From an uncultured Pelagibacteraceae bacterium (GTDB taxonomy: Bacteria; Pseudomonadota; Alphaproteobacteria; Pelagibacterales; Pelagibacteraceae), in assembly GCA_902579215.1 (NCBI GenBank), contig CACHGH010000001.1, forward strand, positions 1 through 64,000: a DNA stretch of 64,000 bases, given 5' to 3'. Position 1 is the first letter of the stretch. Each line of letters begins with the position of its first letter. This document shows positions 1-64,000 of this stretch, in pieces. The notes under the pieces are model-generated. The model saw only the letters and a program-made list of their open reading frames with translations, had not been told where the DNA came from and did not search any database. Both the position numbers and the translations under genes were made by a program.

Positions 1-2328
1 TTAAACCTCGGACTTAATGATAAAACAGTTTTTGCTTTAGCAAAGAAAACTTCAAATATGAGATTTGCTCATGACAGCTATAGAAGGTTTATTCAAATGT
101 ATAGCAATGTTGTAATGGGTATAGAGTCTTATAATTTTGAGGAATTAATTGAAAACTACAAACTAACGAAAGGTGTATTGTTAGATACCGAGCTTGATGA
201 AAATGATTGGATTGGATTAATAAAAGACTTTAAGAGAGTTGTAAAATTAAAAACAGGTAAAGAATTTCCACAAAATGTTTTTGAACAATTGTCAGGAGCT
301 ATATCTGCAGTATTTTTATCATGGGAAAGCAATAGAGCCAAAGTTTATAGAAAGCTGAATCATATTCCAGATAATTGGGGTACTGCAGTAAATGTTCAGT
401 CTATGGTTTTTGGTAATATGGGTAATGACTGTGCTACTGGAGTAGTTTTTACAAGAAATCCATCTGACGGTAAGAAAGAAATTTATGGAGAGTATTTAAT
501 CAACGCCCAGGGTGAAGATGTAGTTGCAGGAACTAGAACCCCTCAATATATAACTAAAAAAGCTAGACTTGAGTCAGGAGCAAAGCAAAAATCTATGGAG
601 GAAGCTATGTTAAAATCCTTTACTCAATTAAAAAAAAATTTAAATATTTTAGAGAAACATTACAAAGACATGCAAGATGTTGAGTTTACCATAGAAAATA
701 ATAAACTTTGGATGCTTCAAACTAGATCTGGAAAAAGAACTGCAAAATCCTCAGTGAAAATAGCTGTAGATATGGTGAATGAAAAATTAATTTCAAAAAA
801 GGAGGCAGTTTTAAGAGTTGATCCAAATTCTCTTGATACTTTGCTTCACCCTACCTTAGATGAAAAAAGTGAAATAAAAGTAATTGCAAAAGGACTTCCC
901 GCTTCACCAGGTGCAGCTAGTGGAAAAGCAGTTTTTACGTCTGAAGAAGCAGAAAGACTTAATTCAATGATGCAAGATACAATTTTAGTTAGAATAGAAA
1001 CGTCCCCAGAAGATATCCACGGCATGCACGCCGCTAAAGGAATTTTAACTTCTAGAGGTGGAATGACAAGTCATGCAGCAGTTGTTGCTAGAGGAATGGG
1101 AAGACCATGTGTTTCAGGATCAAGTGAAATTGAAATAAATTACAAAGAAAAATGTTTTAAAACACAAGGAGCAGAAATTAAAGAGGGAGATATAATCACT
1201 ATTGATGGGTCCACAGGCAGGATAATATTAGGAGAGGTTCCAACTGTTAAACCTGAAATATCAGGAAATTTTTCAAAGTTAATGAGTTGGGCTGACAAGT
1301 TTAGAAAATTAAAGATTAGAACTAATTCTGAAACTCCATTAGATACTAAAATTGCAAGAGAATTTGGTGCTGAAGGAATAGGTTTATGCAGAACAGAGCA
1401 CATGTTCTTCGATGAAGAAAGAATTTTATCGGTTAGAGAAATGATCCTATCTAAAACCAAGGAAGATCGACATAAAGCTTTATCAAAGCTTTTACCCCAC
1501 CAGAAAAATGATTTTATAGAAATTTTTAAAATAATGAACGGTTTACCAGTAACTGTAAGATTACTCGATCCTCCTTTGCATGAATTTTTACCAAAAAATG
1601 AAAATGAAATTAATGATGTTTCAGAGTCATTGAAATTATCTGTAAAAGAAATCGAATCTAGAATAAGTGAATTACACGAACATAACCCAATGCTTGGACA
1701 CAGGGGCTGTAGATTGGGAATTTCTTTTCCTGAAATTTATGAAATGCAGTGTAGAGCAATATTTGAAGCACTAATAGAATGTAAAAATAAAAAAATTAAA
1801 TCTATTTTGCCTGAAATAATGATTCCATTAGTTTCGACTGAATCCGAAATAAGAATTATGAAAAATTTAGTAATAAATACTGCAAGAAAAGTCCAAGAAC
1901 AAAATAAAGTAAAAATTAATTTTTTAGTTGGTACAATGATAGAGCTACCAAGAGCCGCATTAAAAGCAAAAGAGATAGCTAAACATGCTGAATTTTTTAG
2001 CTTTGGAACAAACGATCTAACCCAAACAACCTTTGGAATTAGTAGAGATGATAGTGGAAAATTTTTAAATGATTATATTGAAAATAAAATTTTCGATATT
2101 GATCCTTTTATTTCTATTGATGAAGGTGTAGGAGACTTAATTGAAATTGCAACAATCAACGGGAAAAAACAAAATAAAAAAATTAAACTGGGAATATGCG
2201 GTGAACATGGGGGAGACCCAAAAAGTATTAACTTTTGTTCTACAATAGGGTTGGATTATGTTTCTTGTTCTCCATACAGAGTTCCAGTTGCTAGGCTAGC
2301 AGCAGCCCAGGCACAATTAAAAAAATAA
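1..2328 (+). CDS. ppdK: Pyruvate, phosphate dikinase (3' part, truncated by window start)
   Basis: Interconverts pyruvate + ATP + Pi and PEP + AMP + PPi in the cytoplasm. The ORF track starts at an internal Met (58), but the frame is open to base 1 and codes for family sequence (LNLGLNDKTVFALAKK), so the true start lies outside the window. Visible are the end of the nucleotide-binding domain (TRNPSDGKKEIYGEYL), the phosphohistidine domain (GGMTSHAAVVARGMGRPC, with the catalytic His) and the C-terminal PEP/pyruvate barrel with the catalytic Cys in GICGEHGGDP. It ends 1 nt before the convergent nadC. SAR11 strains are known to have an unusual glycolysis, so a glycolytic/gluconeogenic role at the PEP-pyruvate node is likely; that role is inference. 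Confidence 0.95.
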   Translation, partial: LNLGLNDKTVFALAKKTSNMRFAHDSYRRFIQMYSNVVMGIESYNFEELIENYKLTKGVLLDTELDENDWIGLIKDFKRVVKLKTGKEFPQNVFEQLSGAISAVFLSWESNRAKVYRKLNHIPDNWGTAVNVQSMVFGNMGNDCATGVVFTRNPSDGKKEIYGEYLINAQGEDVVAGTRTPQYITKKARLESGAKQKSMEEAMLKSFTQLKKNLNILEKHYKDMQDVEFTIENNKLWMLQTRSGKRTAKSSVKIAVDMVNEKLISKKEAVLRVDPNSLDTLLHPTLDEKSEIKVIAKGLPASPGAASGKAVFTSEEAERLNSMMQDTILVRIETSPEDIHGMHAAKGILTSRGGMTSHAAVVARGMGRPCVSGSSEIEINYKEKCFKTQGAEIKEGDIITIDGSTGRIILGEVPTVKPEISGNFSKLMSWADKFRKLKIRTNSETPLDTKIAREFGAEGIGLCRTEHMFFDEERILSVREMILSKTKEDRHKALSKLLPHQKNDFIEIFKIMNGLPVTVRLLDPPLHEFLPKNENEINDVSESLKLSVKEIESRISELHEHNPMLGHRGCRLGISFPEIYEMQCRAIFEALIECKNKKIKSILPEIMIPLVSTESEIRIMKNLVINTARKVQEQNKVKINFLVGTMIELPRAALKAKEIAKHAEFFSFGTNDLTQTTFGISRDDSGKFLNDYIENKIFDIDPFISIDEGVGDLIEIATINGKKQNKKIKLGICGEHGGDPKSINFCSTIGLDYVSCSPYRVPVARLAAAQAQLKK

Positions 2329-2329
2329 A

Positions 2330-3166
2330 TTATAGACTAAGCTTAAAATCTAATGCTGGAGCACTGTGGGTAATTGCACCAACAGAAATTCTATCAACAC
2401 CTGTTCCAGCTATTTTTTTTATATTTTTTAGATTAATGCCACCCGATGCTTCAGTTTCATAAAATTTTTTGGCAAGATTGACTCCTCTTTTTAGAGTTTT
2501 TGGGTTCATATTATCAAATAATATTCTATCAAATTTTAAACCGATAATTTTTTTTAATTGATTTAAGTTATCCACTTCTACAGTAATTTTTTTTCTATTT
2601 TTATTTTTTATAGTTTTTTTAATAAAATTTACAAAATCACCGGTCGCTCCCATATGATTATCTTTGATTAAATATTCATCACTTAAATTAAATCTATGAT
2701 TAACTCCTCCACCTATTCTTACAGAATATTTTTGTATAACTCTTAAATTAGGGATAGTTTTTCTAGTACAGCAAATTTTACATTTTTTATTAACTTTGTT
2801 TACAAATTTATTTGTTATTGTTGCTATTCCAGACATATGAGATAGGAAGTTTATAGCAACCCTTTCACCAATTAATATATTTCTTATATTTCCTTCTATT
2901 ATTGCAATAACACTACCTTTTTTAACTAATGATCCTTCTTTTTTTTTAATATTAAATTTTATTTTTTTATCTATTAACTTAAAAGTTTGTTTACTAAGTT
3001 CTAGCCCAGCTACTATTCCATTTTGGTTTGAAATCAATTTTAATTTTTTATTAATGTTATTTTTTAAAAGACTTGAAGTAATATCACCTGATGGTAATAA
3101 ATCTTCATTAAGACTTAGCTTACAAATATCTTTTATAAAATTTTTGCTTAAAATTACTTTTGACAC
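2330..3166 (-). CDS. nadC: Nicotinate-nucleotide pyrophosphorylase (quinolinate phosphoribosyltransferase)
   Basis: Converts quinolinate and PRPP to nicotinate mononucleotide, CO2 and PPi in de novo NAD synthesis. At 278 aa it has normal length. Family signatures are the N-terminal DLLPSGDITS, the GERVAINFLSHMSGIAT helix, CTRKTIPNLR, GGGVNHRFNLSDEYLIKDNH and the C-terminal ASGGINLKNI and GVDRISVGAITHS, which hold the phosphoribosyl/quinolinate contact residues. The start codon is GTG, 5 nt after the nadA stop, so it is the second gene of a nadA-nadC operon. The nadB gene often found between them is absent here. Confidence 0.95.
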   Translation of the reverse strand: MSKVILSKNFIKDICKLSLNEDLLPSGDITSSLLKNNINKKLKLISNQNGIVAGLELSKQTFKLIDKKIKFNIKKKEGSLVKKGSVIAIIEGNIRNILIGERVAINFLSHMSGIATITNKFVNKVNKKCKICCTRKTIPNLRVIQKYSVRIGGGVNHRFNLSDEYLIKDNHMGATGDFVNFIKKTIKNKNRKKITVEVDNLNQLKKIIGLKFDRILFDNMNPKTLKRGVNLAKKFYETEASGGINLKNIKKIAGTGVDRISVGAITHSAPALDFKLSL

Positions 3167-3171
3167 AGATT

Positions 3172-4161
3172 TTATCTGCCTACTTCTGCCATTCTTTCCA
3201 CTGATTTTCTGGCCTTTTCAATTGTCTCTTTATTCATTAGAATTTCATTAGTTTCGTTTTCAAGACATTCTAAAATCTTAGGGAGGGTAATTCTTTTCAT
3301 GTGAGGGCATAAGTTACATGGTCTTATAAATTTAACATTTGGGTTATCTACCTGAACATTGTCACTCATTGAACATTCTGTTACCATCATGACTTGTTCT
3401 GGTTGATGATCTTTTACATATTTAATCATACCACTTGTAGAACCAGTAAAATCACTAGCTTTAATAACATCAGGTGGACACTCAGGATGAGCTATTACTT
3501 TTATTCCTGGATTATTTTTTCTTATTTCATTTATTTCTTTATCATTGAATTTTTCATGTACCTCACAAGTTCCTTTCCAAGATATAATTTCAACATTAGT
3601 TTGAGAGGCTACATACTTTGCTAGATAATCATCTGGCAAGAAAATTACTTTATTTACCCCAAGTGAATTTACAATTTTAACAGCATTTGCTGAAGTACAA
3701 CATATATCAGTTTCTGCTTTTACATCTGCAGATGTATTAACATATGACACAACAGGAACTCCAGGATATTTCTTTTTCAAATTTTTCACATCTTGCCCTG
3801 TTATTGAAGATGACAACGAACATCCAGCTTTCATATCAGGCAGCAAAACTTTTTTTTCTGGACTCATTAATTTTGCAGTTTCAGCCATAAAATGGACTCC
3901 ACACATTACAATAATATCTGCTTTTGTCTTTGCGGCCTCAACAGCTAAGGCGAGCGAGTCTGCAGAAAAATCTGAAACCCCATGATAAATCTCTGGTGTT
4001 TGGTAGTTGTGAGCTAATATGACTGCATTCTTTTCTTTTTTTAATTTATTAATTTTGTAAATGTACGGTGCATGGCTGGACCATTCAATCTCTGGAACGG
4101 CTCTAGAGATTTTTTTGTAAATAGGTTCAGTTGCTTTTCTTATTTCTGCAGTAAATTCCAT
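3172..4161 (-). CDS. nadA: Quinolinate synthase A
   Basis: Condenses iminoaspartate with dihydroxyacetone phosphate to quinolinate, using a [4Fe-4S] cluster. The 329-aa protein carries AHNYQTPEIYHGVSDFSADSL near the N terminus, VMCGVHFMAETAKL (first cluster Cys region), the PDMKAGCSL substrate loop, GTCEVHEKF (second Cys region), TGSTSGM and the C-terminal FIRPCNLCPHM with the last cluster Cys. It starts with ATG and is the first gene of the nadA-nadC pair. Its substrate needs L-aspartate oxidase or dehydrogenase, neither of which is visible in this window. Confidence 0.96.
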   Translation of the reverse strand: MEFTAEIRKATEPIYKKISRAVPEIEWSSHAPYIYKINKLKKEKNAVILAHNYQTPEIYHGVSDFSADSLALAVEAAKTKADIIVMCGVHFMAETAKLMSPEKKVLLPDMKAGCSLSSSITGQDVKNLKKKYPGVPVVSYVNTSADVKAETDICCTSANAVKIVNSLGVNKVIFLPDDYLAKYVASQTNVEIISWKGTCEVHEKFNDKEINEIRKNNPGIKVIAHPECPPDVIKASDFTGSTSGMIKYVKDHQPEQVMMVTECSMSDNVQVDNPNVKFIRPCNLCPHMKRITLPKILECLENETNEILMNKETIEKARKSVERMAEVGR

Positions 4162-4216
4162 ATGGTAAATCTATCAACTTGAAACATAAATGTCATTCAA
4201 TTATTCTGACGCATAG

Positions 4217-4303
4217 GCGGCCATGCTGAAACTGGTAGACAGGCTTGGTTGAGGGCCAAGTGAGGGTTTCCTCATGAGAGTTCGAGTCTCTCTGGCCGCA
4301 CCA
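4217..4303 (+). tRNA. tRNA-Leu, anticodon GAG
   Basis: An 87-nt class II tRNA. The acceptor arms GCGGCCA and TGGCCGC pair. The D-arm region CTGAAACTGGTAGACAGG is typical of Leu tRNAs. The anticodon stem CTTGG/CCAAG encloses loop TTGAGGG, giving anticodon GAG. A long variable arm follows (GAGGGTTTCCTC region) and then the T arm with TTCGAGT. The 3' CCA is genomically encoded. It reads CUC/CUU codons. It lies alone between nadA and a small ORF. Confidence 0.96.
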
Positions 4304-4328
4304 AGAATTTTACTATATAATTATTTTT

Positions 4329-4445
4329 ATGAAAAACTTAATAGATGGAAAATGGAAAAAAATATTATTAATTGTAGTTTTAGTAGTTATTATTGAACTT
4401 TCAGGCCATGGCATTATTGCTTCTCTTTACAGGCTTTTGAGTTAG
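4329..4445 (+). CDS. Possible small single-span membrane protein (38 aa)
   Basis: An ATG ORF too short for the track: a basic N terminus (MKNLIDGKWKK), then one strongly hydrophobic stretch (ILLIVVLVVIIEL) and a short tail ending ASLYRLLS. It begins 25 nt after the tRNA-Leu and overlaps the stop of the convergent racemase by 4 nt, the tight end-to-end packing seen for real genes in this window. No family is recognised. Whether it is translated cannot be told from sequence alone. Confidence 0.4.
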   Translation: MKNLIDGKWKKILLIVVLVVIIELSGHGIIASLYRLLS

Positions 4446-5137
4446 TTTTTATTTTTTTTCATCGAAACAGTTGCTAATAACAGATTTGGATCTATAAAAA
4501 TTTTAGATTCTTTAATCTTTTTAAAAGATTTAAAAGCAAAAATTGCTATGGGTAATTCCGTACATCCTAGTATTATTTTTTTACACTTTTTTTTAATTAA
4601 ATAATTCACTGCTGGACGTATAACTTTTTCAGCATCTTTTACTTTTCCCATTTTAACGTATTTAATTGCTCTGTTAACACTATTTAATTGTAGAGATTTT
4701 GTTGGACTTATTAATTGAAAATGTTTGTTGAAATATTTACTATATACACCAGTTTCTAAAGTTGCCTCAGTACAAAGTATCCCAATTTTAGAGTTTATTT
4801 TACAATTTTTTTTTGTATGCAGATATACTTCCTTTGGCATACTTACTATTGGTATTTTAATTTTTTTTTGCAAATCTTCGTACCAATAATGTGCTGTGTT
4901 GCAAGGAATTACTATAAATTTACATTTATTTTTTTGCAGAAGAAGACAACCTTTAATCAAACTTTTTAAAACATTGTAGTATTTTTTTATATTTTCAGGT
5001 CTTCTGGGAATATTAGATTTATTATATAAAATAAATAAAGGATACTTTTGGTCAGATTTACCACGATTTAAAATAGAAAGTTTGTTACAAAAATCAAGAC
5101 CAGCCTGCGTTCCCATTCCACCTAAAATTCCAATCAT
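4442..5137 (-). CDS. Aspartate/glutamate racemase family protein
   Basis: A cofactor-independent amino acid racemase of the Asp/Glu/hydantoin racemase superfamily, 231 aa. The start MIGILGGMGTQAGLDF is typical of aspartate racemases. The two catalytic Cys are present: C79 in VIPCNTAHYW and C192 in ILGCTELPIAIF. The family interconverts L- and D-aspartate (YgeA/RacD type) or, more distantly, glutamate (MurI). The N terminus and CNTAHYW motif favour the aspartate-racemase group. It is a single gene on the minus strand between tRNA-Leu and ygfZ. The substrate is inferred from family only. Confidence 0.82.
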   Translation of the reverse strand: MIGILGGMGTQAGLDFCNKLSILNRGKSDQKYPLFILYNKSNIPRRPENIKKYYNVLKSLIKGCLLLQKNKCKFIVIPCNTAHYWYEDLQKKIKIPIVSMPKEVYLHTKKNCKINSKIGILCTEATLETGVYSKYFNKHFQLISPTKSLQLNSVNRAIKYVKMGKVKDAEKVIRPAVNYLIKKKCKKIILGCTELPIAIFAFKSFKKIKESKIFIDPNLLLATVSMKKNKN

Positions 5138-5205
5138 AATAGTTTACTTTTATATTTTTTTTCCTAGCATTAAATGTATACACATGTTTAAGTAAAACAA
5201 AGAGT

Positions 5206-6090
5206 TCAAAGCCAACTTGGTTTGATTACTTTAATTTTAGCTTCTTTAATATTAAGTGTAGAATTAAAATCGAATTTTTCTGAGGTAAACTTTATTATAG
5301 CAAAAGGATAATTTTCACTTATTAAAACCTTTCCAATCTCTAAATTTTCATTAAATATTATATCACCTTCTTTTACTTTTCCCTCAATTACCCTTATTGG
5401 AAATAATCTTTTAGTTAGTTTATTTCTTAATTTTATTCTAGCAGTGTTTTCTTGTCCTACATAACAGCCCTTATGAAAATCTATGCCATTAAGTTCTTCA
5501 AAATTACATTCTATACCAAATATTTTATCCACAAGTTTATTTGTATTTTTTTGTACAATACCTAATTCATAACTTAACTTATAATATTCTTCTTGATTTA
5601 AAGGTTTAATATTAAGTTTTTTTAAAGATAAATAAAATTTTTCAAGATTTATTATTAATCTTGCTCCTAATTTTTTATTTCTAGGATCTAGTAAAATAGG
5701 ATCTTCTCTAAATTTAAAAGTAAAACCTAACTTATCTTGTGAGTCATTCATAGAAATGAATTTTTCATAACTAAGAGCAACTACTACAAATTCATTGCTA
5801 AGATTTAATATTTTAAGCTTTGAACCTAATTTATACAAAGAAAGTTTTTTATACAGTTCATCAATCTGAGCTTTTTCACAATCAATTAAATATCCCTTTT
5901 TGTGTTTAATAATAATAAAATCAAATAAAAACTTTCCTTGAGGGCTAAGCAATGAGGCAAAACAAGAGTTATTTTCGGTAACTTTTTCAATATCATTAGT
6001 TATGATATTTTGTAAAAAATCTTTTGCATCTTGTCCTTCAACAAACAAGATTCCACGATCCTCTAAAATACAAGCGCTATCAATTTTCAT
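5206..6090 (-). CDS. ygfZ: Folate-binding protein YgfZ (Fe-S cluster maintenance / tRNA modification)
   Basis: A GcvT-fold tetrahydrofolate-binding protein that supports Fe-S enzymes such as MiaB. At 294 aa, its diagnostic motif is KGCYVGQE near residue 205, followed by the RLFPIRV segment of the C-terminal barrel. The N terminus contains GQDAKDFLQNIITNDI, the usual YgfZ/GcvT opening. It starts at ATG 6090 and is divergent from the downstream dihydroorotase with a 43-bp spacer, so the two promoters must be compact. Confidence 0.9.
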   Translation of the reverse strand: MKIDSACILEDRGILFVEGQDAKDFLQNIITNDIEKVTENNSCFASLLSPQGKFLFDFIIIKHKKGYLIDCEKAQIDELYKKLSLYKLGSKLKILNLSNEFVVVALSYEKFISMNDSQDKLGFTFKFREDPILLDPRNKKLGARLIINLEKFYLSLKKLNIKPLNQEEYYKLSYELGIVQKNTNKLVDKIFGIECNFEELNGIDFHKGCYVGQENTARIKLRNKLTKRLFPIRVIEGKVKEGDIIFNENLEIGKVLISENYPFAIIKFTSEKFDFNSTLNIKEAKIKVIKPSWL

Positions 6091-6133
6091 ATTTGATTAC
6101 TAATCATTTATAATATAATTACTTTTATTAAAA

Positions 6134-7444
6134 ATGTTAGACCTTATAATTAAAAATGGTTCCTGCTTTATTGATGGAAAACTTCAAAAAAAGGACATTG
6201 GTATTAGCAAGGGAAAAATATCACATATTGAGGATACAATTAAGGATACCGCAAAAGATACTTTGAAAGCGGATCAATTAACCATACTTCCTGGCTGTAT
6301 GGATACCCAGGTTCATTTTAGAGAACCAGGCTCTACAGATACAGAAGATTTAAATAGTGGAAGTAAAGCTGCAGTAGCAGGGGGAATAACCGGTGTATTT
6401 GAAATGCCAAACACTAATCCGCCAACTGCAAATGAAAAAGAGTTTCAAAAAAAATTAGATTTAGCAAAAGATAGAATGTTTTGTAATTATGCTTTCTATT
6501 TTGGCGCAACTCCAACTAATCAGGCTGAGTTATCAAAACTAAAAAATTTAGAAGGTTGTTGTGGGGTAAAACTATTTGCAGGATCATCAACTGGTAATTT
6601 ACTTGTTCACAAAGAAGAAGATATAGAAAAAGTATTTGAACATACTTCAAAAGTAGTTTCTGTACATTCTGAAGATGAGGATATTCTTAATAAAAGAAAA
6701 AAATTAAGAGAAAAAGGAAATGTTCTTACTCATCAAGTTTGGAGAAATGAAGAAACTGCAATGTCTTCAACGAGAAGAATAGTTAAAATTGCAAAACGTT
6801 TAAATAAAAAAGCACATATACTCCATGTAACAACCAAAGAAGAAGTAGATTTTTTATCTCAGCATAAAGGAAATATTACTTTTGAAATTACTCCTCAGCA
6901 TTTAACTTTGTACTCACCAGATTGTTATCAAAAACTTGGTACTTATGCACAAATGAATCCACCCATAAGGGATAAATCTCATTACGATCGATTATGGTAT
7001 GCTGTTAGAAATAATTATAATGACACTATTGGTTCAGATCATGCTCCACACTTAAAAATAAATAAAGATAAAGAATACCCAAACTCTCCTTCAGGTATGC
7101 CAGGCGTGCAAACATTACTTCCAGTTATGCTTAACCATATTAATGATGGAAAATTAAAATTAGATCAATTAGTAAAATTTTTATGCGAGAACCCAGTCAA
7201 AATTTTTGGAATTAAAAACAAAGGATACATTAAAAAAGATTTTGATGCTGATTTTACTATAATTGATTTAAATAAAAAAATTGAAATAAAAAATGAGAAT
7301 ATTGAAAGCAAATGTAAATGGTCACCATTTAATGGATATATTTTTAAAGGAACTCCTATAGCTACAATAATTAACGGTGAAATTAAAATGAAGGATGGTA
7401 AAATTTTAGGAAATCCTACAGGCAAACCTATAATGTTTACATAA
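6134..7444 (+). CDS. pyrC: Dihydroorotase (class I type; first metal-ligand His replaced by Gln)
   Basis: An amidohydrolase-superfamily enzyme, 436 aa, that cyclises carbamoyl-aspartate to dihydroorotate in pyrimidine synthesis. It shows MDTQVHFREPGSTDTEDL where class I enzymes usually have DxHxHxREPG, so the first zinc-ligand His is Gln. The other landmarks are intact: GVKLFAGSSTG (candidate carbamylated Lys), SVHSED, AHILHVTT, and IGSDHAPH with the catalytic Asp. The Gln variant also occurs in other alphaproteobacterial dihydroorotases as I recall them, so it may be a clade type. A related hydantoinase/allantoinase activity is an alternative. It overlaps the convergent SMR gene by 8 nt. Confidence 0.85.
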   Translation: MLDLIIKNGSCFIDGKLQKKDIGISKGKISHIEDTIKDTAKDTLKADQLTILPGCMDTQVHFREPGSTDTEDLNSGSKAAVAGGITGVFEMPNTNPPTANEKEFQKKLDLAKDRMFCNYAFYFGATPTNQAELSKLKNLEGCCGVKLFAGSSTGNLLVHKEEDIEKVFEHTSKVVSVHSEDEDILNKRKKLREKGNVLTHQVWRNEETAMSSTRRIVKIAKRLNKKAHILHVTTKEEVDFLSQHKGNITFEITPQHLTLYSPDCYQKLGTYAQMNPPIRDKSHYDRLWYAVRNNYNDTIGSDHAPHLKINKDKEYPNSPSGMPGVQTLLPVMLNHINDGKLKLDQLVKFLCENPVKIFGIKNKGYIKKDFDADFTIIDLNKKIEIKNENIESKCKWSPFNGYIFKGTPIATIINGEIKMKDGKILGNPTGKPIMFT

Positions 7445-7769
7445 GCTTAGAAGTAAATGTGTTAACCAGAATAACACCTGTTACAATTAAAAATAATCCA
7501 AAAATCGCTTGCCAGCTTAATGTTTGCTTAAAGAAAATATATCCTAAAATTGCAATTGTAAAAATTCCAAGTCCACTCCATGTAGCATAAACAATTGCAA
7601 TGGGAAGTTTATCAACAACAAAAGTAAGAAGATAAAATGCAGATAAATAACAAACAGCAAGCACAGAGGTTGGTAAAAGTTTTGTGAAATTTTGTGTAAC
7701 AGGCAGCAACATTGTGCCAGCTACCTCGCAAAAAATTGCACCTACTAAAAAAAAATAAGTCTTAATCAT
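7437..7769 (-). CDS. SMR-family small multidrug/guanidinium-type exporter
   Basis: A four-helix, 110-aa inner membrane protein of the small multidrug resistance family (EmrE/SugE/Gdx). The essential membrane-embedded Glu is E15 in AIFCEVAGT, and the YATWSGLG motif of helix 3 is present. Such proteins work as dual-topology dimers and exchange cations for protons. It begins 1 nt inside the stop of prpE (overlapping TAA/ATG arrangement), so it is probably co-transcribed downstream of the CoA ligase. Substrate is unknown; family members export quaternary ammonium compounds or guanidinium. Confidence 0.87.
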   Translation of the reverse strand: MIKTYFFLVGAIFCEVAGTMLLPVTQNFTKLLPTSVLAVCYLSAFYLLTFVVDKLPIAIVYATWSGLGIFTIAILGYIFFKQTLSWQAIFGLFLIVTGVILVNTFTSKLM

Positions 7770-9664
7770 TATTTAAGAATATTATTTTTAATTAAATCTT
7801 CTTTAATTTCAGTTAAAATCGCTGGATCATCAATAGTTGCAGGCATTTTATACTCCTCTTTATCTGCTATTTTTCTCACAGTACCTCTAAGTATCTTTCC
7901 TGATCTCGTTTTTGGAAGTCTTTTAACTACAATCGCAGTTTTAAATGCTGCAACAGGTCCTACTTTATCTCTTACCATTTTTATGCATTCTTTAGATATT
8001 GTTTCATTATCCTTTTTAACACCTGCTTTTAGAGCTATCAAACCTATTGGTAATTGTCCTTTCAATTTGTCCGCAATCCCAATTACTGCACATTCAGCAA
8101 CTGATTGATGTTCTGATAAAACTTCTTCAATTGCACCTGTAGACAATCTATGACCAGCTACATTAATAATGTCATCTGTTCTTGACATAATCCATATATA
8201 ACCATCTTCATCAATATGACCTGCATCATAAGTTTGGTAATATCCATCATAATTTGTCATGTAAGTTTTTTTATATCTTTCATCAGCATTCCATAAAGTT
8301 GGAAAAGTTCCAGGTGGCAATGGAAGCTTAACTACGATATCTCCCATTTCATTTGGTTTAGCCAAAGTATTATCTGGTTTGATTACTTTTACATCATATC
8401 CTGGAACTGCTTTACATGCAGATCCATATTTTGTTTTCATCATTTCTATACCAGTACAATTTGAACTTATTGCCCAACTAGTTTCAGTTTGCCACCAGTG
8501 ATCAATTACTGGAACTTTTAAAAGAGACTCTGCCCATTTAATTGTATCAGGATCAGCTCGTTCACCAGCTAAAAATAAACTTTCAAATGAACTTAAATCG
8601 TATTTAGAAAAGAATTTACCTTCCGGATCTTCTTTTTTTATTGCTCTAAAAGCAGTTGGTGCAGTAAACAAAGATTTCACTTTATAATCAGAAATTATTC
8701 TCCAAAATGCTCCTGCGTCAGGAGTCCCTACAGGTTTTCCTTCAAATAAAATAGTAGTACATCCTTTAAAGAGTGGAGCATAAACAATATAAGAATGTCC
8801 TACAATCCAACCAATATCACTAGCAGACCACCAAATATCATTTTGATCTACGTTATATATATTTTTCATTGTCCATTTAAGAGCTGCAATGTGTCCTCCT
8901 ATATCTCTCACGATACCTTTAGGCACCCCTGTAGTTCCAGAGGTATACAGTATGTAGGCAAATTCATTTGATTTCATTTCTACACAGTCAACATTGTTTG
9001 CTTTTGATAAAGCTTCTTCCCAACTTATTTCCAATGGAGTTTTAAGATTAACTTCATTTCCAAACCTTTGAAATAAAATTATTTTTTCAATTTTATGTTT
9101 TGCTAATTTTAAAGCTTCATCAACCAAAGGTTTATAATGAACTGTTCTTCCAGGCTCAAACCCACATGATGCAGTTAGTAAAATTTTTGCTTTACTATCA
9201 TCAATTCTACTTGCAAGTTCATTTGAGGCAAAACCTCCAAATACTACAGAGTGAATTGCTCCAATTCTTGCACAAGCAAGCATACCAATTACTGCTTCTG
9301 GTATCATTGGCATATATATTATAACCCTATCTCCTTTATTTACTCCTTGGTTTTGTAGGGCACCTGCAAATTTTGAAACTTTTTCCCTTAATTGTTTATA
9401 TGTATATTTAGCTTTATTCCCAGTTATGGGACTGTCGTAAATTAGAGCTAACTTATCTCCATTTCCTTCATCAATATGCAGATCTAGTGCATTATAACAA
9501 GTGTTTGTAGTTCCATCTTCATACCATCTATAAAAAGGAGGGTTAGATTTGTTTAAAATTTTTTTAGGTTTTTTGAACCAGAAAATATCTTCAGCAACAT
9601 TGCCCCAAAATTCCTCAGGTTTATTTATTGAATTTGAGTATATTTCAGAAAAGTTTTGATTCAT
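7769..9664 (-). CDS. prpE: Propionyl-CoA synthetase-type acyl-CoA ligase
   Basis: An AMP-forming CoA ligase of the acetyl/propionyl-CoA synthetase family, 631 aa. Visible features are the N-terminal ACS domain (FYRWYEDGTTNTCYNALDLH), LALIYDSPITG, which is typical of the PrpE branch, the P-loop LYTSGTTGVPKG, the A8 hinge SRTDDIINVAGHRLSTG and the C-terminal KTRSGKILR with the acetylatable Lys near residue 590. Acetyl-CoA synthetase is the alternative; the length and YDSP motif favour propionate. It is divergent from proteorhodopsin across a 195-bp spacer. Confidence 0.85.
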   Translation of the reverse strand: MNQNFSEIYSNSINKPEEFWGNVAEDIFWFKKPKKILNKSNPPFYRWYEDGTTNTCYNALDLHIDEGNGDKLALIYDSPITGNKAKYTYKQLREKVSKFAGALQNQGVNKGDRVIIYMPMIPEAVIGMLACARIGAIHSVVFGGFASNELASRIDDSKAKILLTASCGFEPGRTVHYKPLVDEALKLAKHKIEKIILFQRFGNEVNLKTPLEISWEEALSKANNVDCVEMKSNEFAYILYTSGTTGVPKGIVRDIGGHIAALKWTMKNIYNVDQNDIWWSASDIGWIVGHSYIVYAPLFKGCTTILFEGKPVGTPDAGAFWRIISDYKVKSLFTAPTAFRAIKKEDPEGKFFSKYDLSSFESLFLAGERADPDTIKWAESLLKVPVIDHWWQTETSWAISSNCTGIEMMKTKYGSACKAVPGYDVKVIKPDNTLAKPNEMGDIVVKLPLPPGTFPTLWNADERYKKTYMTNYDGYYQTYDAGHIDEDGYIWIMSRTDDIINVAGHRLSTGAIEEVLSEHQSVAECAVIGIADKLKGQLPIGLIALKAGVKKDNETISKECIKMVRDKVGPVAAFKTAIVVKRLPKTRSGKILRGTVRKIADKEEYKMPATIDDPAILTEIKEDLIKNNILK

Positions 9665-9811
9665 TTTTTATATGATTATTTTACAACAGGTTGCATTTAA
9701 TTTAAAAAAACAAGCAAAATCAACATAAATTAGCTATAAAAAAGTCTTCAATTAATTAATTAATTTGTTAATGTGCTTTCAACTTTGAGATGTGACAGTT
9801 TGTTACCTCTC

Positions 9812-9829
9812 TAGTTTAAATTTAAACTA
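9812..9829. promoter_or_regulatory. 18-bp perfect palindrome upstream of proteorhodopsin
   Basis: TAGTTTAAATTTAAACTA is a perfect inverted repeat ending 30 bp before the proteorhodopsin ATG. A possible promoter (TTGTTA at 9800, TAAACT at 9823, 17-bp spacing) would overlap it. It could be an operator, or simply AT-rich dyad sequence. The ribosome-binding site GGGAG lies at 9850-9854. Confidence 0.4.
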
Positions 9830-9859
9830 AGTAAAAACTAATAAAAAAAGGGAGTTTTT

Positions 9860-10627
9860 ATGAATAAATTAAAAATGTTTGCACTTGCAGCAGTAGCTTT
9901 TTTAGGCTTTTCTGGTGCGGCAAACGCAGAGACGGTTTTATTGGCCTCTGACGACTTTGTTGGAATCTCATTTTGGGTGATTTCAATGGGTATGTTAGCT
10001 GCTACAGCGTTCTTTTTCTTGGAAAGAGGCTCAGTAGCACAAGGCTGGAAAACGTCAGTAACAGTTGCAGGATTAATCACTGGTATTGCATTCATTCACT
10101 ACGTTTACATGAGAGGTGTTTGGGTTCAAACAGGAGATTCACCAACTGTTTATAGATATATTGATTGGTTAATTACTGTACCATTACAAATGGTAGAGTT
10201 TTATTTAATCCTATCTGCAGTAAGAAAAGTTTCAGGAGGAATGTTCTGGAGACTTTTAATCGGATCACTTGTAATGTTAATCGGAGGATATTTAGGTGAA
10301 GCAGGTTACATCAACGCTATGCTTGGTTTTGTAATAGGTATGGGTGGATGGATTTATGTTTTATATGAAATCTTCTCTGGTGAAGCTGGTAAAGCAGCTG
10401 CTAAGAGTGGAAACAGAGCTCTTACAACTGCATTCAGCGCATTAAGAATGATCGTTACTGTAGGTTGGGCAATTTATCCATTAGGTTATGTATTTGGTTA
10501 CCTAACTGGTGGTATAGATGCTAATTCACTTAACGTTATTTATAACTTAGCTGACTTCATAAACAAAATTGCATTCGGTCTAGTAATTTGGGCTGCTGCA
10601 GTTTCTGGTGGAAGAGGCGCTAGATAA
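9860..10627 (+). CDS. Proteorhodopsin, blue-absorbing type
   Basis: A light-driven outward proton pump with a retinal chromophore, 255 aa and seven helices. A signal peptide (MNKLKMFALA... ending ANA) is likely cleaved near residue 23. The pump motif is intact: proton acceptor D102, T106 and proton donor E113 in RYIDWLITVPLQMVEFY. The counter-ion partner H80 is present, as are D232 and Schiff-base lysine K236 in LADFINKIAFG. Position 110, equivalent to the known tuning site 105, is Gln, which in this family gives blue absorption. A strong terminator follows it. Retinal synthesis genes are not in the window. Confidence 0.97.
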   Translation: MNKLKMFALAAVAFLGFSGAANAETVLLASDDFVGISFWVISMGMLAATAFFFLERGSVAQGWKTSVTVAGLITGIAFIHYVYMRGVWVQTGDSPTVYRYIDWLITVPLQMVEFYLILSAVRKVSGGMFWRLLIGSLVMLIGGYLGEAGYINAMLGFVIGMGGWIYVLYEIFSGEAGKAAAKSGNRALTTAFSALRMIVTVGWAIYPLGYVFGYLTGGIDANSLNVIYNLADFINKIAFGLVIWAAAVSGGRGAR

Positions 10628-10645
10628 TTAAAGTTTAGTACTTTT

Positions 10646-10685
10646 AAACTGGGCAGGTAGTTTTCTACTTGCCCAGTTTTTTTTT
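10646..10685 (+). terminator. Rho-independent terminator after proteorhodopsin
   Basis: A 15-bp stem AAACTGGGCAGGTAG / CTACTTGCCCAGTTT (one G-T mismatch), TTTT loop, then a T run. It lies between proteorhodopsin and the ferredoxin gene 17 bp further on, so it should uncouple high proteorhodopsin transcription from the downstream redox genes or allow only partial read-through. Confidence 0.9.
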
Positions 10686-10699
10686 ATCCCTATATATAG

Positions 10700-11022
<323 letters not shown>

Positions 11023-11023
<1 letters not shown>

Positions 11024-12039
11024 TGACAAACACAGATGTAGTGATTGTAGGGGCAGGGCCAACAGGTTTGTTTTGTGCTCACCAATTAGGCATAATTGGA
11101 TTAAAGTGTGAGATAGTAGATAATCTTGATAAGATCGGTGGTCAGTGTATAGAATTATATCCAGATAAACCCATTTATGACATACCTGCAATACCAGAAT
11201 GCACTGGTGAGGAATTAACTAAAAATCTAATAGATCAAATTAAACCTTTTAATTTTAATTTTCATTTAAATGAACGAGTACAAGAAATAAAAAATGAAAA
11301 TAATAATTGGATATTAAAAACATCAAAAGGAAAAGAATTTAGCTCACCCAATATTGTTATAGCTGGTGGTGTGGGTTCTTTTGAGCCAAGAAAGTTTCCT
11401 TCAAAATCTTGTGAAAAATTTGAAGGAAAGTCAGTTTTGTATTCAATAAAAGATAAATCAATCTTTAAAAATAAATCAGTTGTTATATTTGGGGGAGGAG
11501 ATAGCGCATTGGATTGGGCAATTGAACTTTCTAAAGATTCAAAGGTAACTTTAATTCACAGAAGAGATGAATTTAGAGGAGCACAAGCAAGTGTTGAAAA
11601 AGTTAAAGAACTTCAAAAAAATAATAAACTAGAAGTAATTACGAAGTATTCAATTAAAGACGTTAAGGGAGACAAAAGTTTAGAAAGTGTTGAAATCAAG
11701 GATGAAAGTGGAAAAAGTAAAAATTTGAAAACTGATTATGTGCTCGGTTTTTTTGGCTTAATTATGCAACTTGGTCCGATTCTGGAATGGGGATTAAATA
11801 TTGATAAAAAAACGATACCGGTGAATACGGAAAGTTTTGAAACAAATAAAAAAGGAATCTTTGCTATTGGAGATATATGTTCTTATCCAGGAAAATTAAA
11901 GTTAATTTTATCTGGATTCCATGAGGGAGCTTTAGCAGCCAGAGGCTGTTTTAAATACGCTAGGCCAGATGAAAAGTATAAATTTGAATTTACGACTTCA
12001 TCAAAATCTGTAAAAGATAGACTAGGCGTAAAAGAGTGA
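11023..12039 (+). CDS. Ferredoxin--NADP+ reductase, thioredoxin-reductase-like type
   Basis: An FAD flavoprotein, 338 aa, transferring electrons between NADPH and ferredoxin. The N-terminal FAD motif is GAGPTGLFCAHQLG, followed by IGGQCIELYPDKPIYDIP; the internal NADPH motif is FGGGDSALDWAIEL; the second FAD motif is GIFAIGDICSYPG. The redox CxxC of true thioredoxin reductases is absent, which identifies the YumC-like FNR class. Its ATG overlaps the ferredoxin stop, and its own end overlaps the GST start by 4 nt, so all three are translationally coupled. Confidence 0.92.
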
Positions 12040-12665
12040 TAGAGCTTTTTTCTGCAGATACTCCAAATGGAAAAAAAATAAGCATCATGTTAGAAGAGAT
12101 AAACTTTGATTATAAAGTTACTAAAGTAAATCTTTTAGAAGGAGAACAGTTTAAATTAGAATTTAAAAAAATTAGCCCATTTAGCAAAATTCCTGTAATT
12201 ATAGATCATGACAATAATAGAGAGCCAATTTTCGAGTCAGGTGCAATCTTGATGTATCTGGGTGAAAAAAGTAATAAATTTTATGAAAAAAAAAATAGAT
12301 TAAAAATTAATCAATGGCTCATGGGTCAGATGGGCTATATTGGTCCTATGATAGGACAGCATCATCAATTTCATCATTACAATCCTGGAAAAAGTGAATT
12401 TGGCGAAGAAAGATATTTTAAAATAACCAAAGCTATTTACGGTGATTTAGATGAAAGATTAGGACAATCGAAATATTTAGCAGGAGATAATTATACCATT
12501 GCAGATATTGCTACTTGGCCATGGATTGCTAGACATGAATGGCACGATGTGGGATTGAAAAATTATAAAAATTTGACAAGATGGTATCTTGAAATTGCAA
12601 AGCGCTCTGCAGTAATTAAAGGTTATAAATTTATGAATAAGGAATTAGAGATACCACTACCTTAA
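12036..12665 (+). CDS. Glutathione S-transferase family protein
   Basis: A cytosolic GST, 209 aa, resembling the YfcG/YghU-like group. The N-terminal thioredoxin fold carries ELFSADTPNGKKISIMLEE, the conserved FSKIPVIID with the cis-Pro, and the ESGAILMYLGEK glutathione-binding segment. The all-helical C-terminal domain has the N-capping motif YTIADIATWPW. The N-terminal TPNG suggests Thr/Asn-type rather than Tyr catalysis, as in disulfide-reductase-like GSTs. It is the last gene of the ferredoxin-FNR-GST unit and overlaps the convergent DksA-like gene by 4 nt. Confidence 0.9.
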   Translation: MIELFSADTPNGKKISIMLEEINFDYKVTKVNLLEGEQFKLEFKKISPFSKIPVIIDHDNNREPIFESGAILMYLGEKSNKFYEKKNRLKINQWLMGQMGYIGPMIGQHHQFHHYNPGKSEFGEERYFKITKAIYGDLDERLGQSKYLAGDNYTIADIATWPWIARHEWHDVGLKNYKNLTRWYLEIAKRSAVIKGYKFMNKELEIPLP

Positions 12666-13078
12666 TCGTCAGCGTAAACTTTTTCTTCTTTCTCATGTTT
12701 TTCTTGTGCTGCAATACAAAGTTCAGCAACTGGTCTTGCCATTAACCTTTTTAAACCAATTGGCTCACCCGTTTCTGCACAATATCCATACGTTCCATCC
12801 TGAATTCTTTTAAGAGCCTGTTCAATCTTAGATATTAGTTTGATTTGTCTATTTATTGCTTTCATCTCAACATTTTTATCAGTGTAAGAACTTGCTTGGT
12901 CAACAATGTCTGCTGATACACTGTTATCATCCATAGAACCATTATATAAAGCCTCATTGTTTGCTTTAATTATTTCTAGCTTCCATTCAGATAGCTTTTT
13001 TTTAAAAAAAACCTTATGTTTTTCACACATGTATTTTTCAGTTGTTTTTGGTACGTATGTTTTTGAGATTTTGACCAT
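12662..13078 (-). CDS. dksA: DksA/TraR-family transcription factor with a degenerate zinc finger
   Basis: An RNA polymerase secondary-channel regulator, 138 aa, acting with ppGpp in the stringent response. The coiled-coil tip carries DIVDQAS, matching the functional Asp/Ala tip of DksA. The C-terminal globular domain has GYCAETGEPIGLKRLMARP and AELCIAAQEKHE. Only one Cys of each CxxC pair remains (C100 and C121; the partners are Thr and Ala), so a four-Cys zinc site is impossible. Similar Cys-poor DksA proteins are known from alphaproteobacteria and from Pseudomonas DksA2, so function is probably retained. It is the only transcription regulator found in the window. Confidence 0.9.
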   Translation of the reverse strand: MVKISKTYVPKTTEKYMCEKHKVFFKKKLSEWKLEIIKANNEALYNGSMDDNSVSADIVDQASSYTDKNVEMKAINRQIKLISKIEQALKRIQDGTYGYCAETGEPIGLKRLMARPVAELCIAAQEKHEKEEKVYADD

Positions 13079-13158
13079 TTATCTTAATTAAAATCCGCCG
13101 GAGTATATTCAGCAATTAATGGGTGTCAATATAAGTAAATTAATATAAATTTAGACAA

Positions 13159-14481
13159 ATGCTTAATAATAAAAGGAAAATAAATGAATTATTTTACATT
13201 TTTATTACATTACACTTAATTTTGTGGACTTTAATTCCATCAATTACAAATCATAATTTACCTCTCGATACAATAGAAGCATTGGCTTGGGGCAGTAATT
13301 TAGACTGGGGTTTTAATAAACACCCTCCTGCAAGTGCCTTTTTTGTTGAAATATTTTACCAAATATTTGGAAGTCAAGATTGGGCTTATTATTTTTTAAG
13401 CCAAATATTTGTAATAGTTTCTTTTTTTATTGTGTGGACGTTTTCTAATGAGATTTTTAAAAATAAAGTTCATAGTATTTTATCCATATTGTTACTAGAA
13501 GGTATATATTTTTACAATTTTACCACTCCAGAATTTAACGTTAATGTATGCCAGCTTCCATTCTGGTCTCTTACAGTTTATTATTCGTGGAAAATATTTA
13601 ATAAAAAATTTATTGATTTTAAAGATTGTATTTTCTTAGGAGTGTTTGCTGCTATCGGTTTTTTATCAAAATACTTATTTATTTATCTTTTGATATCGAT
13701 TGATTTATTATTTTTTTACTTAATATTTATTTTAAAAGACAGAAAGTTTGATTCAAAATATTATATCATATTTGCAATTTTTATTTTAATTCTCATACCT
13801 CATATAATTTGGTTAACAAACAATGATTACATAACGATTACTTACGGTTTAGCTCGGACAGACTTTGAGCAATCAAATATTCTCGACCATATTTCATTGC
13901 CCTTAACTTTTATAGTTAAACAAATTGGAACAATTGTTCCCTTTTTAATTTTAATAATGTTTTTAGTTAAAAAAATTAAATTTAGATTAAATTTTAAGGA
14001 TAAAAAACTAGTTTTTTTAATAGCAATCAACTTAGTTCCTATTATATTAATGTTTTTAACTTCTTTGATTACAGGATCAAAAATAAGAACGATGTGGATG
14101 ACGCCTTTTTATATTTTTTTTGGAGTTATGTTTGTTTATATTTTACAAAGTCAAATAAATATTAAAAAATTAAAAAATTTTTTTATAGCTTTTATGATTA
14201 TATTTTTAATTTCACCTATTACTTACGCATACATATCCATTTCTAAAGATGATAAAAGAACAGATTACCCAGGAAAGCAGATTGCTGAAAAAGTCCAACA
14301 AAAATGGAATGAGGAGTTTAATATTCCAATTAATGTGGTTTTAGGAAATGAATGGAACGCAGGTAACTTATCTTACCATTTAGACTCAAGACCTGTATGG
14401 GAGGGATTTGTGAATGATAATGAATTAGATAAATTAAACAAATATGTTTGTATCGATGAAATTTGTGTGGGCAATAAATGA
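13159..14481 (+). CDS. GT39/ArnT-like membrane glycosyltransferase
   Basis: A polytopic inner-membrane protein, 440 aa, with about 10-12 hydrophobic segments. The first periplasmic loop contains LDTIEALAWGSNLDWGFNKHPP, the acidic motif and HPP sequence expected of lipid-phosphosugar-dependent (PMT/ArnT-type) transferases. The C-terminal soluble part (DDKRTDYPGKQIAEKVQQKW) would face the periplasm. It overlaps the following GT2 gene by 4 nt; a polyprenyl-phosphate sugar synthase followed by a GT39 enzyme is a common pair for decorating lipid A, glycans or proteins. The acceptor is unknown. Confidence 0.83.
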   Translation: MLNNKRKINELFYIFITLHLILWTLIPSITNHNLPLDTIEALAWGSNLDWGFNKHPPASAFFVEIFYQIFGSQDWAYYFLSQIFVIVSFFIVWTFSNEIFKNKVHSILSILLLEGIYFYNFTTPEFNVNVCQLPFWSLTVYYSWKIFNKKFIDFKDCIFLGVFAAIGFLSKYLFIYLLISIDLLFFYLIFILKDRKFDSKYYIIFAIFILILIPHIIWLTNNDYITITYGLARTDFEQSNILDHISLPLTFIVKQIGTIVPFLILIMFLVKKIKFRLNFKDKKLVFLIAINLVPIILMFLTSLITGSKIRTMWMTPFYIFFGVMFVYILQSQINIKKLKNFFIAFMIIFLISPITYAYISISKDDKRTDYPGKQIAEKVQQKWNEEFNIPINVVLGNEWNAGNLSYHLDSRPVWEGFVNDNELDKLNKYVCIDEICVGNK

Positions 14482-15347
14482 AAATAAAAATCTTAATACC
14501 AATTTATAATGATTGGAAATCAGCTTTTAACCTTTTAGAAAATATTAATTCAGCAGTTCTAAATTTAAAATACGATTTTTCAGTAATTATCGTGAATGAT
14601 GGCTCAACAGAAACAAGACCTGAAATTTCAAAAAATTTAAATAATATTAAATCTGTTAAAGTTTTAAATATGAAGGAAAACCAAGGACACGCTAGGTGCA
14701 ATGCTACAGGTTTAAAATATATTTTTGAAAAAGAGGAATTTGATTATGTTATTCCAATGGACGGTGATGGAGAAGATAGGCCTGAAGAAATCAAACAGCT
14801 TGTAGATAATTTAGGTTATAACCCTAATAAACCAGTTGTAGGAGAAAGAATTAAAAGGTCTGAAGGAATTATTTTTAGGCTTTGTTATTTTTTTCATAAA
14901 ATAATCTCTTATACTTTTACTGGAGAATCTATAAAATTTGGAAATTATACTTGTTTGCCAAAATCAGTTGTTAAAAAAATGGTTTTTGAAAAAGCGACCT
15001 GGAGTAGTTTTTCGGGCTCTCTTGCTAAAGTGGCAAAAGATAGAGCATCCATACCCTCCGAAAGAGGCATAAGATATTTTGGCCCCTCTAAAATGAGTTT
15101 TAAAAATCTAATAATACACTCTCTTTCAATTATTAGCGTTTTCAAAATAAAGGTTTTAGTTAGATCGTTTTTTTTTTCAATTATCTATTTATTCGCAATT
15201 AATCCCAATATATCATTAATTACTCTAATACCCATTTTATTGGTTATAATTTTAATTTTTGCTACTTTTATAGTCTCAGCTAGAGAAAAATTGAACGAAT
15301 TAAATAATTCATTATCAAATATTTCGAATATCGATAAACTTATTTAA
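14478..15347 (+). CDS. GT2 glycosyltransferase, polyprenyl-phosphate sugar synthase-like
   Basis: A 289-aa GT-A enzyme. The N-terminal nucleotide-sugar region is [12 protein letters not shown] and [23 protein letters not shown] and the metal site [13 protein letters not shown] follow. The C-terminal third has two hydrophobic helices, as in GtrB/DPM1-like synthases that load dolichyl- or undecaprenyl-phosphate with a sugar. It is coupled by ATGA overlap to the GT39-type gene, which would use its product. The sugar is not predictable. Its stop overlaps the convergent umuC by 4 nt. Confidence 0.85.
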
Positions 15348-16621
15348 TTTCTAATTGTAGGCAAACAATAAAAATCAGCTGTATCAATTTTAGAAGAATG
15401 TTGTCTTCTCATATTCCATTTTTTATGAACCCCAGCACTTGCAAGACTTAATGTTGATCTACCATACCTATAATTAGTATTATCAATAGATTTCATTAAA
15501 CTGTTTATTTTTTCATCTCTATCAGATGAAAACAAATTTTTTCCACCATTTGAGCCAGTTAAATGAGATAGCATTACGCCTGCTTTTTGATAACGGTAGC
15601 CATTTTTAAAAATAGTTTCTAGTCCAGATAGAGCTGCTTTTACAATTTCAATACTATTATTAGTAGCTATTGGAAAATCTATTGTTTTTGAATTAGAATA
15701 AAATCCATAGCGACTTTGAAAAGGACTTGTTCTTATAAAAATAGTTAATGATTTTGCAACTAATGCTTCTGATCTAATTTTTTCTGAAGCATTTAATGAA
15801 TAATTAGCTACAGCTTCTTTTAATTCTTGAAAACTTTCTACCCTTTGTCCAAATGAACGTGAGACAACACAACTTTTTCTTTTCGAGGTTGTTGTTTCTA
15901 AATCGATACAAGAAATACCTCTAAGCTCCATTGCAGTTCTTGAACCTAACACACTAGAACTTTTTTTAATCCATGTATTAGATTTATTTTTTAGCTGTTT
16001 GGCATTATAAATTCCATTTTTATGATAAAATTTTGTTAATTGTTTTCCTATGCCCCAAATATCATTGACTTCTACTTTTTCTAAAATTGGATCAATATTT
16101 TCAATTCCTATTAAACTGACAACGCCAGACTGTTTTTTTTTAGCAATGTGATTTGCAACTTTACTCAAAGTTTTAGTTTTTGCAATTCCAATGCTTGTTG
16201 GAATTCCTGTCCATTTTAATACTGTACTTCTAATTTCATGACCAACATCTTCAATTTCATTATCAGAAAAATTCGATAAATCTAAAAACGCTTCATCAAT
16301 TGAATAAATTTCTATATCTGAATTAAAACGTTTAAGAGTTCTCATTACTCTTCTTGATATATCTCCATATAAAGAATAGTTCGAAGAAAAAACCTGAACA
16401 TTATTTTTAACAATTATTTCTTTTTCTTTAAAATAAGGTTCACCCATTTTAATTCCTAAAGCTTTTGCCTCGTTTGATCTAGATATTATACAACCATCAT
16501 TATTAGATAGAACCACAACAGGTCTTTTTCTAATTTTAGGATTAAATAATCTTTCGCAAGATACATAGAAAGAGTTACAATCTATTAAAGCTATTTTTCT
16601 AGTATGTTGAGTGGATGACAT
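15344..16621 (-). CDS. umuC: DNA polymerase V catalytic subunit (Y family)
   Basis: A translesion polymerase, 425 aa, normal for UmuC. The palm motif [17 protein letters not shown] with the first catalytic Asp, the [18 protein letters not shown] finger segment and [11 protein letters not shown] with the catalytic Asp-Glu are all present, followed by the thumb helix-hairpin-helix (DIWGIGKQL) and little-finger domain. Its start overlaps the umuD end by 23 nt, so the pair is one operon under the LexA-type box at 16999. Confidence 0.95.
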
Positions 16622-16994
16622 AAGTTACAACTCCCCAAATAAATATATCTTCTTCTTCATTGATCAAAACTCGATCTTCAAATTTCTTAGACCCAGATGT
16701 TAGAAAATTTTTACCTTCTTCTTTAACAAAACTTTTAACAACTAATTCATCATGAACATTTGCAATTACGGTTGAAAAATTTTTAGGATTAAGGCTTTTA
16801 TCTACAACTAACAAGTCACCATCATTAATTCCAATACTAGTCATTGATTTACCTTGAACCCTGATAATAAAAGTTGCTGGAACATTTTTTATTAAATGGA
16901 TATTCAAATCAATATCTTCTTCGATATAATCTGTAGCAGGCGAAGGAAAACCCGCGCCAGCTTTATGTAGGTAATATGGTACTGTTAGCTTCAT
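16599..16994 (-). CDS. umuD: UmuD-like S24 self-cleaving peptidase
   Basis: The partner of UmuC in polymerase V, activated by RecA-stimulated self-cleavage. I chose the Met at 16994 (131 aa) over the track start at 17078 (159 aa) because [23 protein letters not shown] matches the UmuD N terminus and the LexA-type box lies inside the longer version. The cleavage site is the Ala-Gly in KAGAGFPSP. The catalytic Ser is in [18 protein letters not shown] and the Lys in [11 protein letters not shown]. Being present with umuC and recA, it indicates an inducible mutagenic repair response. Confidence 0.92.
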
Positions 16995-16998
16995 AAAT

Positions 16999-17013
16999 GT
17001 TCTTATTTTGTTC
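16999..17013 (-). promoter_or_regulatory. LexA (SOS) box of umuDC
   Basis: GTTCTTATTTTGTTC is an exact match to the alphaproteobacterial LexA consensus GTTCN7GTTC (GAACN7GAAC on the coding strand). It sits 4 bp upstream of the umuD ATG at 16994, where LexA binding would block initiation or early elongation. Confidence 0.85.
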
Positions 17014-17068
17014 TTATTAATATACAAGTTATTCCATAGTGTCAATGAGGTTGTATTTTGAGTCTGGA

Positions 17069-17090
17069 AGTGAATCAAAAGTGAATCAAA
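17069..17090. repeat. 11-bp tandem direct repeat in the umuD / GFA spacer
   Basis: The unit AGTGAATCAAA occurs twice head to tail, one helical turn apart, in the divergent spacer about 75 bp upstream of umuD and 75 bp upstream of the GFA gene. It may be a regulator site or chance. Confidence 0.55.
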
Positions 17091-17164
17091 ACATGAACAT
17101 CCAAACTACATTTTGCGCTCTTGTGGATAACTTAAACCAAGGATAGTTTAGATTCATATTAAAT

Positions 17165-17530
17165 ATGAAAAAATTAACATGTCATTGCGGAGGTATAGAA
17201 GCAGAAGTTAATGTCCCAGAAAAATTTGAAAAAGTAATAAGATGCAATTGCTCAATATGTAAAAGAAAAGGTTATGTCATGTCGATGGTTGCTGAAAACG
17301 ACTTAAAAATTACAAAGGGAGAAGATTTATTAACTCTTTATCAATACCATACAAATATTGCAAAACATTACTTTTGTTCATTATGCGGCATTTACCCCTT
17401 TACTAGACCTAGAAGCAATCCAAAAGTTTATATGATAAATATCGCCTGCGTTGAAGGGGTTAACCCATTTGATTATGAAAATGTATCTGTGAATGATGGC
17501 AATAATCATCCTTTAGATCAAAAAAAATAA
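17165..17530 (+). CDS. GFA/CENP-V family zinc protein
   Basis: A 121-aa protein of the glutathione-dependent formaldehyde-activating enzyme family, a small beta fold that binds zinc through Cys. The pattern is CHCGG near residue 6, CNCSICKRKG near residue 28 and CSLCGIYPFTRPR near residue 78. The name comes from Gfa of Paracoccus, proposed to speed S-hydroxymethylglutathione formation; for most homologues the function is unproven. It is divergent from umuDC and 6 nt upstream of glycerate kinase, probably in the same operon. Confidence 0.87.
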   Translation: MKKLTCHCGGIEAEVNVPEKFEKVIRCNCSICKRKGYVMSMVAENDLKITKGEDLLTLYQYHTNIAKHYFCSLCGIYPFTRPRSNPKVYMINIACVEGVNPFDYENVSVNDGNNHPLDQKK

Positions 17531-17536
17531 CTTTGT

Positions 17537-18460
17537 ATGAAGACAACAATTGATTGTTACAACAAAGTAAAACAAGATTGTTATAAATTTATAAAATCAC
17601 AAGAAACAAAAACGAATAAATTTAAAGATAAAAATAAGATGCTTAAATCTTATTTAATACCCACATGTTTTTGGATTGCAAAGAAATCAAATAAAAAATC
17701 TCCATTGATTATTGGTTTATCTGGAGGACAAGGAACAGGGAAGACTACAATTACCTCAATAATATCTTTGATATTAAGAAAATATTTTAAATTTAAAGTT
17801 TTTAAAATTTCTATTGATGATTTTTATAAAACTAGAAAAGATAGAAAAAAATTATCAATTACAAAACATCCTTTGTTAATTACAAGGGGAGTGCCAGGGA
17901 CTCACGATTATAGAATTATTCATGAATTCTTTAAAAAAATTAAAAATAAAAAATTTAGTAAATTAAGATTGCCAAAATTTGATAAATCTAAAGACGATAG
18001 ATGCCACAAAAAGTTATGGTATAAAATCAATTCAAGACCAGATGTAATAATTTTTGAAGGCTGGTGTTTAGGTGCAAGGGCACAAAAAAATTTAGAACTT
18101 AAAAAGCCAATAAATTTTTTAGAAAAAACAAAAGATCCAGATTTAATTTGGAGAAAATATGTTAATATTCAATTAAAAACACATTATAAAAATTTGTTTA
18201 AACAAATTAATGAAATAATTTATCTTAGAGCTAATAATTTAAAAATACTTCAAAAATGGAGAATAAAACAAGAAAAAATACTTTCGTTAAAATCAAAAAA
18301 TAAAAGAAATCTAAGAATTATGAATAGAGGTGATATAATAAATTTTATGCAAACATATCAAAGAATTACCCAAAAAATGATTAAAGATGTGCCAAAATAT
18401 GCCTCGATTGTAATGAAATTAAATAGTAATCATCAAATTAATTCAATTAAATTTAGATAA
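17537..18460 (+). CDS. D-glycerate 3-kinase (plant-type GLYK, P-loop)
   Basis: A 307-aa P-loop kinase of the uridine kinase/PanK fold. The Walker A motif is GGQGTGKT (residues 63-70), then ISIDDFYKTRKDR and the GLYK-specific RGVPGTHD near residue 118, and IFEGWCLGAR. Plant-type glycerate kinases phosphorylate D-glycerate to 3-phosphoglycerate in the photorespiratory pathway. In this organism it would return glyoxylate/serine-derived glycerate to central metabolism. It ends directly at the TolC start, so it is probably co-transcribed with GFA and tolC. Confidence 0.85.
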   Translation: MKTTIDCYNKVKQDCYKFIKSQETKTNKFKDKNKMLKSYLIPTCFWIAKKSNKKSPLIIGLSGGQGTGKTTITSIISLILRKYFKFKVFKISIDDFYKTRKDRKKLSITKHPLLITRGVPGTHDYRIIHEFFKKIKNKKFSKLRLPKFDKSKDDRCHKKLWYKINSRPDVIIFEGWCLGARAQKNLELKKPINFLEKTKDPDLIWRKYVNIQLKTHYKNLFKQINEIIYLRANNLKILQKWRIKQEKILSLKSKNKRNLRIMNRGDIINFMQTYQRITQKMIKDVPKYASIVMKLNSNHQINSIKFR

Positions 18461-19762
18461 ATGAAAAAAATAATTTTAATCATAATTTCGTTAATTTTTT
18501 TTATACCCAAGGTGTTTGCAGTTACACTTTCTGAAGCACTTTTACAAGCTTATAAAAATAATCCTGTGTTGAATGCTGAAAGAGAAAATATCGAAGTTTC
18601 AAAACAAGATTTAAAAATTTCACAAAGTGAATTTCTTCCTAGTGTGACTTTATCTGGATCGAAGAGTCAGGAAAACACAGATAAGTTAACAAACAGATCA
18701 GGAACAAATGTATCAACTACTGACGTTGATCCAAAAAAACAAACTGTAACTATAGAGCAAAAATTATTCGAAGGTTTTGGTGGAATAGCTGATATAGAAA
18801 AAAATAAAATAGGTTTAGTTTTAGCAGAAGCAAAATTATTAAAAAAAGAACAAGAAATTTTATATGAAGCAATTGAAGCATACTCAGGTCTTATTCTTTC
18901 AAAAGAAAAATTAAATATTAATCAAAAAAATGTAAATTTATTAGAAAGACAAGTTGAAACTGACCAAGCAAGATTAGAAAGTGGAATAATCACAGTGACA
19001 GATTTAGCTCAATCCGAGTCTTCTTTAGCAGGAGCAAAAGCTAAATTTATTGAAGCAAAAAACGAAGAGGTAACAGCTAAATTAATATATCAAAAAGTTA
19101 TAGGACCAATTGGCGAAACTAATAATCTAGAAAAAAATTTAAAAATTAATTTTGATATTCCTAAAAATTTAAATAAAGCAATTGAAATATCAAAAAAAAA
19201 TAATCCTGATTTAATTATTGCTAAACTTGAATATCAACAATCTGAACAAGACGTAAAAATTGCTAGATCAGATTTATCACCATCTGCTAAGCTTTCTATT
19301 ACTTCGTCTAAAACAGATGATTTAAGCTCTACTTATGATGAGCAAGATAAAGAAACTATAACCGCAACTATTTCTTGGCCTATTTTTCAAGGTGGAAAAA
19401 ATACAGCTTCATTAAATAAAAGTAAAAAATTAAAGAATAGAAAAAAATTACTTTTAGAAAATGCACTAAAAACTAACGATACTAATGTTGCAAGTGCCTG
19501 GTCGAATTTACAATCCTCTTTAAGCTTATTAGAATCAGTGAGATCTCAAGTTAAGGCTGCAGAAATAGCTAATGAAGGGATAACGCTTGAATATGAAAGT
19601 GGTAGCTCAGGAAGATCTACCCTGGATGTAATTCAATCAAGCTCTATTTTATTAGACTCAGAAATAAGTCTTGCAAATTTTGAAAGAAATTACATTTTAG
19701 CCCAGTTTAAACTCCTTCAGTCATTGGGCCTTCTAAATAGCAGCTATCTAAAATTGCAGTAA
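18461..19762 (+). CDS. tolC: TolC-family outer membrane efflux protein
   Basis: A trimeric outer-membrane channel linking inner-membrane exporters to the exterior. At 433 aa it has a Sec signal peptide (MKKIILIIISLIFFIPKVFA). The mature protein opens VTLSEALLQAYKNNPVLNAERE, and the duplicated OEP repeat is evident: a second copy starts at LNKAIEISKKNNPDLIIAKLEY. Long heptad-rich helices form the periplasmic tunnel. No adaptor or pump gene is adjacent; the ATG follows the glycerate kinase stop with no gap. Confidence 0.92.
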   Translation: MKKIILIIISLIFFIPKVFAVTLSEALLQAYKNNPVLNAERENIEVSKQDLKISQSEFLPSVTLSGSKSQENTDKLTNRSGTNVSTTDVDPKKQTVTIEQKLFEGFGGIADIEKNKIGLVLAEAKLLKKEQEILYEAIEAYSGLILSKEKLNINQKNVNLLERQVETDQARLESGIITVTDLAQSESSLAGAKAKFIEAKNEEVTAKLIYQKVIGPIGETNNLEKNLKINFDIPKNLNKAIEISKKNNPDLIIAKLEYQQSEQDVKIARSDLSPSAKLSITSSKTDDLSSTYDEQDKETITATISWPIFQGGKNTASLNKSKKLKNRKKLLLENALKTNDTNVASAWSNLQSSLSLLESVRSQVKAAEIANEGITLEYESGSSGRSTLDVIQSSSILLDSEISLANFERNYILAQFKLLQSLGLLNSSYLKLQ

Positions 19763-19807
19763 TTTAGAGGTATATTTAACTTTATTTAATATAGGTATTG
19801 CTAAAAA

Positions 19808-19822
19808 GAACAAAATGTGTAC
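19808..19822 (+). promoter_or_regulatory. Probable LexA box of recA
   Basis: GAACAAAATGTGTAC is one mismatch from GAACN7GAAC and shares the first nine bases GAACAAAAT with the coding-strand umuD box. It lies 49 bp upstream of the recA ATG. Confidence 0.55.
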
Positions 19823-19871
19823 ATTTAAAATATGATTCGAACACTAATTATTAGAAAAGAAGAGGTAAAAA

Positions 19872-20993
19872 ATGACTAAAAATAACCTAAAAGTAGTTAA
19901 ACCTACTAAAGATAAGGATTTGGAAAACAAAGAAAAAAATAAAGCTTTAGACGCAGCAATAAGCCAGATTACAGACAATTTTGGAAAAGGTTCTGTAATG
20001 AAGCTTGGCCAACAAACAACAATGGATATTGAGTCCATTTCCACAGGATCCCTAAGCTTAGATTTGGCATTAGGAATAGGTGGACTGCCAAAGGGACGAA
20101 TTATAGAAATATATGGTCCAGAATCTTCTGGAAAAACAACACTTGCATTACAAGTGGTTGCTGAAGCTCAAAAAGCAGGAGGCATATGTGGATTTGTAGA
20201 TGCAGAGCATGCTTTAGATCCAGTTTATGCAAAAAAATTAGGAGTAGATACAGAAGAACTATTAATATCCCAACCTGACACAGGAGAGCAAGCTTTAGAA
20301 ATTGCCGATACATTAATTAAATCAGGTTCAATTTCTGTATTAGTTGTAGACTCTGTTGCAGCTTTAACTCCGAGAGCTGAAATTGAAGGAGAGATGGGAG
20401 ATCATCATGTTGGTCTTCAATCAAGATTGATGAGTCAAGCTTTAAGAAAATTAACAAGCTCAATTTCACGAACAAATACAATGGTTATTTTCATCAACCA
20501 AATTAGAATGAAAATTGGCGTTATGTTTGGAAGTCCTGAAACAACATCAGGTGGAAATGCTCTTAAATTCTATTCTTCAGTAAGAATGGACATTAGAAGG
20601 ATCGGAGCCATCAAAGAAAAAGATGCAATAATAGGAAATGCAACAAGAGTAAAAGTTGTGAAAAATAAAGTTTCACCTCCATTTAAAGTAGTTGAATTTG
20701 ATTTAATGTATGGAAAAGGAATTAGCAAAACAGGTGAGTTAATTGATTTAGGTGCCAAGGCCGAGATAGTAGAAAAAGCAGGTGCCTGGTATGCTTACAA
20801 AGGTGAAAAAATTGGACAAGGTAAAGAAAATGCAAAACTTTATCTTGAGCAAAATCCAAAAGCAGCAGCTGAAATTGAAATGGCAATACGAGAAAAGGCA
20901 GGGATGATTTCAAAGAAAATTGAAGGAAACCCAATAGATGAAGAAAAAGTAAAGGCTGAGTCGAAAGAAGAAACACCATCTAAAAAGAATTAA
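19872..20993 (+). CDS. recA: Recombinase RecA
   Basis: A DNA-dependent ATPase for homologous recombination and co-protease for LexA/UmuD cleavage. The 373-aa protein has Walker [10 protein letters not shown], the [14 protein letters not shown] region, [20 protein letters not shown] (Walker B region), loop 2 [29 protein letters not shown], and the C-terminal domain with an acidic/lysine-rich tail. The extra N-terminal 30 residues ([19 protein letters not shown]) are Lys-rich and not conserved in the family. It is followed by a terminator and preceded by a LexA-type site. Confidence 0.98.
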
Positions 20994-21006
20994 CTTTTAG
21001 TTATCT

Positions 21007-21036
21007 AAAAAGGCGCTTGTTTTAAGCGCCTTTTTT
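21007..21036 (+). terminator. Rho-independent terminator after recA
   Basis: Stem AAAAAGGCGCTT / AAGCGCCTTTTTT around a GTTTT loop, running into a T tract, 14 nt after the recA stop and 48 nt before alaS. It separates SOS-controlled recA from the housekeeping alaS. Confidence 0.92.
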
Positions 21037-21083
21037 CCCTACTGTTATCTAGACATCAAATAAAAAAGCTGTATTTTAAAAAT

Positions 21084-23750
21084 ATGGCTAACAAATCACT
21101 AAATGAAATAAGAAGTACTTTCCTTAAGTATTTTGAAAATAACGATCATAAGATTGTTGAGTCTAGTAATTTAGTTCCAAATAACGATCCAACATTAATG
21201 TTTGCAAATTCTGGGATGGTACAATTCAAGAATGTATTTACGGGCCTTGAAAAGAGAGACTATCAAAGAGCTACCACTTCACAAAAGTGTGTTAGAGCTG
21301 GTGGGAAACATAATGATTTAGAAAATGTAGGCTATACACCAAGGCACCATACTTTTTTTGAAATGTTAGGAAATTTTTCTTTTGGTGATTATTTTAAAGA
21401 TAAAGCCATTGAATTAGCATGGAACTTAATAACAAAAGATTTTGGCCTAGACAAAAATAGGCTTTATTTCACAGTCTTTAATGAAGATGAAGAGGCTTTA
21501 AATCTTTGGAAAAAAATAACAGGATTTGGTGAGGATAGAATAATTAAAATTTCAACAGCAGATAATTTTTGGTCAATGGGAGAAACTGGACCATGTGGTC
21601 CTTGCTCAGAAATATTTTACGATCATGGAGATCATTTAAAAGGTGGTTTACCAGGAACAAAAGACCAAGATGGAGACAGGTACATTGAGATTTGGAATTT
21701 GGTATTTATGCAGTTTGAACAAATATCTAAGGATAAAAGAATAAACCTTCCTAAGCCATCTGTTGATACTGGCATGGGGCTTGAACGAGTTGCAGCTTTA
21801 TTACAAGGAACGCACGACAATTATAAAACAGATCACTTTATTAAATTAATTAATTCTATAGGCGATGCAGTTAATAAAAAACCAAATGAAAAAAATTTAT
21901 CTAGTTTTCGAGTTATAGCTGATCACTTAAGAGCAAGCTCTTTTTTAATTGCTGAAGGCGTTCTACCTTCAAATGAAGGCAGAGGATATGTGCTTAGGAG
22001 AATAATGAGAAGAGGAATGAGACATTCTCATCTACTCGGCTCTAAAGATCCAATATTTTTTAATATTTTCAAAACATTAATGGAAGAAATGTCTGGTAAT
22101 TATCCTGAACTTAAAAGAGCTGAATCATTAATAAAAGAAACTTTAAAAACTGAAGAAGAAAAGTTTTTAGTTTTACTTGAAAGAGGAATGAAAATTCTTG
22201 ATAATGAAATAAATAAAATCGAAAAAGTTTTACCAGGTGAAGTTGCTTTTAAACTTTATGATACTTATGGTTTTCCTTTAGATTTAACTGAAGATATTTT
22301 AAAAACTAAATCCTTGTCAATTGATCATAAAAAGTTTCAATCTTTAATGAAGGAAAGTAGAGAGTTAGCAAAAAAAAATTGGAAAGGTTCTGGAGATGCC
22401 TCGGTTGATAAAATTTGGTTTGGAATAAAAGATAAACTGAGTCCTACAGAATTTTTAGGATATGAAACTAATCAAGCGGAAGGAACTATACTTTCTTTAA
22501 TAAAAGATAACAAAGAAGTACAAAAAATAAATAAAGGCGATGAAGCTATAATAGTAACAAATCAAACTCCTTTCTATGGAGAGTCAGGAGGGCAAATTGG
22601 TGATACTGGGTACTTAGTTTCAGGAGATTTTAAATTTAGAGTAAATGATGTTCAAAAAAAACTTGGTGATTTATTTGCACATATTGGAAAAGTTGAAAGT
22701 GGTAGCGCTCTATCGAATGACAATGTAGAGATGAAAATTGATGTAGAGAGAAGAAATAATATAAGAGCTTATCATTCTGCAACTCATCTTCTTCACGAGT
22801 CACTAAGAAGAGTTTTGGGAACTCATGTGACCCAAAAAGGCTCTTTAGTTGCTGAGGATAGATTAAGGTTTGATTTTAGTCATATGAAACCAATTTCAGA
22901 TGAAGAGATCAGTAAAATTGAAGAATATGTAAATAAAATGGTTTCGACAAAGTCTGATGTTAAAACAAGACTAATGACTCCAAAAGAAGCTGTAGATAAC
23001 GGCGCCCTGGCTCTTTTTGGTGAAAAATATGGAGAAGAAGTAAGGGTTTTATCCATGGGCGATGAAAAGAATAAATATTTTTCCACAGAATTATGTGGCG
23101 GTACGCATGTTAAAAATACAGGAGATATTGGTAAATTTAAAATAATTAATCAATCTTCAATAGCAGCTGGTATTAGAAGAGTAGAAGCTCTTAGAGATAA
23201 ACAGCTAAATGAATACTTAACAAAAAAAGAAAAACAATATGATTTATCATCACAAAAAAATAAAGAGGTAATTAATAATTTGTCCCAAAAAATAGTAGAT
23301 CTTGGAGGCAAACCAAGTTTAGATAATGAGAATCAAAAAAATCTGATTAAGGATTTAACAAAACAACTTGAAACATTATCTATTAAAAATGTATTAAAAG
23401 ATAAATCAAAAAATATTATTAATGATCAAACAATTAAAGGAATAAAATTAAGATTTCAAAAAGTAATTGATCTAGCACCCAAAGATTTAAGAAAATTAGT
23501 TGATAATGGAAAAAAAGAAATAGGAGAAGGCGTAGTGGTGGTTTGCGCTATCAAAGAAGGAAAAATTGGATTAGCTGTAGGAGTAACAAGTAAATTAATT
23601 AAAAAATATAATGCAGTTGAAATTGCAAAAGCTGCATCTAAAAAAATTGGTGGCAAAGGCGGAGGTGGAAGACCAGATTTTGCTCAAGCTGGCGGAGACG
23701 ACTCCAGCAAAATAGATGATGCGTTTGAAAAAATAAAAAATTTAATTTAG
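21084..23750 (+). CDS. alaS: Alanyl-tRNA synthetase
   Basis: Charges tRNA-Ala; 888 aa, full length. The class II catalytic core begins [22 protein letters not shown], with motif [16 protein letters not shown] and [15 protein letters not shown]. The editing domain carries the zinc residues in [15 protein letters not shown] (HxxxH) and [16 protein letters not shown]. The C-terminal C-Ala domain ends with [16 protein letters not shown]. It stands between the recA terminator and the convergent icd gene, whose end it overlaps by 9 nt. Confidence 0.98.
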
Positions 23751-24956
23751 TTTTTTTCTTAAGTTATTGTCAATCTTATCTAAAAACTGATTTGTAGTAA
23801 GGTACTTTTCAGAAGGACTAATTAAAATAGCTAAATCTTTTGTCATAGAGCCATTTTCGACTGTTTCAATACATACCTTTTCCAAAATTTTTACAAATTT
23901 TTTTAAATCTTCGTTTCCATCTAATTTACCTCTATGGTATAGACCTCTTGCCCATGCAAAAATAGAAGCAATGGGATTTGTTGATGTTTCTTTACCTTGT
24001 TGATGTAATCTAAAATGTCTAGTTACAGTACCGTGCGCAGCTTCAGCCTCGATAGTTTTGCCATCTGGAGACATCAATACACTCGTCATTAAACCAAGTG
24101 ACCCAAACCCTTGAGCTATTGTATCAGACTGAACATCCCCATCATAGTTCTTACATGCCCAAATATAATTTCCATTCCATTTCATTGCGCATGCAACCAT
24201 GTCATCTATAAGTCTATGTTCGTATGTTATATTTCGTTCTTTAAATTTTTCTTTAAATTCTTTCTCATAAATTTCTTGAAATAAATCTTTGAATCTACCA
24301 TCATATTTTTTTAAAATTGTATTTTTTGTAGAAAGATAGACAGGCCATCTTCTGTTTAATCCATAATTCATACATGATCTTGCAAAATCTTTTATTGATT
24401 GATCTAAATTATACATTGATAAAGCAATACCAGGTCCAGGAAAATTAAATACTTCAAATTCTTTTTTTTTCTTTCCATCTTCAGATGTCCATTTTATTTC
24501 AAGTTTCCCTTTTCCAGGAACTTTGAAATCTGTGGCTCGGTACTGATCGCCAAACGCATGTCTTCCAATGCAAATTGGATTAGTCCAACTAGGAACTAAT
24601 TTTGGAATATTTTTACACATAATTGGTTCTCTAAAAACTGTTCCCCCTAAAATATTTCTTATTGTTCCATTTGGAGATCTCCACATTTTTTTTAAATTAA
24701 ATTCTTTAACTCTAGCTTCATCAGGAGTTATGGTTGCACACTTGATTCCAACACCATTTTTTTTTATCGCATTTGCACAATCCACGGTTACTTGATCGTT
24801 AGTATCATCACGATTTTTCATACCAAGATCAAAATACTCAATTCCCAAATCTAAATATCGAAGAATTAATTTGTCTTTAATAAATTTCCAAATTATTCTG
24901 GTCATTTCATCCCCATCTAGCTCAACAATTGTATTTTTTACCTTAATTTTAGACAT
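23742..24956 (-). CDS. icd: Isocitrate dehydrogenase, NADP-dependent
   Basis: A TCA-cycle enzyme oxidising isocitrate to 2-oxoglutarate. I start it at the Met of [18 protein letters not shown] (404 aa) rather than the track start 15 residues earlier, because this matches the family N terminus. Motifs are [28 protein letters not shown] and [12 protein letters not shown]. The sequence is of the eukaryote-like homodimeric type II group ([28 protein letters not shown]), common in alphaproteobacteria. It is convergent with alaS, with overlapping ends, and divergent from psd with a 65-bp spacer. Confidence 0.96.
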
Positions 24957-25021
24957 ATTTTGAAGTATCTTATTAATTGAAATTATAAGTTTTATATACA
25001 TATTAATCTAAAATTTTGTTT

Positions 25022-25669
25022 ATGCTAGATACTGTTTTTCCAAAAATTCATAAAGAAGGTCATAAATTTATAGTTATATTTGGACTTGGTACTATAATTT
25101 TATATCTCATAAATGGATTATTAGGTTTAATTGGACTAATTCTAACTATTTGGTGCTATTATTTTTTTAGAGATCCTGAAAGAATATCTATAGAAGATGA
25201 AAATTATTTAACAAGTCCAGCGGATGGAGTAGTTTTGCAAGTTTTAGAAACAAATGGACCTAAGGAACTAGGACTAGAAAATAAGAAATTTAAAAAAATA
25301 AGTATTTTTATGAATGTTTTTGATTGTCACGTAAATCGTTCGCCTTGTTCAGGAACTATTGAAGAAGTTTTATATAAACCTGGAAAATTTTTAAATGCTT
25401 CTCTAGATAAAGCAAGCGAATATAACGAAAGAAATTATTATAAAATAAAAAATATCGCAGGCGATGAAATTATAGTAGTTCAAATTGCAGGTCTTATTGC
25501 TAGAAGGATTGTTTCGGAAGTAGACAAAGGTCATGAACTAAAGCAGGGATCTAGAATTGGAATGATAAGATTTGGTAGTAGAGCTGACCTTTATTTTGAA
25601 AATTATAACGAATTAGTTAAAGTTAATCAAAAAACTATTGCCGGGGAAACTTTACTAGCAAAAAAATAA
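25022..25669 (+). CDS. psd: Phosphatidylserine decarboxylase, short form
   Basis: Makes phosphatidylethanolamine from phosphatidylserine at the inner membrane. I prefer ATG 25022 over the track's TTG at 25016; the protein is then 215 aa, normal for the short proenzyme class. A hydrophobic N-terminal segment (VIFGLGTIILYLINGLLGLIGLIL) anchors it. Motifs are SPADGVV, IFMNVFDCHVNRSPCSG and the autocleavage site FGS in IGMIRFGSRADLYF, where the Ser becomes the pyruvoyl cofactor. The next gene, 3 nt downstream, makes its substrate. Confidence 0.95.
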   Translation: MLDTVFPKIHKEGHKFIVIFGLGTIILYLINGLLGLIGLILTIWCYYFFRDPERISIEDENYLTSPADGVVLQVLETNGPKELGLENKKFKKISIFMNVFDCHVNRSPCSGTIEEVLYKPGKFLNASLDKASEYNERNYYKIKNIAGDEIIVVQIAGLIARRIVSEVDKGHELKQGSRIGMIRFGSRADLYFENYNELVKVNQKTIAGETLLAKK

Positions 25670-25672
25670 AAA

Positions 25673-26470
25673 ATGGAACAACAAAAGAAAAACTTTAAAT
25701 TAGTAAGTTCTAAAAAAACAAGAATTATTCTTCCAAATATGTTTACGCTGATTGGTGTTTGTATAGGTTTAAGCTCAATCAAATTTGCATTTGATGGAAG
25801 ATTTGAATTTTCCATATTAGCTATAATCATTGCAGCTATCATAGACGGATTGGATGGTCGAATAGCCAGACTAATAAAAGGAGTATCAAAAGTTGGTAAA
25901 GAGCTTGATTCTTTAACTGATGTAATTAGTTTTGGTGTTGCTCCTGCTTTCATCATGTATTTTTGGAAGTTAAATGAATTCGGAAGATTAGGCTGGTTAA
26001 TTTGTTTAATTTATGTAGTTTGTGTAGCCTTAAGACTAGCAAGATTTAATGTCAATTCAGAAGCAGAGCCATCCTGGAGAGATAATTTTTTTGAAGGTAT
26101 CCCTTCGCCCGCAGGAGGAGTAATTGTTTTATTGCCATTAGTTTTAAGTTTTAGTGAATTAAATTTTTTAAATTTAAATTATGATATTTTAGTTCCATCT
26201 CTTTTTGTGATTATATCTATTCTACTTATAAGCAAAATACCAACTTACTCTTTTAAAAAAATAGTAGTACCGAGAAGAATGACAATTTTTTTATTATTTA
26301 CAGTAGTTTTATACTTTGGTGTAATTTTAATTTATACTTTTAACGCTATTGTCATATCAGGTATAATATATTTGCTTACAGTTCCTATTAGTATTATTCA
26401 TTATTATCGAATTAATAAAAGATTTAAAACACAGTTTAACGAAACTGATGACGATGAAGATATATTATAA
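25673..26470 (+). CDS. pssA: CDP-diacylglycerol--serine O-phosphatidyltransferase
   Basis: An integral membrane CDP-alcohol phosphatidyltransferase, 265 aa, producing phosphatidylserine. The catalytic motif DGLDGRIARLIKGVSKVGKELDSLTD fits D-G-x2-A-R-x8-G-x3-D-x3-D. It begins LPNMFTLIGVCIGLSSIKFA, as Bacillus-type PssA proteins do, and has about seven or eight transmembrane segments with an acidic C-terminal tail (ETDDDEDIL). It forms the PE pathway with psd directly upstream and abuts the following glycosyltransferase-like gene without a gap. Confidence 0.95.
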   Translation: MEQQKKNFKLVSSKKTRIILPNMFTLIGVCIGLSSIKFAFDGRFEFSILAIIIAAIIDGLDGRIARLIKGVSKVGKELDSLTDVISFGVAPAFIMYFWKLNEFGRLGWLICLIYVVCVALRLARFNVNSEAEPSWRDNFFEGIPSPAGGVIVLLPLVLSFSELNFLNLNYDILVPSLFVIISILLISKIPTYSFKKIVVPRRMTIFLLFTVVLYFGVILIYTFNAIVISGIIYLLTVPISIIHYYRINKRFKTQFNETDDDEDIL

Positions 26471-27382
26471 ATGAAAAATAATGTAATTGTTTCATTAGCA
26501 GATGCTAACTATTTTAATCTTTTAGATGAATTAATTGACTCAATAAAAAGTTTTAAAGAAAGTTCTGAAGTAGCAATTTGTATACTAGATGCTGGCTTAA
26601 CAAATGAACAAAAAAATATTTTAGAAAAAAAAGTGGATGAAATAAAAACCGCTGAGTGGGATATAAAAGTTTCTGAATTTAAAGTGAGAGGTAAGGAGTG
26701 GTTAAAAAGCCAAGTATCAAGAGCTTTTTTACCAAAATACTTTCCTAATTATAATAAATATTTATGGATCGATTGTGATGCTTGGGTCCAAGACTGGTCA
26801 TCAATAGAACTTTATTTTAAAGCATGTGAAAATGGCAAACTAGGAATTACTCAAACAATTGGACCAGGTTATAAAATAATGTCAAAAGTTAAGTGGATAT
26901 TTGGAAAACTAGCTTTAATCAAATCACAAAATTTTAAGCATGCTGTTAGTTCTAAAATTGGTATAGAAAAAGCTAGAAAACTTGCATTTGCACCACACAT
27001 TAATATTGGAGTATTCTCACTTGAAAAAAATTCACCATGTTGGGAAAGTTGGCAAAAAAATCTTTCTAAAACATTAAGTTCAGGAAATATATTTGGTTCA
27101 GAAGGACTAGCTATTAACATGTGTGTTTATATTGATAACGTAGAGACAGAATTTCTACCACTTAATTGTAATTGGATAGCGAGCAATCTATTACCAAAAT
27201 TTGACAATGAAAAAAATTTCTTTGTTGAGCCTTATTTGCCAAACTATAAAATTGGAATAATGCATTTAGCAGCAGGAATATGGGATGACAAAAAAGATAT
27301 GAGAATTGATAAAAGTGTTAAGGTAAATATAAAAACTCTTGATAACAAAAATATATTCAAAAGTTTAAGGTACTCTATCTAA
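26471..27382 (+). CDS. Putative GT-A fold (GT8-like) glycosyltransferase
   Basis: A 303-aa soluble protein. The opening NNVIVSLADANYFNLLDELIDSI, CILDAGLTNEQ and the DxD-like LWIDCDAWVQDW near residue 97 are consistent with a retaining GT-A enzyme of the GT8 type, as is HINIGVFSLEKNSPCWESW. The C-terminal GIMHLAAGIWDDKKD may supply the third metal ligand His. The acceptor and donor are unknown. Its ATG directly follows the pssA stop and the next gene begins right after its own stop, so it is embedded in the phospholipid-rlmE operon, hinting at a glycolipid role; that is inference. Confidence 0.65.
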   Translation: MKNNVIVSLADANYFNLLDELIDSIKSFKESSEVAICILDAGLTNEQKNILEKKVDEIKTAEWDIKVSEFKVRGKEWLKSQVSRAFLPKYFPNYNKYLWIDCDAWVQDWSSIELYFKACENGKLGITQTIGPGYKIMSKVKWIFGKLALIKSQNFKHAVSSKIGIEKARKLAFAPHINIGVFSLEKNSPCWESWQKNLSKTLSSGNIFGSEGLAINMCVYIDNVETEFLPLNCNWIASNLLPKFDNEKNFFVEPYLPNYKIGIMHLAAGIWDDKKDMRIDKSVKVNIKTLDNKNIFKSLRYSI

Positions 27383-27994
27383 TTGAAAAAAAATAAAATA
27401 TCTAAAAATTGGATTATAAAACAGAATAGAGATATTTTTGTTAAAAAATCAAGATTAGAAGGCTACAGATCAAGAGCTGCATATAAACTGCAAGAAATAA
27501 ATAATAAATTCAAAATACTTAAAAATGGAGATTTAGTAATAGATCTTGGTGCGGCCCCAGGAAGTTGGTCGCAATTTGTTGCAAAGAAATTAAAAAACTT
27601 CAAAATTGTATCAATAGATATTAATCAAATGGAAAAATTACCCAATACCTTTCAAATTATTGGAGATTTTACAGATGTGAAATATCAGAATCAGATAAGC
27701 GATTATTTCAAAAAAAAGGTAGATGTTATTTTATCTGATATGGCAGTTAATACGACAGGAAATAAAAACCTCGACTCAATTGTGACTGGTGAACTTTGTC
27801 TTGAAGCAATGAATTTTTCTAAAAATATGCTCAAAACCGATGGAAAATTTATTTCTAAAATTTTTATGGGATCTTCCTTCAATAATATTATAAAAAAAGC
27901 CAAAGAAAACTTTAAAGAAACTCATATATTTAAACCTGCCGCCAGCAGAAAAGATTCAAAGGAAAGCTTTTTAATTTGTAAATATTTACGCTAG
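27383..27994 (+). CDS. rlmE: 23S rRNA (uridine-2552) 2'-O-methyltransferase
   Basis: An FtsJ/RrmJ-type SAM methyltransferase, 203 aa, modifying U2552 of 23S rRNA late in 50S assembly. The first catalytic Lys region is KKSRLEGYRSRAAYKLQEIN; the SAM motif is VIDLGAAPGSWSQF; VILSDMAVNTTGN holds the catalytic Asp, and the later K-SF-E element is RKDSKESFLICKYL. It starts with TTG immediately after the previous stop. It lies 39 nt upstream of guaB. Confidence 0.94.
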   Translation: MKKNKISKNWIIKQNRDIFVKKSRLEGYRSRAAYKLQEINNKFKILKNGDLVIDLGAAPGSWSQFVAKKLKNFKIVSIDINQMEKLPNTFQIIGDFTDVKYQNQISDYFKKKVDVILSDMAVNTTGNKNLDSIVTGELCLEAMNFSKNMLKTDGKFISKIFMGSSFNNIIKKAKENFKETHIFKPAASRKDSKESFLICKYLR

Positions 27995-28033
27995 ATAGAC
28001 TTTTTTTTCTTAGAGAATCATATATATAAGGAC

Positions 28034-29110
28034 ATGGGTCCTATAAAAGAAGCTCTTACATTTGATGACGTCACTCTTTTACCGCAATACTCTGAAACTT
28101 TGCCTTCAGAAGTTAATACAGAAACTACTTTATCTAAAAAAATAAAATTAAAAATTCCTATTCTTACCTCAGCAATGGATACAGTAACCGAGTCAAGAAT
28201 GGCAATTGCTATTGCAAAATCTGGTGGAATAGGAGTCATTCATAGAAATCTTAGTATTAAAGATCAAATATCTGAAATTAAAAAAGTTAAAAAAAAAAAT
28301 TTAAAAGTTGGTGCTGCAGTGGGCGCTGGACCATTAGAATTTAAGAGAGCCCAAGCAATTATCAAAGAAAATATTGAATTAATTGTTGTTGATACTGCTC
28401 ATGGTCATACAAAAAAAGTTGCTGAAATTATAAAAAAAATAATTAAAAACAAATCAAAAAAGACTGCTCTTTGTGCAGGAAATGTTGCTACGTATGATGG
28501 AGCAAAATTTTTATCAAAACTTGGAGTCGATATTATAAAAGTTGGAATAGGACCAGGATCTATTTGCACAACTAGATTGGTAGCTGGAATAGGGGTTCCA
28601 CAGCTAAGTGCAATATTAGAAGCTAAAAAAGGATGTAAAGGTAAAAAAATTTCTATAATTGCTGACGGTGGAATTAAATTTTCAGGAGATATATCTAAAG
28701 CTTTAGCGGCTGGAGCAGACGCTGTAATGATTGGTTCTTTATTTGCTGGTACTGACGAGTCTCCAGGAAAGATAATAAATAAAAATGGTAAACTATTTAA
28801 AAATTTTAGAGGCATGGGCTCTATAGGAGCAATGAACAAAGGATCTGCTGATAGATATTTTCAAAAAAAACAAAAAGATATGTCAAAATATGTACCTGAA
28901 GGAGTTGAAGGATTGGTAAAATACAAAGGCCCAGTAAATAAAATAGTCTATCAACTAATTGGAGGGTTAAAATCATCGATGGGATATTTAGGATCAAAAA
29001 AAATCACATCATTAAGAAAAAAACCAAAATTTGTTAAAATTACAAAAGCAGGTTTTTATGAAAGTATGGTACATAATATAGATGAAATTAAAGGGAATGG
29101 TAAATATTAA
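28034..29110 (+). CDS. guaB: IMP dehydrogenase lacking the CBS (Bateman) domain
   Basis: Oxidises IMP to XMP, the first committed step to GMP. At 358 aa it is about 125 aa shorter than the usual enzyme: after IGVIHRNLSIKDQISEIKKVKKK the sequence runs straight into LKVGAAVGAGP, precisely where two CBS modules normally sit. The catalytic loop is intact, with C178 in GIGPGSICTTRLVAGIGVPQ, and so is the flap RGMGSIGAMNKGSADRY...VPEGVEGLV, which distinguishes IMPDH from GMP reductase. Loss of the Bateman domain should remove nucleotide allosteric control. It overlaps the TPR gene by 1 nt, and guaA follows. Confidence 0.9.
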   Translation: MGPIKEALTFDDVTLLPQYSETLPSEVNTETTLSKKIKLKIPILTSAMDTVTESRMAIAIAKSGGIGVIHRNLSIKDQISEIKKVKKKNLKVGAAVGAGPLEFKRAQAIIKENIELIVVDTAHGHTKKVAEIIKKIIKNKSKKTALCAGNVATYDGAKFLSKLGVDIIKVGIGPGSICTTRLVAGIGVPQLSAILEAKKGCKGKKISIIADGGIKFSGDISKALAAGADAVMIGSLFAGTDESPGKIINKNGKLFKNFRGMGSIGAMNKGSADRYFQKKQKDMSKYVPEGVEGLVKYKGPVNKIVYQLIGGLKSSMGYLGSKKITSLRKKPKFVKITKAGFYESMVHNIDEIKGNGKY

Positions 29111-29547
29111 TGATTAAAAACTATAAGTTAATTATAATTTTTTTTATTTTGATTAACCTGCTTAACATAGGTCAAGCTAAAGAAAATTTTTTTAAGGAAG
29201 CTAAAATAAAATTTGATAATAAAAAAATGGAGGACTCCAAATTTTTATTTCAAAGAAACATAGTTTTTAATCCAAAAGATGCAAACTCATATTTATATTT
29301 AGCAAAAATTTATAATTTTGAGGAAAATGAAGAAGAAGAAGAGAAAAATTTGAAAACTACATTGTTATTAGATCCTGATAATGAAGAAGCAATGTATATG
29401 CTAATAAAAATTGAATTAAAAAGATCAAATTATTCGCAAGTAAAAAAGTTAAGAGATGACTTTTCAATAATCTGCTCAACCCTATGTGATAAAATAAAAT
29501 CAATAAACGAGACACTTAAAAATATCGAACCAAAAAATGCATCCTAG
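29110..29547 (+). CDS. Secreted TPR-like protein of unknown function
   Basis: A 145-aa protein with an N-terminal signal peptide ([20 protein letters not shown]) and a tetratricopeptide-like region: [50 protein letters not shown] and [16 protein letters not shown]. It probably acts in the periplasm as a protein-interaction module. It is wedged between guaB (1-nt overlap) and guaA (11-nt overlap), so it is translated with the GMP pathway genes although no biochemical link is evident. No specific family is recognised. Confidence 0.75.
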
Positions 29548-31102
29548 CAATAATTTAAATAAAATTTTAATTATTGACTTCGGATCACAGTTTACACAAT
29601 TAATTGCAAGAAGAATAAGAGAACTTGGAGTATATTCAGAAATATTAAATCATAAGAAAATCAAATACTTCAAACAATTTGATAGTAACGTTAAAGGGAT
29701 AATTTTGTCCGGAGGTCCATTAAATGTATATGAAACATCAAAAATAAAATTTAATTCTAAAATTTTAAAACTAAAAATTCCAGTACTTGGAGTATGTTTT
29801 GGACATCAGATTATAAGCAAAACATTTGGAGGGGTAGTTAAAAAATCAAAAAAAAGAGAGTTTGGACTAACCTTAATAAAAAAGATAAAAAAGAGCAAGC
29901 TCACAAATAATTTTTTTAATAATAGAGGAACAAGTAAAGTTTGGATGAGCCATTCAGATCAGGTTTTTAAATTACCAAAAAAATTTAAAGCAATTGCTTA
30001 TAGTGAGAACTCAAAATTTTGCATAATAGAGAATAAAGTTGATAATTTTTTTGGTATCCAATTTCATCCAGAAGTTACTCACACAACAAGAGGTAATATA
30101 ATTTTTAAAAACTTTGTTTATTCAATATGTAAAATAAAAAAAAATTGGTCATCAAAAAAGCAAAAAGAAAGATTAATAAAAGAAATAAGACAAAAAATAG
30201 GAAGATCAAAAGTACTTTGCGCTTTATCAGGAGGAGTAGATAGTAGCGTTGTATCTAAGCTTTTATATAATGCAGTAGGAAAAAATTTAGTATGCATATT
30301 TGTAAATACAGGTTTACTTAGAAAGAATGAAGAAACTGAAGTTATAAATACATTTAAGAAAAAACATAATATGAATCTTATTTATGTTAATGCAAAAAAC
30401 CTATTTATAAATAAGTTAAAAAATGTCTCAGACCCTGAAACAAAAAGAAAAATAATTGGAAATTTATTTGTTAAAGTTTTTGAAAAGTACGCAAAAAAAA
30501 TAAAAAAAGTAGAATTCTTAGCACAGGGAACTTTATATCCAGATTTAATTGAGAGCAAGTCAGTTACTGGTAGCCAAACATCTAAAATTAAATCCCACCA
30601 TAATGTAGGAGGTTTGCCAAAAAAAATGAAGTTAAAATTAATAGAACCTCTTAAATATTTATTTAAAGATGAAGTTAGAAAATTAGGTTTAGAGTTAAAT
30701 CTAAGTAATAAAATTATTTCAAGACATCCGTTTCCTGGCCCAGGACTAGCAATAAGAATTCCAGGCAGTATAACAGAAAAAAAAATTAATATTTTAAAGG
30801 AAGCAGACTATTATTTTATTGAAGCTCTTAAAAATCAGAAATTATATCATAAGATCTGGCAAGCTTATGCAGCTCTTCTACCTGTTAAAACTGTAGGAGT
30901 AATGGGTGATAATAGAACTTATGAATATATTTGTTTATTAAGGGCAATTACATCAGAAGATGGAATGACAGCAGATTTTTACAATTTTAAAAAAAAATTT
31001 GTACAAAGTATTTCTAATAAAATTATAAACAATGTAAGGGGTATAAACAGAGTAGTCTACGATATAACTTCAAAACCACCTAGCACAATTGAGCTTGAAT
31101 AA
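29537..31102 (+). CDS. guaA: GMP synthase, glutamine-hydrolysing
   Basis: Aminates XMP to GMP. The 521-aa protein has the N-terminal class I amidotransferase (LGVCFGHQ with the Cys nucleophile, [10 protein letters not shown] with the His-Glu pair), the ATP pyrophosphatase domain with PP-loop [10 protein letters not shown], and the C-terminal dimerisation domain ending [27 protein letters not shown] is typical. It overlaps the upstream TPR gene and completes the guaB-TPR-guaA operon; it is convergent with terC. Confidence 0.97.
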
Positions 31103-31113
31103 TTGCTTTTTAA

Positions 31114-31725
31114 TTAAAAATATTTTTTAAAAGTTTCATTTATTGATAAGACTCCATAATCATTTAAACCTCCAATTACTAATTGAAGTGCTACCAATAA
31201 AATAAATATTAAACCAACGTAAGCTATCCAGATGTGCTTTTGTATATAATTTGCTAACAATGTAGCCAATGCACCAGTTAAGACTACTGATAGCACCAAT
31301 CCAAATATCATAAATTCAAAATAACCTTTTGCCGCTCCAACAACAGCAATTACATTATCAAAACTAATTGTAATATCTGCTAATAAAACTTTATAAACAC
31401 TTTGTATATATGAAGGTTCTTTAGATTTTTTTGTTGGAGACTTAATTTTTTTAATTTCTAATAAATCTTTTCTTAAATCATTAACAATCCAAATTAAAAG
31501 CAACCCACCTATAATTTTTATAAAATAAAACTGAAATAAATATGTTGCAAAGAGAGCAAATACTACTTTAAATACTAGCGCACCGGTAACACCCCATAAG
31601 ATGATTTGCTTTCTATTTTTTGGAACAAAACTTGAAGCAATTAATCCTATAATAATTGCATTATCTGCTGCTAAAATTATATCTATGAATATAATCTGAA
31701 TTAAAATTATGGCTTGTTCTATCAA
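31114..31725 (-). CDS. TerC/YjbE family integral membrane protein
   Basis: A 203-aa protein with about seven transmembrane helices. Conserved acidic residues within helices are characteristic of TerC: IIFIDIILAADNAIIIG in the first helix and LLADITISFDNVIAVVGAAKG in the middle, the two DN motifs likely to coordinate metal. Members export Mn2+ or help metalate exported enzymes; tellurium resistance is the historic name. It is alone on the minus strand and divergent from the TRAP transporter over 120 bp. Confidence 0.9.
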   Translation of the reverse strand: MIEQAIILIQIIFIDIILAADNAIIIGLIASSFVPKNRKQIILWGVTGALVFKVVFALFATYLFQFYFIKIIGGLLLIWIVNDLRKDLLEIKKIKSPTKKSKEPSYIQSVYKVLLADITISFDNVIAVVGAAKGYFEFMIFGLVLSVVLTGALATLLANYIQKHIWIAYVGLIFILLVALQLVIGGLNDYGVLSINETFKKYF

Positions 31726-31845
31726 TATATTATTATTCTAATAACTTTTTAAAATAATTCAATTGAAAGTAGTGATTTTTTGAATTTTTTTATTGCTTTT
31801 GCTTAATCTTCATAATGAAATACGACATATATAAATGGAGGATAA

Positions 31846-32820
31846 ATGAAATTATTAAATAAAATATTAGTAATATTTTTTACATTATTATTTAGTACAA
31901 ACTTAGCAATCTCAGGAGAGAAATGGGACATGGCTCTTGCTTATGGAGCGGGAAATTTCCACTCAGCCAATGCTACAGCTTTTGCAAAAAGTGTTACTGA
32001 AAAAAGTGGTGGAAAGTTAACTATTGTAACTCATCCAGGCGGATCACTTTATAAAGGTGGAGAAATATTTAGAGCAGTAAGAACAGGACAGGCTCAAATT
32101 GGAGAAAGATTTATGTCTGCTCTTGGAAAAGAGGACCCATTATTAGAGGTAGACTCTCAACCTTTCTTAGCAACTAGCTATAACGATGCTATGAAACTTT
32201 ATAAAGCTTCAAAACCAGAAATAGTTAAAGGTTTAGATGCAAAAGGACTTGTTTTCTTATACGCTGTACCATGGCCTGCTCAAGGACTTTACAGTAAAAA
32301 AGAAATAAATAGTGTTGCTGATTTAAAAGGTTTAAAATTTAGAGCTTACAACTCAGCTACTATAAGAATTGCAGAACTAACAGGAATGGCTCCTACAAAA
32401 ATAGAAGCAGCCGAAATTAGCCAAGCATTTTCAACAGGTGCTGTTGAAAGTATGATTACTTCTCCTACAACTGGTAAAAATAAAAAAATCTGGGAAAATG
32501 GAGTAGGTTATTTTTATGACATAGCAGCATGGTTCCCAAAAAATATGGTTATAGTTAATAAGGATGCTTGGAACAAACTTGATTCTGCTACACAGAAACT
32601 GGTAATGAAAGAAGCTGCTTTAGCTGAAAGAAAAGGTTGGGACTTATCAAAAAAAGGTAATGTTGCTGATAAAAAAGCTTTAGCTGACGCAGGAATGAAA
32701 GTAGGAAAAGTTAATTCTGCTTTACAAAAGCATTTCCAAGAAGTTGGTGCAACAATGGCAAAAGAATGGGCTGACAGAGCTGGTTCTAGAGGCGCTGGTG
32801 TACTTGCAGCTTATAGATAA
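31846..32820 (+). CDS. dctP: TRAP transporter substrate-binding protein (DctP type)
   Basis: A periplasmic solute receptor, 324 aa with a signal peptide (MKLLNKILVIFFTLLFSTNLAISG). The DctP fold is shown by HSANATAFAKSVTEKSGGKL, SLYKGGEIFRAVRTGQAQIGE, and the carboxylate-binding Arg in DLKGLKFRAYNS, followed by AEISQAFSTGAVESM. The ligand is probably a small organic acid, not predictable from sequence. A clear SD (GGAGG) precedes the ATG. A terminator follows, so the receptor is expected at higher levels than the permease subunits encoded next. Confidence 0.93.
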   Translation: MKLLNKILVIFFTLLFSTNLAISGEKWDMALAYGAGNFHSANATAFAKSVTEKSGGKLTIVTHPGGSLYKGGEIFRAVRTGQAQIGERFMSALGKEDPLLEVDSQPFLATSYNDAMKLYKASKPEIVKGLDAKGLVFLYAVPWPAQGLYSKKEINSVADLKGLKFRAYNSATIRIAELTGMAPTKIEAAEISQAFSTGAVESMITSPTTGKNKKIWENGVGYFYDIAAWFPKNMVIVNKDAWNKLDSATQKLVMKEAALAERKGWDLSKKGNVADKKALADAGMKVGKVNSALQKHFQEVGATMAKEWADRAGSRGAGVLAAYR

Positions 32821-32834
32821 AATTTATAAATTTG

Positions 32835-32867
32835 AAAAAAGGCCGTATAAATAGACGGCCTTTTTTT
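32835..32867 (+). terminator. Intra-operon terminator between dctP and dctQ
   Basis: AAAAAAGGCCGT / ACGGCCTTTTTTT hairpin around ATAAATAG, ending in a T tract 2 nt before the dctQ ATG. It probably sets receptor-to-permease stoichiometry by partial termination. Confidence 0.9.
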
Positions 32868-32869
32868 AT

Positions 32870-33358
32870 ATGCTTTGTAAAATAAATAATTATTTAAAAA
32901 TTCTTTACAGATTGTCTGGCTATCTAGCTGCCTTTTTTTTAATTTTAGTTGCCGTTTTTATATTGACCGGTATAGCATCTCGTATATTTGGTTTTTATAT
33001 TAGAGGCCTTGCCGAATACTCTGGTTACTGTATGGCAGCTTCTTCATTTTTAGCACTATCATATACTTTTGGTGAAAATGGTCATATTAGAATTACATTA
33101 TTTTTAGAAAGAGCAAAAAATAATTTTAGAAGAATACTTGAACTTTGGTGTCTAAGCGTGACAACATTCCTTTCTGGATTCCTAGCTTATTACTTTATAA
33201 AAATGTTAATTATTTCATTTAAATTTCAAGAGCGGAGTGAGGGTGCAGATGAAATATTAATTTGGATACCTCAACTTTCTGTCGCAATAGGATCATCAAT
33301 TTTTTTTATTTGCATTATTCATAATTTAATTTTGATGATAGCAAAAAATAATAATTAA
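32870..33358 (+). CDS. dctQ: TRAP transporter small permease (DctQ)
   Basis: A four-helix membrane subunit, 162 aa, of a tripartite ATP-independent periplasmic transporter. It has LYRLSGYLAAFFLILVAVFILTGIASRIFGF as the first helix, AEYSGYCMAASSFLALSYTFGENGHIRI as the characteristic conserved loop, and two further helices. The ATG lies right at the end of the upstream terminator's T tract, with no obvious SD, so translation may be modest. It lies 2 nt before dctM. Confidence 0.9.
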   Translation: MLCKINNYLKILYRLSGYLAAFFLILVAVFILTGIASRIFGFYIRGLAEYSGYCMAASSFLALSYTFGENGHIRITLFLERAKNNFRRILELWCLSVTTFLSGFLAYYFIKMLIISFKFQERSEGADEILIWIPQLSVAIGSSIFFICIIHNLILMIAKNNN

Positions 33359-33360
33359 TT

Positions 33361-34671
33361 ATGCCAGACTTATTTTTAACAATTTTTTTTATTTCAATTT
33401 TGCTATTCTTTCTAGGTTCTGGAATATGGGTTGCCATTAGTATGGTAGGTGTATCAGCAATGGGAATGATGATATTTACATCAAGACCAGTAGGAGATGC
33501 AATGGCTACTACAATATGGGGCACCAGCTCTTCATGGACTTTAACTGCTCTACCATTATTTGTGTGGATGGGAGAAATATTATTTAGAACAAAACTCTCA
33601 GAAAATTTATTTAAAGGTTTAGCTCCCTGGATGTCACGTCTTCCAGGCGGCTTGATACATGTAAATGTAGTTGGTTGTGCATTATTTGCTGCAATTTCAG
33701 GTTCTTCAGCTGCTACAGTTGCTACTGTAGGCAAAATGTCAATTCCAGAACTACGAAAACGAAATTATCCTGAAAAACTATTATTAGGTAGCTTAGCTGG
33801 CTCAGGAACACTTGGATTGTTAATCCCACCCTCTATAATCTTAATTATTTATGGAGTAACGGTTCAGGAATCAATAGCAAAACTTTTTATAGCTGGAATA
33901 ATACCAGGAATAATGATTGCATTGATATTTATGCTTTATGTAGTTGTATGGTCATTAATTAATAAAAAACAAATGCCAAGTTTTAGTGAAAAATTTTCTA
34001 TTAATGAGAAAATTAAAAGATCTAAACAACTATTACCAGTTATATTATTGATTTCATCAGTCATAGGTTCAATTTATTTAGGAATTGCTACTGCAACTGA
34101 AGCAGCTTCACTTGGAGTCGTTGGAGCATTAATTCTATCCTTTTTTCAAAAAACACTTAATAAAGAAACTTTCAAACTTTCACTACTAGGAGCAACCAAA
34201 ACCTCATGCATGATAGCTTTTATTTTAGCGGGTTCATCTTTTTTATCACTAGCCATGGGATTTACGGGTCTACCTAGAAATTTAGCAATATGGATACAAG
34301 AAATGAGTCTTTCACCATATTTATTAATTATTGTGTTAATGATTTTTTACATTATTTTGGGAATGTTTTTAGATGGAATTTCAGCAGTGGTTTTAACAAT
34401 GGCAATAATTGAACCAATGATTAGACAAGCTGGATTTGATATGATTTGGTTTGGAATTTTTCTTGTTGTAGTAGTAGAGATGGCTCAAATAACTCCCCCA
34501 GTTGGATTTAATTTGTTTGTACTTCAAGGAATGGCAAAAAAAGACATGGGCTTTATTGCGAGAAGTGCATTTCCTTTATTTATTTTAATGATACTAGCAG
34601 TATTTTTGATAATCATTTTTCCAGAACTTGCTCTTTGGTTGCCTGAGCAAATGATACAAAATATTAGATAG
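33361..34671 (+). CDS. dctM: TRAP transporter large permease (DctM)
   Basis: The sodium-coupled transport subunit, 436 aa, about 12-13 transmembrane helices. Signatures are ALPLFVWMGEILFRTKLSENLF, SGSSAATVATVGKMSIPELRKRNY, GTLGLLIPPSIILIIYGV and EMAQITPPVGFNLFVLQG, the two inverted-repeat substrate and Na+ loops. It completes the dctPQM set. The operon lies directly upstream of the NCS1 permease and ureide genes, which makes a carboxylate from that pathway a candidate ligand (inference). Confidence 0.94.
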   Translation: MPDLFLTIFFISILLFFLGSGIWVAISMVGVSAMGMMIFTSRPVGDAMATTIWGTSSSWTLTALPLFVWMGEILFRTKLSENLFKGLAPWMSRLPGGLIHVNVVGCALFAAISGSSAATVATVGKMSIPELRKRNYPEKLLLGSLAGSGTLGLLIPPSIILIIYGVTVQESIAKLFIAGIIPGIMIALIFMLYVVVWSLINKKQMPSFSEKFSINEKIKRSKQLLPVILLISSVIGSIYLGIATATEAASLGVVGALILSFFQKTLNKETFKLSLLGATKTSCMIAFILAGSSFLSLAMGFTGLPRNLAIWIQEMSLSPYLLIIVLMIFYIILGMFLDGISAVVLTMAIIEPMIRQAGFDMIWFGIFLVVVVEMAQITPPVGFNLFVLQGMAKKDMGFIARSAFPLFILMILAVFLIIIFPELALWLPEQMIQNIR

Positions 34672-34783
34672 TGACCATTTCGGGTCAAAATATCATTGTA
34701 TAATTAATTGTTTTGATCAGAAACATAGTAGTTATTTACTTACTCTTAAAAAAAACATATCGTTGTACAAAAAAGGAGGGGAC

Positions 34784-36241
34784 ATGGGTAGATCTTCAAA
34801 GCTATACAATAAGGATCTAGCACCAACACCTAGTAGTGAAAAAAAATGGGGTTGGTTTGAGATTTTTAACGTATGGGCAAACGATGTACAAAGTTTATTT
34901 GGATATACTTTGGCAGCATCATTATTTTTGGCATCAGGATTAAATGGTTGGGCCGTATTTCTTGCATTAATACTTGCGGGATTTTTTATTATGTGGCTTG
35001 TAAACCTTTCTGGTAAGCCAAGTGTTAAACACGGTATTCCTTATCCAGTATTTGCAAGAGTTAGTATGGGTGTGTTCGGAGCAAACTTTCCGGCAATGGC
35101 CAGAGGACTAGTTGCGATGTTTTGGTATGGAGCACAAACTTATGCGGCTTCTACAGCCGTTGCACTTTTAATTACAGCAATAACAGGAATAGAAGGTGAA
35201 GTAATGTTTCTTGGAATGACAGGTGTAATGTGGGTATCATTTATATTTGTATCAGTTTTCCAAGTATATTTATTCTGGCAAGGTGTAGATCTTGTTAGAA
35301 GATTTTTAAACTTTGCTGGTCCAGCAGTATATGTTGTAATGATAGTTCTAATGTTAGCAATATGGGCTAAAGCAGGTGGTGGATTATTATCTGAAGTAGG
35401 TGAAATATTTTCTGGCGGAGAACGTACAGGAGGATTTGAAGGCTTAGGATCTTTTGGAGCGTTTTTAGCAGTATTTTCAATTATGGTAGGATATTTTGCA
35501 GCAGTTGTTATTAACTTTGGTGACTTTGCTAGATTTGTTAAAAATGAAAAAGAAATGAAAAAAGGAAACCTATGGGGATTAGTAGGTAACGTTATTTTCT
35601 TCTCATTCATTACTTTAATGATCACGGGAGGTACAATAGCTATATTTGGTGAATATATTGCTCAACCAACTGAAATGGTTGCAAAAGTTGACAACCTACT
35701 ACTTACAATTGTAGCAGCTTTCGCATTCTTCGCTGCAACAGTAGGTATCAATATGGTAGCTAACTTTATACCCCCAGCATATGACTTGGCCAACTTAATA
35801 CCTAGTAAAATTAATTTCAGAATTGGTGGATTAATCACTGCTATTTTTGGATTTATAATTGGTGGTATGTGGGTTGCAGTTATAACTCAGATGGGAATGT
35901 TCCCATTTGTAAATACTTTAGGTGCAATATTAGCACCAGTATTTGGTATAATGATAACAGACTACTATATAGTTAAAAAACAACAACTAAATGTTGATGA
36001 CTTGTTCTCAGACAGTGCAAGTGGTAGATACCATTACAATGGTGGGTTTAATGGAAAAGCAATGCTTGCTTGGTTATTATCAGGTTACGTTGCTGTAGGT
36101 TCTGTTTGGCCGAACATTTTAGTTTTAGGTTTAGGTGACTTCTTTGCCAATCTAGGTGGAGGAGGAGGATATGCTTGGATGATCGGAGCTGCTTTAGGAG
36201 CTGTGATACATTTAGCAATATCTTCAGCATCAAAAAAATAA
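34784..36241 (+). CDS. NCS1-family nucleobase/ureide:cation symporter
   Basis: A 12-helix uptake permease, 485 aa from the ATG at 34784, which has a strong SD (AAAAGGAGGGGAC); the track's TTG start at 34763 lies upstream of that SD. NCS1 landmarks are GWFEIFNVWANDVQSLFGYTL in helix 1, HGIPYPVFARVSMGVFGANFPAMARG, FWYGAQTYAAS and INFGDFARFVKNE. The family carries uracil, cytosine, hydantoin, purines or allantoin with Na+ or H+. Next to allantoinase, allantoicase and ureidoglycolate lyase, allantoin or a related ureide is the best guess. A hairpin separates it from the convergent allA. Confidence 0.9.
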   Translation: MGRSSKLYNKDLAPTPSSEKKWGWFEIFNVWANDVQSLFGYTLAASLFLASGLNGWAVFLALILAGFFIMWLVNLSGKPSVKHGIPYPVFARVSMGVFGANFPAMARGLVAMFWYGAQTYAASTAVALLITAITGIEGEVMFLGMTGVMWVSFIFVSVFQVYLFWQGVDLVRRFLNFAGPAVYVVMIVLMLAIWAKAGGGLLSEVGEIFSGGERTGGFEGLGSFGAFLAVFSIMVGYFAAVVINFGDFARFVKNEKEMKKGNLWGLVGNVIFFSFITLMITGGTIAIFGEYIAQPTEMVAKVDNLLLTIVAAFAFFAATVGINMVANFIPPAYDLANLIPSKINFRIGGLITAIFGFIIGGMWVAVITQMGMFPFVNTLGAILAPVFGIMITDYYIVKKQQLNVDDLFSDSASGRYHYNGGFNGKAMLAWLLSGYVAVGSVWPNILVLGLGDFFANLGGGGGYAWMIGAALGAVIHLAISSASKK

Positions 36242-36265
36242 ATCATTAATAGTTTAAAATAAATT

Positions 36266-36292
36266 ATCCGCCGTATAAAAAATACGGCGGAT
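36266..36292. terminator. Probable bidirectional terminator between NCS1 permease and allA
   Basis: Perfect 11-bp stem ATCCGCCGTAT / ATACGGCGGAT around AAAAA, followed by TTTT on the plus strand and A/T-rich sequence on the minus strand. It lies between convergent stops, so it can serve both transcripts. Confidence 0.85.
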
Positions 36293-36293
36293 T

Positions 36294-36791
36294 TTAAAAT
36301 TGAAGTAGAATTTCTTCTTTTTCCAAATTTTCAATAACAAGATTTTCTCCTGCTCCCTTTCTATCAACTACCAAAAAATTCATATCTTCAGTTGCTATCA
36401 AAGGAAAATGCCAGACTCCAGGTTTGTAGTTTATGCCTACACCTGACGGTACAATAAACGATTCTATTTTATTTAAATCAGGCTTATCATTTTCAGGGGC
36501 TACCAGCACAAGAAAAGTAGTTTCTTTCATTGGTATAAAAGCTTGGCTTCCAAGAGGATGTTTTTCCATCATATCAATTTTCATTGGAAAATTTCTTTTT
36601 TTTGCTGAAAATATACTAACAATAGTTTTTCCGTTATCTTTAGATGTATTTATATTTGCAAGATCATCAAAACGCTTTGCATATCCAGCATTAATATCTA
36701 TAGGCTTAGCATCTCTTGTTGAGATTATATCTCCAAAAAGAGAAAAATTTTCCTTAGTAATTTTTTTTGGGATTATATTTATTATACTCAT
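36294..36791 (-). CDS. allA: Ureidoglycolate lyase
   Basis: A cupin-fold enzyme, 165 aa, splitting (S)-ureidoglycolate to glyoxylate and urea. Family sequence includes ENFSLFGDIISTRDAK near the N terminus, MEKHPLGSQAFIPM, which is the hallmark, and YKPGVWHFPLIATEDMNFLVVDRKG. It is the last gene of the minus-strand operon pxpA-puuE-alc-allA and overlaps the end of allantoicase by 4 nt. It yields glyoxylate for the malate synthase or glycine routes plus a second urea. Confidence 0.93.
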   Translation of the reverse strand: MSIINIIPKKITKENFSLFGDIISTRDAKPIDINAGYAKRFDDLANINTSKDNGKTIVSIFSAKKRNFPMKIDMMEKHPLGSQAFIPMKETTFLVLVAPENDKPDLNKIESFIVPSGVGINYKPGVWHFPLIATEDMNFLVVDRKGAGENLVIENLEKEEILLQF

Positions 36792-37780
36792 TCAGTTTTT
36801 CCAAAAATTCTAACCCTAGATATACCTCCATCTGGGAAGATGTTTATTCTTATATAGTTTATTTTTTTATTTCTCATTATTTTGTTTTTAAAGTTATGTT
36901 TTTTATGAGCATAAAGTTTTGTTTTATTAAGAAGCAATTTCCACCTTTTAGATTTTTTTACGATATTTTTTGAAGAAAGTTTATTGTCAATATAGGTTGC
37001 TTGTATAGAACATTTGTCTGGATAATTTCCTTTAAAATGGTGGGTGTCTATTTGAATTCTGTCAATCTTTCCTGCTGTAGAGCATTTTATTATGATCCAA
37101 TCAAAGTTTTTTCCTCTACTACGTCTTGTTTCCCAACCATCGCCCATATTTTTACCTACACCAGGAGCAAGTATATTTTCAGCTCTACCAAAATGTTCAT
37201 TATTACAAGCAATTGGCACTGAACCATTTATAATTGATGTTAGGTTTTGTGTTCCTTTAGAAAGTTTTTTTTTAACTTTCATTGAACCATAAACTCTTAA
37301 TCTTGCAACACCACCATCAGGAAAAATATTTAGTTTTACGTGTGTAAAAAAATTTTTATTTTTTATATTAAATAAGTGATGACTATTTGCTTTAGTTGGA
37401 CTTTTTTTTATAATTGTTTTCCAATTAGTTTTTTTATTTGGCAATTTTCCGCTAATAGAACAAGCTTCCAACGAGATGTATTTAGGATGATTACCAGAAA
37501 AATAAGATGTATCGATATCAACTTTATTTATAAATCCAGGCTTTCCTAGTTTTAGAATTAAAAAATCGTGTCCTTTAGTTCTTTTTCTTCTTGTCTCCCA
37601 TCCATCCATCCATTTACCATGCTTATCAAAAACTCCTTCTTTAAATATTGGTGGCCAAGGATTAATAATTCTTTTTGCCGAAGCAAAAAATTCGTCAGTT
37701 TTATAAACAATTTTAGAGCCGAGTCTTGATTGAGCTAAATCTATTAATCCATTTAAATAAATAATATTATTTTTTTTCAT
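36788..37780 (-). CDS. alc: Allantoicase (allantoate amidinohydrolase)
   Basis: Hydrolyses allantoate to ureidoglycolate and urea. The 330-aa protein consists of two similar jelly-roll repeats: the first with GKWMDGWETRRKRTKGHDFLI and VDIDTSYFSGNHPKYISLEA, the second with GKNMGDGWETRRSRGKNFDWII and QIDTHHFKGNYPDKCSIQA. Each ends with a FPDGGVARLRVYG / FPDGGISRVRIFG strand. It is encoded between allantoinase and ureidoglycolate lyase, in pathway order, 5 nt from puuE. Confidence 0.95.
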   Translation of the reverse strand: MKKNNIIYLNGLIDLAQSRLGSKIVYKTDEFFASAKRIINPWPPIFKEGVFDKHGKWMDGWETRRKRTKGHDFLILKLGKPGFINKVDIDTSYFSGNHPKYISLEACSISGKLPNKKTNWKTIIKKSPTKANSHHLFNIKNKNFFTHVKLNIFPDGGVARLRVYGSMKVKKKLSKGTQNLTSIINGSVPIACNNEHFGRAENILAPGVGKNMGDGWETRRSRGKNFDWIIIKCSTAGKIDRIQIDTHHFKGNYPDKCSIQATYIDNKLSSKNIVKKSKRWKLLLNKTKLYAHKKHNFKNKIMRNKKINYIRINIFPDGGISRVRIFGKTE

Positions 37781-37785
37781 AAGAA

Positions 37786-38691
37786 TTATTTACTTGGATA
37801 ATTTTTGATCCAATGTTTAGCAATATCAATTCGTTTACAAATCCACACATCTTTAAATTTTAATACGTAATCTAAAAATTTTTTTAAAGATTGAATTCTT
37901 CCTGGTCGACCAATCAATCTACAATGTAATCCAACTGACATCATTTTAGGATTAGTTTTTCCTTCTTCGTAAAGCGCATCAAAACTGTCCTTTAAATATG
38001 TATAAAATTGTTCACCACTGTTAAATCCTTGATTAGTTGCAAATCTCATATCATTATTGTCCAAAGTGTAGGGAATAATTAATTGCTTTTTATTTTTCTT
38101 GTATTCCCAGTAAGGCAAATCATCACTATAAGAGTCACTATCGTACAAAAAACCACCATCTTGAAAAACTAAATCTCTAGTATTTGGGCTGCATCTGCCA
38201 GTGTACCAACCCAAGGGTCTTTCACCGAAAATTTTCTTAATTGATTTTATTGCTTTTTTCATGTGTTCTTTTTCTATTTTTTTTTTAACATTTTGATAAT
38301 CAATCCATCTCCACCCATGACAAGCAATTTCATAGTTTCCATTTTTTATAGCGTTACAAACTTCAGGATTTCTCTCTAATGCCATGGCGACACCAAAAAT
38401 TGTAATAGGGATATTTTTCTCTTTAAACAATTTATGCAGTCTCCAAAAACCTCTTCTTGAACCAAATTCATACATAGATTCCATGTTAATATGACGTCCT
38501 TTAATTGGTTGAGCACCTATAATTTCCGATAAAAACGTTTCTGAATGTTTATCACCATGTAGAATACTATTTTCTGCGCCTTCTTCATAATTCAATACTA
38601 TTTGCAGTGCCAATCGTGAATTATTTGGCCAAACAACATTCATTTCTTTATTGCCATAACCTACTAAATTTCTTGGATAATTTTTTTTCAC
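37786..38691 (-). CDS. puuE: Allantoinase, PuuE (polysaccharide-deacetylase-like) type
   Basis: Opens the hydantoin ring of allantoin to give allantoate, using a metal-independent or weakly metal-dependent NodB-type fold unrelated to the amidohydrolase AllB. The 301-aa sequence is a clear family match: YPRNLVGYGNKEMNVVWP, LQIVLNYEEGAENSILHGD, ETFLSEIIGAQP, ESMYEFGSRRGFWRL, EIACHGWRWIDYQNV, and GWYTGRCSPNTRDLV. It lies 2 nt after pxpA and just upstream of allantoicase. Confidence 0.95.
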   Translation of the reverse strand: MKKNYPRNLVGYGNKEMNVVWPNNSRLALQIVLNYEEGAENSILHGDKHSETFLSEIIGAQPIKGRHINMESMYEFGSRRGFWRLHKLFKEKNIPITIFGVAMALERNPEVCNAIKNGNYEIACHGWRWIDYQNVKKKIEKEHMKKAIKSIKKIFGERPLGWYTGRCSPNTRDLVFQDGGFLYDSDSYSDDLPYWEYKKNKKQLIIPYTLDNNDMRFATNQGFNSGEQFYTYLKDSFDALYEEGKTNPKMMSVGLHCRLIGRPGRIQSLKKFLDYVLKFKDVWICKRIDIAKHWIKNYPSK

Positions 38692-38693
38692 AA

Positions 38694-39467
38694 CTATAAA
38701 AATTTTTTCATTTTATTTAATGCTTTAAGCTCAAGTCCATTTTCAGCTAAATTTTCTCTAATTGATTTAGCTGTATCGAGTGAACTTTTATTATCACCAT
38801 GTATGCAAACAGAGTCAATTTTACAAGGTATTTGTTTTCCAGAAAAGCAGTTCAAAGCTTGATTTTGTACCATTTTGAGTACGTGTTTTTTTGCAATGTC
38901 TGGGTTTGTAATTAAAGCATGTTCTTTTGATCTAGACACAAGATTTCCATCATCTTCATAGTTTCTATCAGCAAATATTTCACAAGCTATTTTCATATCT
39001 AATTTTTTTGCAGCAATTTCCATTTGTGAACCAGTTGGTACTAAAAAAATTATATCTTTATTAATACTATTAATAGTCTTTGCTATTGTATTTGCTAGGT
39101 CGAAATCTTCACATGCCATATTATTCAGTGCTCCATGTGGCTTTATATGAGTAACATTTTGTTCTTGTTTAGAAGCAATTTTTTGCAATATGTCATATTG
39201 CTCAATAATTAAATTTGAAACATCTGAAGGAGATAGATTTATTCTTTTTCTACCAAAATTTTCTGGATCTTTAAAAGAGGGATGAGCTCCAATACTAACT
39301 CCATTTTTTTTTGAAATTTCAATTGTTTTTTCCATAGTTTGCTCATCTCCAGCATGGTAACCACAAGCAATATTAGCTGAATTAACTATAGACAATAACT
39401 CAGGATCATTCTCGATCGAATGAAACTTTGATTTTTCACCTAAATCACAATTGATATTAATTTCCAT
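38694..39467 (-). CDS. pxpA: 5-oxoprolinase subunit A (LamB/YcsF family)
   Basis: Part of the ATP-dependent bacterial 5-oxoprolinase PxpABC, which returns pyroglutamate to glutamate. At 257 aa, the signatures are NINCDLGEKSKF, SANIACGYHAGDEQTM, GAHPSFKDPENFGRKRI, HIKPHGALNNMA, and CIHGDNKSSLDTAKSIRE. Unusually it is not beside pxpB/pxpC on the same strand: it heads the minus-strand ureide operon, divergent from pxpBC over only 27 bp. A substrate other than 5-oxoproline, such as another cyclic amide, is possible in this setting. Confidence 0.92.
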   Translation of the reverse strand: MEININCDLGEKSKFHSIENDPELLSIVNSANIACGYHAGDEQTMEKTIEISKKNGVSIGAHPSFKDPENFGRKRINLSPSDVSNLIIEQYDILQKIASKQEQNVTHIKPHGALNNMACEDFDLANTIAKTINSINKDIIFLVPTGSQMEIAAKKLDMKIACEIFADRNYEDDGNLVSRSKEHALITNPDIAKKHVLKMVQNQALNCFSGKQIPCKIDSVCIHGDNKSSLDTAKSIRENLAENGLELKALNKMKKFL

Positions 39468-39494
39468 AATTCAAAGTCTAGAGTATAACATGAC

Positions 39495-40181
39495 ATGATT
39501 AAAAATATATCAAATCTTGGTGATGCGGCAGTTTATTGTGATTTTGGCCCTGAGGTTAATAAAGAAATCAATTTAAAAGTAATTAGTTATTTCAATCATT
39601 TAAATAAACTTATTAAAGATAATAAAGTACAGGGTATAATTAATTTAACACCATCTTATAATAAGCTAATTATAAATTTTGATTTAGCAGAAACAAACTT
39701 TAATAAAATTAAAACAATTTTAGAAAATATAAATATTGTAGAGTCTAAAAATAAAATATCAAAAAAAGTAAGAATACCAGTTTGTTGTGATATTGAGTTT
39801 GCATTAGATTTAGAAGAACTGTCTAAAAGATTAAAAATTTCGACAAAACAAATTTTAGATTTTGTTTTTAGCAAAAGCTATTATTGTTATATGACAGGTT
39901 TTATTGCCGGGATGCCATTTTTAGGAGACATAGATGAAAAAATTAGAGCAGACAGACTAAGCACTCCAAGAGTAAAAGTTCCAAAAGGCTCTATAGGTAT
40001 TACAGAACAATTTTGTAACATTTATACATTCGAGAGTCCGGGCGGCTGGAATATTGTAGGAAACACACCAGTTCAAATTTTTAATAAAATAAATTTGGAC
40101 AATCCAACATTAATCAATCCAGGTGACGAAGTAACATTTTATGAAATTACAAAAGAAGAATATATGGATTGGAATGACTGA
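39495..40181 (+). CDS. pxpB: 5-oxoprolinase subunit B (KipI / AHS1 domain)
   Basis: A 228-aa AHS1-domain protein. It starts ISNLGDAAVYCDFG, has VRIPVCCDIEFALDLEELS, then YYCYMTGFIAGMPFLGDI and STPRVKVPKGSIGI, and ends SPGGWNIVGNTPVQIF and NPGDEVTFYEI, matching PxpB/KipI. The same domain occurs in urea carboxylase and was long labelled allophanate hydrolase subunit 1. With pxpC (8-nt overlap) and the divergent pxpA it makes a complete three-subunit set. Confidence 0.92.
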   Translation: MIKNISNLGDAAVYCDFGPEVNKEINLKVISYFNHLNKLIKDNKVQGIINLTPSYNKLIINFDLAETNFNKIKTILENINIVESKNKISKKVRIPVCCDIEFALDLEELSKRLKISTKQILDFVFSKSYYCYMTGFIAGMPFLGDIDEKIRADRLSTPRVKVPKGSIGITEQFCNIYTFESPGGWNIVGNTPVQIFNKINLDNPTLINPGDEVTFYEITKEEYMDWND

Positions 40182-41127
40182 TACTTTTTTTGAAATAATA
40201 AGACCAGGTATAAATACTACAATTCAAGATAGAGGTAGAAATCATCTTTATCATATGGGAATAACAATAAGTGGAGCAATGGACCAAAAAATCTTTAAAC
40301 TTTCAAATGCGCTTGTAAATAATGATTTAAATCAGGGGGCTATAGAGTTTGCTTATCAGGGCCCACTACTTAAACTAAAAAACGGAAATATAAATTTTTC
40401 AATTACAGGGGATGTTCATTTTAATATTATTAGAAAAAATTCTAAAGTCGAAGAAGGTAAAGTTTTTGAAAATTATTTATTAGAAGAAAATGAGCAGATA
40501 GATGTAATTTCAACAAAAAATTCTGTTTTTGGATACCTAGCTGTAGAGGGCGGATTTAATATTGAAAAAGCTTGGAACAGTTATTCCATTAACACAAAAG
40601 CAAAAGTAGGTCCGAATAATGGAGAAAAATTTTCATTAGAACAAAAAATATATATTAGATATTCAGAAGTTAAAAAGTTTTCAAAGAAAAAAATTGATTA
40701 TCAAAAAGTTCAAATTAAAAATATCAGAGTTATTAAAGGTACTAATTTTAATTATTTTTCAGAAGAAGCAAAAAATAAATTTTTTTCTGAAGTATATTCA
40801 GTATCAAATTTATCAGACAGAATGGGTATGAGACTTGAAGGTCCAACTTTAGAAAATATTGTTAATACAAATATAAAATCGGAAGGTTCGGCTAAAGGAG
40901 TAATTCAAGTTCCAGCAAATGGTCAGCCAATAATTTTGTTACCAGATCATGGAACTATAGGTGGATATCCAAAAATTGCAGTTGTTATATCAGCAGATTT
41001 AGATAGTGTTGCTCAACTTCCACCAGGTTCAAAAATAAAATTTTCAGAAGTAGAATTAGATGAAGCAGAAAATATTTTTAGAACTTATGAAAGTGAAATA
41101 AAGCAATATATAAATAAAATATTATGA
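40174..41127 (+). CDS. pxpC: 5-oxoprolinase subunit C (KipA / AHS2 domain)
   Basis: An AHS2-domain protein. I take ATG 40174 (317 aa) instead of the track start 40141 because MTDTFFEIIRPGINTTIQDRGR matches the family N terminus and gives an 8-nt coupled overlap with pxpB. Other family sequence includes GAMDQKIFKLSNALVNND, FGYLAVEGGF, SDRMGMRLEGPTLE, GVIQVPANGQPIILLPDHGTIGGYPKIA. It works with PxpA and PxpB. The EamA transporter gene begins inside its stop (ATGA). Confidence 0.92.
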   Translation: MTDTFFEIIRPGINTTIQDRGRNHLYHMGITISGAMDQKIFKLSNALVNNDLNQGAIEFAYQGPLLKLKNGNINFSITGDVHFNIIRKNSKVEEGKVFENYLLEENEQIDVISTKNSVFGYLAVEGGFNIEKAWNSYSINTKAKVGPNNGEKFSLEQKIYIRYSEVKKFSKKKIDYQKVQIKNIRVIKGTNFNYFSEEAKNKFFSEVYSVSNLSDRMGMRLEGPTLENIVNTNIKSEGSAKGVIQVPANGQPIILLPDHGTIGGYPKIAVVISADLDSVAQLPPGSKIKFSEVELDEAENIFRTYESEIKQYINKIL

Positions 41128-42002
41128 ATATAATTTCAAAACTTCCTGGACCTTTACTTATTTTTTTTGGAGCATTTTGTTTGAGTTTTGGAGGTTTAAT
41201 AGTTAAATCTTTTGAGGGCGCTAATCTTTGGCAAATACTATTCTGGAGACAATTTTTTTTTTCTATAATTGTTACGCTTTATTTAGTTTACACATATAAA
41301 AAGAATTTTTTTAAATCGTTTTATATTTCTGGTATTCCAGGATTTTTAGCAGGTTTAGTTTTAGCCATAGGTTTTGTTGCTTATGTTTTTGCAATGTATA
41401 AAACGACAGTGGCCAATACTAATTTTATCATTACAACAGAAACAATTTTTTTAGCTGCTTTTGGATATTTTTTTTTAAAAGAAAAAATAGATATAATAAC
41501 TTTAATTTCTATAGTTTTAGGTATGTCCGGTGTTCTTTTAATTCTTAATAATTCGCTATCAATTCAATCTTCTGAAGAATTTTTTGGAAATATTATAGCT
41601 TTCATAATGCCTATATCTTTTGCAGTTTTAGTAGTTATTGTAAGAAAAAACCCTAACATTGATATGATCCCAGCACAGTTTACAGCAGGAGTAACTGCGA
41701 CTTTGATTGGTTTTTTTATTGCAGGAAATATTTTAATTTCATTTCATGATCTTTTTTTGGGTTTTATAGCTGGTTTTTTTCAAATTGGTCTTGGATTTAT
41801 ATTTATTACTATCGGATCTAGAAAAACTCCTGCAGCGATAATAGGTGTCATTATGCTTATTGAAGCTGTATTGGGACCACTTTGGGCATGGATGTTCGTT
41901 AATGAAAATCCTCCTTTAATGGTTTTAATTGGTGGAATAACAGTCTTAATTGCAGTTTTAATACAATTTTTTTCAGTCGTTAAAAGTGGTAACTTTAAAT
42001 AA
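41124..42002 (+). CDS. EamA-family drug/metabolite transporter
   Basis: A ten-helix inner membrane protein, 292 aa, with two EamA repeats: the first begins FFGAFCLSFGGLIVKSFEGANLWQILFWRQ, the second FFGNIIAFIMPISFAVLVVIVRK. Such proteins often export amino acids or related metabolites, though import is known. It is translationally coupled to pxpC and followed 8 nt later by the ureohydrolase, so it probably handles a substrate or product of this cluster. Confidence 0.88.
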   Translation: MNIISKLPGPLLIFFGAFCLSFGGLIVKSFEGANLWQILFWRQFFFSIIVTLYLVYTYKKNFFKSFYISGIPGFLAGLVLAIGFVAYVFAMYKTTVANTNFIITTETIFLAAFGYFFLKEKIDIITLISIVLGMSGVLLILNNSLSIQSSEEFFGNIIAFIMPISFAVLVVIVRKNPNIDMIPAQFTAGVTATLIGFFIAGNILISFHDLFLGFIAGFFQIGLGFIFITIGSRKTPAAIIGVIMLIEAVLGPLWAWMFVNENPPLMVLIGGITVLIAVLIQFFSVVKSGNFK

Positions 42003-42010
42003 AAAAAAAT

Positions 42011-42967
42011 ATGAAAAGTAAAAAAATAATTGAACCAGTTATGGGAACGAAGGTCCCAAGGTTTGCGGGACCAAATACTTTTGCTAGGCTGCCAGAGCTT
42101 AGAGATGTTGAAAAGTGTGACATTGCAATAGTTGGAATTCCTTTTGATGCAGGCACTAGTTATAGGCCTGGAGCTAGATTTGGACCTCAAAGCATCAGAC
42201 AAGCTTCAAGGCATTTGAGAACTAACTATCATCCAAATTATGATGCAGAGCCTTTTAAAGTACAACAAGTTGCAGACGCTGGAGATATAGCTTGTAATCC
42301 TTTTAATATTGACGAAGCAATTAAGCAAATTGAAAAAGGTGCAACTGAACTGTTAGAAAAAGTTGGAGGAATTATTAGCATGGGAGGTGATCACACAATT
42401 GCATTTCCTCTGCTTAGATCAATAAATAAAATTAATAAAGGGCCCGTAGCACTAGTTCATTTTGACGCTCATCTGGACACATGGGATACTTATTTTGGAG
42501 CTCCTTATACACATGGGACGCCATTTAGGCGAGCTAGAGAAGAAAATTTATTTTTAGATGATGCATCTATGCACGTTGGTATTAGAGGACCACTTTATAG
42601 TAGAGATGATCTAAAAAATGATGAAAGTTTTGGATTTAAAATAATTCATTGTGATGAATTTCAAACGGAAGGAATAGATAAAATTGTTAAAAGAATTAGA
42701 AAAAGAGTAGGTGACAACCCATTATATTTATCTATCGATATAGATGTTTTAGATCCAGCTCATGCGCCTGGAACAGGGACTCCTGAAATTGCAGGCATGA
42801 CGACTAGAGAAATAGTGAATGTTTTAAGAGGATTATCAGGAATGAATTTGATTTCTGCTGATGTGGTTGAGGTTGCACCAGCTTATGATCATGCCGAACT
42901 CACATCTTTAGCCGCAGCAACAATAATTTACGAATTAACTAATTTATTTGCAAATAAAAAACTTTAA
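42011..42967 (+). CDS. Ureohydrolase (agmatinase/guanidinobutyrase-like)
   Basis: A binuclear-Mn hydrolase of the arginase fold, 318 aa, releasing urea from a guanidino compound. Metal-binding motifs are complete: SMGGDHTIAFPL, HFDAHLDTWD and SIDIDVLDPAHAPGTGTPE. The N terminus VPRFAGPNTFARLPELRD resembles agmatinase, guanidinobutyrase and guanidinopropionase groups, which sequence reading alone cannot separate. The aldehyde dehydrogenase immediately downstream fits a 4-guanidinobutyrate or agmatine route (guanidino-aldehyde to acid, then urea release). Confidence 0.85.
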   Translation: MKSKKIIEPVMGTKVPRFAGPNTFARLPELRDVEKCDIAIVGIPFDAGTSYRPGARFGPQSIRQASRHLRTNYHPNYDAEPFKVQQVADAGDIACNPFNIDEAIKQIEKGATELLEKVGGIISMGGDHTIAFPLLRSINKINKGPVALVHFDAHLDTWDTYFGAPYTHGTPFRRAREENLFLDDASMHVGIRGPLYSRDDLKNDESFGFKIIHCDEFQTEGIDKIVKRIRKRVGDNPLYLSIDIDVLDPAHAPGTGTPEIAGMTTREIVNVLRGLSGMNLISADVVEVAPAYDHAELTSLAAATIIYELTNLFANKKL

Positions 42968-42980
42968 GTTAGATTTAGGA

Positions 42981-44414
42981 ATGTTAGATAAAAAGAATTT
43001 TTATATTAATGGCAAATGGACTGCTCCATTAGAGCCAAGAAATTATAAAGTAATTGATCCATCAAATGAAGAACCTTGCGCAGAAATATCTTTAGGAGGA
43101 AAAAAAGATGTCGATAATGCTGTTGGTTCAGCAAAAAAAGCTTTTCAAACATGGGCCTTTTCACAAAAAGAAGAAAGACTAGAATTACTAGAAAAATTAT
43201 ATGTAGTTTATAAAAAGCGATGGGCAGAAATGGCAAAGCTTATCTCTCTTGAGATGGGAGCACCAATGAAATTTTCTACAGAATTACAAGCAGCAACAGG
43301 AGCGAGCCACATCAAATCATTTAAAAATATATTAAAAGATTTTAAATTTGAAAAAGATTTAGGTGAAGAAAAAAATAATCAAAAATTATTATATGAACCA
43401 AAAGGCGTATGTGCATTGATTACACCTTGGAATTGGCCAATAAATCAAGTTAATTTAAAAGTAATACCCGCATTAGCTTCAGCGTGTACAGTAGTATTGA
43501 AGCCATCTGAGATAGCACCTTTGTCATCAATGTTACTTGCAGAAATGATTGACGAAGTAAAGTTTCCGGCTGGAGTTTTTAATTTGGTTAATGGAGATGG
43601 AGCTATTACTGGGGATGCTTTAACTAGTCATCCTGATATTGATATGATTTCTTTTACAGGATCAACAAGAGCTGGAGCTTTAATTTCTCAAAATGCTGCT
43701 AAAGATTTTAAAAGAATAAGCTTAGAATTAGGTGGAAAAGGTGCAAATATAATTTTTAAAGACGCAGACTCAGAGGCTGTAGCAAGAGGAGTTTTGAGAT
43801 GTTTTAGAAATTCAGGACAATCTTGCAATGCTCCTACAAGAATGCTCGTAGAAAAAACAATTTATAATGCAACTGTAGAAAAAGTAAAAGAATTGGCAAA
43901 TAATACCAAGGTAGACTCACCCCAAAAAGACGGTGATCATATTGGTCCAGTAGTATCCGAAGTACAGTTTAATAAAATTCAAACTTTAATACAAAAAGGT
44001 ATAGATGAAGGAGCAAAATTAATTGCTGGCGGAACCGGTAAACCTAAGGGATTTGAAAAAGGTTATTATGTAAAACCAACAGTTTTTGCTGATGTTAACA
44101 ATCAAATGGAAATTGCAAGAACTGAAATATTTGGTCCTGTGCTATCTATCATTCCTTTTGAAAATGAAGAGGAGGCTATTTCAATAGCTAATGATACTCC
44201 TTATGGTTTAACAAATTATATTCAAACTCAAGATAAAGAAAAAGTTAAGAGAGTTGCAAGAAAACTTAGATCTGGAATGGTAGATGTTAATGGAGTTGGT
44301 ATAGCTGTAGCATCTCCTTTTGGAGGATACAAACATTCTGGTATTGGACGAGAGGCAGGAACAGAAGGTCTTATAGAGTTTTTAGAAGTCAAAACAGTTG
44401 GTGGCTGGAATTAA
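42981..44414 (+). CDS. NAD(P)-dependent aldehyde dehydrogenase
   Basis: An aldehyde dehydrogenase, 477 aa from ATG 42981; the track start at 42948 would overlap the ureohydrolase. It shows FYINGKWTAPLEPRNYKVIDPSNEE, the cofactor region ITPWNWPINQV, catalytic Glu in LELGGKGANI, catalytic Cys in NSGQSCNAPTRM, and EIFGPVLSIIPF. Substrate preference cannot be read directly; the partner ureohydrolase suggests an amino- or guanidino-aldehyde. Last gene of the plus-strand pxpBC-EamA-ureohydrolase operon, convergent with argE. Confidence 0.88.
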   Translation: MLDKKNFYINGKWTAPLEPRNYKVIDPSNEEPCAEISLGGKKDVDNAVGSAKKAFQTWAFSQKEERLELLEKLYVVYKKRWAEMAKLISLEMGAPMKFSTELQAATGASHIKSFKNILKDFKFEKDLGEEKNNQKLLYEPKGVCALITPWNWPINQVNLKVIPALASACTVVLKPSEIAPLSSMLLAEMIDEVKFPAGVFNLVNGDGAITGDALTSHPDIDMISFTGSTRAGALISQNAAKDFKRISLELGGKGANIIFKDADSEAVARGVLRCFRNSGQSCNAPTRMLVEKTIYNATVEKVKELANNTKVDSPQKDGDHIGPVVSEVQFNKIQTLIQKGIDEGAKLIAGGTGKPKGFEKGYYVKPTVFADVNNQMEIARTEIFGPVLSIIPFENEEEAISIANDTPYGLTNYIQTQDKEKVKRVARKLRSGMVDVNGVGIAVASPFGGYKHSGIGREAGTEGLIEFLEVKTVGGWN

Positions 44415-44431
44415 TTAAAATATTAAAATTT

Positions 44432-45622
44432 TTAACTAGATGTGGATTGGTTCTTTACACCACCAAGAAATTCCAAACATTTACTAATTTCCTCTAGTTT
44501 AATAAATTCATCTACTTTATGAGCTTGTTCAATTGAACCTGGTCCACAAACCGCAGTACTTATTCCTATTTCTTGAAATAAACCAGCTTCTGTTCCGAAC
44601 GAAACAACTTCTCTAGTGTTGTCACCGGTGATACTAGATACAAATTCGCACGCTTCTGAATTTTTTACTCTATCAAAACCAATAATTTCTCCAATTATTT
44701 CTTTGTTAATTGATGAATTTGGAAAAACTTTTTTCATTTCTGGAAGTAATACCTCATTTGTATACTTGTCTAATTCTGTATTTAAAAACACTCCATCTTC
44801 TTTAACTACAGGTCTTGTTTCCCAATTTACAAAACATTTATCAGCAATTACATTGTGTGCTATTCCTCCAAAAATTCCTCCTATTTGGAGAGTAGAATGT
44901 GGAGGATCAAAGATTGAATTTTTTGGCGCTCTATCTTTAAGTTTCTGTCTTAATTCTATTAATTTATTTACATACCTTGCTGCATACTCAACAGCGCTTA
45001 CACCTTTGTCAGGTTGAGAGCTATGACCAGCCAAACCTTCAAAATAAGTTGTATATTCGTAACACCCTTTATGAGCGTCAATTATTTTCATATTTGTTGG
45101 TTCACCAACAATGCATATTCCGTTTTTAATTCCTCTTTTTTTTAATTCTTTGATTAAAATAGGAGCTCCTTTACATGCAGTTTCCTCATCAAATGTAAAA
45201 GAAAAATGAATATCTCTATTTAAATCAGATTTTGAAAAAATTGGTGCATACGCTAGAGTGCATGCAATAAAACCTTTCATATCACAAGATCCTCTTCCGT
45301 AAAGTTTATCCTTCTTTATTACTGCTTCAAATGGATTTGTGGCCCATCCTTTTGATACTGGAACAACATCTGTATGACCAGAAAGTATAATTGGAGGTTT
45401 GCCATTTGGTTTTTTTGCTTTTAGAGTTGCAAAAAGATTTACTCTTTTCTTATCTTTATCAAAAGTTTTAAAAGATGTTGCACCAAATTTTTTTAATATT
45501 TCATCGCAATAATCAATTAACTGATTATTATCTTCACCTGAAATTGTTTTAAAGGCTATTAAATCTGATAGTATTTTAATAGAATTCTCATACAAATTTT
45601 TCAAATTATTTTCTGTACTCAT
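44432..45622 (-). CDS. argE: Acetylornithine deacetylase, M20 family
   Basis: Hydrolyses N-acetylornithine to ornithine and acetate in arginine synthesis. The 396-aa dizinc peptidase-fold protein shows LSGHTDVVPVSKGWATNPFEA with the first ligand, LYGRGSCDMKGFIA with the bridging Asp, and SFTFDEETACKGA with the catalytic Glu. CGPGSIEQAHKVDEFIK carries a C-terminal His. The match is to proteobacterial ArgE rather than DapE. Single minus-strand gene, divergent from csaA by 27 bp. Confidence 0.92.
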   Translation of the reverse strand: MSTENNLKNLYENSIKILSDLIAFKTISGEDNNQLIDYCDEILKKFGATSFKTFDKDKKRVNLFATLKAKKPNGKPPIILSGHTDVVPVSKGWATNPFEAVIKKDKLYGRGSCDMKGFIACTLAYAPIFSKSDLNRDIHFSFTFDEETACKGAPILIKELKKRGIKNGICIVGEPTNMKIIDAHKGCYEYTTYFEGLAGHSSQPDKGVSAVEYAARYVNKLIELRQKLKDRAPKNSIFDPPHSTLQIGGIFGGIAHNVIADKCFVNWETRPVVKEDGVFLNTELDKYTNEVLLPEMKKVFPNSSINKEIIGEIIGFDRVKNSEACEFVSSITGDNTREVVSFGTEAGLFQEIGISTAVCGPGSIEQAHKVDEFIKLEEISKCLEFLGGVKNQSTSS

Positions 45623-45649
45623 ATCTTATATCAATTATATATTAAATTT

Positions 45650-45991
45650 ATGAAAGAACAAATAACCTACGATACATTTGACAAAGTAGATATAAGACTT
45701 GGTACTGTAATTTCAGTAAAAAAAAATGAAAAAGCTAGAAAACCTTCACTAGTAGTTGAAGTGGATTTTGGATCAGAAATTGGAATAAAACAATCATCTG
45801 CACAAATAACGCACTATTATAATGAAGAAAATTTATTGGGAAAACAAGTGATCGGTGTTTGTAATTTTCCAGAAAAAAATATTGCTGGTGTAAAATCACA
45901 AGTTTTAATCCTAGGATCTATAGATAAAGAAGGAAAAGTCACTTTAGTTCATCCATCACAAAAAGCAGAAAACGGATTACCAATAGCTTAA
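45650..45991 (+). CDS. csaA: CsaA-type tRNA-binding/chaperone-like protein
   Basis: A 113-aa OB-fold protein of the tRNA-binding domain family (also in MetRS C-termini and YtpR). The CsaA signature is strong: FDKVDIRLGTVISV, VVEVDFGSEIGIKQSSAQIT, LLGKQVIGVCNFPEKNIAGVKSQVLILG. CsaA dimers have been reported to have export-chaperone activity and to bind tRNA-like ligands; the cellular role is not settled. It lies 5 nt upstream of the LysE gene. Confidence 0.92.
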   Translation: MKEQITYDTFDKVDIRLGTVISVKKNEKARKPSLVVEVDFGSEIGIKQSSAQITHYYNEENLLGKQVIGVCNFPEKNIAGVKSQVLILGSIDKEGKVTLVHPSQKAENGLPIA

Positions 45992-45996
45992 AAAGA

Positions 45997-46587
45997 ATGC
46001 ATCCAGAATTATTATCAATGTCATTATTTATGTTAGTTACTAGTTGTTCACCTGGACCAAATAATATTGTTGCTTCATACTCGGCATTTAATTTTGGAAT
46101 TATTAAGACAATTCCACATATGTGTGGTGTAATTTTTGGATTTACTACACTAGTGGCTGTAGTTAATTTTGGATTAATAAACATTTTCAAACTGTACCCA
46201 CTTATCCAAGAAATATTAAAATATGCTGGATCAATTTTTCTTTTATATCTTGCTTATAAAATTTCATTTTCTAAAACTAGCTCCAATGATTCAAAAGAAA
46301 ATCCAGTTAAGTTTATAGAGACATTTTTTTTTCAATTTTTAAATCCAAAAGCAGTTATAGTATCAATAATAATAGTATCGACTTATGTAGATAGTGGAGA
46401 AAATTTTATTAACCATTCTTTATGGGCGTTATCGGTAGCCTTTATATTTGCATGTTTCAGTATTTTTTTTTGGTCTTTAATAGGTAAATTTTTAAGAAGA
46501 TTCGCGACAAATGAGAAATTTATAAAACGATTTAATTATGTTATGTCATCCCTTCTAATAGGGTGTATAGCAACATTTTATTTATAA
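45997..46587 (+). CDS. LysE/RhtB-family amino acid exporter
   Basis: A six-helix inner membrane protein, 196 aa. The N-terminal MSLFMLVTSCSPGPNNIVASYSAFNFG is the family signature with its PGPN, followed by ILKYAGSIFLLYLAYKI and FFFQFLNPKAVIVSI. Members export basic or neutral amino acids using proton antiport. Substrate unknown. It is probably co-transcribed with csaA and lies 45 bp upstream of aconitase. Confidence 0.9.
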   Translation: MHPELLSMSLFMLVTSCSPGPNNIVASYSAFNFGIIKTIPHMCGVIFGFTTLVAVVNFGLINIFKLYPLIQEILKYAGSIFLLYLAYKISFSKTSSNDSKENPVKFIETFFFQFLNPKAVIVSIIIVSTYVDSGENFINHSLWALSVAFIFACFSIFFWSLIGKFLRRFATNEKFIKRFNYVMSSLLIGCIATFYL

Positions 46588-46632
46588 ATTTAATTCATAA
46601 TTTAGTCTAAATAAAATATATAATGAAAATTT

Positions 46633-49302
46633 ATGAAACCAGGAAATAAAAATTCTTATAAATCTTTAAAATCTATAAACATAAATGACAAAGATTATAA
46701 GTATTATTCTTTATCTGAGGCTGAAAAAAATGGTCTAAAAGGTATTTCAAATTTACCAAAGTCATTAAAAGTTTTATTAGAAAACCTTCTTAGATACGAA
46801 GATGATTTATCAGTTACTAAAAATCAAATAGAGGCAGTTCAAAAGTGGTTAGTAGATAAAAAATCTAATATAGAAATAGCTTATCGACCCACAAGAGTTT
46901 TGTTGCAGGACTATACAGGGATACCTGCGGTTGCAGATTTAGCTGCAATGAGAGAGGCTGTAAAAGAAAAAAATAAAGACCCAAACACTATTAACCCTCT
47001 ATCATCAGTTGATTTAGTTATTGATCACTCAGTTCAAGTAGATCGTTCAGCTAAACCAGACTCTTTTGAAAAAAATGTTGATATAGAATTTAAAAGGAAC
47101 GGTGAAAGATATTCCTTCTTAAAATGGGGACAGCAAGCTTTTAATAATTTTAGAATTGTTCCTCCAGGCACAGGTATATGTCATCAAGTTAACTTAGAGT
47201 ATTTATCAAAAGTTGTTTGGTCAGAAAAATATAAAGGAGATGAATATTTATTCCCAGATACCTTAGTAGGAACTGATAGCCATACTACTATGGTAAATGG
47301 ATTGTCAGTCCTTGGTTGGGGAGTTGGTGGAATAGAAGCAGAAGCAGGAATGCTTGGACAACCAATTTCAATGCTAATTCCAGAAGTAGTTGGTTTTGAG
47401 CTTAAAAACAAAATGCCAGAAGGTACAACCGCTACCGATTTAGTTTTAACTGTTGTAAAAATTTTAAGAGACAAAGGTGTAGTTGGAAAATTTGTTGAAT
47501 TTTATGGAACTGGATTAAAAAACTTATCACTTGCTGACAGAGCTACCATTGCAAATATGGCACCTGAGTATGGTGCTACGTGTGGTTTTTTTCCAATTGA
47601 TGAGGAAACTTTAAAATATTTACAGTTTTCAGGAAGAGACGAACATACTGTAGCGACCGTAGAAAAATATGCTAAAGAACAAGGTTTATGGGCAAGCAAT
47701 AATATCGAATTTACAGATACTGTAGCATTAGACATGTCTTCAATAGTTCCAACAATTTCTGGACCTAAAAGACCACAAGACAAAGTTTTATTAACTGAAG
47801 CAGCATCTGGATTTAAAAAAGTTTTTGAAAAAACTACAGGTAGAAAAGAAAAAAATGTTTCAAAAGTTATTGAGACTAATTTTGAAATTAAAGACGGTTC
47901 TATATTAATAGCAGCAATAACTTCTTGTACAAATACATCTAATCCAAATGTCTTAATTGGCGCAGGCTTGTTAGCAAAAAAAGCAGTGGAGCTAGGCTTA
48001 AAGACTAAACCTTGGGTCAAAACTTCTTTAGCACCAGGATCAAAAGTAGTAACCGATTATTTAAAAAAGTCAGGATTAAATAAATATTTAGATAAATTGG
48101 GTTTTAACTTAGTAGGATATGGTTGCACAACTTGCATTGGAAATTCTGGCCCTCTACCTGAAAACATTGTTGATGCTATAGAAAAGAAAAATATTTATGC
48201 TGTTTCAGTATTATCTGGCAATAGAAACTTTGAAGGTCGAATTTCACCACATATCAAAGCAAACTATTTAGCTTCACCACCACTTGTTGTTGCTTATGCT
48301 TTAGCTGGTCATATGGAAGTAGATTTATACAAAGATCCTTTAGGAAAAGATAAAAAAGGTAAAGAAATTTATTTGAAAGATATTTGGCCTTCAAACAAAG
48401 AAATAGATGATACTTTAAAAGACGCTTTAAACGCTGAGATGTTTATAAAAAGATACTCAAATGTTTCTGAAGGACCAATTCAGTGGCAAAAAATTAAAAC
48501 TGAGAAAAGTAGCATTTATAATTGGGATCAAAGCTCAACATATGTAAAAAAACCACCTTTCTTTGACAACCTTCCTGATAAACCAGAGGGATTTAAAAAA
48601 ATAAAAAATGCAAGACCACTATTAATATTAGGGGATATGATAACAACAGACCATATATCTCCAGCAGGCTCTATCCAAAAAGAAAGCCCAACTGGTGAAT
48701 ATTTTATGAAGCATCAAGTATTACCAAAAGATTATAATTCATATGGCTCAAGAAGAGGCAACCATGAAGTGATGATGCGAGGAACTTTTGCAAATATAAG
48801 AATTAAAAATGAGATGGCACCAGGAACAGAGGGTGGTTTTACAAAATTATATCCTGAAGGAAAAGTTATGCCCATCTATGAGGCGGTCCAAGAATATAAA
48901 AAAAGAGGAACAGATTTAGTTGTTATTGGAGGCAAGGAATACGGCACCGGATCATCAAGAGATTGGGCGGCCAAAGGAACTAAGTTATTAGGAGTAAAAG
49001 CTATAATTGCAGAAAGTTTTGAGAGAATTCACAGATCAAATTTAATTGGAATGGGAATATTACCACTACAATTTACTGATGGTGTTAATAGAACTAATCT
49101 TAAAATAAATGGCTCAGAATTAATAAGCGTAATTGATTTAGAAAAAGGAGTACTACCATCGGATAATTTAAAAATAGAAATTAAATATCAAACTGGTGAA
49201 ATTAAAAAAATCAATGTTCTATGCAGAATTGATACAAAAAATGAATTGGAATATTATAAGAATGGTGGAATACTACAGTATGTTTTAAGGAATATGATTT
49301 AA
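46633..49302 (+). CDS. acnA: Aconitate hydratase A
   Basis: A [4Fe-4S] enzyme interconverting citrate and isocitrate, 889 aa, of the AcnA/IRP1 type. The cluster Cys are in AAITSCTNTSNPNVL and LVGYGCTTCIGNSGPLP. Other motifs are DYTGIPAVADLAAMR, VGTDSHTTMVNGLSVLGWGVGG, the swivel-domain ILGDMITTDHISPAG, and VIGGKEYGTGSSRDWAAKG. It may also catalyse 2-methylisocitrate reactions, as some AcnA do. It is followed by a cell-envelope gene pair with a 1-nt gap. Confidence 0.97.
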   Translation: MKPGNKNSYKSLKSININDKDYKYYSLSEAEKNGLKGISNLPKSLKVLLENLLRYEDDLSVTKNQIEAVQKWLVDKKSNIEIAYRPTRVLLQDYTGIPAVADLAAMREAVKEKNKDPNTINPLSSVDLVIDHSVQVDRSAKPDSFEKNVDIEFKRNGERYSFLKWGQQAFNNFRIVPPGTGICHQVNLEYLSKVVWSEKYKGDEYLFPDTLVGTDSHTTMVNGLSVLGWGVGGIEAEAGMLGQPISMLIPEVVGFELKNKMPEGTTATDLVLTVVKILRDKGVVGKFVEFYGTGLKNLSLADRATIANMAPEYGATCGFFPIDEETLKYLQFSGRDEHTVATVEKYAKEQGLWASNNIEFTDTVALDMSSIVPTISGPKRPQDKVLLTEAASGFKKVFEKTTGRKEKNVSKVIETNFEIKDGSILIAAITSCTNTSNPNVLIGAGLLAKKAVELGLKTKPWVKTSLAPGSKVVTDYLKKSGLNKYLDKLGFNLVGYGCTTCIGNSGPLPENIVDAIEKKNIYAVSVLSGNRNFEGRISPHIKANYLASPPLVVAYALAGHMEVDLYKDPLGKDKKGKEIYLKDIWPSNKEIDDTLKDALNAEMFIKRYSNVSEGPIQWQKIKTEKSSIYNWDQSSTYVKKPPFFDNLPDKPEGFKKIKNARPLLILGDMITTDHISPAGSIQKESPTGEYFMKHQVLPKDYNSYGSRRGNHEVMMRGTFANIRIKNEMAPGTEGGFTKLYPEGKVMPIYEAVQEYKKRGTDLVVIGGKEYGTGSSRDWAAKGTKLLGVKAIIAESFERIHRSNLIGMGILPLQFTDGVNRTNLKINGSELISVIDLEKGVLPSDNLKIEIKYQTGEIKKINVLCRIDTKNELEYYKNGGILQYVLRNMI

Positions 49303-49303
49303 C

Positions 49304-49948
49304 ATGAACGAAGAAATAGCAATTATAGATAATAAAACTAGAAGAGAAAAAATTATAAATTTCCTTTTAAAAAATAAAAAAAAATTAATTTTAATTATAG
49401 CCATTTTAGTATTAATACCATTAGTATTTTTTTCATATCAAATATACAAAAACAAAAATAAACAATGGATAGCTAACAAATATAACTCAACGATAATTAA
49501 TTTTGAAGGTGGAGATAAACTAAAAGCAGTAGAAATAATGAAAGAGATAATTAATGATAAGGATCCAACTTACTCTCCACTCGCTTTATATTTTTTAATT
49601 GATAATAATATTCAAGTTTCAAATGAGGAAACTAATAAATTTTTTGACATAATAATAGATGAAGTAAAACTTAAAAAAGAAATTAAAAATTTAGTTATTT
49701 ATAAAAAAGCTTTATTTAACTCTGAGTTTACTGATGAGAATAGTTTAATAACAATTTTAAACCCATTAATAAATTCCGAGAGCATTTGGACATCTCATGC
49801 ACTTTATTTAGTAGCGGAGTATTTTTATTTTAAAAATGAAAAGCAAAAATCAAAAGAATTTTATGAAAGAATTATTTCTTTAAATAATGCAGATGAAAAC
49901 ATATTAAGAAACGCACAAAAAAAATTAAACAGAAATTTTAGTGAATAA
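49304..49948 (+). CDS. YfgM-like membrane-anchored TPR-fold protein
   Basis: A 214-aa protein with a short cytoplasmic N terminus, one transmembrane helix (LILIIAILVLIPLVFFSYQIY, about residues 28-48) and a periplasmic helical-repeat region, the layout of YfgM/TPR_21 proteins associated with the Sec translocon. Sequence identity to known YfgM is not obvious by eye; the assignment rests on architecture and on its position directly before a BamB-like gene, the usual yfgM-bamB order. It overlaps that gene by 8 nt. Confidence 0.72.
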   Translation: MNEEIAIIDNKTRREKIINFLLKNKKKLILIIAILVLIPLVFFSYQIYKNKNKQWIANKYNSTIINFEGGDKLKAVEIMKEIINDKDPTYSPLALYFLIDNNIQVSNEETNKFFDIIIDEVKLKKEIKNLVIYKKALFNSEFTDENSLITILNPLINSESIWTSHALYLVAEYFYFKNEKQKSKEFYERIISLNNADENILRNAQKKLNRNFSE

Positions 49949-51245
49949 ACTTGTAACTACTCTTTTATCCTTATTGTTTATAGCACATTGTTCTTTTGGT
50001 GGACAATCTGGTTTTTGGAATGAAACAACAAAAATTAAAAAAGAAAAAGAAACCATAATCAAAGAACTGTTTAAAAAAGAAGAACCTCATGAAAAAGAAA
50101 TGAACACAAACTTGAAAATTAATTTGAATGCAAAATTAATAAAAAATAGTTTTATAAATAATTTTGATAATAACAATGGAAGGATCGAATATGATGGAAA
50201 CTTAAAAAATATTTCTAAATATAAGTTTTCTAAAATAGATAATTTTAATGAATTTGAACCTGAGATAGTCTTTGATAAAAATAATGTGATATTTTTTGAT
50301 AACAAAGGGTCAATAATAAAATTTAACGAACAATCAAAAATTATATGGAAAAAAAATTATTATTCCAAGACAGAAAAAAAAATGAAACCAGTATTGTTCT
50401 TATCTAGCAATAGTACAACTTTAGTTGTCGCTGATAGCATATCAAAGTATTACGCTTTAGATATAAATTCTGGAAAATTATTGTGGTCAAAAAGCAATGT
50501 TGCACCATTTAATTCTCAAGTTAAAGTTTATAAAGATAGATTTTTTGCTATTGATTATGAAAATATACTTAGATGCTATTCGATTAAAAATGGTAATGAA
50601 TTGTGGAAAGTTAGAACTGAAAAATCATTTATCAAATCTCAAAAAAAACTTTCTTTAGTTATAGTAGACAATAAAGTCTTTTTTAATAATTCAATAGGAG
50701 ATATATCTGCAGTTGATATTGCTACTGGAAATCTAATTTGGCAACAACCTACACAAAGTAGTGCAATATATGAAGATGCTTTTCTTCTTAAAACATCTAG
50801 CATCATAGCGAGCAAAGAATCAGTTCTATTTTCAAATAATAAAAATGAATTTTTTTCACTATATATTGAAAATGGAGGTATAAAGTGGAAACAACGAATT
50901 AATTCCACTTTGAGGCACACACTTATCGAGAATATAATTTTTTCAATATCTATGGAGGGTTTTTTAATACTTACAAACAATCAAAATGGTACAATAATTA
51001 GAATTACAGATATCTTTAAACAATTTAGTAAAAAAAAAAGGTCTAAAATAAAACCTGTTGGATTTATAGTGGGTTCTAATAATATTTATTTAACAACAAA
51101 TAATGGAAGATTATTAATCATTGATATTTTAACTGGTAAAACAAAATCAGTTTTAAAAATAGATGGAGAAAAAATATCAAGACCATTCGTTTTGAATAAA
51201 AACATGTTTATAGTAAAAGACAATGCTATTATTAAGTTAAATTAG
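49941..51245 (+). CDS. bamB: BamB-like PQQ-repeat beta-propeller lipoprotein
   Basis: Probable outer membrane assembly factor B, 434 aa, starting at GTG. The N terminus VTTLLSLLFIAHC is a lipoprotein-like signal with C17 as lipidation site; the lipobox is imperfect because of His at -1. Beta-propeller blades show repeated PQQ-type motifs: LDINSGKLLWSKSN, YSIKNGNELWKVR, VDIATGNLIWQQP, YIENGGIKWKQR and IDILTGKTKSVL. A charged linker (residues about 30-60) precedes the propeller. The der GTPase gene that usually follows bamB is not here. Confidence 0.85.
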   Translation: MNKLVTTLLSLLFIAHCSFGGQSGFWNETTKIKKEKETIIKELFKKEEPHEKEMNTNLKINLNAKLIKNSFINNFDNNNGRIEYDGNLKNISKYKFSKIDNFNEFEPEIVFDKNNVIFFDNKGSIIKFNEQSKIIWKKNYYSKTEKKMKPVLFLSSNSTTLVVADSISKYYALDINSGKLLWSKSNVAPFNSQVKVYKDRFFAIDYENILRCYSIKNGNELWKVRTEKSFIKSQKKLSLVIVDNKVFFNNSIGDISAVDIATGNLIWQQPTQSSAIYEDAFLLKTSSIIASKESVLFSNNKNEFFSLYIENGGIKWKQRINSTLRHTLIENIIFSISMEGFLILTNNQNGTIIRITDIFKQFSKKKRSKIKPVGFIVGSNNIYLTTNNGRLLIIDILTGKTKSVLKIDGEKISRPFVLNKNMFIVKDNAIIKLN

Positions 51246-51247
51246 AA

Positions 51248-51667
51248 ATGATTTTGAATCTGCTTGCAAGACTTGGTAGAAAAAAAGTTGTTCTAGATAG
51301 AGGCCCATCTCATCCAGAATATAACAAAGCAAAACCGTGGATGAACAGATATTATTTATTATTTAGAAATAGGCCCAAGTGGTTTCCTTTCAATATTTTA
51401 ATTCATGAAATGCTCGATGATGATCATGGCGAAGGTGTTCATTCTCATTTATGTCCTTATATAACTATTGTTTTGCGTGATGGATACTGGGAAACATTAA
51501 AGGATGGTAAGCATTGGCGACCACCAGGTTATATCGGCTTTAGATCTGCAAACAATCTACATAGAGTTGACTTAAAACCAAATACAAAACCATTAACTTT
51601 ATTTATACCTGGGCCTTTTGGCTTAAGAAAAGGTCCTAGATCTAAGTATGGTATAAATTTTAAGTAA
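51248..51667 (+). CDS. Cupin-like protein of unknown function
   Basis: A 139-aa soluble protein. It carries ILIHEMLDDDHGEGVHSHLCPYITIVLRDGYWETL, a His/Asp-rich metal-binding stretch typical of small cupins, then GKHWRPPGYIGFRSANNLHRVDL with a second His. The conserved Arg/Pro-rich ends (RGPSHPEYNKAKPWMNRYYL, GPFGLRKGPRSKYG) are unlike well-known cupin enzymes. It sits 2 nt after bamB and 10 nt before yjbQ, so it is probably in the acnA-yfgM-bamB transcript. No reaction can be assigned. Confidence 0.7.
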   Translation: MILNLLARLGRKKVVLDRGPSHPEYNKAKPWMNRYYLLFRNRPKWFPFNILIHEMLDDDHGEGVHSHLCPYITIVLRDGYWETLKDGKHWRPPGYIGFRSANNLHRVDLKPNTKPLTLFIPGPFGLRKGPRSKYGINFK

Positions 51668-51677
51668 AAAAATTAAA

Positions 51678-52097
51678 ATGAAGCAAGTTATTTTTGAACT
51701 AGTTTTAAAAACATCTGGACCTGGTTTATATAATTTTACTAATCAAAGTTTAAATTTTGTAAAAAAAAACAATCTAAGTGATGGCATATTAAATATAAAT
51801 ATTTTGCATACTAGCGCATCATTAACTATACAAGAAAATGCTGACCCTGATGTTTTATATGATTTAAAGAATTTTTTTGAAAAATTAGTTCCTATGGATC
51901 CAAAACTTTATAAACACAATACAGAAGGCAAAGATGACATGCCTGCTCATATAAAAGCAGCACTGACAAATAGTCATTTAACTTTAAGTATTAAAAATGC
52001 AAAAATAATTTTAGGAACTTGGCAAGGATTGTATTTATTTGAGCATAGACTAGAAAATCAAATAAGGAAAATTTCTCACCATTTTATTGGAGACTAA
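51678..52097 (+). CDS. yjbQ: YjbQ (UPF0047) family protein
   Basis: A 139-aa single-domain trimeric protein. Conserved family elements are LHTSASLTIQENADPDVLYDL and LGTWQGLYLFEHR, with the His residues of a putative active site (HTSAS, HNTEGKDDMPAHIK). Members can rescue thiamine-phosphate synthase mutants weakly; the physiological role is unresolved. Convergent with the next gene, with a 4-nt overlap. Confidence 0.93.
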   Translation: MKQVIFELVLKTSGPGLYNFTNQSLNFVKKNNLSDGILNINILHTSASLTIQENADPDVLYDLKNFFEKLVPMDPKLYKHNTEGKDDMPAHIKAALTNSHLTLSIKNAKIILGTWQGLYLFEHRLENQIRKISHHFIGD

Positions 52098-52549
52098 ATA
52101 AAGGGATCGTAAGCCCACTGTAATATTGCTTGTCGTTGTCTTTTTCGACAACCTAAATCATTTGGATCACAGTTTTTTTTAATAGCAACAACATGTCTTG
52201 TAAAATTTTTCCATCTTTTTATTTGAATTTCATCAATTTTAGGAATTCGTCTTCCCATCGAAAATCTACAATACCACTGGAACCATCCAAGTGGATCTTC
52301 TCTAAAAATCCATCCCTTTTTATTCCATTCTTCTCTAGAAAGCCCAGATTTAATTTTAAATCTATTTAAATTGACATCAAATTTTTTACTAATTTTTGCT
52401 TTGTTAAACCAAGATTTTGGATATTCTTTTATTTTTAAACCAAAATATGAGCCTCCAAAAACACCTAATTCCAACATTTCTTTTGGTGAGAGCTGTGGTT
52501 TAAAAATTTTATAAAAATCTGGTTTTTTTTTATTATTTTTTAACTTCAT
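52094..52549 (-). CDS. Conserved hypothetical protein, Trp/Arg-rich
   Basis: A 151-aa soluble protein of unknown function. It has an N-terminal lysine-rich segment, then KPQLSPKEMLELGVFGGSYFG, KEYPKSWFNKAKI, a central SREEWNKKGWIFREDPLGWFQWYCRFSMGRR, and the C-terminal CRKRQRQAILQWAY. The dense conserved-looking Trp/Tyr/Arg content suggests a nucleic-acid or nucleotide-linked role, but this is speculation. I recall similar unannotated proteins in other bacteria and plants. It lies 4 nt downstream of the dpaL-like gene on the same strand. Confidence 0.7.
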   Translation of the reverse strand: MKLKNNKKKPDFYKIFKPQLSPKEMLELGVFGGSYFGLKIKEYPKSWFNKAKISKKFDVNLNRFKIKSGLSREEWNKKGWIFREDPLGWFQWYCRFSMGRRIPKIDEIQIKRWKNFTRHVVAIKKNCDPNDLGCRKRQRQAILQWAYDPFI

Positions 52550-52553
52550 TTGA

Positions 52554-53684
52554 TTAATTGCTATTTAGTAATTTTTGGTATAATTCCTCATCTGCATCAC
52601 CTTCACAACCAAATAAAAGGACATTAGAATTTTCATCTAAATTTATTTTATTTTTTATAGCATTATCATTACTTAAACTAATTAAACTTATAATTCCTGG
52701 AGTAGAGCACTCTCCACCAATTAATTTTTCATCAGCGAATTGACTGTTAGCAAGAAACTTAATAGTTTTTGATATATAATCATCAGAAACAGTTACACAA
52801 TAATCCACAGAATTTTTTAATATTTCCCATGGAACTAAAGAAACTTCTCCACATGACATACCGCCCATTATACTCTCTTTTTCAATAGTAATTTTTTCTA
52901 TTTTTCCAGCTTTAATACTTTCCAAAACACACGCAGCGCTTTCTGGTTCAACTACAATAATTTTTGGGACATGGTCAAGGTATCTTGCAATTCCAGCTAC
53001 CATAGCTGCAGCCATCCCACCAACGCCAGCTTGCAATATTACGTGTGATATTTTTTTATCAGATATTTGATTTGAAATTTCTTTCATCATTACTGAATAA
53101 CCTGCCATTGTTAATTTTGGAACTAATTTATAGTTAGACCAAGCTACATCTTGAACTATTTGCCAATTATTTTTTTCAGATTGTTTAACGCACTCATTTA
53201 AAGAATTATCATAATTTCCTTTTACTCTAATTACATCTGCACCAAAGCTTCTCATGACTTTAGCTCTGGACTCGCTTACATATTCACTAATAAAAATTTT
53301 GCATTTTAATCCTAATTTTTGAGAACCCCAAGCAACTGATCTTCCATGATTTCCAGCTGTGGCGGTTGATATAGTTATATTTTTATTTCCTTTACTAACT
53401 TTTTCAACTGCATAGGCCCCACCTAGAGCTTTAAATGATTTTAAATCAAATCTTTTTGATTCATCTTTATAATAAATTTTATTAAGATTTAATTTTATTG
53501 ATAGCTTGTTTAAAGATCTTAATGGAGTGGGGGAATAATTATCCCAACCTGATATAACATTATATGCTTCATCTATATCATCTTTAGATAGAATTTTTAA
53601 AATGTCATTTTTATTAAATTTATAACTTTTGTTTTCAAAAAAATTTGAATATTTCCAATTTAACACTTCAGAGTCAAAAGACAT
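52554..53684 (-). CDS. dpaL: Diaminopropionate ammonia-lyase-like PLP enzyme
   Basis: A fold-type II PLP enzyme, 376 aa from ATG 53684 (the track's TTG start is 9 nt upstream, inside the end of the preceding gene). It has NYSPTPLRSLNKLSIKL, the PLP-lysine segment RFDLKSFKALGGAYAV, STATAGNHGRSVAWGSQKLG and LQAGVGGMAAAMVAG for phosphate binding. These match YgeX/DpaL, which splits 2,3-diaminopropionate to pyruvate and ammonia; serine or threonine dehydratase activity is an alternative. Coupled to the upstream GlnT-like gene, it probably releases ammonia for that enzyme or salvages an amino acid. Confidence 0.8.
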   Translation of the reverse strand: MSFDSEVLNWKYSNFFENKSYKFNKNDILKILSKDDIDEAYNVISGWDNYSPTPLRSLNKLSIKLNLNKIYYKDESKRFDLKSFKALGGAYAVEKVSKGNKNITISTATAGNHGRSVAWGSQKLGLKCKIFISEYVSESRAKVMRSFGADVIRVKGNYDNSLNECVKQSEKNNWQIVQDVAWSNYKLVPKLTMAGYSVMMKEISNQISDKKISHVILQAGVGGMAAAMVAGIARYLDHVPKIIVVEPESAACVLESIKAGKIEKITIEKESIMGGMSCGEVSLVPWEILKNSVDYCVTVSDDYISKTIKFLANSQFADEKLIGGECSTPGIISLISLSNDNAIKNKINLDENSNVLLFGCEGDADEELYQKLLNSN

Positions 53685-53686
53685 TA

Positions 53687-55012
53687 TTAACAATCTAATG
53701 TGTTATTTTTTTCCCAATCAGTAACCGGAGAATTTTTGTCAAAAGATTCTTCTTTAAAAAAATCATTTATTTCTAGATTTTTTAATTTTACATAGCTTTT
53801 AATTACCTGTTCACCAAAAGCTTCAGTAATTTCTTTGCTGTCTTCCAATTCTTTAATAGCTTCGTCAATTTCATTTGGAAGTTTAGCTAAATTTGGATAA
53901 TTTTTATAATCTTCGTACATATTACATGTTAATGGTTCACCAGGATCAAGTTTATTATTTAAACCATTTAATCCTGCAGCTATAATTCCTGCCTGAAGCA
54001 AGTAAGGGTTTACTGAACCGTCCATTAATCTTAATTCAAATCTACCAGGATCTGGAATTCTGATCATATGAGTTCTGTTGTTCCCAGAGTAAGATATGCT
54101 ACTTGGTGACCATGATGCACCTGATTTTGTAGGTGGTGCATTTATTCTTCTGTAACTATTTATTGTTGGATTAAAAAAAGCAGATAGAGGTCTCGCAAGT
54201 TTCATTATTCCACCTAAAAAGTTATATGCAACTTTTGAAAGTCCGTAACGATCACCATTATCTAAAAACTTATTATTCTTTTCTGTCCATACTGATATAT
54301 GTGCATGACATCCATTTCCTGTTAAATTTTGAAATGGTTTTGGCATAAAAGTTGCTCTTAACCCGTGTTTTTCAGCAAGCGATTTAACCATATACTTAAA
54401 GAAAACATGTCTGTCAGCTGTTACTAAGCAGTCTGCATAATCCCAATTCATTTCAAACTGTCCATTTGCATCCTCATGATCGTTTTGATATGGACCCCAT
54501 CCCATTTCAATCATACTGTCACATATTTCTTTGATTAAATCGTATCTTCTCATTAAGGCAGATTGATCGTAACAAGGTTTAGATTGTATATCTCTTGGAT
54601 CTGCAATGTTTGAACCGTCTTGAGAAATTAAAAAATATTCACATTCTACTCCAGACTTCATTGTAAGGTTTTTTTTTGACAGCATGCTTATTTGTTTTTT
54701 GAGCATTACTCTTGGTGAAGCATCAACTGGTTTACCACCCATCCACAGATCTGAGGCAAGCCAACCAATTTCTTTATTCCATGGCAATTGAATAAGACTA
54801 TCTGGGTCTGGAATTGCAAACATGTCCGTATCTGCTGGAGTCATATCTAGCCAAGTAGCAAAACCTGCAAAACCTGCACCGTTTTTTTGCATATCAGCTA
54901 TTGCTTGAGCAGGAACTAATTTTGATCTTAGTACTCCAAACAAATCTACAAAACTAATTAGAAAATATTTAATTTTCTTTTGTTTAGCTATTTTGGATAA
55001 ATTTTTTGACAT
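53687..55012 (-). CDS. Glutamine synthetase type III family, GlnT / gamma-glutamylmethylamide synthetase-like
   Basis: An ATP-dependent ligase joining glutamate with ammonia (GlnT) or methylamine (GmaS), 441 aa, the normal length for this class. Class sequence includes FLISFVDLFGVLRSKLVPAQAI, KNGAGFAGFATWLDMTP, ECEYFLIS, NDHEDANGQFEMNWDYADCL, GNGCHAHISVW, NSYRRINAPP, GNNRTHMIRIP and the glutamate-binding RFELRLMDGSVNPYL. GlnT and GmaS cannot be separated by eye; the MgsABC-like genes in the same cluster favour GmaS. It lies downstream of amt and two small membrane proteins. Confidence 0.87.
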   Translation of the reverse strand: MSKNLSKIAKQKKIKYFLISFVDLFGVLRSKLVPAQAIADMQKNGAGFAGFATWLDMTPADTDMFAIPDPDSLIQLPWNKEIGWLASDLWMGGKPVDASPRVMLKKQISMLSKKNLTMKSGVECEYFLISQDGSNIADPRDIQSKPCYDQSALMRRYDLIKEICDSMIEMGWGPYQNDHEDANGQFEMNWDYADCLVTADRHVFFKYMVKSLAEKHGLRATFMPKPFQNLTGNGCHAHISVWTEKNNKFLDNGDRYGLSKVAYNFLGGIMKLARPLSAFFNPTINSYRRINAPPTKSGASWSPSSISYSGNNRTHMIRIPDPGRFELRLMDGSVNPYLLQAGIIAAGLNGLNNKLDPGEPLTCNMYEDYKNYPNLAKLPNEIDEAIKELEDSKEITEAFGEQVIKSYVKLKNLEINDFFKEESFDKNSPVTDWEKNNTLDC

Positions 55013-55030
55013 ATGTTAATTTAGCATAGT

Positions 55031-55192
55031 TTAATTTAAAATAGAAAAAATAGTATCTTTATAATAAAGCAAGTTTATTACAATTATAATTATAATTGCA
55101 AGTATAACACCGTACTTTGCTTTAGGCCAAGCTAACCTAGCCATTTTATGAGGTACTTTATTTTGATTTTCTTCAGAATTCTTATCAGACAT
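55031..55192 (-). CDS. Small single-span membrane protein (53 aa)
   Basis: An ATG ORF below the track's cut-off: charged N terminus MSDKNSEENQNKVPHKMARLAW, one long hydrophobic helix (YGVILAIIIIIVINLLYY) and a short tail. It lies 18 nt upstream of the GlnT/GmaS-like gene and just after the hairpin following the 73-aa gene, all on the minus strand. The composition and close spacing support a real gene. No family is recognised; small membrane partners of transporters are one possibility. Confidence 0.6.
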   Translation of the reverse strand: MSDKNSEENQNKVPHKMARLAWPKAKYGVILAIIIIIVINLLYYKDTIFSILN

Positions 55193-55209
55193 TTTTGATT
55201 AATTATCAT

Positions 55210-55236
55210 AAGAGGCGCAAATTAATTGCGCCTCTT
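55210..55236 (-). terminator. Hairpin between the two small genes downstream of amt
   Basis: Perfect 11-bp stem AAGAGGCGCAA / TTGCGCCTCTT around a 5-nt loop, 13 nt after the stop of the 73-aa gene. The T tract on the minus strand is weak (TTATGATAATT), so it may act as an mRNA 3'-end stabiliser or attenuator rather than a full stop. Confidence 0.75.
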
Positions 55237-55249
55237 AAATAAAATTTAA

Positions 55250-55471
55250 TTACCACTCGGTAATATTGCTTTTGTGATCATTGGCACCATGTCTTTTTCT
55301 AGCTAATTCATCTAAATGTTTAGATTCAGCATTAGCAGTTATAACATGCCATCCAACCCAAATAACTAGCAAAACAATTACTAGTATACCTTCTGATCCA
55401 ACTCCGGGATAAACTGCACCTTGAACTTCTTCGGCGCTTAAATGATCTATCCAGTTTGTTACTGTTGCCAT
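55250..55471 (-). CDS. Small single-span membrane protein next to amt (73 aa)
   Basis: A 73-aa protein with an amphipathic N-terminal part (TNWIDHLSAEEVQGAVYPGVGSEG), one transmembrane helix (ILVIVLLVIWVGWHVITA, about residues 29-46) and a charged tail (ESKHLDELARKRHGANDHK). It has a strong SD (AAAGGAG) and starts 12 nt after amt, so the two are one transcript. No known family. Position suggests an Amt-associated small subunit, perhaps replacing the PII-type control that SAR11 is reported to lack; that is inference. Confidence 0.8.
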   Translation of the reverse strand: MATVTNWIDHLSAEEVQGAVYPGVGSEGILVIVLLVIWVGWHVITANAESKHLDELARKRHGANDHKSNITEW

Positions 55472-55483
55472 AATTTATCTCCT

Positions 55484-56884
55484 TTACCTTGTTGATGATG
55501 AAACTGCTTTTTCATCTTGTCTTGCAGCTTCCATCATGTTGTAGTCTAGACCAGCTATTTCTGCATCACGAGGTATTCTTAATTTACCCATTCCGTGAAG
55601 AACTTTAGCTATAATATAGCCAGGTATTAACCCTAGAACAAAGAACATTATAATTGCACCTATGAACATTCCTAATGGATTAATTGCTGCATAAGTTGCT
55701 CCATCCCACATAGCTCCAACACTGTATCCAGATGAAGGATAACCGTTGAGAACGAAACCGCAAATTACAAGTCCTGCGAATCCAGCATAACCATGAACGG
55801 CTACAGCACCAACCGCATCATCAATTTTGAATCTTCGCTCAACCCAATAATGCATTTTGTATGCTATCACAACACCAATCATTCCGATTACCAATGATTG
55901 AATTGGATGATACAAGTCGTTACCTGCAGACGCACATATTATACCTGCTAGTCCACTTGAGTATGTCCAGAAAGGATCTTTGTTTGAGATCACATATCCA
56001 GCCAACAATCCACCTGATAATGACATCAGGAAGTTCATTGTAATACCGCTAAGTGTAGTAGGGGTTACGTATATGTTTGTTGCTGTCCAGTATGTTACAC
56101 CTTCCATACCATATTCAGGTCCAAGATCGTATATTGGTATATTACACGCAGCGTAGAATCCCCAAAAACCAGTATAAATTAAAAATAATCCAATTGTTAC
56201 CAGCCAAGGATTTCTTGGTCCTATATTTCTTGGTTCACCACTTGATGAAAATTTACCTATTCTTGGTCCTAAAACCATAAGAATACCTAATGCAAATCCA
56301 CCTGCAACGGCATGAATTACACCCGATGCATAAGCATCATGATATCCTAATATTTTTAACATCCATCCATCAAAATGCCATCCCCAAGCAGCGTCAATTG
56401 ACCAGAACACAGATCCTATTGCAATTGCTAAAATTCCAAATGCAAAAGTTGTAATTCTTTCAATAACCGCTCCTGAGACGATTGATGCAGCAGTCCAAGA
56501 GAATAATAAAAACGCAGCCCAGAATACTCCACTTATATGATCACCTAAATTAATTGCCATTAGGTCACTAGATGGAACGTACCATTTTGCACTAAACGCG
56601 CTTTCATCAGTAATTAGAGCAGCACTTTCATTCATAATCGAAGGTGCTATTCCTGGTCCTGTTGGAAATGCCCAGTAAATCCACCAACCAAATAAAAACC
56701 ACGTAACTGTTACCAAAGGTATCAGCATAGTGTTTTTCATTAAGGTATGTTGGTGATGTTTGTACCTAGATGCGCCAACTTCATACATACAGAAACCTAC
56801 GTGAATTAAAAACATAAGTACCACTGTTACCCAGTAGTAAAATTCTGTAAATATGGTAGTCAGAGCAGCTAATTGGTCAGTCAT
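55484..56884 (-). CDS. amt: Ammonium transporter (Amt family)
   Basis: An 11-12-helix trimeric channel for ammonium uptake, 466 aa. It shows VLMFLIHVGFCMYEVGASRYKHHQH, DHISGVFWAAFLLFSWTA, GVIHAVAGGFALGILMVLGPRIG, the pore His motif DAVGAVAVHGYAGFAGLVICG, and SGGLLAGYVISNKDPFWTYSSGLAGIICASAG. The N terminus has no obvious signal peptide. Strong SD (AAGGGAGGAAGAC). The cluster around it encodes glutamine- and glutamate-synthase-like enzymes, so it feeds nitrogen assimilation; methylammonium is also a plausible substrate. Confidence 0.96.
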   Translation of the reverse strand: MTDQLAALTTIFTEFYYWVTVVLMFLIHVGFCMYEVGASRYKHHQHTLMKNTMLIPLVTVTWFLFGWWIYWAFPTGPGIAPSIMNESAALITDESAFSAKWYVPSSDLMAINLGDHISGVFWAAFLLFSWTAASIVSGAVIERITTFAFGILAIAIGSVFWSIDAAWGWHFDGWMLKILGYHDAYASGVIHAVAGGFALGILMVLGPRIGKFSSSGEPRNIGPRNPWLVTIGLFLIYTGFWGFYAACNIPIYDLGPEYGMEGVTYWTATNIYVTPTTLSGITMNFLMSLSGGLLAGYVISNKDPFWTYSSGLAGIICASAGNDLYHPIQSLVIGMIGVVIAYKMHYWVERRFKIDDAVGAVAVHGYAGFAGLVICGFVLNGYPSSGYSVGAMWDGATYAAINPLGMFIGAIIMFFVLGLIPGYIIAKVLHGMGKLRIPRDAEIAGLDYNMMEAARQDEKAVSSSTR

Positions 56885-56942
56885 GTCTTCCTCCCTTAAT
56901 TAGTTTACAGAAACTCTATGAAATTTTCGTAGGTGTGACAAA

Positions 56943-56954
56943 TGATTATAATCA
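56943..56954. promoter_or_regulatory. 12-bp perfect palindrome in the amt upstream region
   Basis: TGATTATAATCA is a perfect dyad centred about 65 bp upstream of the amt ATG and contains a TATAAT-like -10 element. It may be an operator or just the promoter. I recognised no known riboswitch in the 136-nt leader. Confidence 0.35.
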
Positions 56955-57020
56955 AAAAAACCTATGCTAAACGCAAGGTTCTGTAAATATTATCAACTGT
57001 GGATTGTGTTATCTTTAAAA

Positions 57021-57431
57021 TTAAAATTTTAAATATGCTTTTTTCAAATCAACTAAAGGATGATTTGGAGACATTTGAAACTTAACAAGTAATTCTCTTG
57101 CAATCATATCTCTATCTTGTTGGTTATCGGGTAATTTAATTTTTTTGGGAATTGTTACCCAACCATTTGCGTTTCTATCAAATACTGCTGGTCTATCTTC
57201 TTCGTAACCCATATGAACATCTTCTAACCAATTAAGATCATCCCAACCCATGTGTTCAATATATTTTTTTAGAAATGGAGTAAGTTTTTTATAGTCTGGC
57301 AATAAGTTAACGTCATATCTATATCCAATAGTTTGACCAATCATTTTTTCTCTTGCTGTTTCTTTCTTCTTGCCTAATTGGCCTTTTACTATTTTAACTT
57401 TTTTATTTTTATTTTTATTTTTTTTTGTCAT
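57021..57431 (-). CDS. Hypothetical protein with a polybasic N terminus, last gene of the glx/mgs-like operon
   Basis: A 136-aa soluble protein. Residues 1-25 are almost all Lys/Asn (TKKNKNKNKKVKIVKGQLGKKK), followed by GYRYDVNLLPDYKKLTPFLKKYIEHMGWDDLNWLEDVHMGYE, a compact aromatic/acidic domain, and KLPDNQQDRDMIARELLVKFQMSPNHPLVDLKKAYL. It starts 6 nt after the glutamate-synthase-like gene. I recognise no family. Its fixed place suggests a subunit or assembly factor of that enzyme. Confidence 0.75.
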   Translation of the reverse strand: MTKKNKNKNKKVKIVKGQLGKKKETAREKMIGQTIGYRYDVNLLPDYKKLTPFLKKYIEHMGWDDLNWLEDVHMGYEEDRPAVFDRNANGWVTIPKKIKLPDNQQDRDMIARELLVKFQMSPNHPLVDLKKAYLKF

Positions 57432-57437
57432 ATTTAT

Positions 57438-58835
57438 TTAAATTTTATGAAAATCGTCTACTCCTACTGTGTGATTTGTACCTGATAATGGAACTTTTGC
57501 TAAAGCCGACGCTTCCATTGTCAATGCAGCCATATCTTCTGGTTCTAAAGAATGTATGTTTGTTTTTCCACATGCTCTTGCCAACAATTGAGCTTCTAAG
57601 GTCATTGTATGTAAATAATTGTAAACTCTTAATGCTGCATCATCAGGGTTTAATCTTTTCCTTAATTTTGGATCTTGAGTAGCAACACCTACAGGACATC
57701 TTCCAGTGTGACAATGGTAGCAATGGCCAGCTGGAACGCCCATTTCTTTTTCAAAATTAGACTCAGGAATTTCTTTATTACAGTTAAGCGCTATCATGGC
57801 ACCTGTTCCAATTGCAATTGCATCAGCACCTAAAGCTAAAGCTTTTGCCATATCTGCACCATCTCTGACTCCACCTGCGTAAATTAAAGTAACTTTTCCA
57901 GTTTTACCAACATCATCAAGAGCTCTTCTAGCTTCCCTGATAGCTGCAATTCCAGGTATACCAGTATTAGCTGCAGCAATGTGTGGTCCTGCTCCTGTCG
58001 ATCCTTCCATTCCATCTAAATAAATTGAATCTGGATCACACTTAGCAGCCATACGAACATCATCATAAACTTTTGCTGCACCAAGTTTTAATTGTATTGG
58101 TACTCTGTTTTTTGTTAACTCTCTAAGCTCTTGAACTTTTAAAGCTAAATCATCTGGTCCTAACCAGTCAGGGTGTCTAGCAGGTGATCTTTGATCAATT
58201 CCTGCAGGTAAAGATCTCATTTCAGCAACTTGATCTGTAACTTTTTGACCCATAAGGTGACCACCCATACCTACTTTTTGTCCTTGTCCAATAAAAACTT
58301 CTATTCCATCTGCAAGTTGTGCATGATGAGGGTTAAATCCATATCTTGATTGAATACATTGATAATACCATTTTTCTGAATACCTTCTTTCATCAGGTAT
58401 CATTCCACCTTCGCCAGAACATGTTGCTGATCCTGCCATTGTAGCACCTCTTGCTAAGGCAGTCTTTGCTTCATAAGAAAGAGCTCCAAAACTCATACCT
58501 GTTATATAAACAGGGATGTCAAGTTCGATTGGATTTTCACATCTTGGTCCTATTACTGTTTTTGTTTCACATTTTTCTCTATAACCTTCAATTACAAATC
58601 TTGTCAAAGTTCCTGGTAAGAAAACTAAATCATCAAATGTTGGAATTTTTTTCATCAATGCCATTCCACGCATTCTGTATCTTCCTAATTGTGCTTTTAT
58701 ATGAATATCGTCTATTACCTCAGGCGTAAAAATAGCGTTGTAACCTAATAAGCTTTTATTTCTTTTTGCAAATTCACTTTTTCCATTTGCATGACCATTA
58801 GCTTTTCCATTTCCGTTTTTCTTTTTTTTTGCCAT
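57438..58835 (-). CDS. FMN-binding glutamate-synthase-domain protein (MgsC / GlxD type)
   Basis: An FMN/Fe-S amidation subunit resembling the synthase domain of GltB, 465 aa from the ATG at 58835; the track start 16 codons earlier lies within the preceding gene, and an SD (AAGGAG) precedes MAKKKK. A Lys/Asn/Gly-rich tail (residues 1-20) is followed by VYITGMSFGALSYEAKTALARGA, CSGEGGMIPDERRYSE, VPIQLKLGAAKVYDD, YLDGMEGSTGAGP, YAGGVRDGADMAKALALGADAIAIG and the cluster Cys in CYHCHTGRCPVGVATQ. It likely forms N-methylglutamate (MgsC) or glutamate with the two upstream subunits. Confidence 0.88.
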   Translation of the reverse strand: MAKKKKNGNGKANGHANGKSEFAKRNKSLLGYNAIFTPEVIDDIHIKAQLGRYRMRGMALMKKIPTFDDLVFLPGTLTRFVIEGYREKCETKTVIGPRCENPIELDIPVYITGMSFGALSYEAKTALARGATMAGSATCSGEGGMIPDERRYSEKWYYQCIQSRYGFNPHHAQLADGIEVFIGQGQKVGMGGHLMGQKVTDQVAEMRSLPAGIDQRSPARHPDWLGPDDLALKVQELRELTKNRVPIQLKLGAAKVYDDVRMAAKCDPDSIYLDGMEGSTGAGPHIAAANTGIPGIAAIREARRALDDVGKTGKVTLIYAGGVRDGADMAKALALGADAIAIGTGAMIALNCNKEIPESNFEKEMGVPAGHCYHCHTGRCPVGVATQDPKLRKRLNPDDAALRVYNYLHTMTLEAQLLARACGKTNIHSLEPEDMAALTMEASALAKVPLSGTNHTVGVDDFHKI

Positions 58836-59689
58836 TATATAGCTCCTTTTTTCTCTGTAGGTTCTAGCGCATCGTAGTTCCAAAGTTTTTTACCAGCAAC
58901 AACCTTAGTCATTTTTGATACATCTACATCATTTCCAATTTCCGCAACCTTAAGCTTTCTTTTTAACCAATCTATATCATTTTTTGTCATGGGAGATTCT
59001 ACCGCATCGCTGCCAAAAGAGCCAATTTTACCACCTACATATATAGTTCCATCATACATAGAGTCTCCAAGATTAATTCCTACGTCACCTAAAATTACAA
59101 TTCTTCCTCTTTGCATCATAAAACCTGTAAATGCTCCAGCGTCTCCTCCAACAATTATAGAACCACCTTTTTGGTCAATTCCAGTTCTTGCACCTACACT
59201 TCCTTTACAAATTAAATCGCCACCTCTTATAGCAGCACCAAAACACGAGCCAGCATTTTTTTCAATAACAACTTTTCCTGCCATCATATTTTCTGCACAT
59301 GACCATCCAACACGTCCATTAACTCTAACTATCGGACCATCTATTGAACCAACACCAAAATAACCTAAACTTCCTTCAAATATTAAATTTAATTTATTTA
59401 ATATTCCTACACCCAAACTATGTTTTCCTTGAGGATTTTTTATCACAATTGTTCCGTAGCCTTCACTCATTAATTTGTCTATTTTTTCGTTTGCTTCTTT
59501 ACAATCCATATCTTTAACATCAAGCTCTGTTCTTTTATTAAAATCTACATCATGCGTACCCCAATAAAAAAAGTTTTCAGCTTCATCTGGGTTAAAAAAT
59601 TTTTGTTGGGTTTTTCCAGTTAAAACTTCAGTGTGTAAACCCATTGATTGGGCTTTAGTTTTTTTTTGATTAGTTTTTAAATTTGCCAT
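58835..59689 (-). CDS. GXGXG-domain glutamate synthase subunit (MgsB / GlxC type)
   Basis: A 284-aa protein consisting mainly of the right-handed beta-helix (GXGXG/alpha-subunit C-terminal) domain of glutamate synthase: SLGYFGVGSIDGPIVRVNGRVGW, GDLICKGSVGARTGIDQKGG, IIVGGDAGAFTGFMMQRGRIVILGDVGINLGDSMYDGTIYVGG. The N-terminal 15 residues are Lys-rich. It overlaps the upstream amidotransferase gene by 13 nt, and its stop overlaps the downstream start (TAATG), so the three subunits are translationally coupled. Confidence 0.9.
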   Translation of the reverse strand: MANLKTNQKKTKAQSMGLHTEVLTGKTQQKFFNPDEAENFFYWGTHDVDFNKRTELDVKDMDCKEANEKIDKLMSEGYGTIVIKNPQGKHSLGVGILNKLNLIFEGSLGYFGVGSIDGPIVRVNGRVGWSCAENMMAGKVVIEKNAGSCFGAAIRGGDLICKGSVGARTGIDQKGGSIIVGGDAGAFTGFMMQRGRIVILGDVGINLGDSMYDGTIYVGGKIGSFGSDAVESPMTKNDIDWLKRKLKVAEIGNDVDVSKMTKVVAGKKLWNYDALEPTEKKGAI

Positions 59690-60618
59690 ACTTTTACTTC
59701 TCCATCAAAAGGATCATAAGTATCAATCTCTTGTGGAAGGATAGATCTAATTGCTATCTCTTCAGATCCCATCGCTACTAAATCATCTGACTCATATAAC
59801 ACAAGTGGTTTTGCTGCCATTGTATCTTTTGCCATACCCAATGAGTCTTTTGTTGCCACAAAATAAGTGAATACACCATCAAGTCCTGTAAGCGACTCTT
59901 TCATTCCCTCTTCTAGGGTTGCACCATTTCTCATTTTTTCAGCTAGAAACACTGCAATTAATTCAGAGTCACACTCAGACATAAACCTCATGCCTTTATT
60001 TTCAAGCACTCTTCTATTATTCCAATAATTCGTTAATTGACCATTATGTACTACAGAAACATCAGCAAAAGGATAGCCCCAAAAAGGGTGAGCAGATTTA
60101 ATATCTACACCTGACTCAGTAGCCATTCTAGCATGTCCAATACCATGTGTTCCTTTTAATTTTCCTAATCCATATCTTTCTGATACAGCAGTGGCGTCTC
60201 CAAGGTCTTTTATAAGTTCAAGGGATTTTCCAATTGAAAGTATTTCCACACTTTCAATAGCCTCTATTGCTTTAGAAAATTCCATTAAATCTTGGGTGTA
60301 TTTAATTTCATATCTAAAAGAATATGGAGTTAATTTTTCTTCTTTAACAATTGTAGCACCCAATTCTGATAATTTTTTATCTACAAGTTTTTTTCTTTCA
60401 TTATAAACGCTTTCATCTTCGTTTACTGAAGTACTTCCCTCACCAACATTTTCACCAACTTTAAATCGCAGTATAAAATTTTGTCCATCGTTATCAGCAT
60501 ATAGAGCATATCCTGTAGAGTCAGGACCCCTATGCTTTAATGCTTGAAGCATACTTTGTAGTTCTTCCCCTACGTTTGATGATTTACCTCTATGTATTAG
60601 TCCAGCGATTCCGCACAT
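59677..60618 (-). CDS. Class II glutamine amidotransferase subunit (MgsA / GlxB type)
   Basis: A 313-aa N-terminal nucleophile amidotransferase. It begins MCGIAGLIHRGK, with Cys2 as the catalytic nucleophile after Met removal; LQALKHRGPDSTGYALY, GIGHARMATESGVDIKSAHPF and VVHNGQLTNYWNNRRVLENKG follow, as in GltB and PurF glutaminase domains. It supplies ammonia, or in the N-methylglutamate pathway methylamine from gamma-glutamylmethylamide, to the FMN subunit. It lies 29 nt downstream of the glutamine-synthetase-family gene. Confidence 0.9.
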   Translation of the reverse strand: MCGIAGLIHRGKSSNVGEELQSMLQALKHRGPDSTGYALYADNDGQNFILRFKVGENVGEGSTSVNEDESVYNERKKLVDKKLSELGATIVKEEKLTPYSFRYEIKYTQDLMEFSKAIEAIESVEILSIGKSLELIKDLGDATAVSERYGLGKLKGTHGIGHARMATESGVDIKSAHPFWGYPFADVSVVHNGQLTNYWNNRRVLENKGMRFMSECDSELIAVFLAEKMRNGATLEEGMKESLTGLDGVFTYFVATKDSLGMAKDTMAAKPLVLYESDDLVAMGSEEIAIRSILPQEIDTYDPFDGEVKVWQI

Positions 60619-60647
60619 AAAATTACCCCCTATATACTATAAATATC

Positions 60648-62117
60648 TTATGGTAGACAATCTAAATAAGTATCCAGATCCCACTGAGTTGTCGCGCCTA
60701 AGAATTTTTCCCACTCATCATTTTTGTACCAATGAAAAACTTTGTACATTTCATCTGGCATAGCTGATTTAATAACTTCATCTTCAGCTAATCTATCTAG
60801 CGCTTCTCCTAAACTTAATGGAAGTTTTTTAACATCTTTTCCAGCCTTTTTAGCTTCATACATACTTCTAGACTCAGGTTTAGATGGTTTCAGATTTTTT
60901 GAAATACCATGGTCGCAAGCTTTTAACAAAGCTGCACCTAAAAGATATGGATTATGCATAGAGTCAACTGATCTATACTCAAATCTTCCAGGAGCTGATA
61001 CTCTTAAACCGCAAGTTCTGTTTTGATATCCCCAATCAGCATAAACTGGAGCCCAGAAACCTTGATCCCAAAGTCTTCTGTAAGAATTGACAGTTGAAGA
61101 TCCTAAAGCAGTTAATGCAGGTAAGTGTTCCATTATTCCAGCAATAGACTGTAAACCAACTTTACCCGGTAGTTGCATATCTTTAGTATCAGGCATAAAA
61201 GTATTTGTACCTCCCTGTACATAACCAAACACTTCCTCTACTCCAGGTAACTTTTTATTACCTAATCTGTTTGTTACAACTTTTCCACCTTTCCATAAAG
61301 ACATGTTCGTGTGACAACCGCTTGCAGATACTCCCATAAACGGTTTTGTCATAAAGCATGCTATTAAATTATGTTCTCTTGCTACTTGGGCACAAATTTG
61401 CCTGTAAGTAGAAAGTCTATCAGCATTTCTTAAAACATTGTCGTATGTCCAGTTTAATTCTAATTGTCCCGGAGCATCTTCATGGTCACCTTGGATCATA
61501 TCTAAACCCATGGCTGAAGCGTATTCAATTACTTTCATAAACACAGGTCTTAATGACTCAAATTGATCAATGTGATAACAGTATGGTTTAGAAAAACCTG
61601 CTCCAGTAGGGGTTCCGTCAGGATTTTTTGTTAACCACATCATTTCAGGTTCTGTTCCTACTCTTAATTCTAGACCATGTTTTTTCTGAAATTCATCCAT
61701 AAAAATTCTTAGGTTTCCTCTACAATCAGAAGTTAAATGTCCTCCTGGATTTTCTCTTTCTTCTCTATTTCTAAAACATGTAACAAAAACTCTTCCAACT
61801 CTTTTATCCCACGGTAGTTGACAGAAAGTTTCAGGGTCAGGTATACCTACAAGCTCCATAGCTTCAGGACCGTAACCTATATAATTTTTGTGCCTGTCTA
61901 CAAATAAGTTGGCAGTTGATCCATAAACTAATTGAAATCCTTTTTCTGCAGTTCTTTCCCAATGATCTGCAGGAATTCCTTTACCAACAACACGTCCTGT
62001 TACAGATATAAATTGGTAATAAATGTATGTAATTCCTAATTCGTTAATTTTTTCTCTAACTTTTTTTACTAATTTCGCTCTTCCTGGTTGATTTACATGT
62101 TTTTCTAGATCCGTCAT
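60648..62117 (-). CDS. Glutamine synthetase family protein (second paralogue)
   Basis: A 489-aa glutamine-synthetase-fold ligase, distinct from the 441-aa paralogue in this window. It shows ELGITYIYYQFISVTGRVVGKGIPADHWERTA, GYGPEAMELVGIPDPETFCQLPWDK, GTEPEMMWLTKN, GDHEDAPGQLELNWTYDNVLRNAD, SASGCHTNMSLW, NSYRRLWDQGFWAP and RFEYRSVDSMHNPYL, so the metal and nucleotide sites look complete. Strong SD (AAGGGGG). The divergent glutamate-site region (WDQGFWAPVYADWG) suggests a different amine or acid substrate. It directly precedes the MgsABC-like genes. Confidence 0.87.
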   Translation of the reverse strand: MTDLEKHVNQPGRAKLVKKVREKINELGITYIYYQFISVTGRVVGKGIPADHWERTAEKGFQLVYGSTANLFVDRHKNYIGYGPEAMELVGIPDPETFCQLPWDKRVGRVFVTCFRNREERENPGGHLTSDCRGNLRIFMDEFQKKHGLELRVGTEPEMMWLTKNPDGTPTGAGFSKPYCYHIDQFESLRPVFMKVIEYASAMGLDMIQGDHEDAPGQLELNWTYDNVLRNADRLSTYRQICAQVAREHNLIACFMTKPFMGVSASGCHTNMSLWKGGKVVTNRLGNKKLPGVEEVFGYVQGGTNTFMPDTKDMQLPGKVGLQSIAGIMEHLPALTALGSSTVNSYRRLWDQGFWAPVYADWGYQNRTCGLRVSAPGRFEYRSVDSMHNPYLLGAALLKACDHGISKNLKPSKPESRSMYEAKKAGKDVKKLPLSLGEALDRLAEDEVIKSAMPDEMYKVFHWYKNDEWEKFLGATTQWDLDTYLDCLP

Positions 62118-62153
62118 TTTCCCCCTTAAATTATAAGTTTAAAAAGGTAACTG

Positions 62154-62181
62154 AAAAAAAATTATCTGTCTAGTTAGATAA
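62154..62181 (-). terminator. Weak terminator-like hairpin after the FAD oxidoreductase
   Basis: On the minus strand TTATCT / AGATAA closes an 8-nt loop and is followed by eight Us, right after the stop of the FAD gene and 36 nt before the next ATG. The stem is short and A/U-rich, so partial termination at most. Confidence 0.45.
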
Positions 62182-62182
62182 A

Positions 62183-63532
62183 TCAACTCCAAGGAAATGG
62201 ACTGTTCGAAGTAGGGTGAAGCTCACCTTTCTCGTATCGGTTGAATCTAAAAGGTTTTAATAAATCACTTTCTTTTCCTAGAACTTCTTCAGCAACAAGA
62301 TTGCCTACTCCCATCATTTTATATCCATGATTTGAATCTGCTATAACGTAAACATTTTCACAAAATTTATCAAACACAGGAAAACTATCAGGAGTAAAAC
62401 AGCCTAAACCACCAGATGGTCCTTGTTTATATTGTTGAGATTTTCCTTCAAATCTTTTTTGACAGTGAGCTAATGCTGATGACCACATATGTGCAAAATC
62501 ATCTGTTGTTTGAAAGTCTTTTGATGCAAGTCCATAAGGGTCAATTTTTACTTCTTCAACTTTATCATCTACTTTAAATGGAGCCGCACCTCCTTGCACA
62601 CCGTGTTTGTCACATATGTCAGGTTTATAATAAATTCCCCACATTTTATCTGTAATTAATGATTTATCTCTATCAGAATATAATGGCTCTTCACTATCTA
62701 CATGAATTAGTGGTGGTAATTTCCCATCGTCAGTTTTTAAAAAACCATCTCCCACATTCATAACGCCTTCTTGCAAAAACCAATACTTCCACATATTTTG
62801 GTTATCTTTTTTCTCTCCATTATATTTTATTGAAATTTTCTGTGGCAGTTCTAACATTTCCCAAATTTTATAAATCCATGGACCTACAGCAACAATCACT
62901 TGTTCACACTCTATTGTCCCTAAGGTTGTTTCTACGCCTGTAACTGCTTTACTATTACTTCCTCTTTTAAATCCTGTGACTTCAACTCCTGTAATTATAT
63001 TTGCACCTTCATTTTTAGCTTTATTTCCACATGCTCCTATCGCAACCTTATTTGGAGAGTAGCCTCCTTGTTTTTCATGAAGAATGCTAGTTATACCTGG
63101 AGCTTGCCAATCACTAAAAATATTTTTCATATAATTAAAACATTTTTCTTCACCTTCTATAAATTCAGAGTCATAACCTATTTTTTGTTGTTGCTCGTAT
63201 ACTGAAGACATATCTTTTCTCATTGCTTCGGTGTTAATCTGCATAAAACCTACTGAATGATAATTAAAATCTTTGGCATCTTTTTCCCAAATATCAACGC
63301 TATGAGCCATTAGCTCTCTCATTGCTGGTTGAAAATAATTATTTCTTACAACCCCACAAGCTATACCGCTAGCTCCAGCAGCAATTCCTGTTTTATCTAA
63401 AACTACAATATCATTTTCTTTGACGGTTTGACCTTTAGCTTTTATTTTTTCTCCAAGATTCCACGCAGTGCTCAAGCCATGTATTCCTGCTCCAATGATT
63501 ACGTACTTAGCTTTTGAAGGAAGTTTGCTCAT
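62183..63532 (-). CDS. FAD-dependent amine oxidoreductase (DAO / sarcosine oxidase beta-like)
   Basis: A 449-aa flavoprotein. It has the Rossmann motif YVIIGAGIHGLSTAWNLGE, the DAO sequence DIVVLDKTGIAAGASGIACGVVRNNY, QGGYSPNKVAIGA, VIVAVGPWIYKIWEML and a C-terminal GPSGGLGCFTPDSFPVFDKF, then ADSNHGYKMMGVGNLVAEEVLG. Relatives oxidise sarcosine, dimethylglycine or N-methylglutamate, passing formaldehyde to folate. Its start overlaps the end of a GcvT-like gene by 4 nt, matching the sarcosine-oxidase-type pairing of an FAD subunit with a folate-binding subunit. The exact amine is not determinable. Confidence 0.85.
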   Translation of the reverse strand: MSKLPSKAKYVIIGAGIHGLSTAWNLGEKIKAKGQTVKENDIVVLDKTGIAAGASGIACGVVRNNYFQPAMRELMAHSVDIWEKDAKDFNYHSVGFMQINTEAMRKDMSSVYEQQQKIGYDSEFIEGEEKCFNYMKNIFSDWQAPGITSILHEKQGGYSPNKVAIGACGNKAKNEGANIITGVEVTGFKRGSNSKAVTGVETTLGTIECEQVIVAVGPWIYKIWEMLELPQKISIKYNGEKKDNQNMWKYWFLQEGVMNVGDGFLKTDDGKLPPLIHVDSEEPLYSDRDKSLITDKMWGIYYKPDICDKHGVQGGAAPFKVDDKVEEVKIDPYGLASKDFQTTDDFAHMWSSALAHCQKRFEGKSQQYKQGPSGGLGCFTPDSFPVFDKFCENVYVIADSNHGYKMMGVGNLVAEEVLGKESDLLKPFRFNRYEKGELHPTSNSPFPWS

Positions 63533-64000
63533 GCTTTAACTTTAGTTTTTTCTGGATCATAAAATGGAAATCCAACAACTTTTGCAGATATTCTTTTTTG
63601 ATGTCCGTCAATTTTTCCTACTTCTACTTTTGTCCCCATTTTTGAATGATTAACATCTATTCTACAAAGAGCAATATTTTTGTTGAGAGTTGGAGATATA
63701 CAACCACTAGTAATTACGCCAATTTGTGACCGTTCAATATGAACACAATCTCCATGATTAGCCTTTTCTTTACCAATCAACTCAAGTCCTACGAGTTTTT
63801 TTTGAGGGTTTTCTTTTCTTTTAACTAAACTTTCTTTACCAATAAAATCATCTGTTTTAGTTTTTAAAGGAACAGTAAAACCAACTCCAGCTTCAAAGGG
63901 ATCAATTTGCCCATCAAATTCATTTCCAAAAAGAATTAATCCAGCCTCTATTCTTAATAAATCTAATGCACCAAAACCTGCTGGTATTAAACCCTCATCT
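63529..64000 (-). CDS. GcvT-like aminomethyltransferase (C-terminal part, cut by window end)
   Basis: The track starts this ORF at an internal TTG (63780), but the frame is open to base 64000 and encodes GcvT sequence: GALDLLRIEAGLILFGNEFDGQIDPFEAGVGFTV, then FIGKESLVKRK, QIGVITSGCISPTLNKNIALCRID and a final ISAKVVGFPFYDPEKTKV. These are the tetrahydrofolate-binding middle and C-terminal barrel. It probably accepts one-carbon units released by the FAD enzyme it overlaps. The 5' part is outside the window, so family subgroup (GcvT, DmdA-like, sarcosine oxidase) is undecided. Confidence 0.85.
   Translation of the reverse strand, partial: DEGLIPAGFGALDLLRIEAGLILFGNEFDGQIDPFEAGVGFTVPLKTKTDDFIGKESLVKRKENPQKKLVGLELIGKEKANHGDCVHIERSQIGVITSGCISPTLNKNIALCRIDVNHSKMGTKVEVGKIDGHQKRISAKVVGFPFYDPEKTKVKA

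Follow-up and report, generated by a model that had tools for sequence, protein, structure and literature searches.

A single-span membrane protein as a candidate dedicated subunit of a distinct clade of Amt transporters

A 73-residue single-span membrane protein, p73, encoded directly downstream of a divergent Amt-family transporter gene (amt) in an uncultured Pelagibacteraceae bacterium, is probably a dedicated small subunit of a distinct Amt clade, one that would work with methylated-amine metabolism. The genetic evidence for an obligatory partnership between p73 and this Amt is very strong, and from gene context we infer that the Amt substrate is methylammonium, ammonium or both. Here, the window means the whole 64,000-nucleotide stretch of contig CACHGH010000001.1 that was analysed.

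Gene organization of the window

In the window, which belongs to a Pelagibacter (SAR11) contig, genes of the minus strand run in the order gcvT-like, FAD oxidoreductase, gs2, glxB/mgsA-like, glxC/mgsB-like, glxD/mgsC-like, 136-aa protein, amt, p73, hairpin, p53 and type III glutamine synthetase, with the following coordinates.

53687..55012, minus strand: glnT/gmaS-like type III glutamine synthetase, putative gamma-glutamylmethylamide synthetase (TIGR03105, E 9.7e-186; 55% identical to Ruegeria glnT of a dmm/mgs cluster)
55031..55192, minus strand: p53, a 53-aa single-span protein, Pelagibacter-specific and probably a separate unit (conserved core plus hydrophobic helix)
55209..55237, no strand assigned: hairpin with a perfect 12-bp stem and 5-nt loop, a conserved GGGCGC..GCGCCC terminator-like element that probably closes amt-p73
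55250..55471, minus strand: p73, proposed small Amt subunit, N-out/C-in by charge (kept after amt in every readable locus of this Amt clade; dN/dS 0.136)
55479..55483, minus strand: Shine-Dalgarno motif AGGAG of p73, just past the amt stop
55484..56884, minus strand: amt, divergent Amt-family transporter of group A, 466 aa (PF00909, E 5e-52)
57021..57431, minus strand: 136-aa conserved protein (no Pfam or NCBIfam match above cut-off; homologues 65-78% identical beside group A and B amt loci)
57438..58883, minus strand: GltB-type FMN protein, glxD/mgsC-like (PF01645; 51% identical to the Ruegeria homologue)
58835..59689, minus strand: GXGXG protein, glxC/mgsB-like (PF01493)
59677..60618, minus strand: class II glutamine amidotransferase, glxB/mgsA-like (PF13522/PF13537)
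60648..62117, minus strand: gs2, a second glutamine synthetase-like protein (31% identical to Ruegeria glnT; recurs beside group A and B amt genes)

Two small single-span ORFs of 73 and 53 aa had been predicted between amt and the glutamine synthetase-like gene, and their coordinates proved exact. The original prediction placed both directly downstream of amt, which describes p73 but not p53, as the hairpin lies between the two; the stem itself is perfect, as proposed, but measures 12 rather than 11 bp. The suggested coupling of p73 to amt through a Shine-Dalgarno motif stands, with p73 starting 12 nt after the amt stop and AGGAG inside this gap, whereas the identity of the surroundings as the SAR11 methylamine (N-methylglutamate pathway) region (PMC3160333) had been overlooked.

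Both small ORFs are genes, but only p73 belongs with amt

Of 80 Pelagibacteraceae loci fetched for an amt at least 90% identical to that of the window, 78 have this flank on the contig, and p73 comes after amt in every one of these. Median pairwise dN/dS is 0.136 for p73, 0.20 for p53 and 0.035 for amt; p73 is thus under purifying selection (dN/dS about 0.14), and both small ORFs are real genes. That p73 might be a spurious ORF is ruled out by this ratio together with its conservation in distant genomes. SD-like motifs lie 5' of the small ORF in 127 of 128 loci, and Pfam and NCBIfam hold no match for p73, p53 or their distant homologues. In one Pelagibacter genome, p73 is present as two tandem copies (G023:C15:15372-15830; L022, L025).

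In 57 of 79 loci, p73 is followed by a perfect stem of 7 bp or more, compared with 5% of shuffles, and base changes within the hairpin preserve pairing. Many relatives have a T-run after the hairpin, the window copy is without one, and a promoter and terminator scan of the window was uninformative at this position. This element probably ends an amt-p73 unit, which would place the p53 gene in a later one. Of the two ORFs, whose conservation beside amt had originally been proposed as a check, p53 was found only in Pelagibacter loci; being genus-restricted and beyond the terminator-like hairpin, it is unsupported as part of the Amt pair. The strongly conserved p53 motif PSKM(ARLAW/RGVAF)PKAKYG precedes the helix, and p53 also occurs where the next gene is something other than glutamine synthetase.

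The transporter is a divergent member of the Amt family

The window Amt scores 177.4 bits against PF00909 (cut-off 23.2), which makes it a member of the Amt/Mep/Rh family, and does not reach the TIGR00836 and TIGR03644 cut-offs. Numbered on a sequence that we take to be E. coli AmtB, the clade keeps F103, F107, W148, D160, H168, F215, D310 and H318, so that the twin-His pore is intact; F107, W148, D160, H168, F215 and H318 are invariant in groups A and B (the latter a sister group described below). Three exchanges relative to AmtB are equally invariant in both groups (Ser219 to Cys, Trp212 to Phe and Asp313 to Gly), and Cys occupies the Ser219 position in all 36 rows of the alignment. S219 of ammonium site S1 is common but not required for Amt/Mep/Rh membership; its loss is a variant site and not family-defining. 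In a PDB comparison, the nearest solved folds were Amt channels and Amt sensors.

p73 co-occurs with one Amt clade across two classes

A profile search of 385 sampled Alphaproteobacteria recovered p73 homologues in 35 genomes from 25 genera, in every inspected locus as an ORF of 61-87 aa immediately 3' of Amt; p73 is not SAR11-specific but has a wider range. An independent Amt search of the same 385 genomes returned the same 35 genomes and two in which Amt is cut by a contig end, that is, the p73 genomes are exactly those with an uncut Amt at least 57% identical to that of the window, and among the 385 p73 never occurs in a genome that lacks this Amt (P about 2e-50 by Fisher's test, for genomes that are not fully independent). 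Within the genus, both genes are absent together in G004, G029 and G357. Amt and p73 distances are correlated (r = 0.85; 0 of 500 permutations).

The sister Amt group, group B, is 43-48% identical and has an adjacent single-span ORF of 50-68 aa with a Shine-Dalgarno motif. The group B small family and p73 are distant homologues (E 6.5e-7 and 92% probability in hhalign). Their paired alignment has a single residue that is invariant in both families, a Glu where the helix ends on the inner side; a shorter group B protein that was aligned on its own has an Asp nearby. Gammaproteobacterial loci served as a test set after the hypothesis had been formed, and all 20, of which 19 were new, carry a small ORF (18 by a simple ORF filter, the other two by a match to the p73 profile). 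By comparison, some 20 canonical Amts encoded in the same genomes lack any such ORF within 100 nt, and an 81-aa ORF beside one of them is unrelated. In a tree of 79 Amt rows, the 'small ORF' label changes once, on a branch with 100/100 support, and all paired Amts fall on one side; as that branch is very long, the grouping is more secure than the exact placement of the split.

Two further loci are recorded here. One genome (G000:C19, L001) has a second, canonical-type Amt whose 3' flank lies outside the contig and whose relatives are without a small neighbour; and a group B amt with a 59-aa small gene lies on a Pseudomonas aeruginosa megaplasmid (L200, LT969519.1) beside genes for betaine aldehyde dehydrogenase and aminomethyltransferase.

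Distribution of PII

It had been proposed that p73 is an alternative gate for Amt because SAR11 lacks PII proteins. PF00543 is indeed missing from the nine Pelagibacter-genus genomes examined, complete ones included, but other SAR11-order genomes encode PII, as do 30 of the 33 more distant p73 genomes. Since most p73 genomes also encode PII, p73 did not arise as a PII replacement, and the SAR11-specific version of this idea is rejected. That p73 nevertheless acts as a regulatory gate in the role of PII is very unlikely: the missing PII of the Pelagibacter-genus genomes and an Amt tail that differs in this clade from canonical tails speak for such a gate, yet PII coexists with p73 in most of the distant genomes, p73 is a single hydrophobic helix with no PF00543 match, and other Pelagibacter genomes are without p73, this Amt and PII, all three together.

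A methylated-amine neighbourhood

Methylated-amine or closely related genes (dmmDABC, gmaS/glnT, mgsABC/glxBCD, gs2 and a sarcosine-oxidase-like protein) occur within 8 kb of about 31 of 52 paired loci (about 60%) and of 0 of 8 canonical controls, a comparison in which several paired loci without such genes are on short contigs and the control set is small. By group, these are 20 of 32 loci in group A and 10-12 of 20 in group B, the range reflecting two weak glnT-like matches. The order in Ruegeria conchae is dmm genes, gcvT-like, amt, a 'hypothetical protein' that is p73, mgsABC and glnT, and the window has homologues of this set, gmaS-like and mgsABC-like, at 55, 51, 38 and 36% identity; by these similarities its surroundings are a putative N-methylglutamate pathway cluster. 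The SAR11 strain HTCC1062 oxidises methylamine, with glxBCD and glnT as proposed pathway genes (PMC3160333), and amt recurs in methylated-amine clusters in the accessible parts of PMC7574528 and PMC5520151, which make no mention of a small gene beside it.

These enzymes raise the alternative that p73 acts in methylamine metabolism apart from Amt, for example as a membrane anchor for GmaS or N-methylglutamate synthase, and is merely co-encoded. We regard this as highly improbable: many loci do carry the enzymes, but they vary while the pairing with amt is invariant, genomes without this Amt are also without p73, and several loci (L211, L226, L230, L232) keep amt-p73 with none of the enzymes within 8 kb, which argues that the invariant tie is to amt.

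A second gene set (window positions 57021-63780) comprises gs2, a split glutamate synthase, the 136-aa protein and sarcosine-oxidase-like and GcvT-like proteins. It replaces mgsABC/dmm beside this Amt clade in L206-208, L214, L218, L221, L223-225, L231, L239 and L241, and L205 has both sets. As dmm is absent from SAR11 according to the accessible part of PMC5520151, the second set might handle another methylated amine.

p73 as an Amt subunit

Complete co-occurrence with one Amt clade, adjacency to it in diverse neighbourhoods and in Gammaproteobacteria, and absence beside canonical Amts strongly favour the predicted role of p73 as an Amt subunit, and that it is a physical subunit is likely on this genomic evidence. 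Production of amt and p73 together from one unit is suggested by the Shine-Dalgarno motif right after the amt stop and the terminator-like hairpin after p73. The protein would insert as one helix, with a short N-terminus bearing a YP..G.E motif outside, the charged tail inside and the invariant Glu49 at the membrane edge; one copy may pack alongside each Amt protomer, adding a twelfth helix, and may be needed for assembly, stability or conduction. The transporter would bring in methylammonium and/or recapture ammonium for the neighbouring gmaS/mgs enzymes, though it could simply recapture ammonium. Whether the whole Amt clade is heteromeric, with a dedicated single-helix subunit that would make or tune an ammonium/methylammonium channel for methylamine use, is an evenly balanced proposition.

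The p73 gene shares the reading frame of amt, so their read-through, with Gly for stops and an artificial linker between the chains, could be modelled as one chain with AlphaFold for the window and one group B locus (pLDDT/pTM 78.5/0.82 and 83.4/0.86, respectively). The small helix reached a pLDDT of about 90 in both models and the linker was of low confidence; these scores describe the fold of the helix and do not show docking.

Two observations count against parts of the subunit proposal: p73 evolves faster than Amt, which is compatible with a peripheral role, and about 40% of paired loci have no methylamine gene within 8 kb, which weighs against the methylamine link. Stability or assembly roles are known for single-span small proteins, MgtS and MgtU of Mg transporters among them (accessible part of PMC10710835). 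A p73 of this kind, which would protect Amt from proteolysis or help its trimer to assemble and not be a stoichiometric working subunit, would fit its greater tolerance of change and the membrane-edge Glu as sole residue shared by both groups; we consider it unlikely because obligatory one-to-one pairing across a whole Amt clade is generally more typical of a subunit. A dedicated subunit remains our preferred interpretation.

Comparison with known systems

Amt proteins are textbook homotrimers under PII control, a picture that would be altered if a whole clade had an obligatory small membrane partner. To our knowledge, no Amt-family transporter has so far been known to require a small membrane subunit; if the proposal is correct, this would be the first, in some of the ocean's most abundant cells. 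It would also point to how SAR11 and Roseobacters take up methylammonium; these bacteria consume methylated amines, which otherwise contribute to the formation of marine aerosol.

The Roseobacter and SAR11 methylated-amine clusters (dmmDABC, gmaS-mgsABC) share the neighbourhood and enzymes described here (PMC5520151, PMC3160333), but the accessible text of the papers found names amt and leaves the small gene unmentioned; more generally, the literature searched, which was confined to papers available without subscription, contained nothing on a small subunit for Amt. The solved Amt/Mep/Rh channels 8qpf, 6eu6 and 2nuu have the same Amt fold of eleven helices with twin-His and Phe-gate residues, but are only 17-21% identical, with the Ser219 to Cys and Asp313 to Gly exchanges setting the clade apart, and no small membrane subunit is described for any solved Amt in the structure match list. 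In AmtB-GlnK, too, amt has a partner gene whose small product, GlnK, works on the transporter; GlnK, however, is a soluble trimeric PII protein, whereas p73 spans the membrane once, bears no similarity to PII and coexists with PII in most genomes. p73 has the genomic features of transporter-associated single-span small proteins, being one helix, small and co-encoded with one transporter clade, although the accessible part of PMC10710835 and the other papers found describe no such protein for the Amt family. AcrZ, MgtS, MgtU and LucB (PMC10710835, accessible part) are, like p73, single helices of under about 80 aa with a genetic or functional tie to one transporter, but the tie of p73 extends to an entire clade of transporters in two classes.
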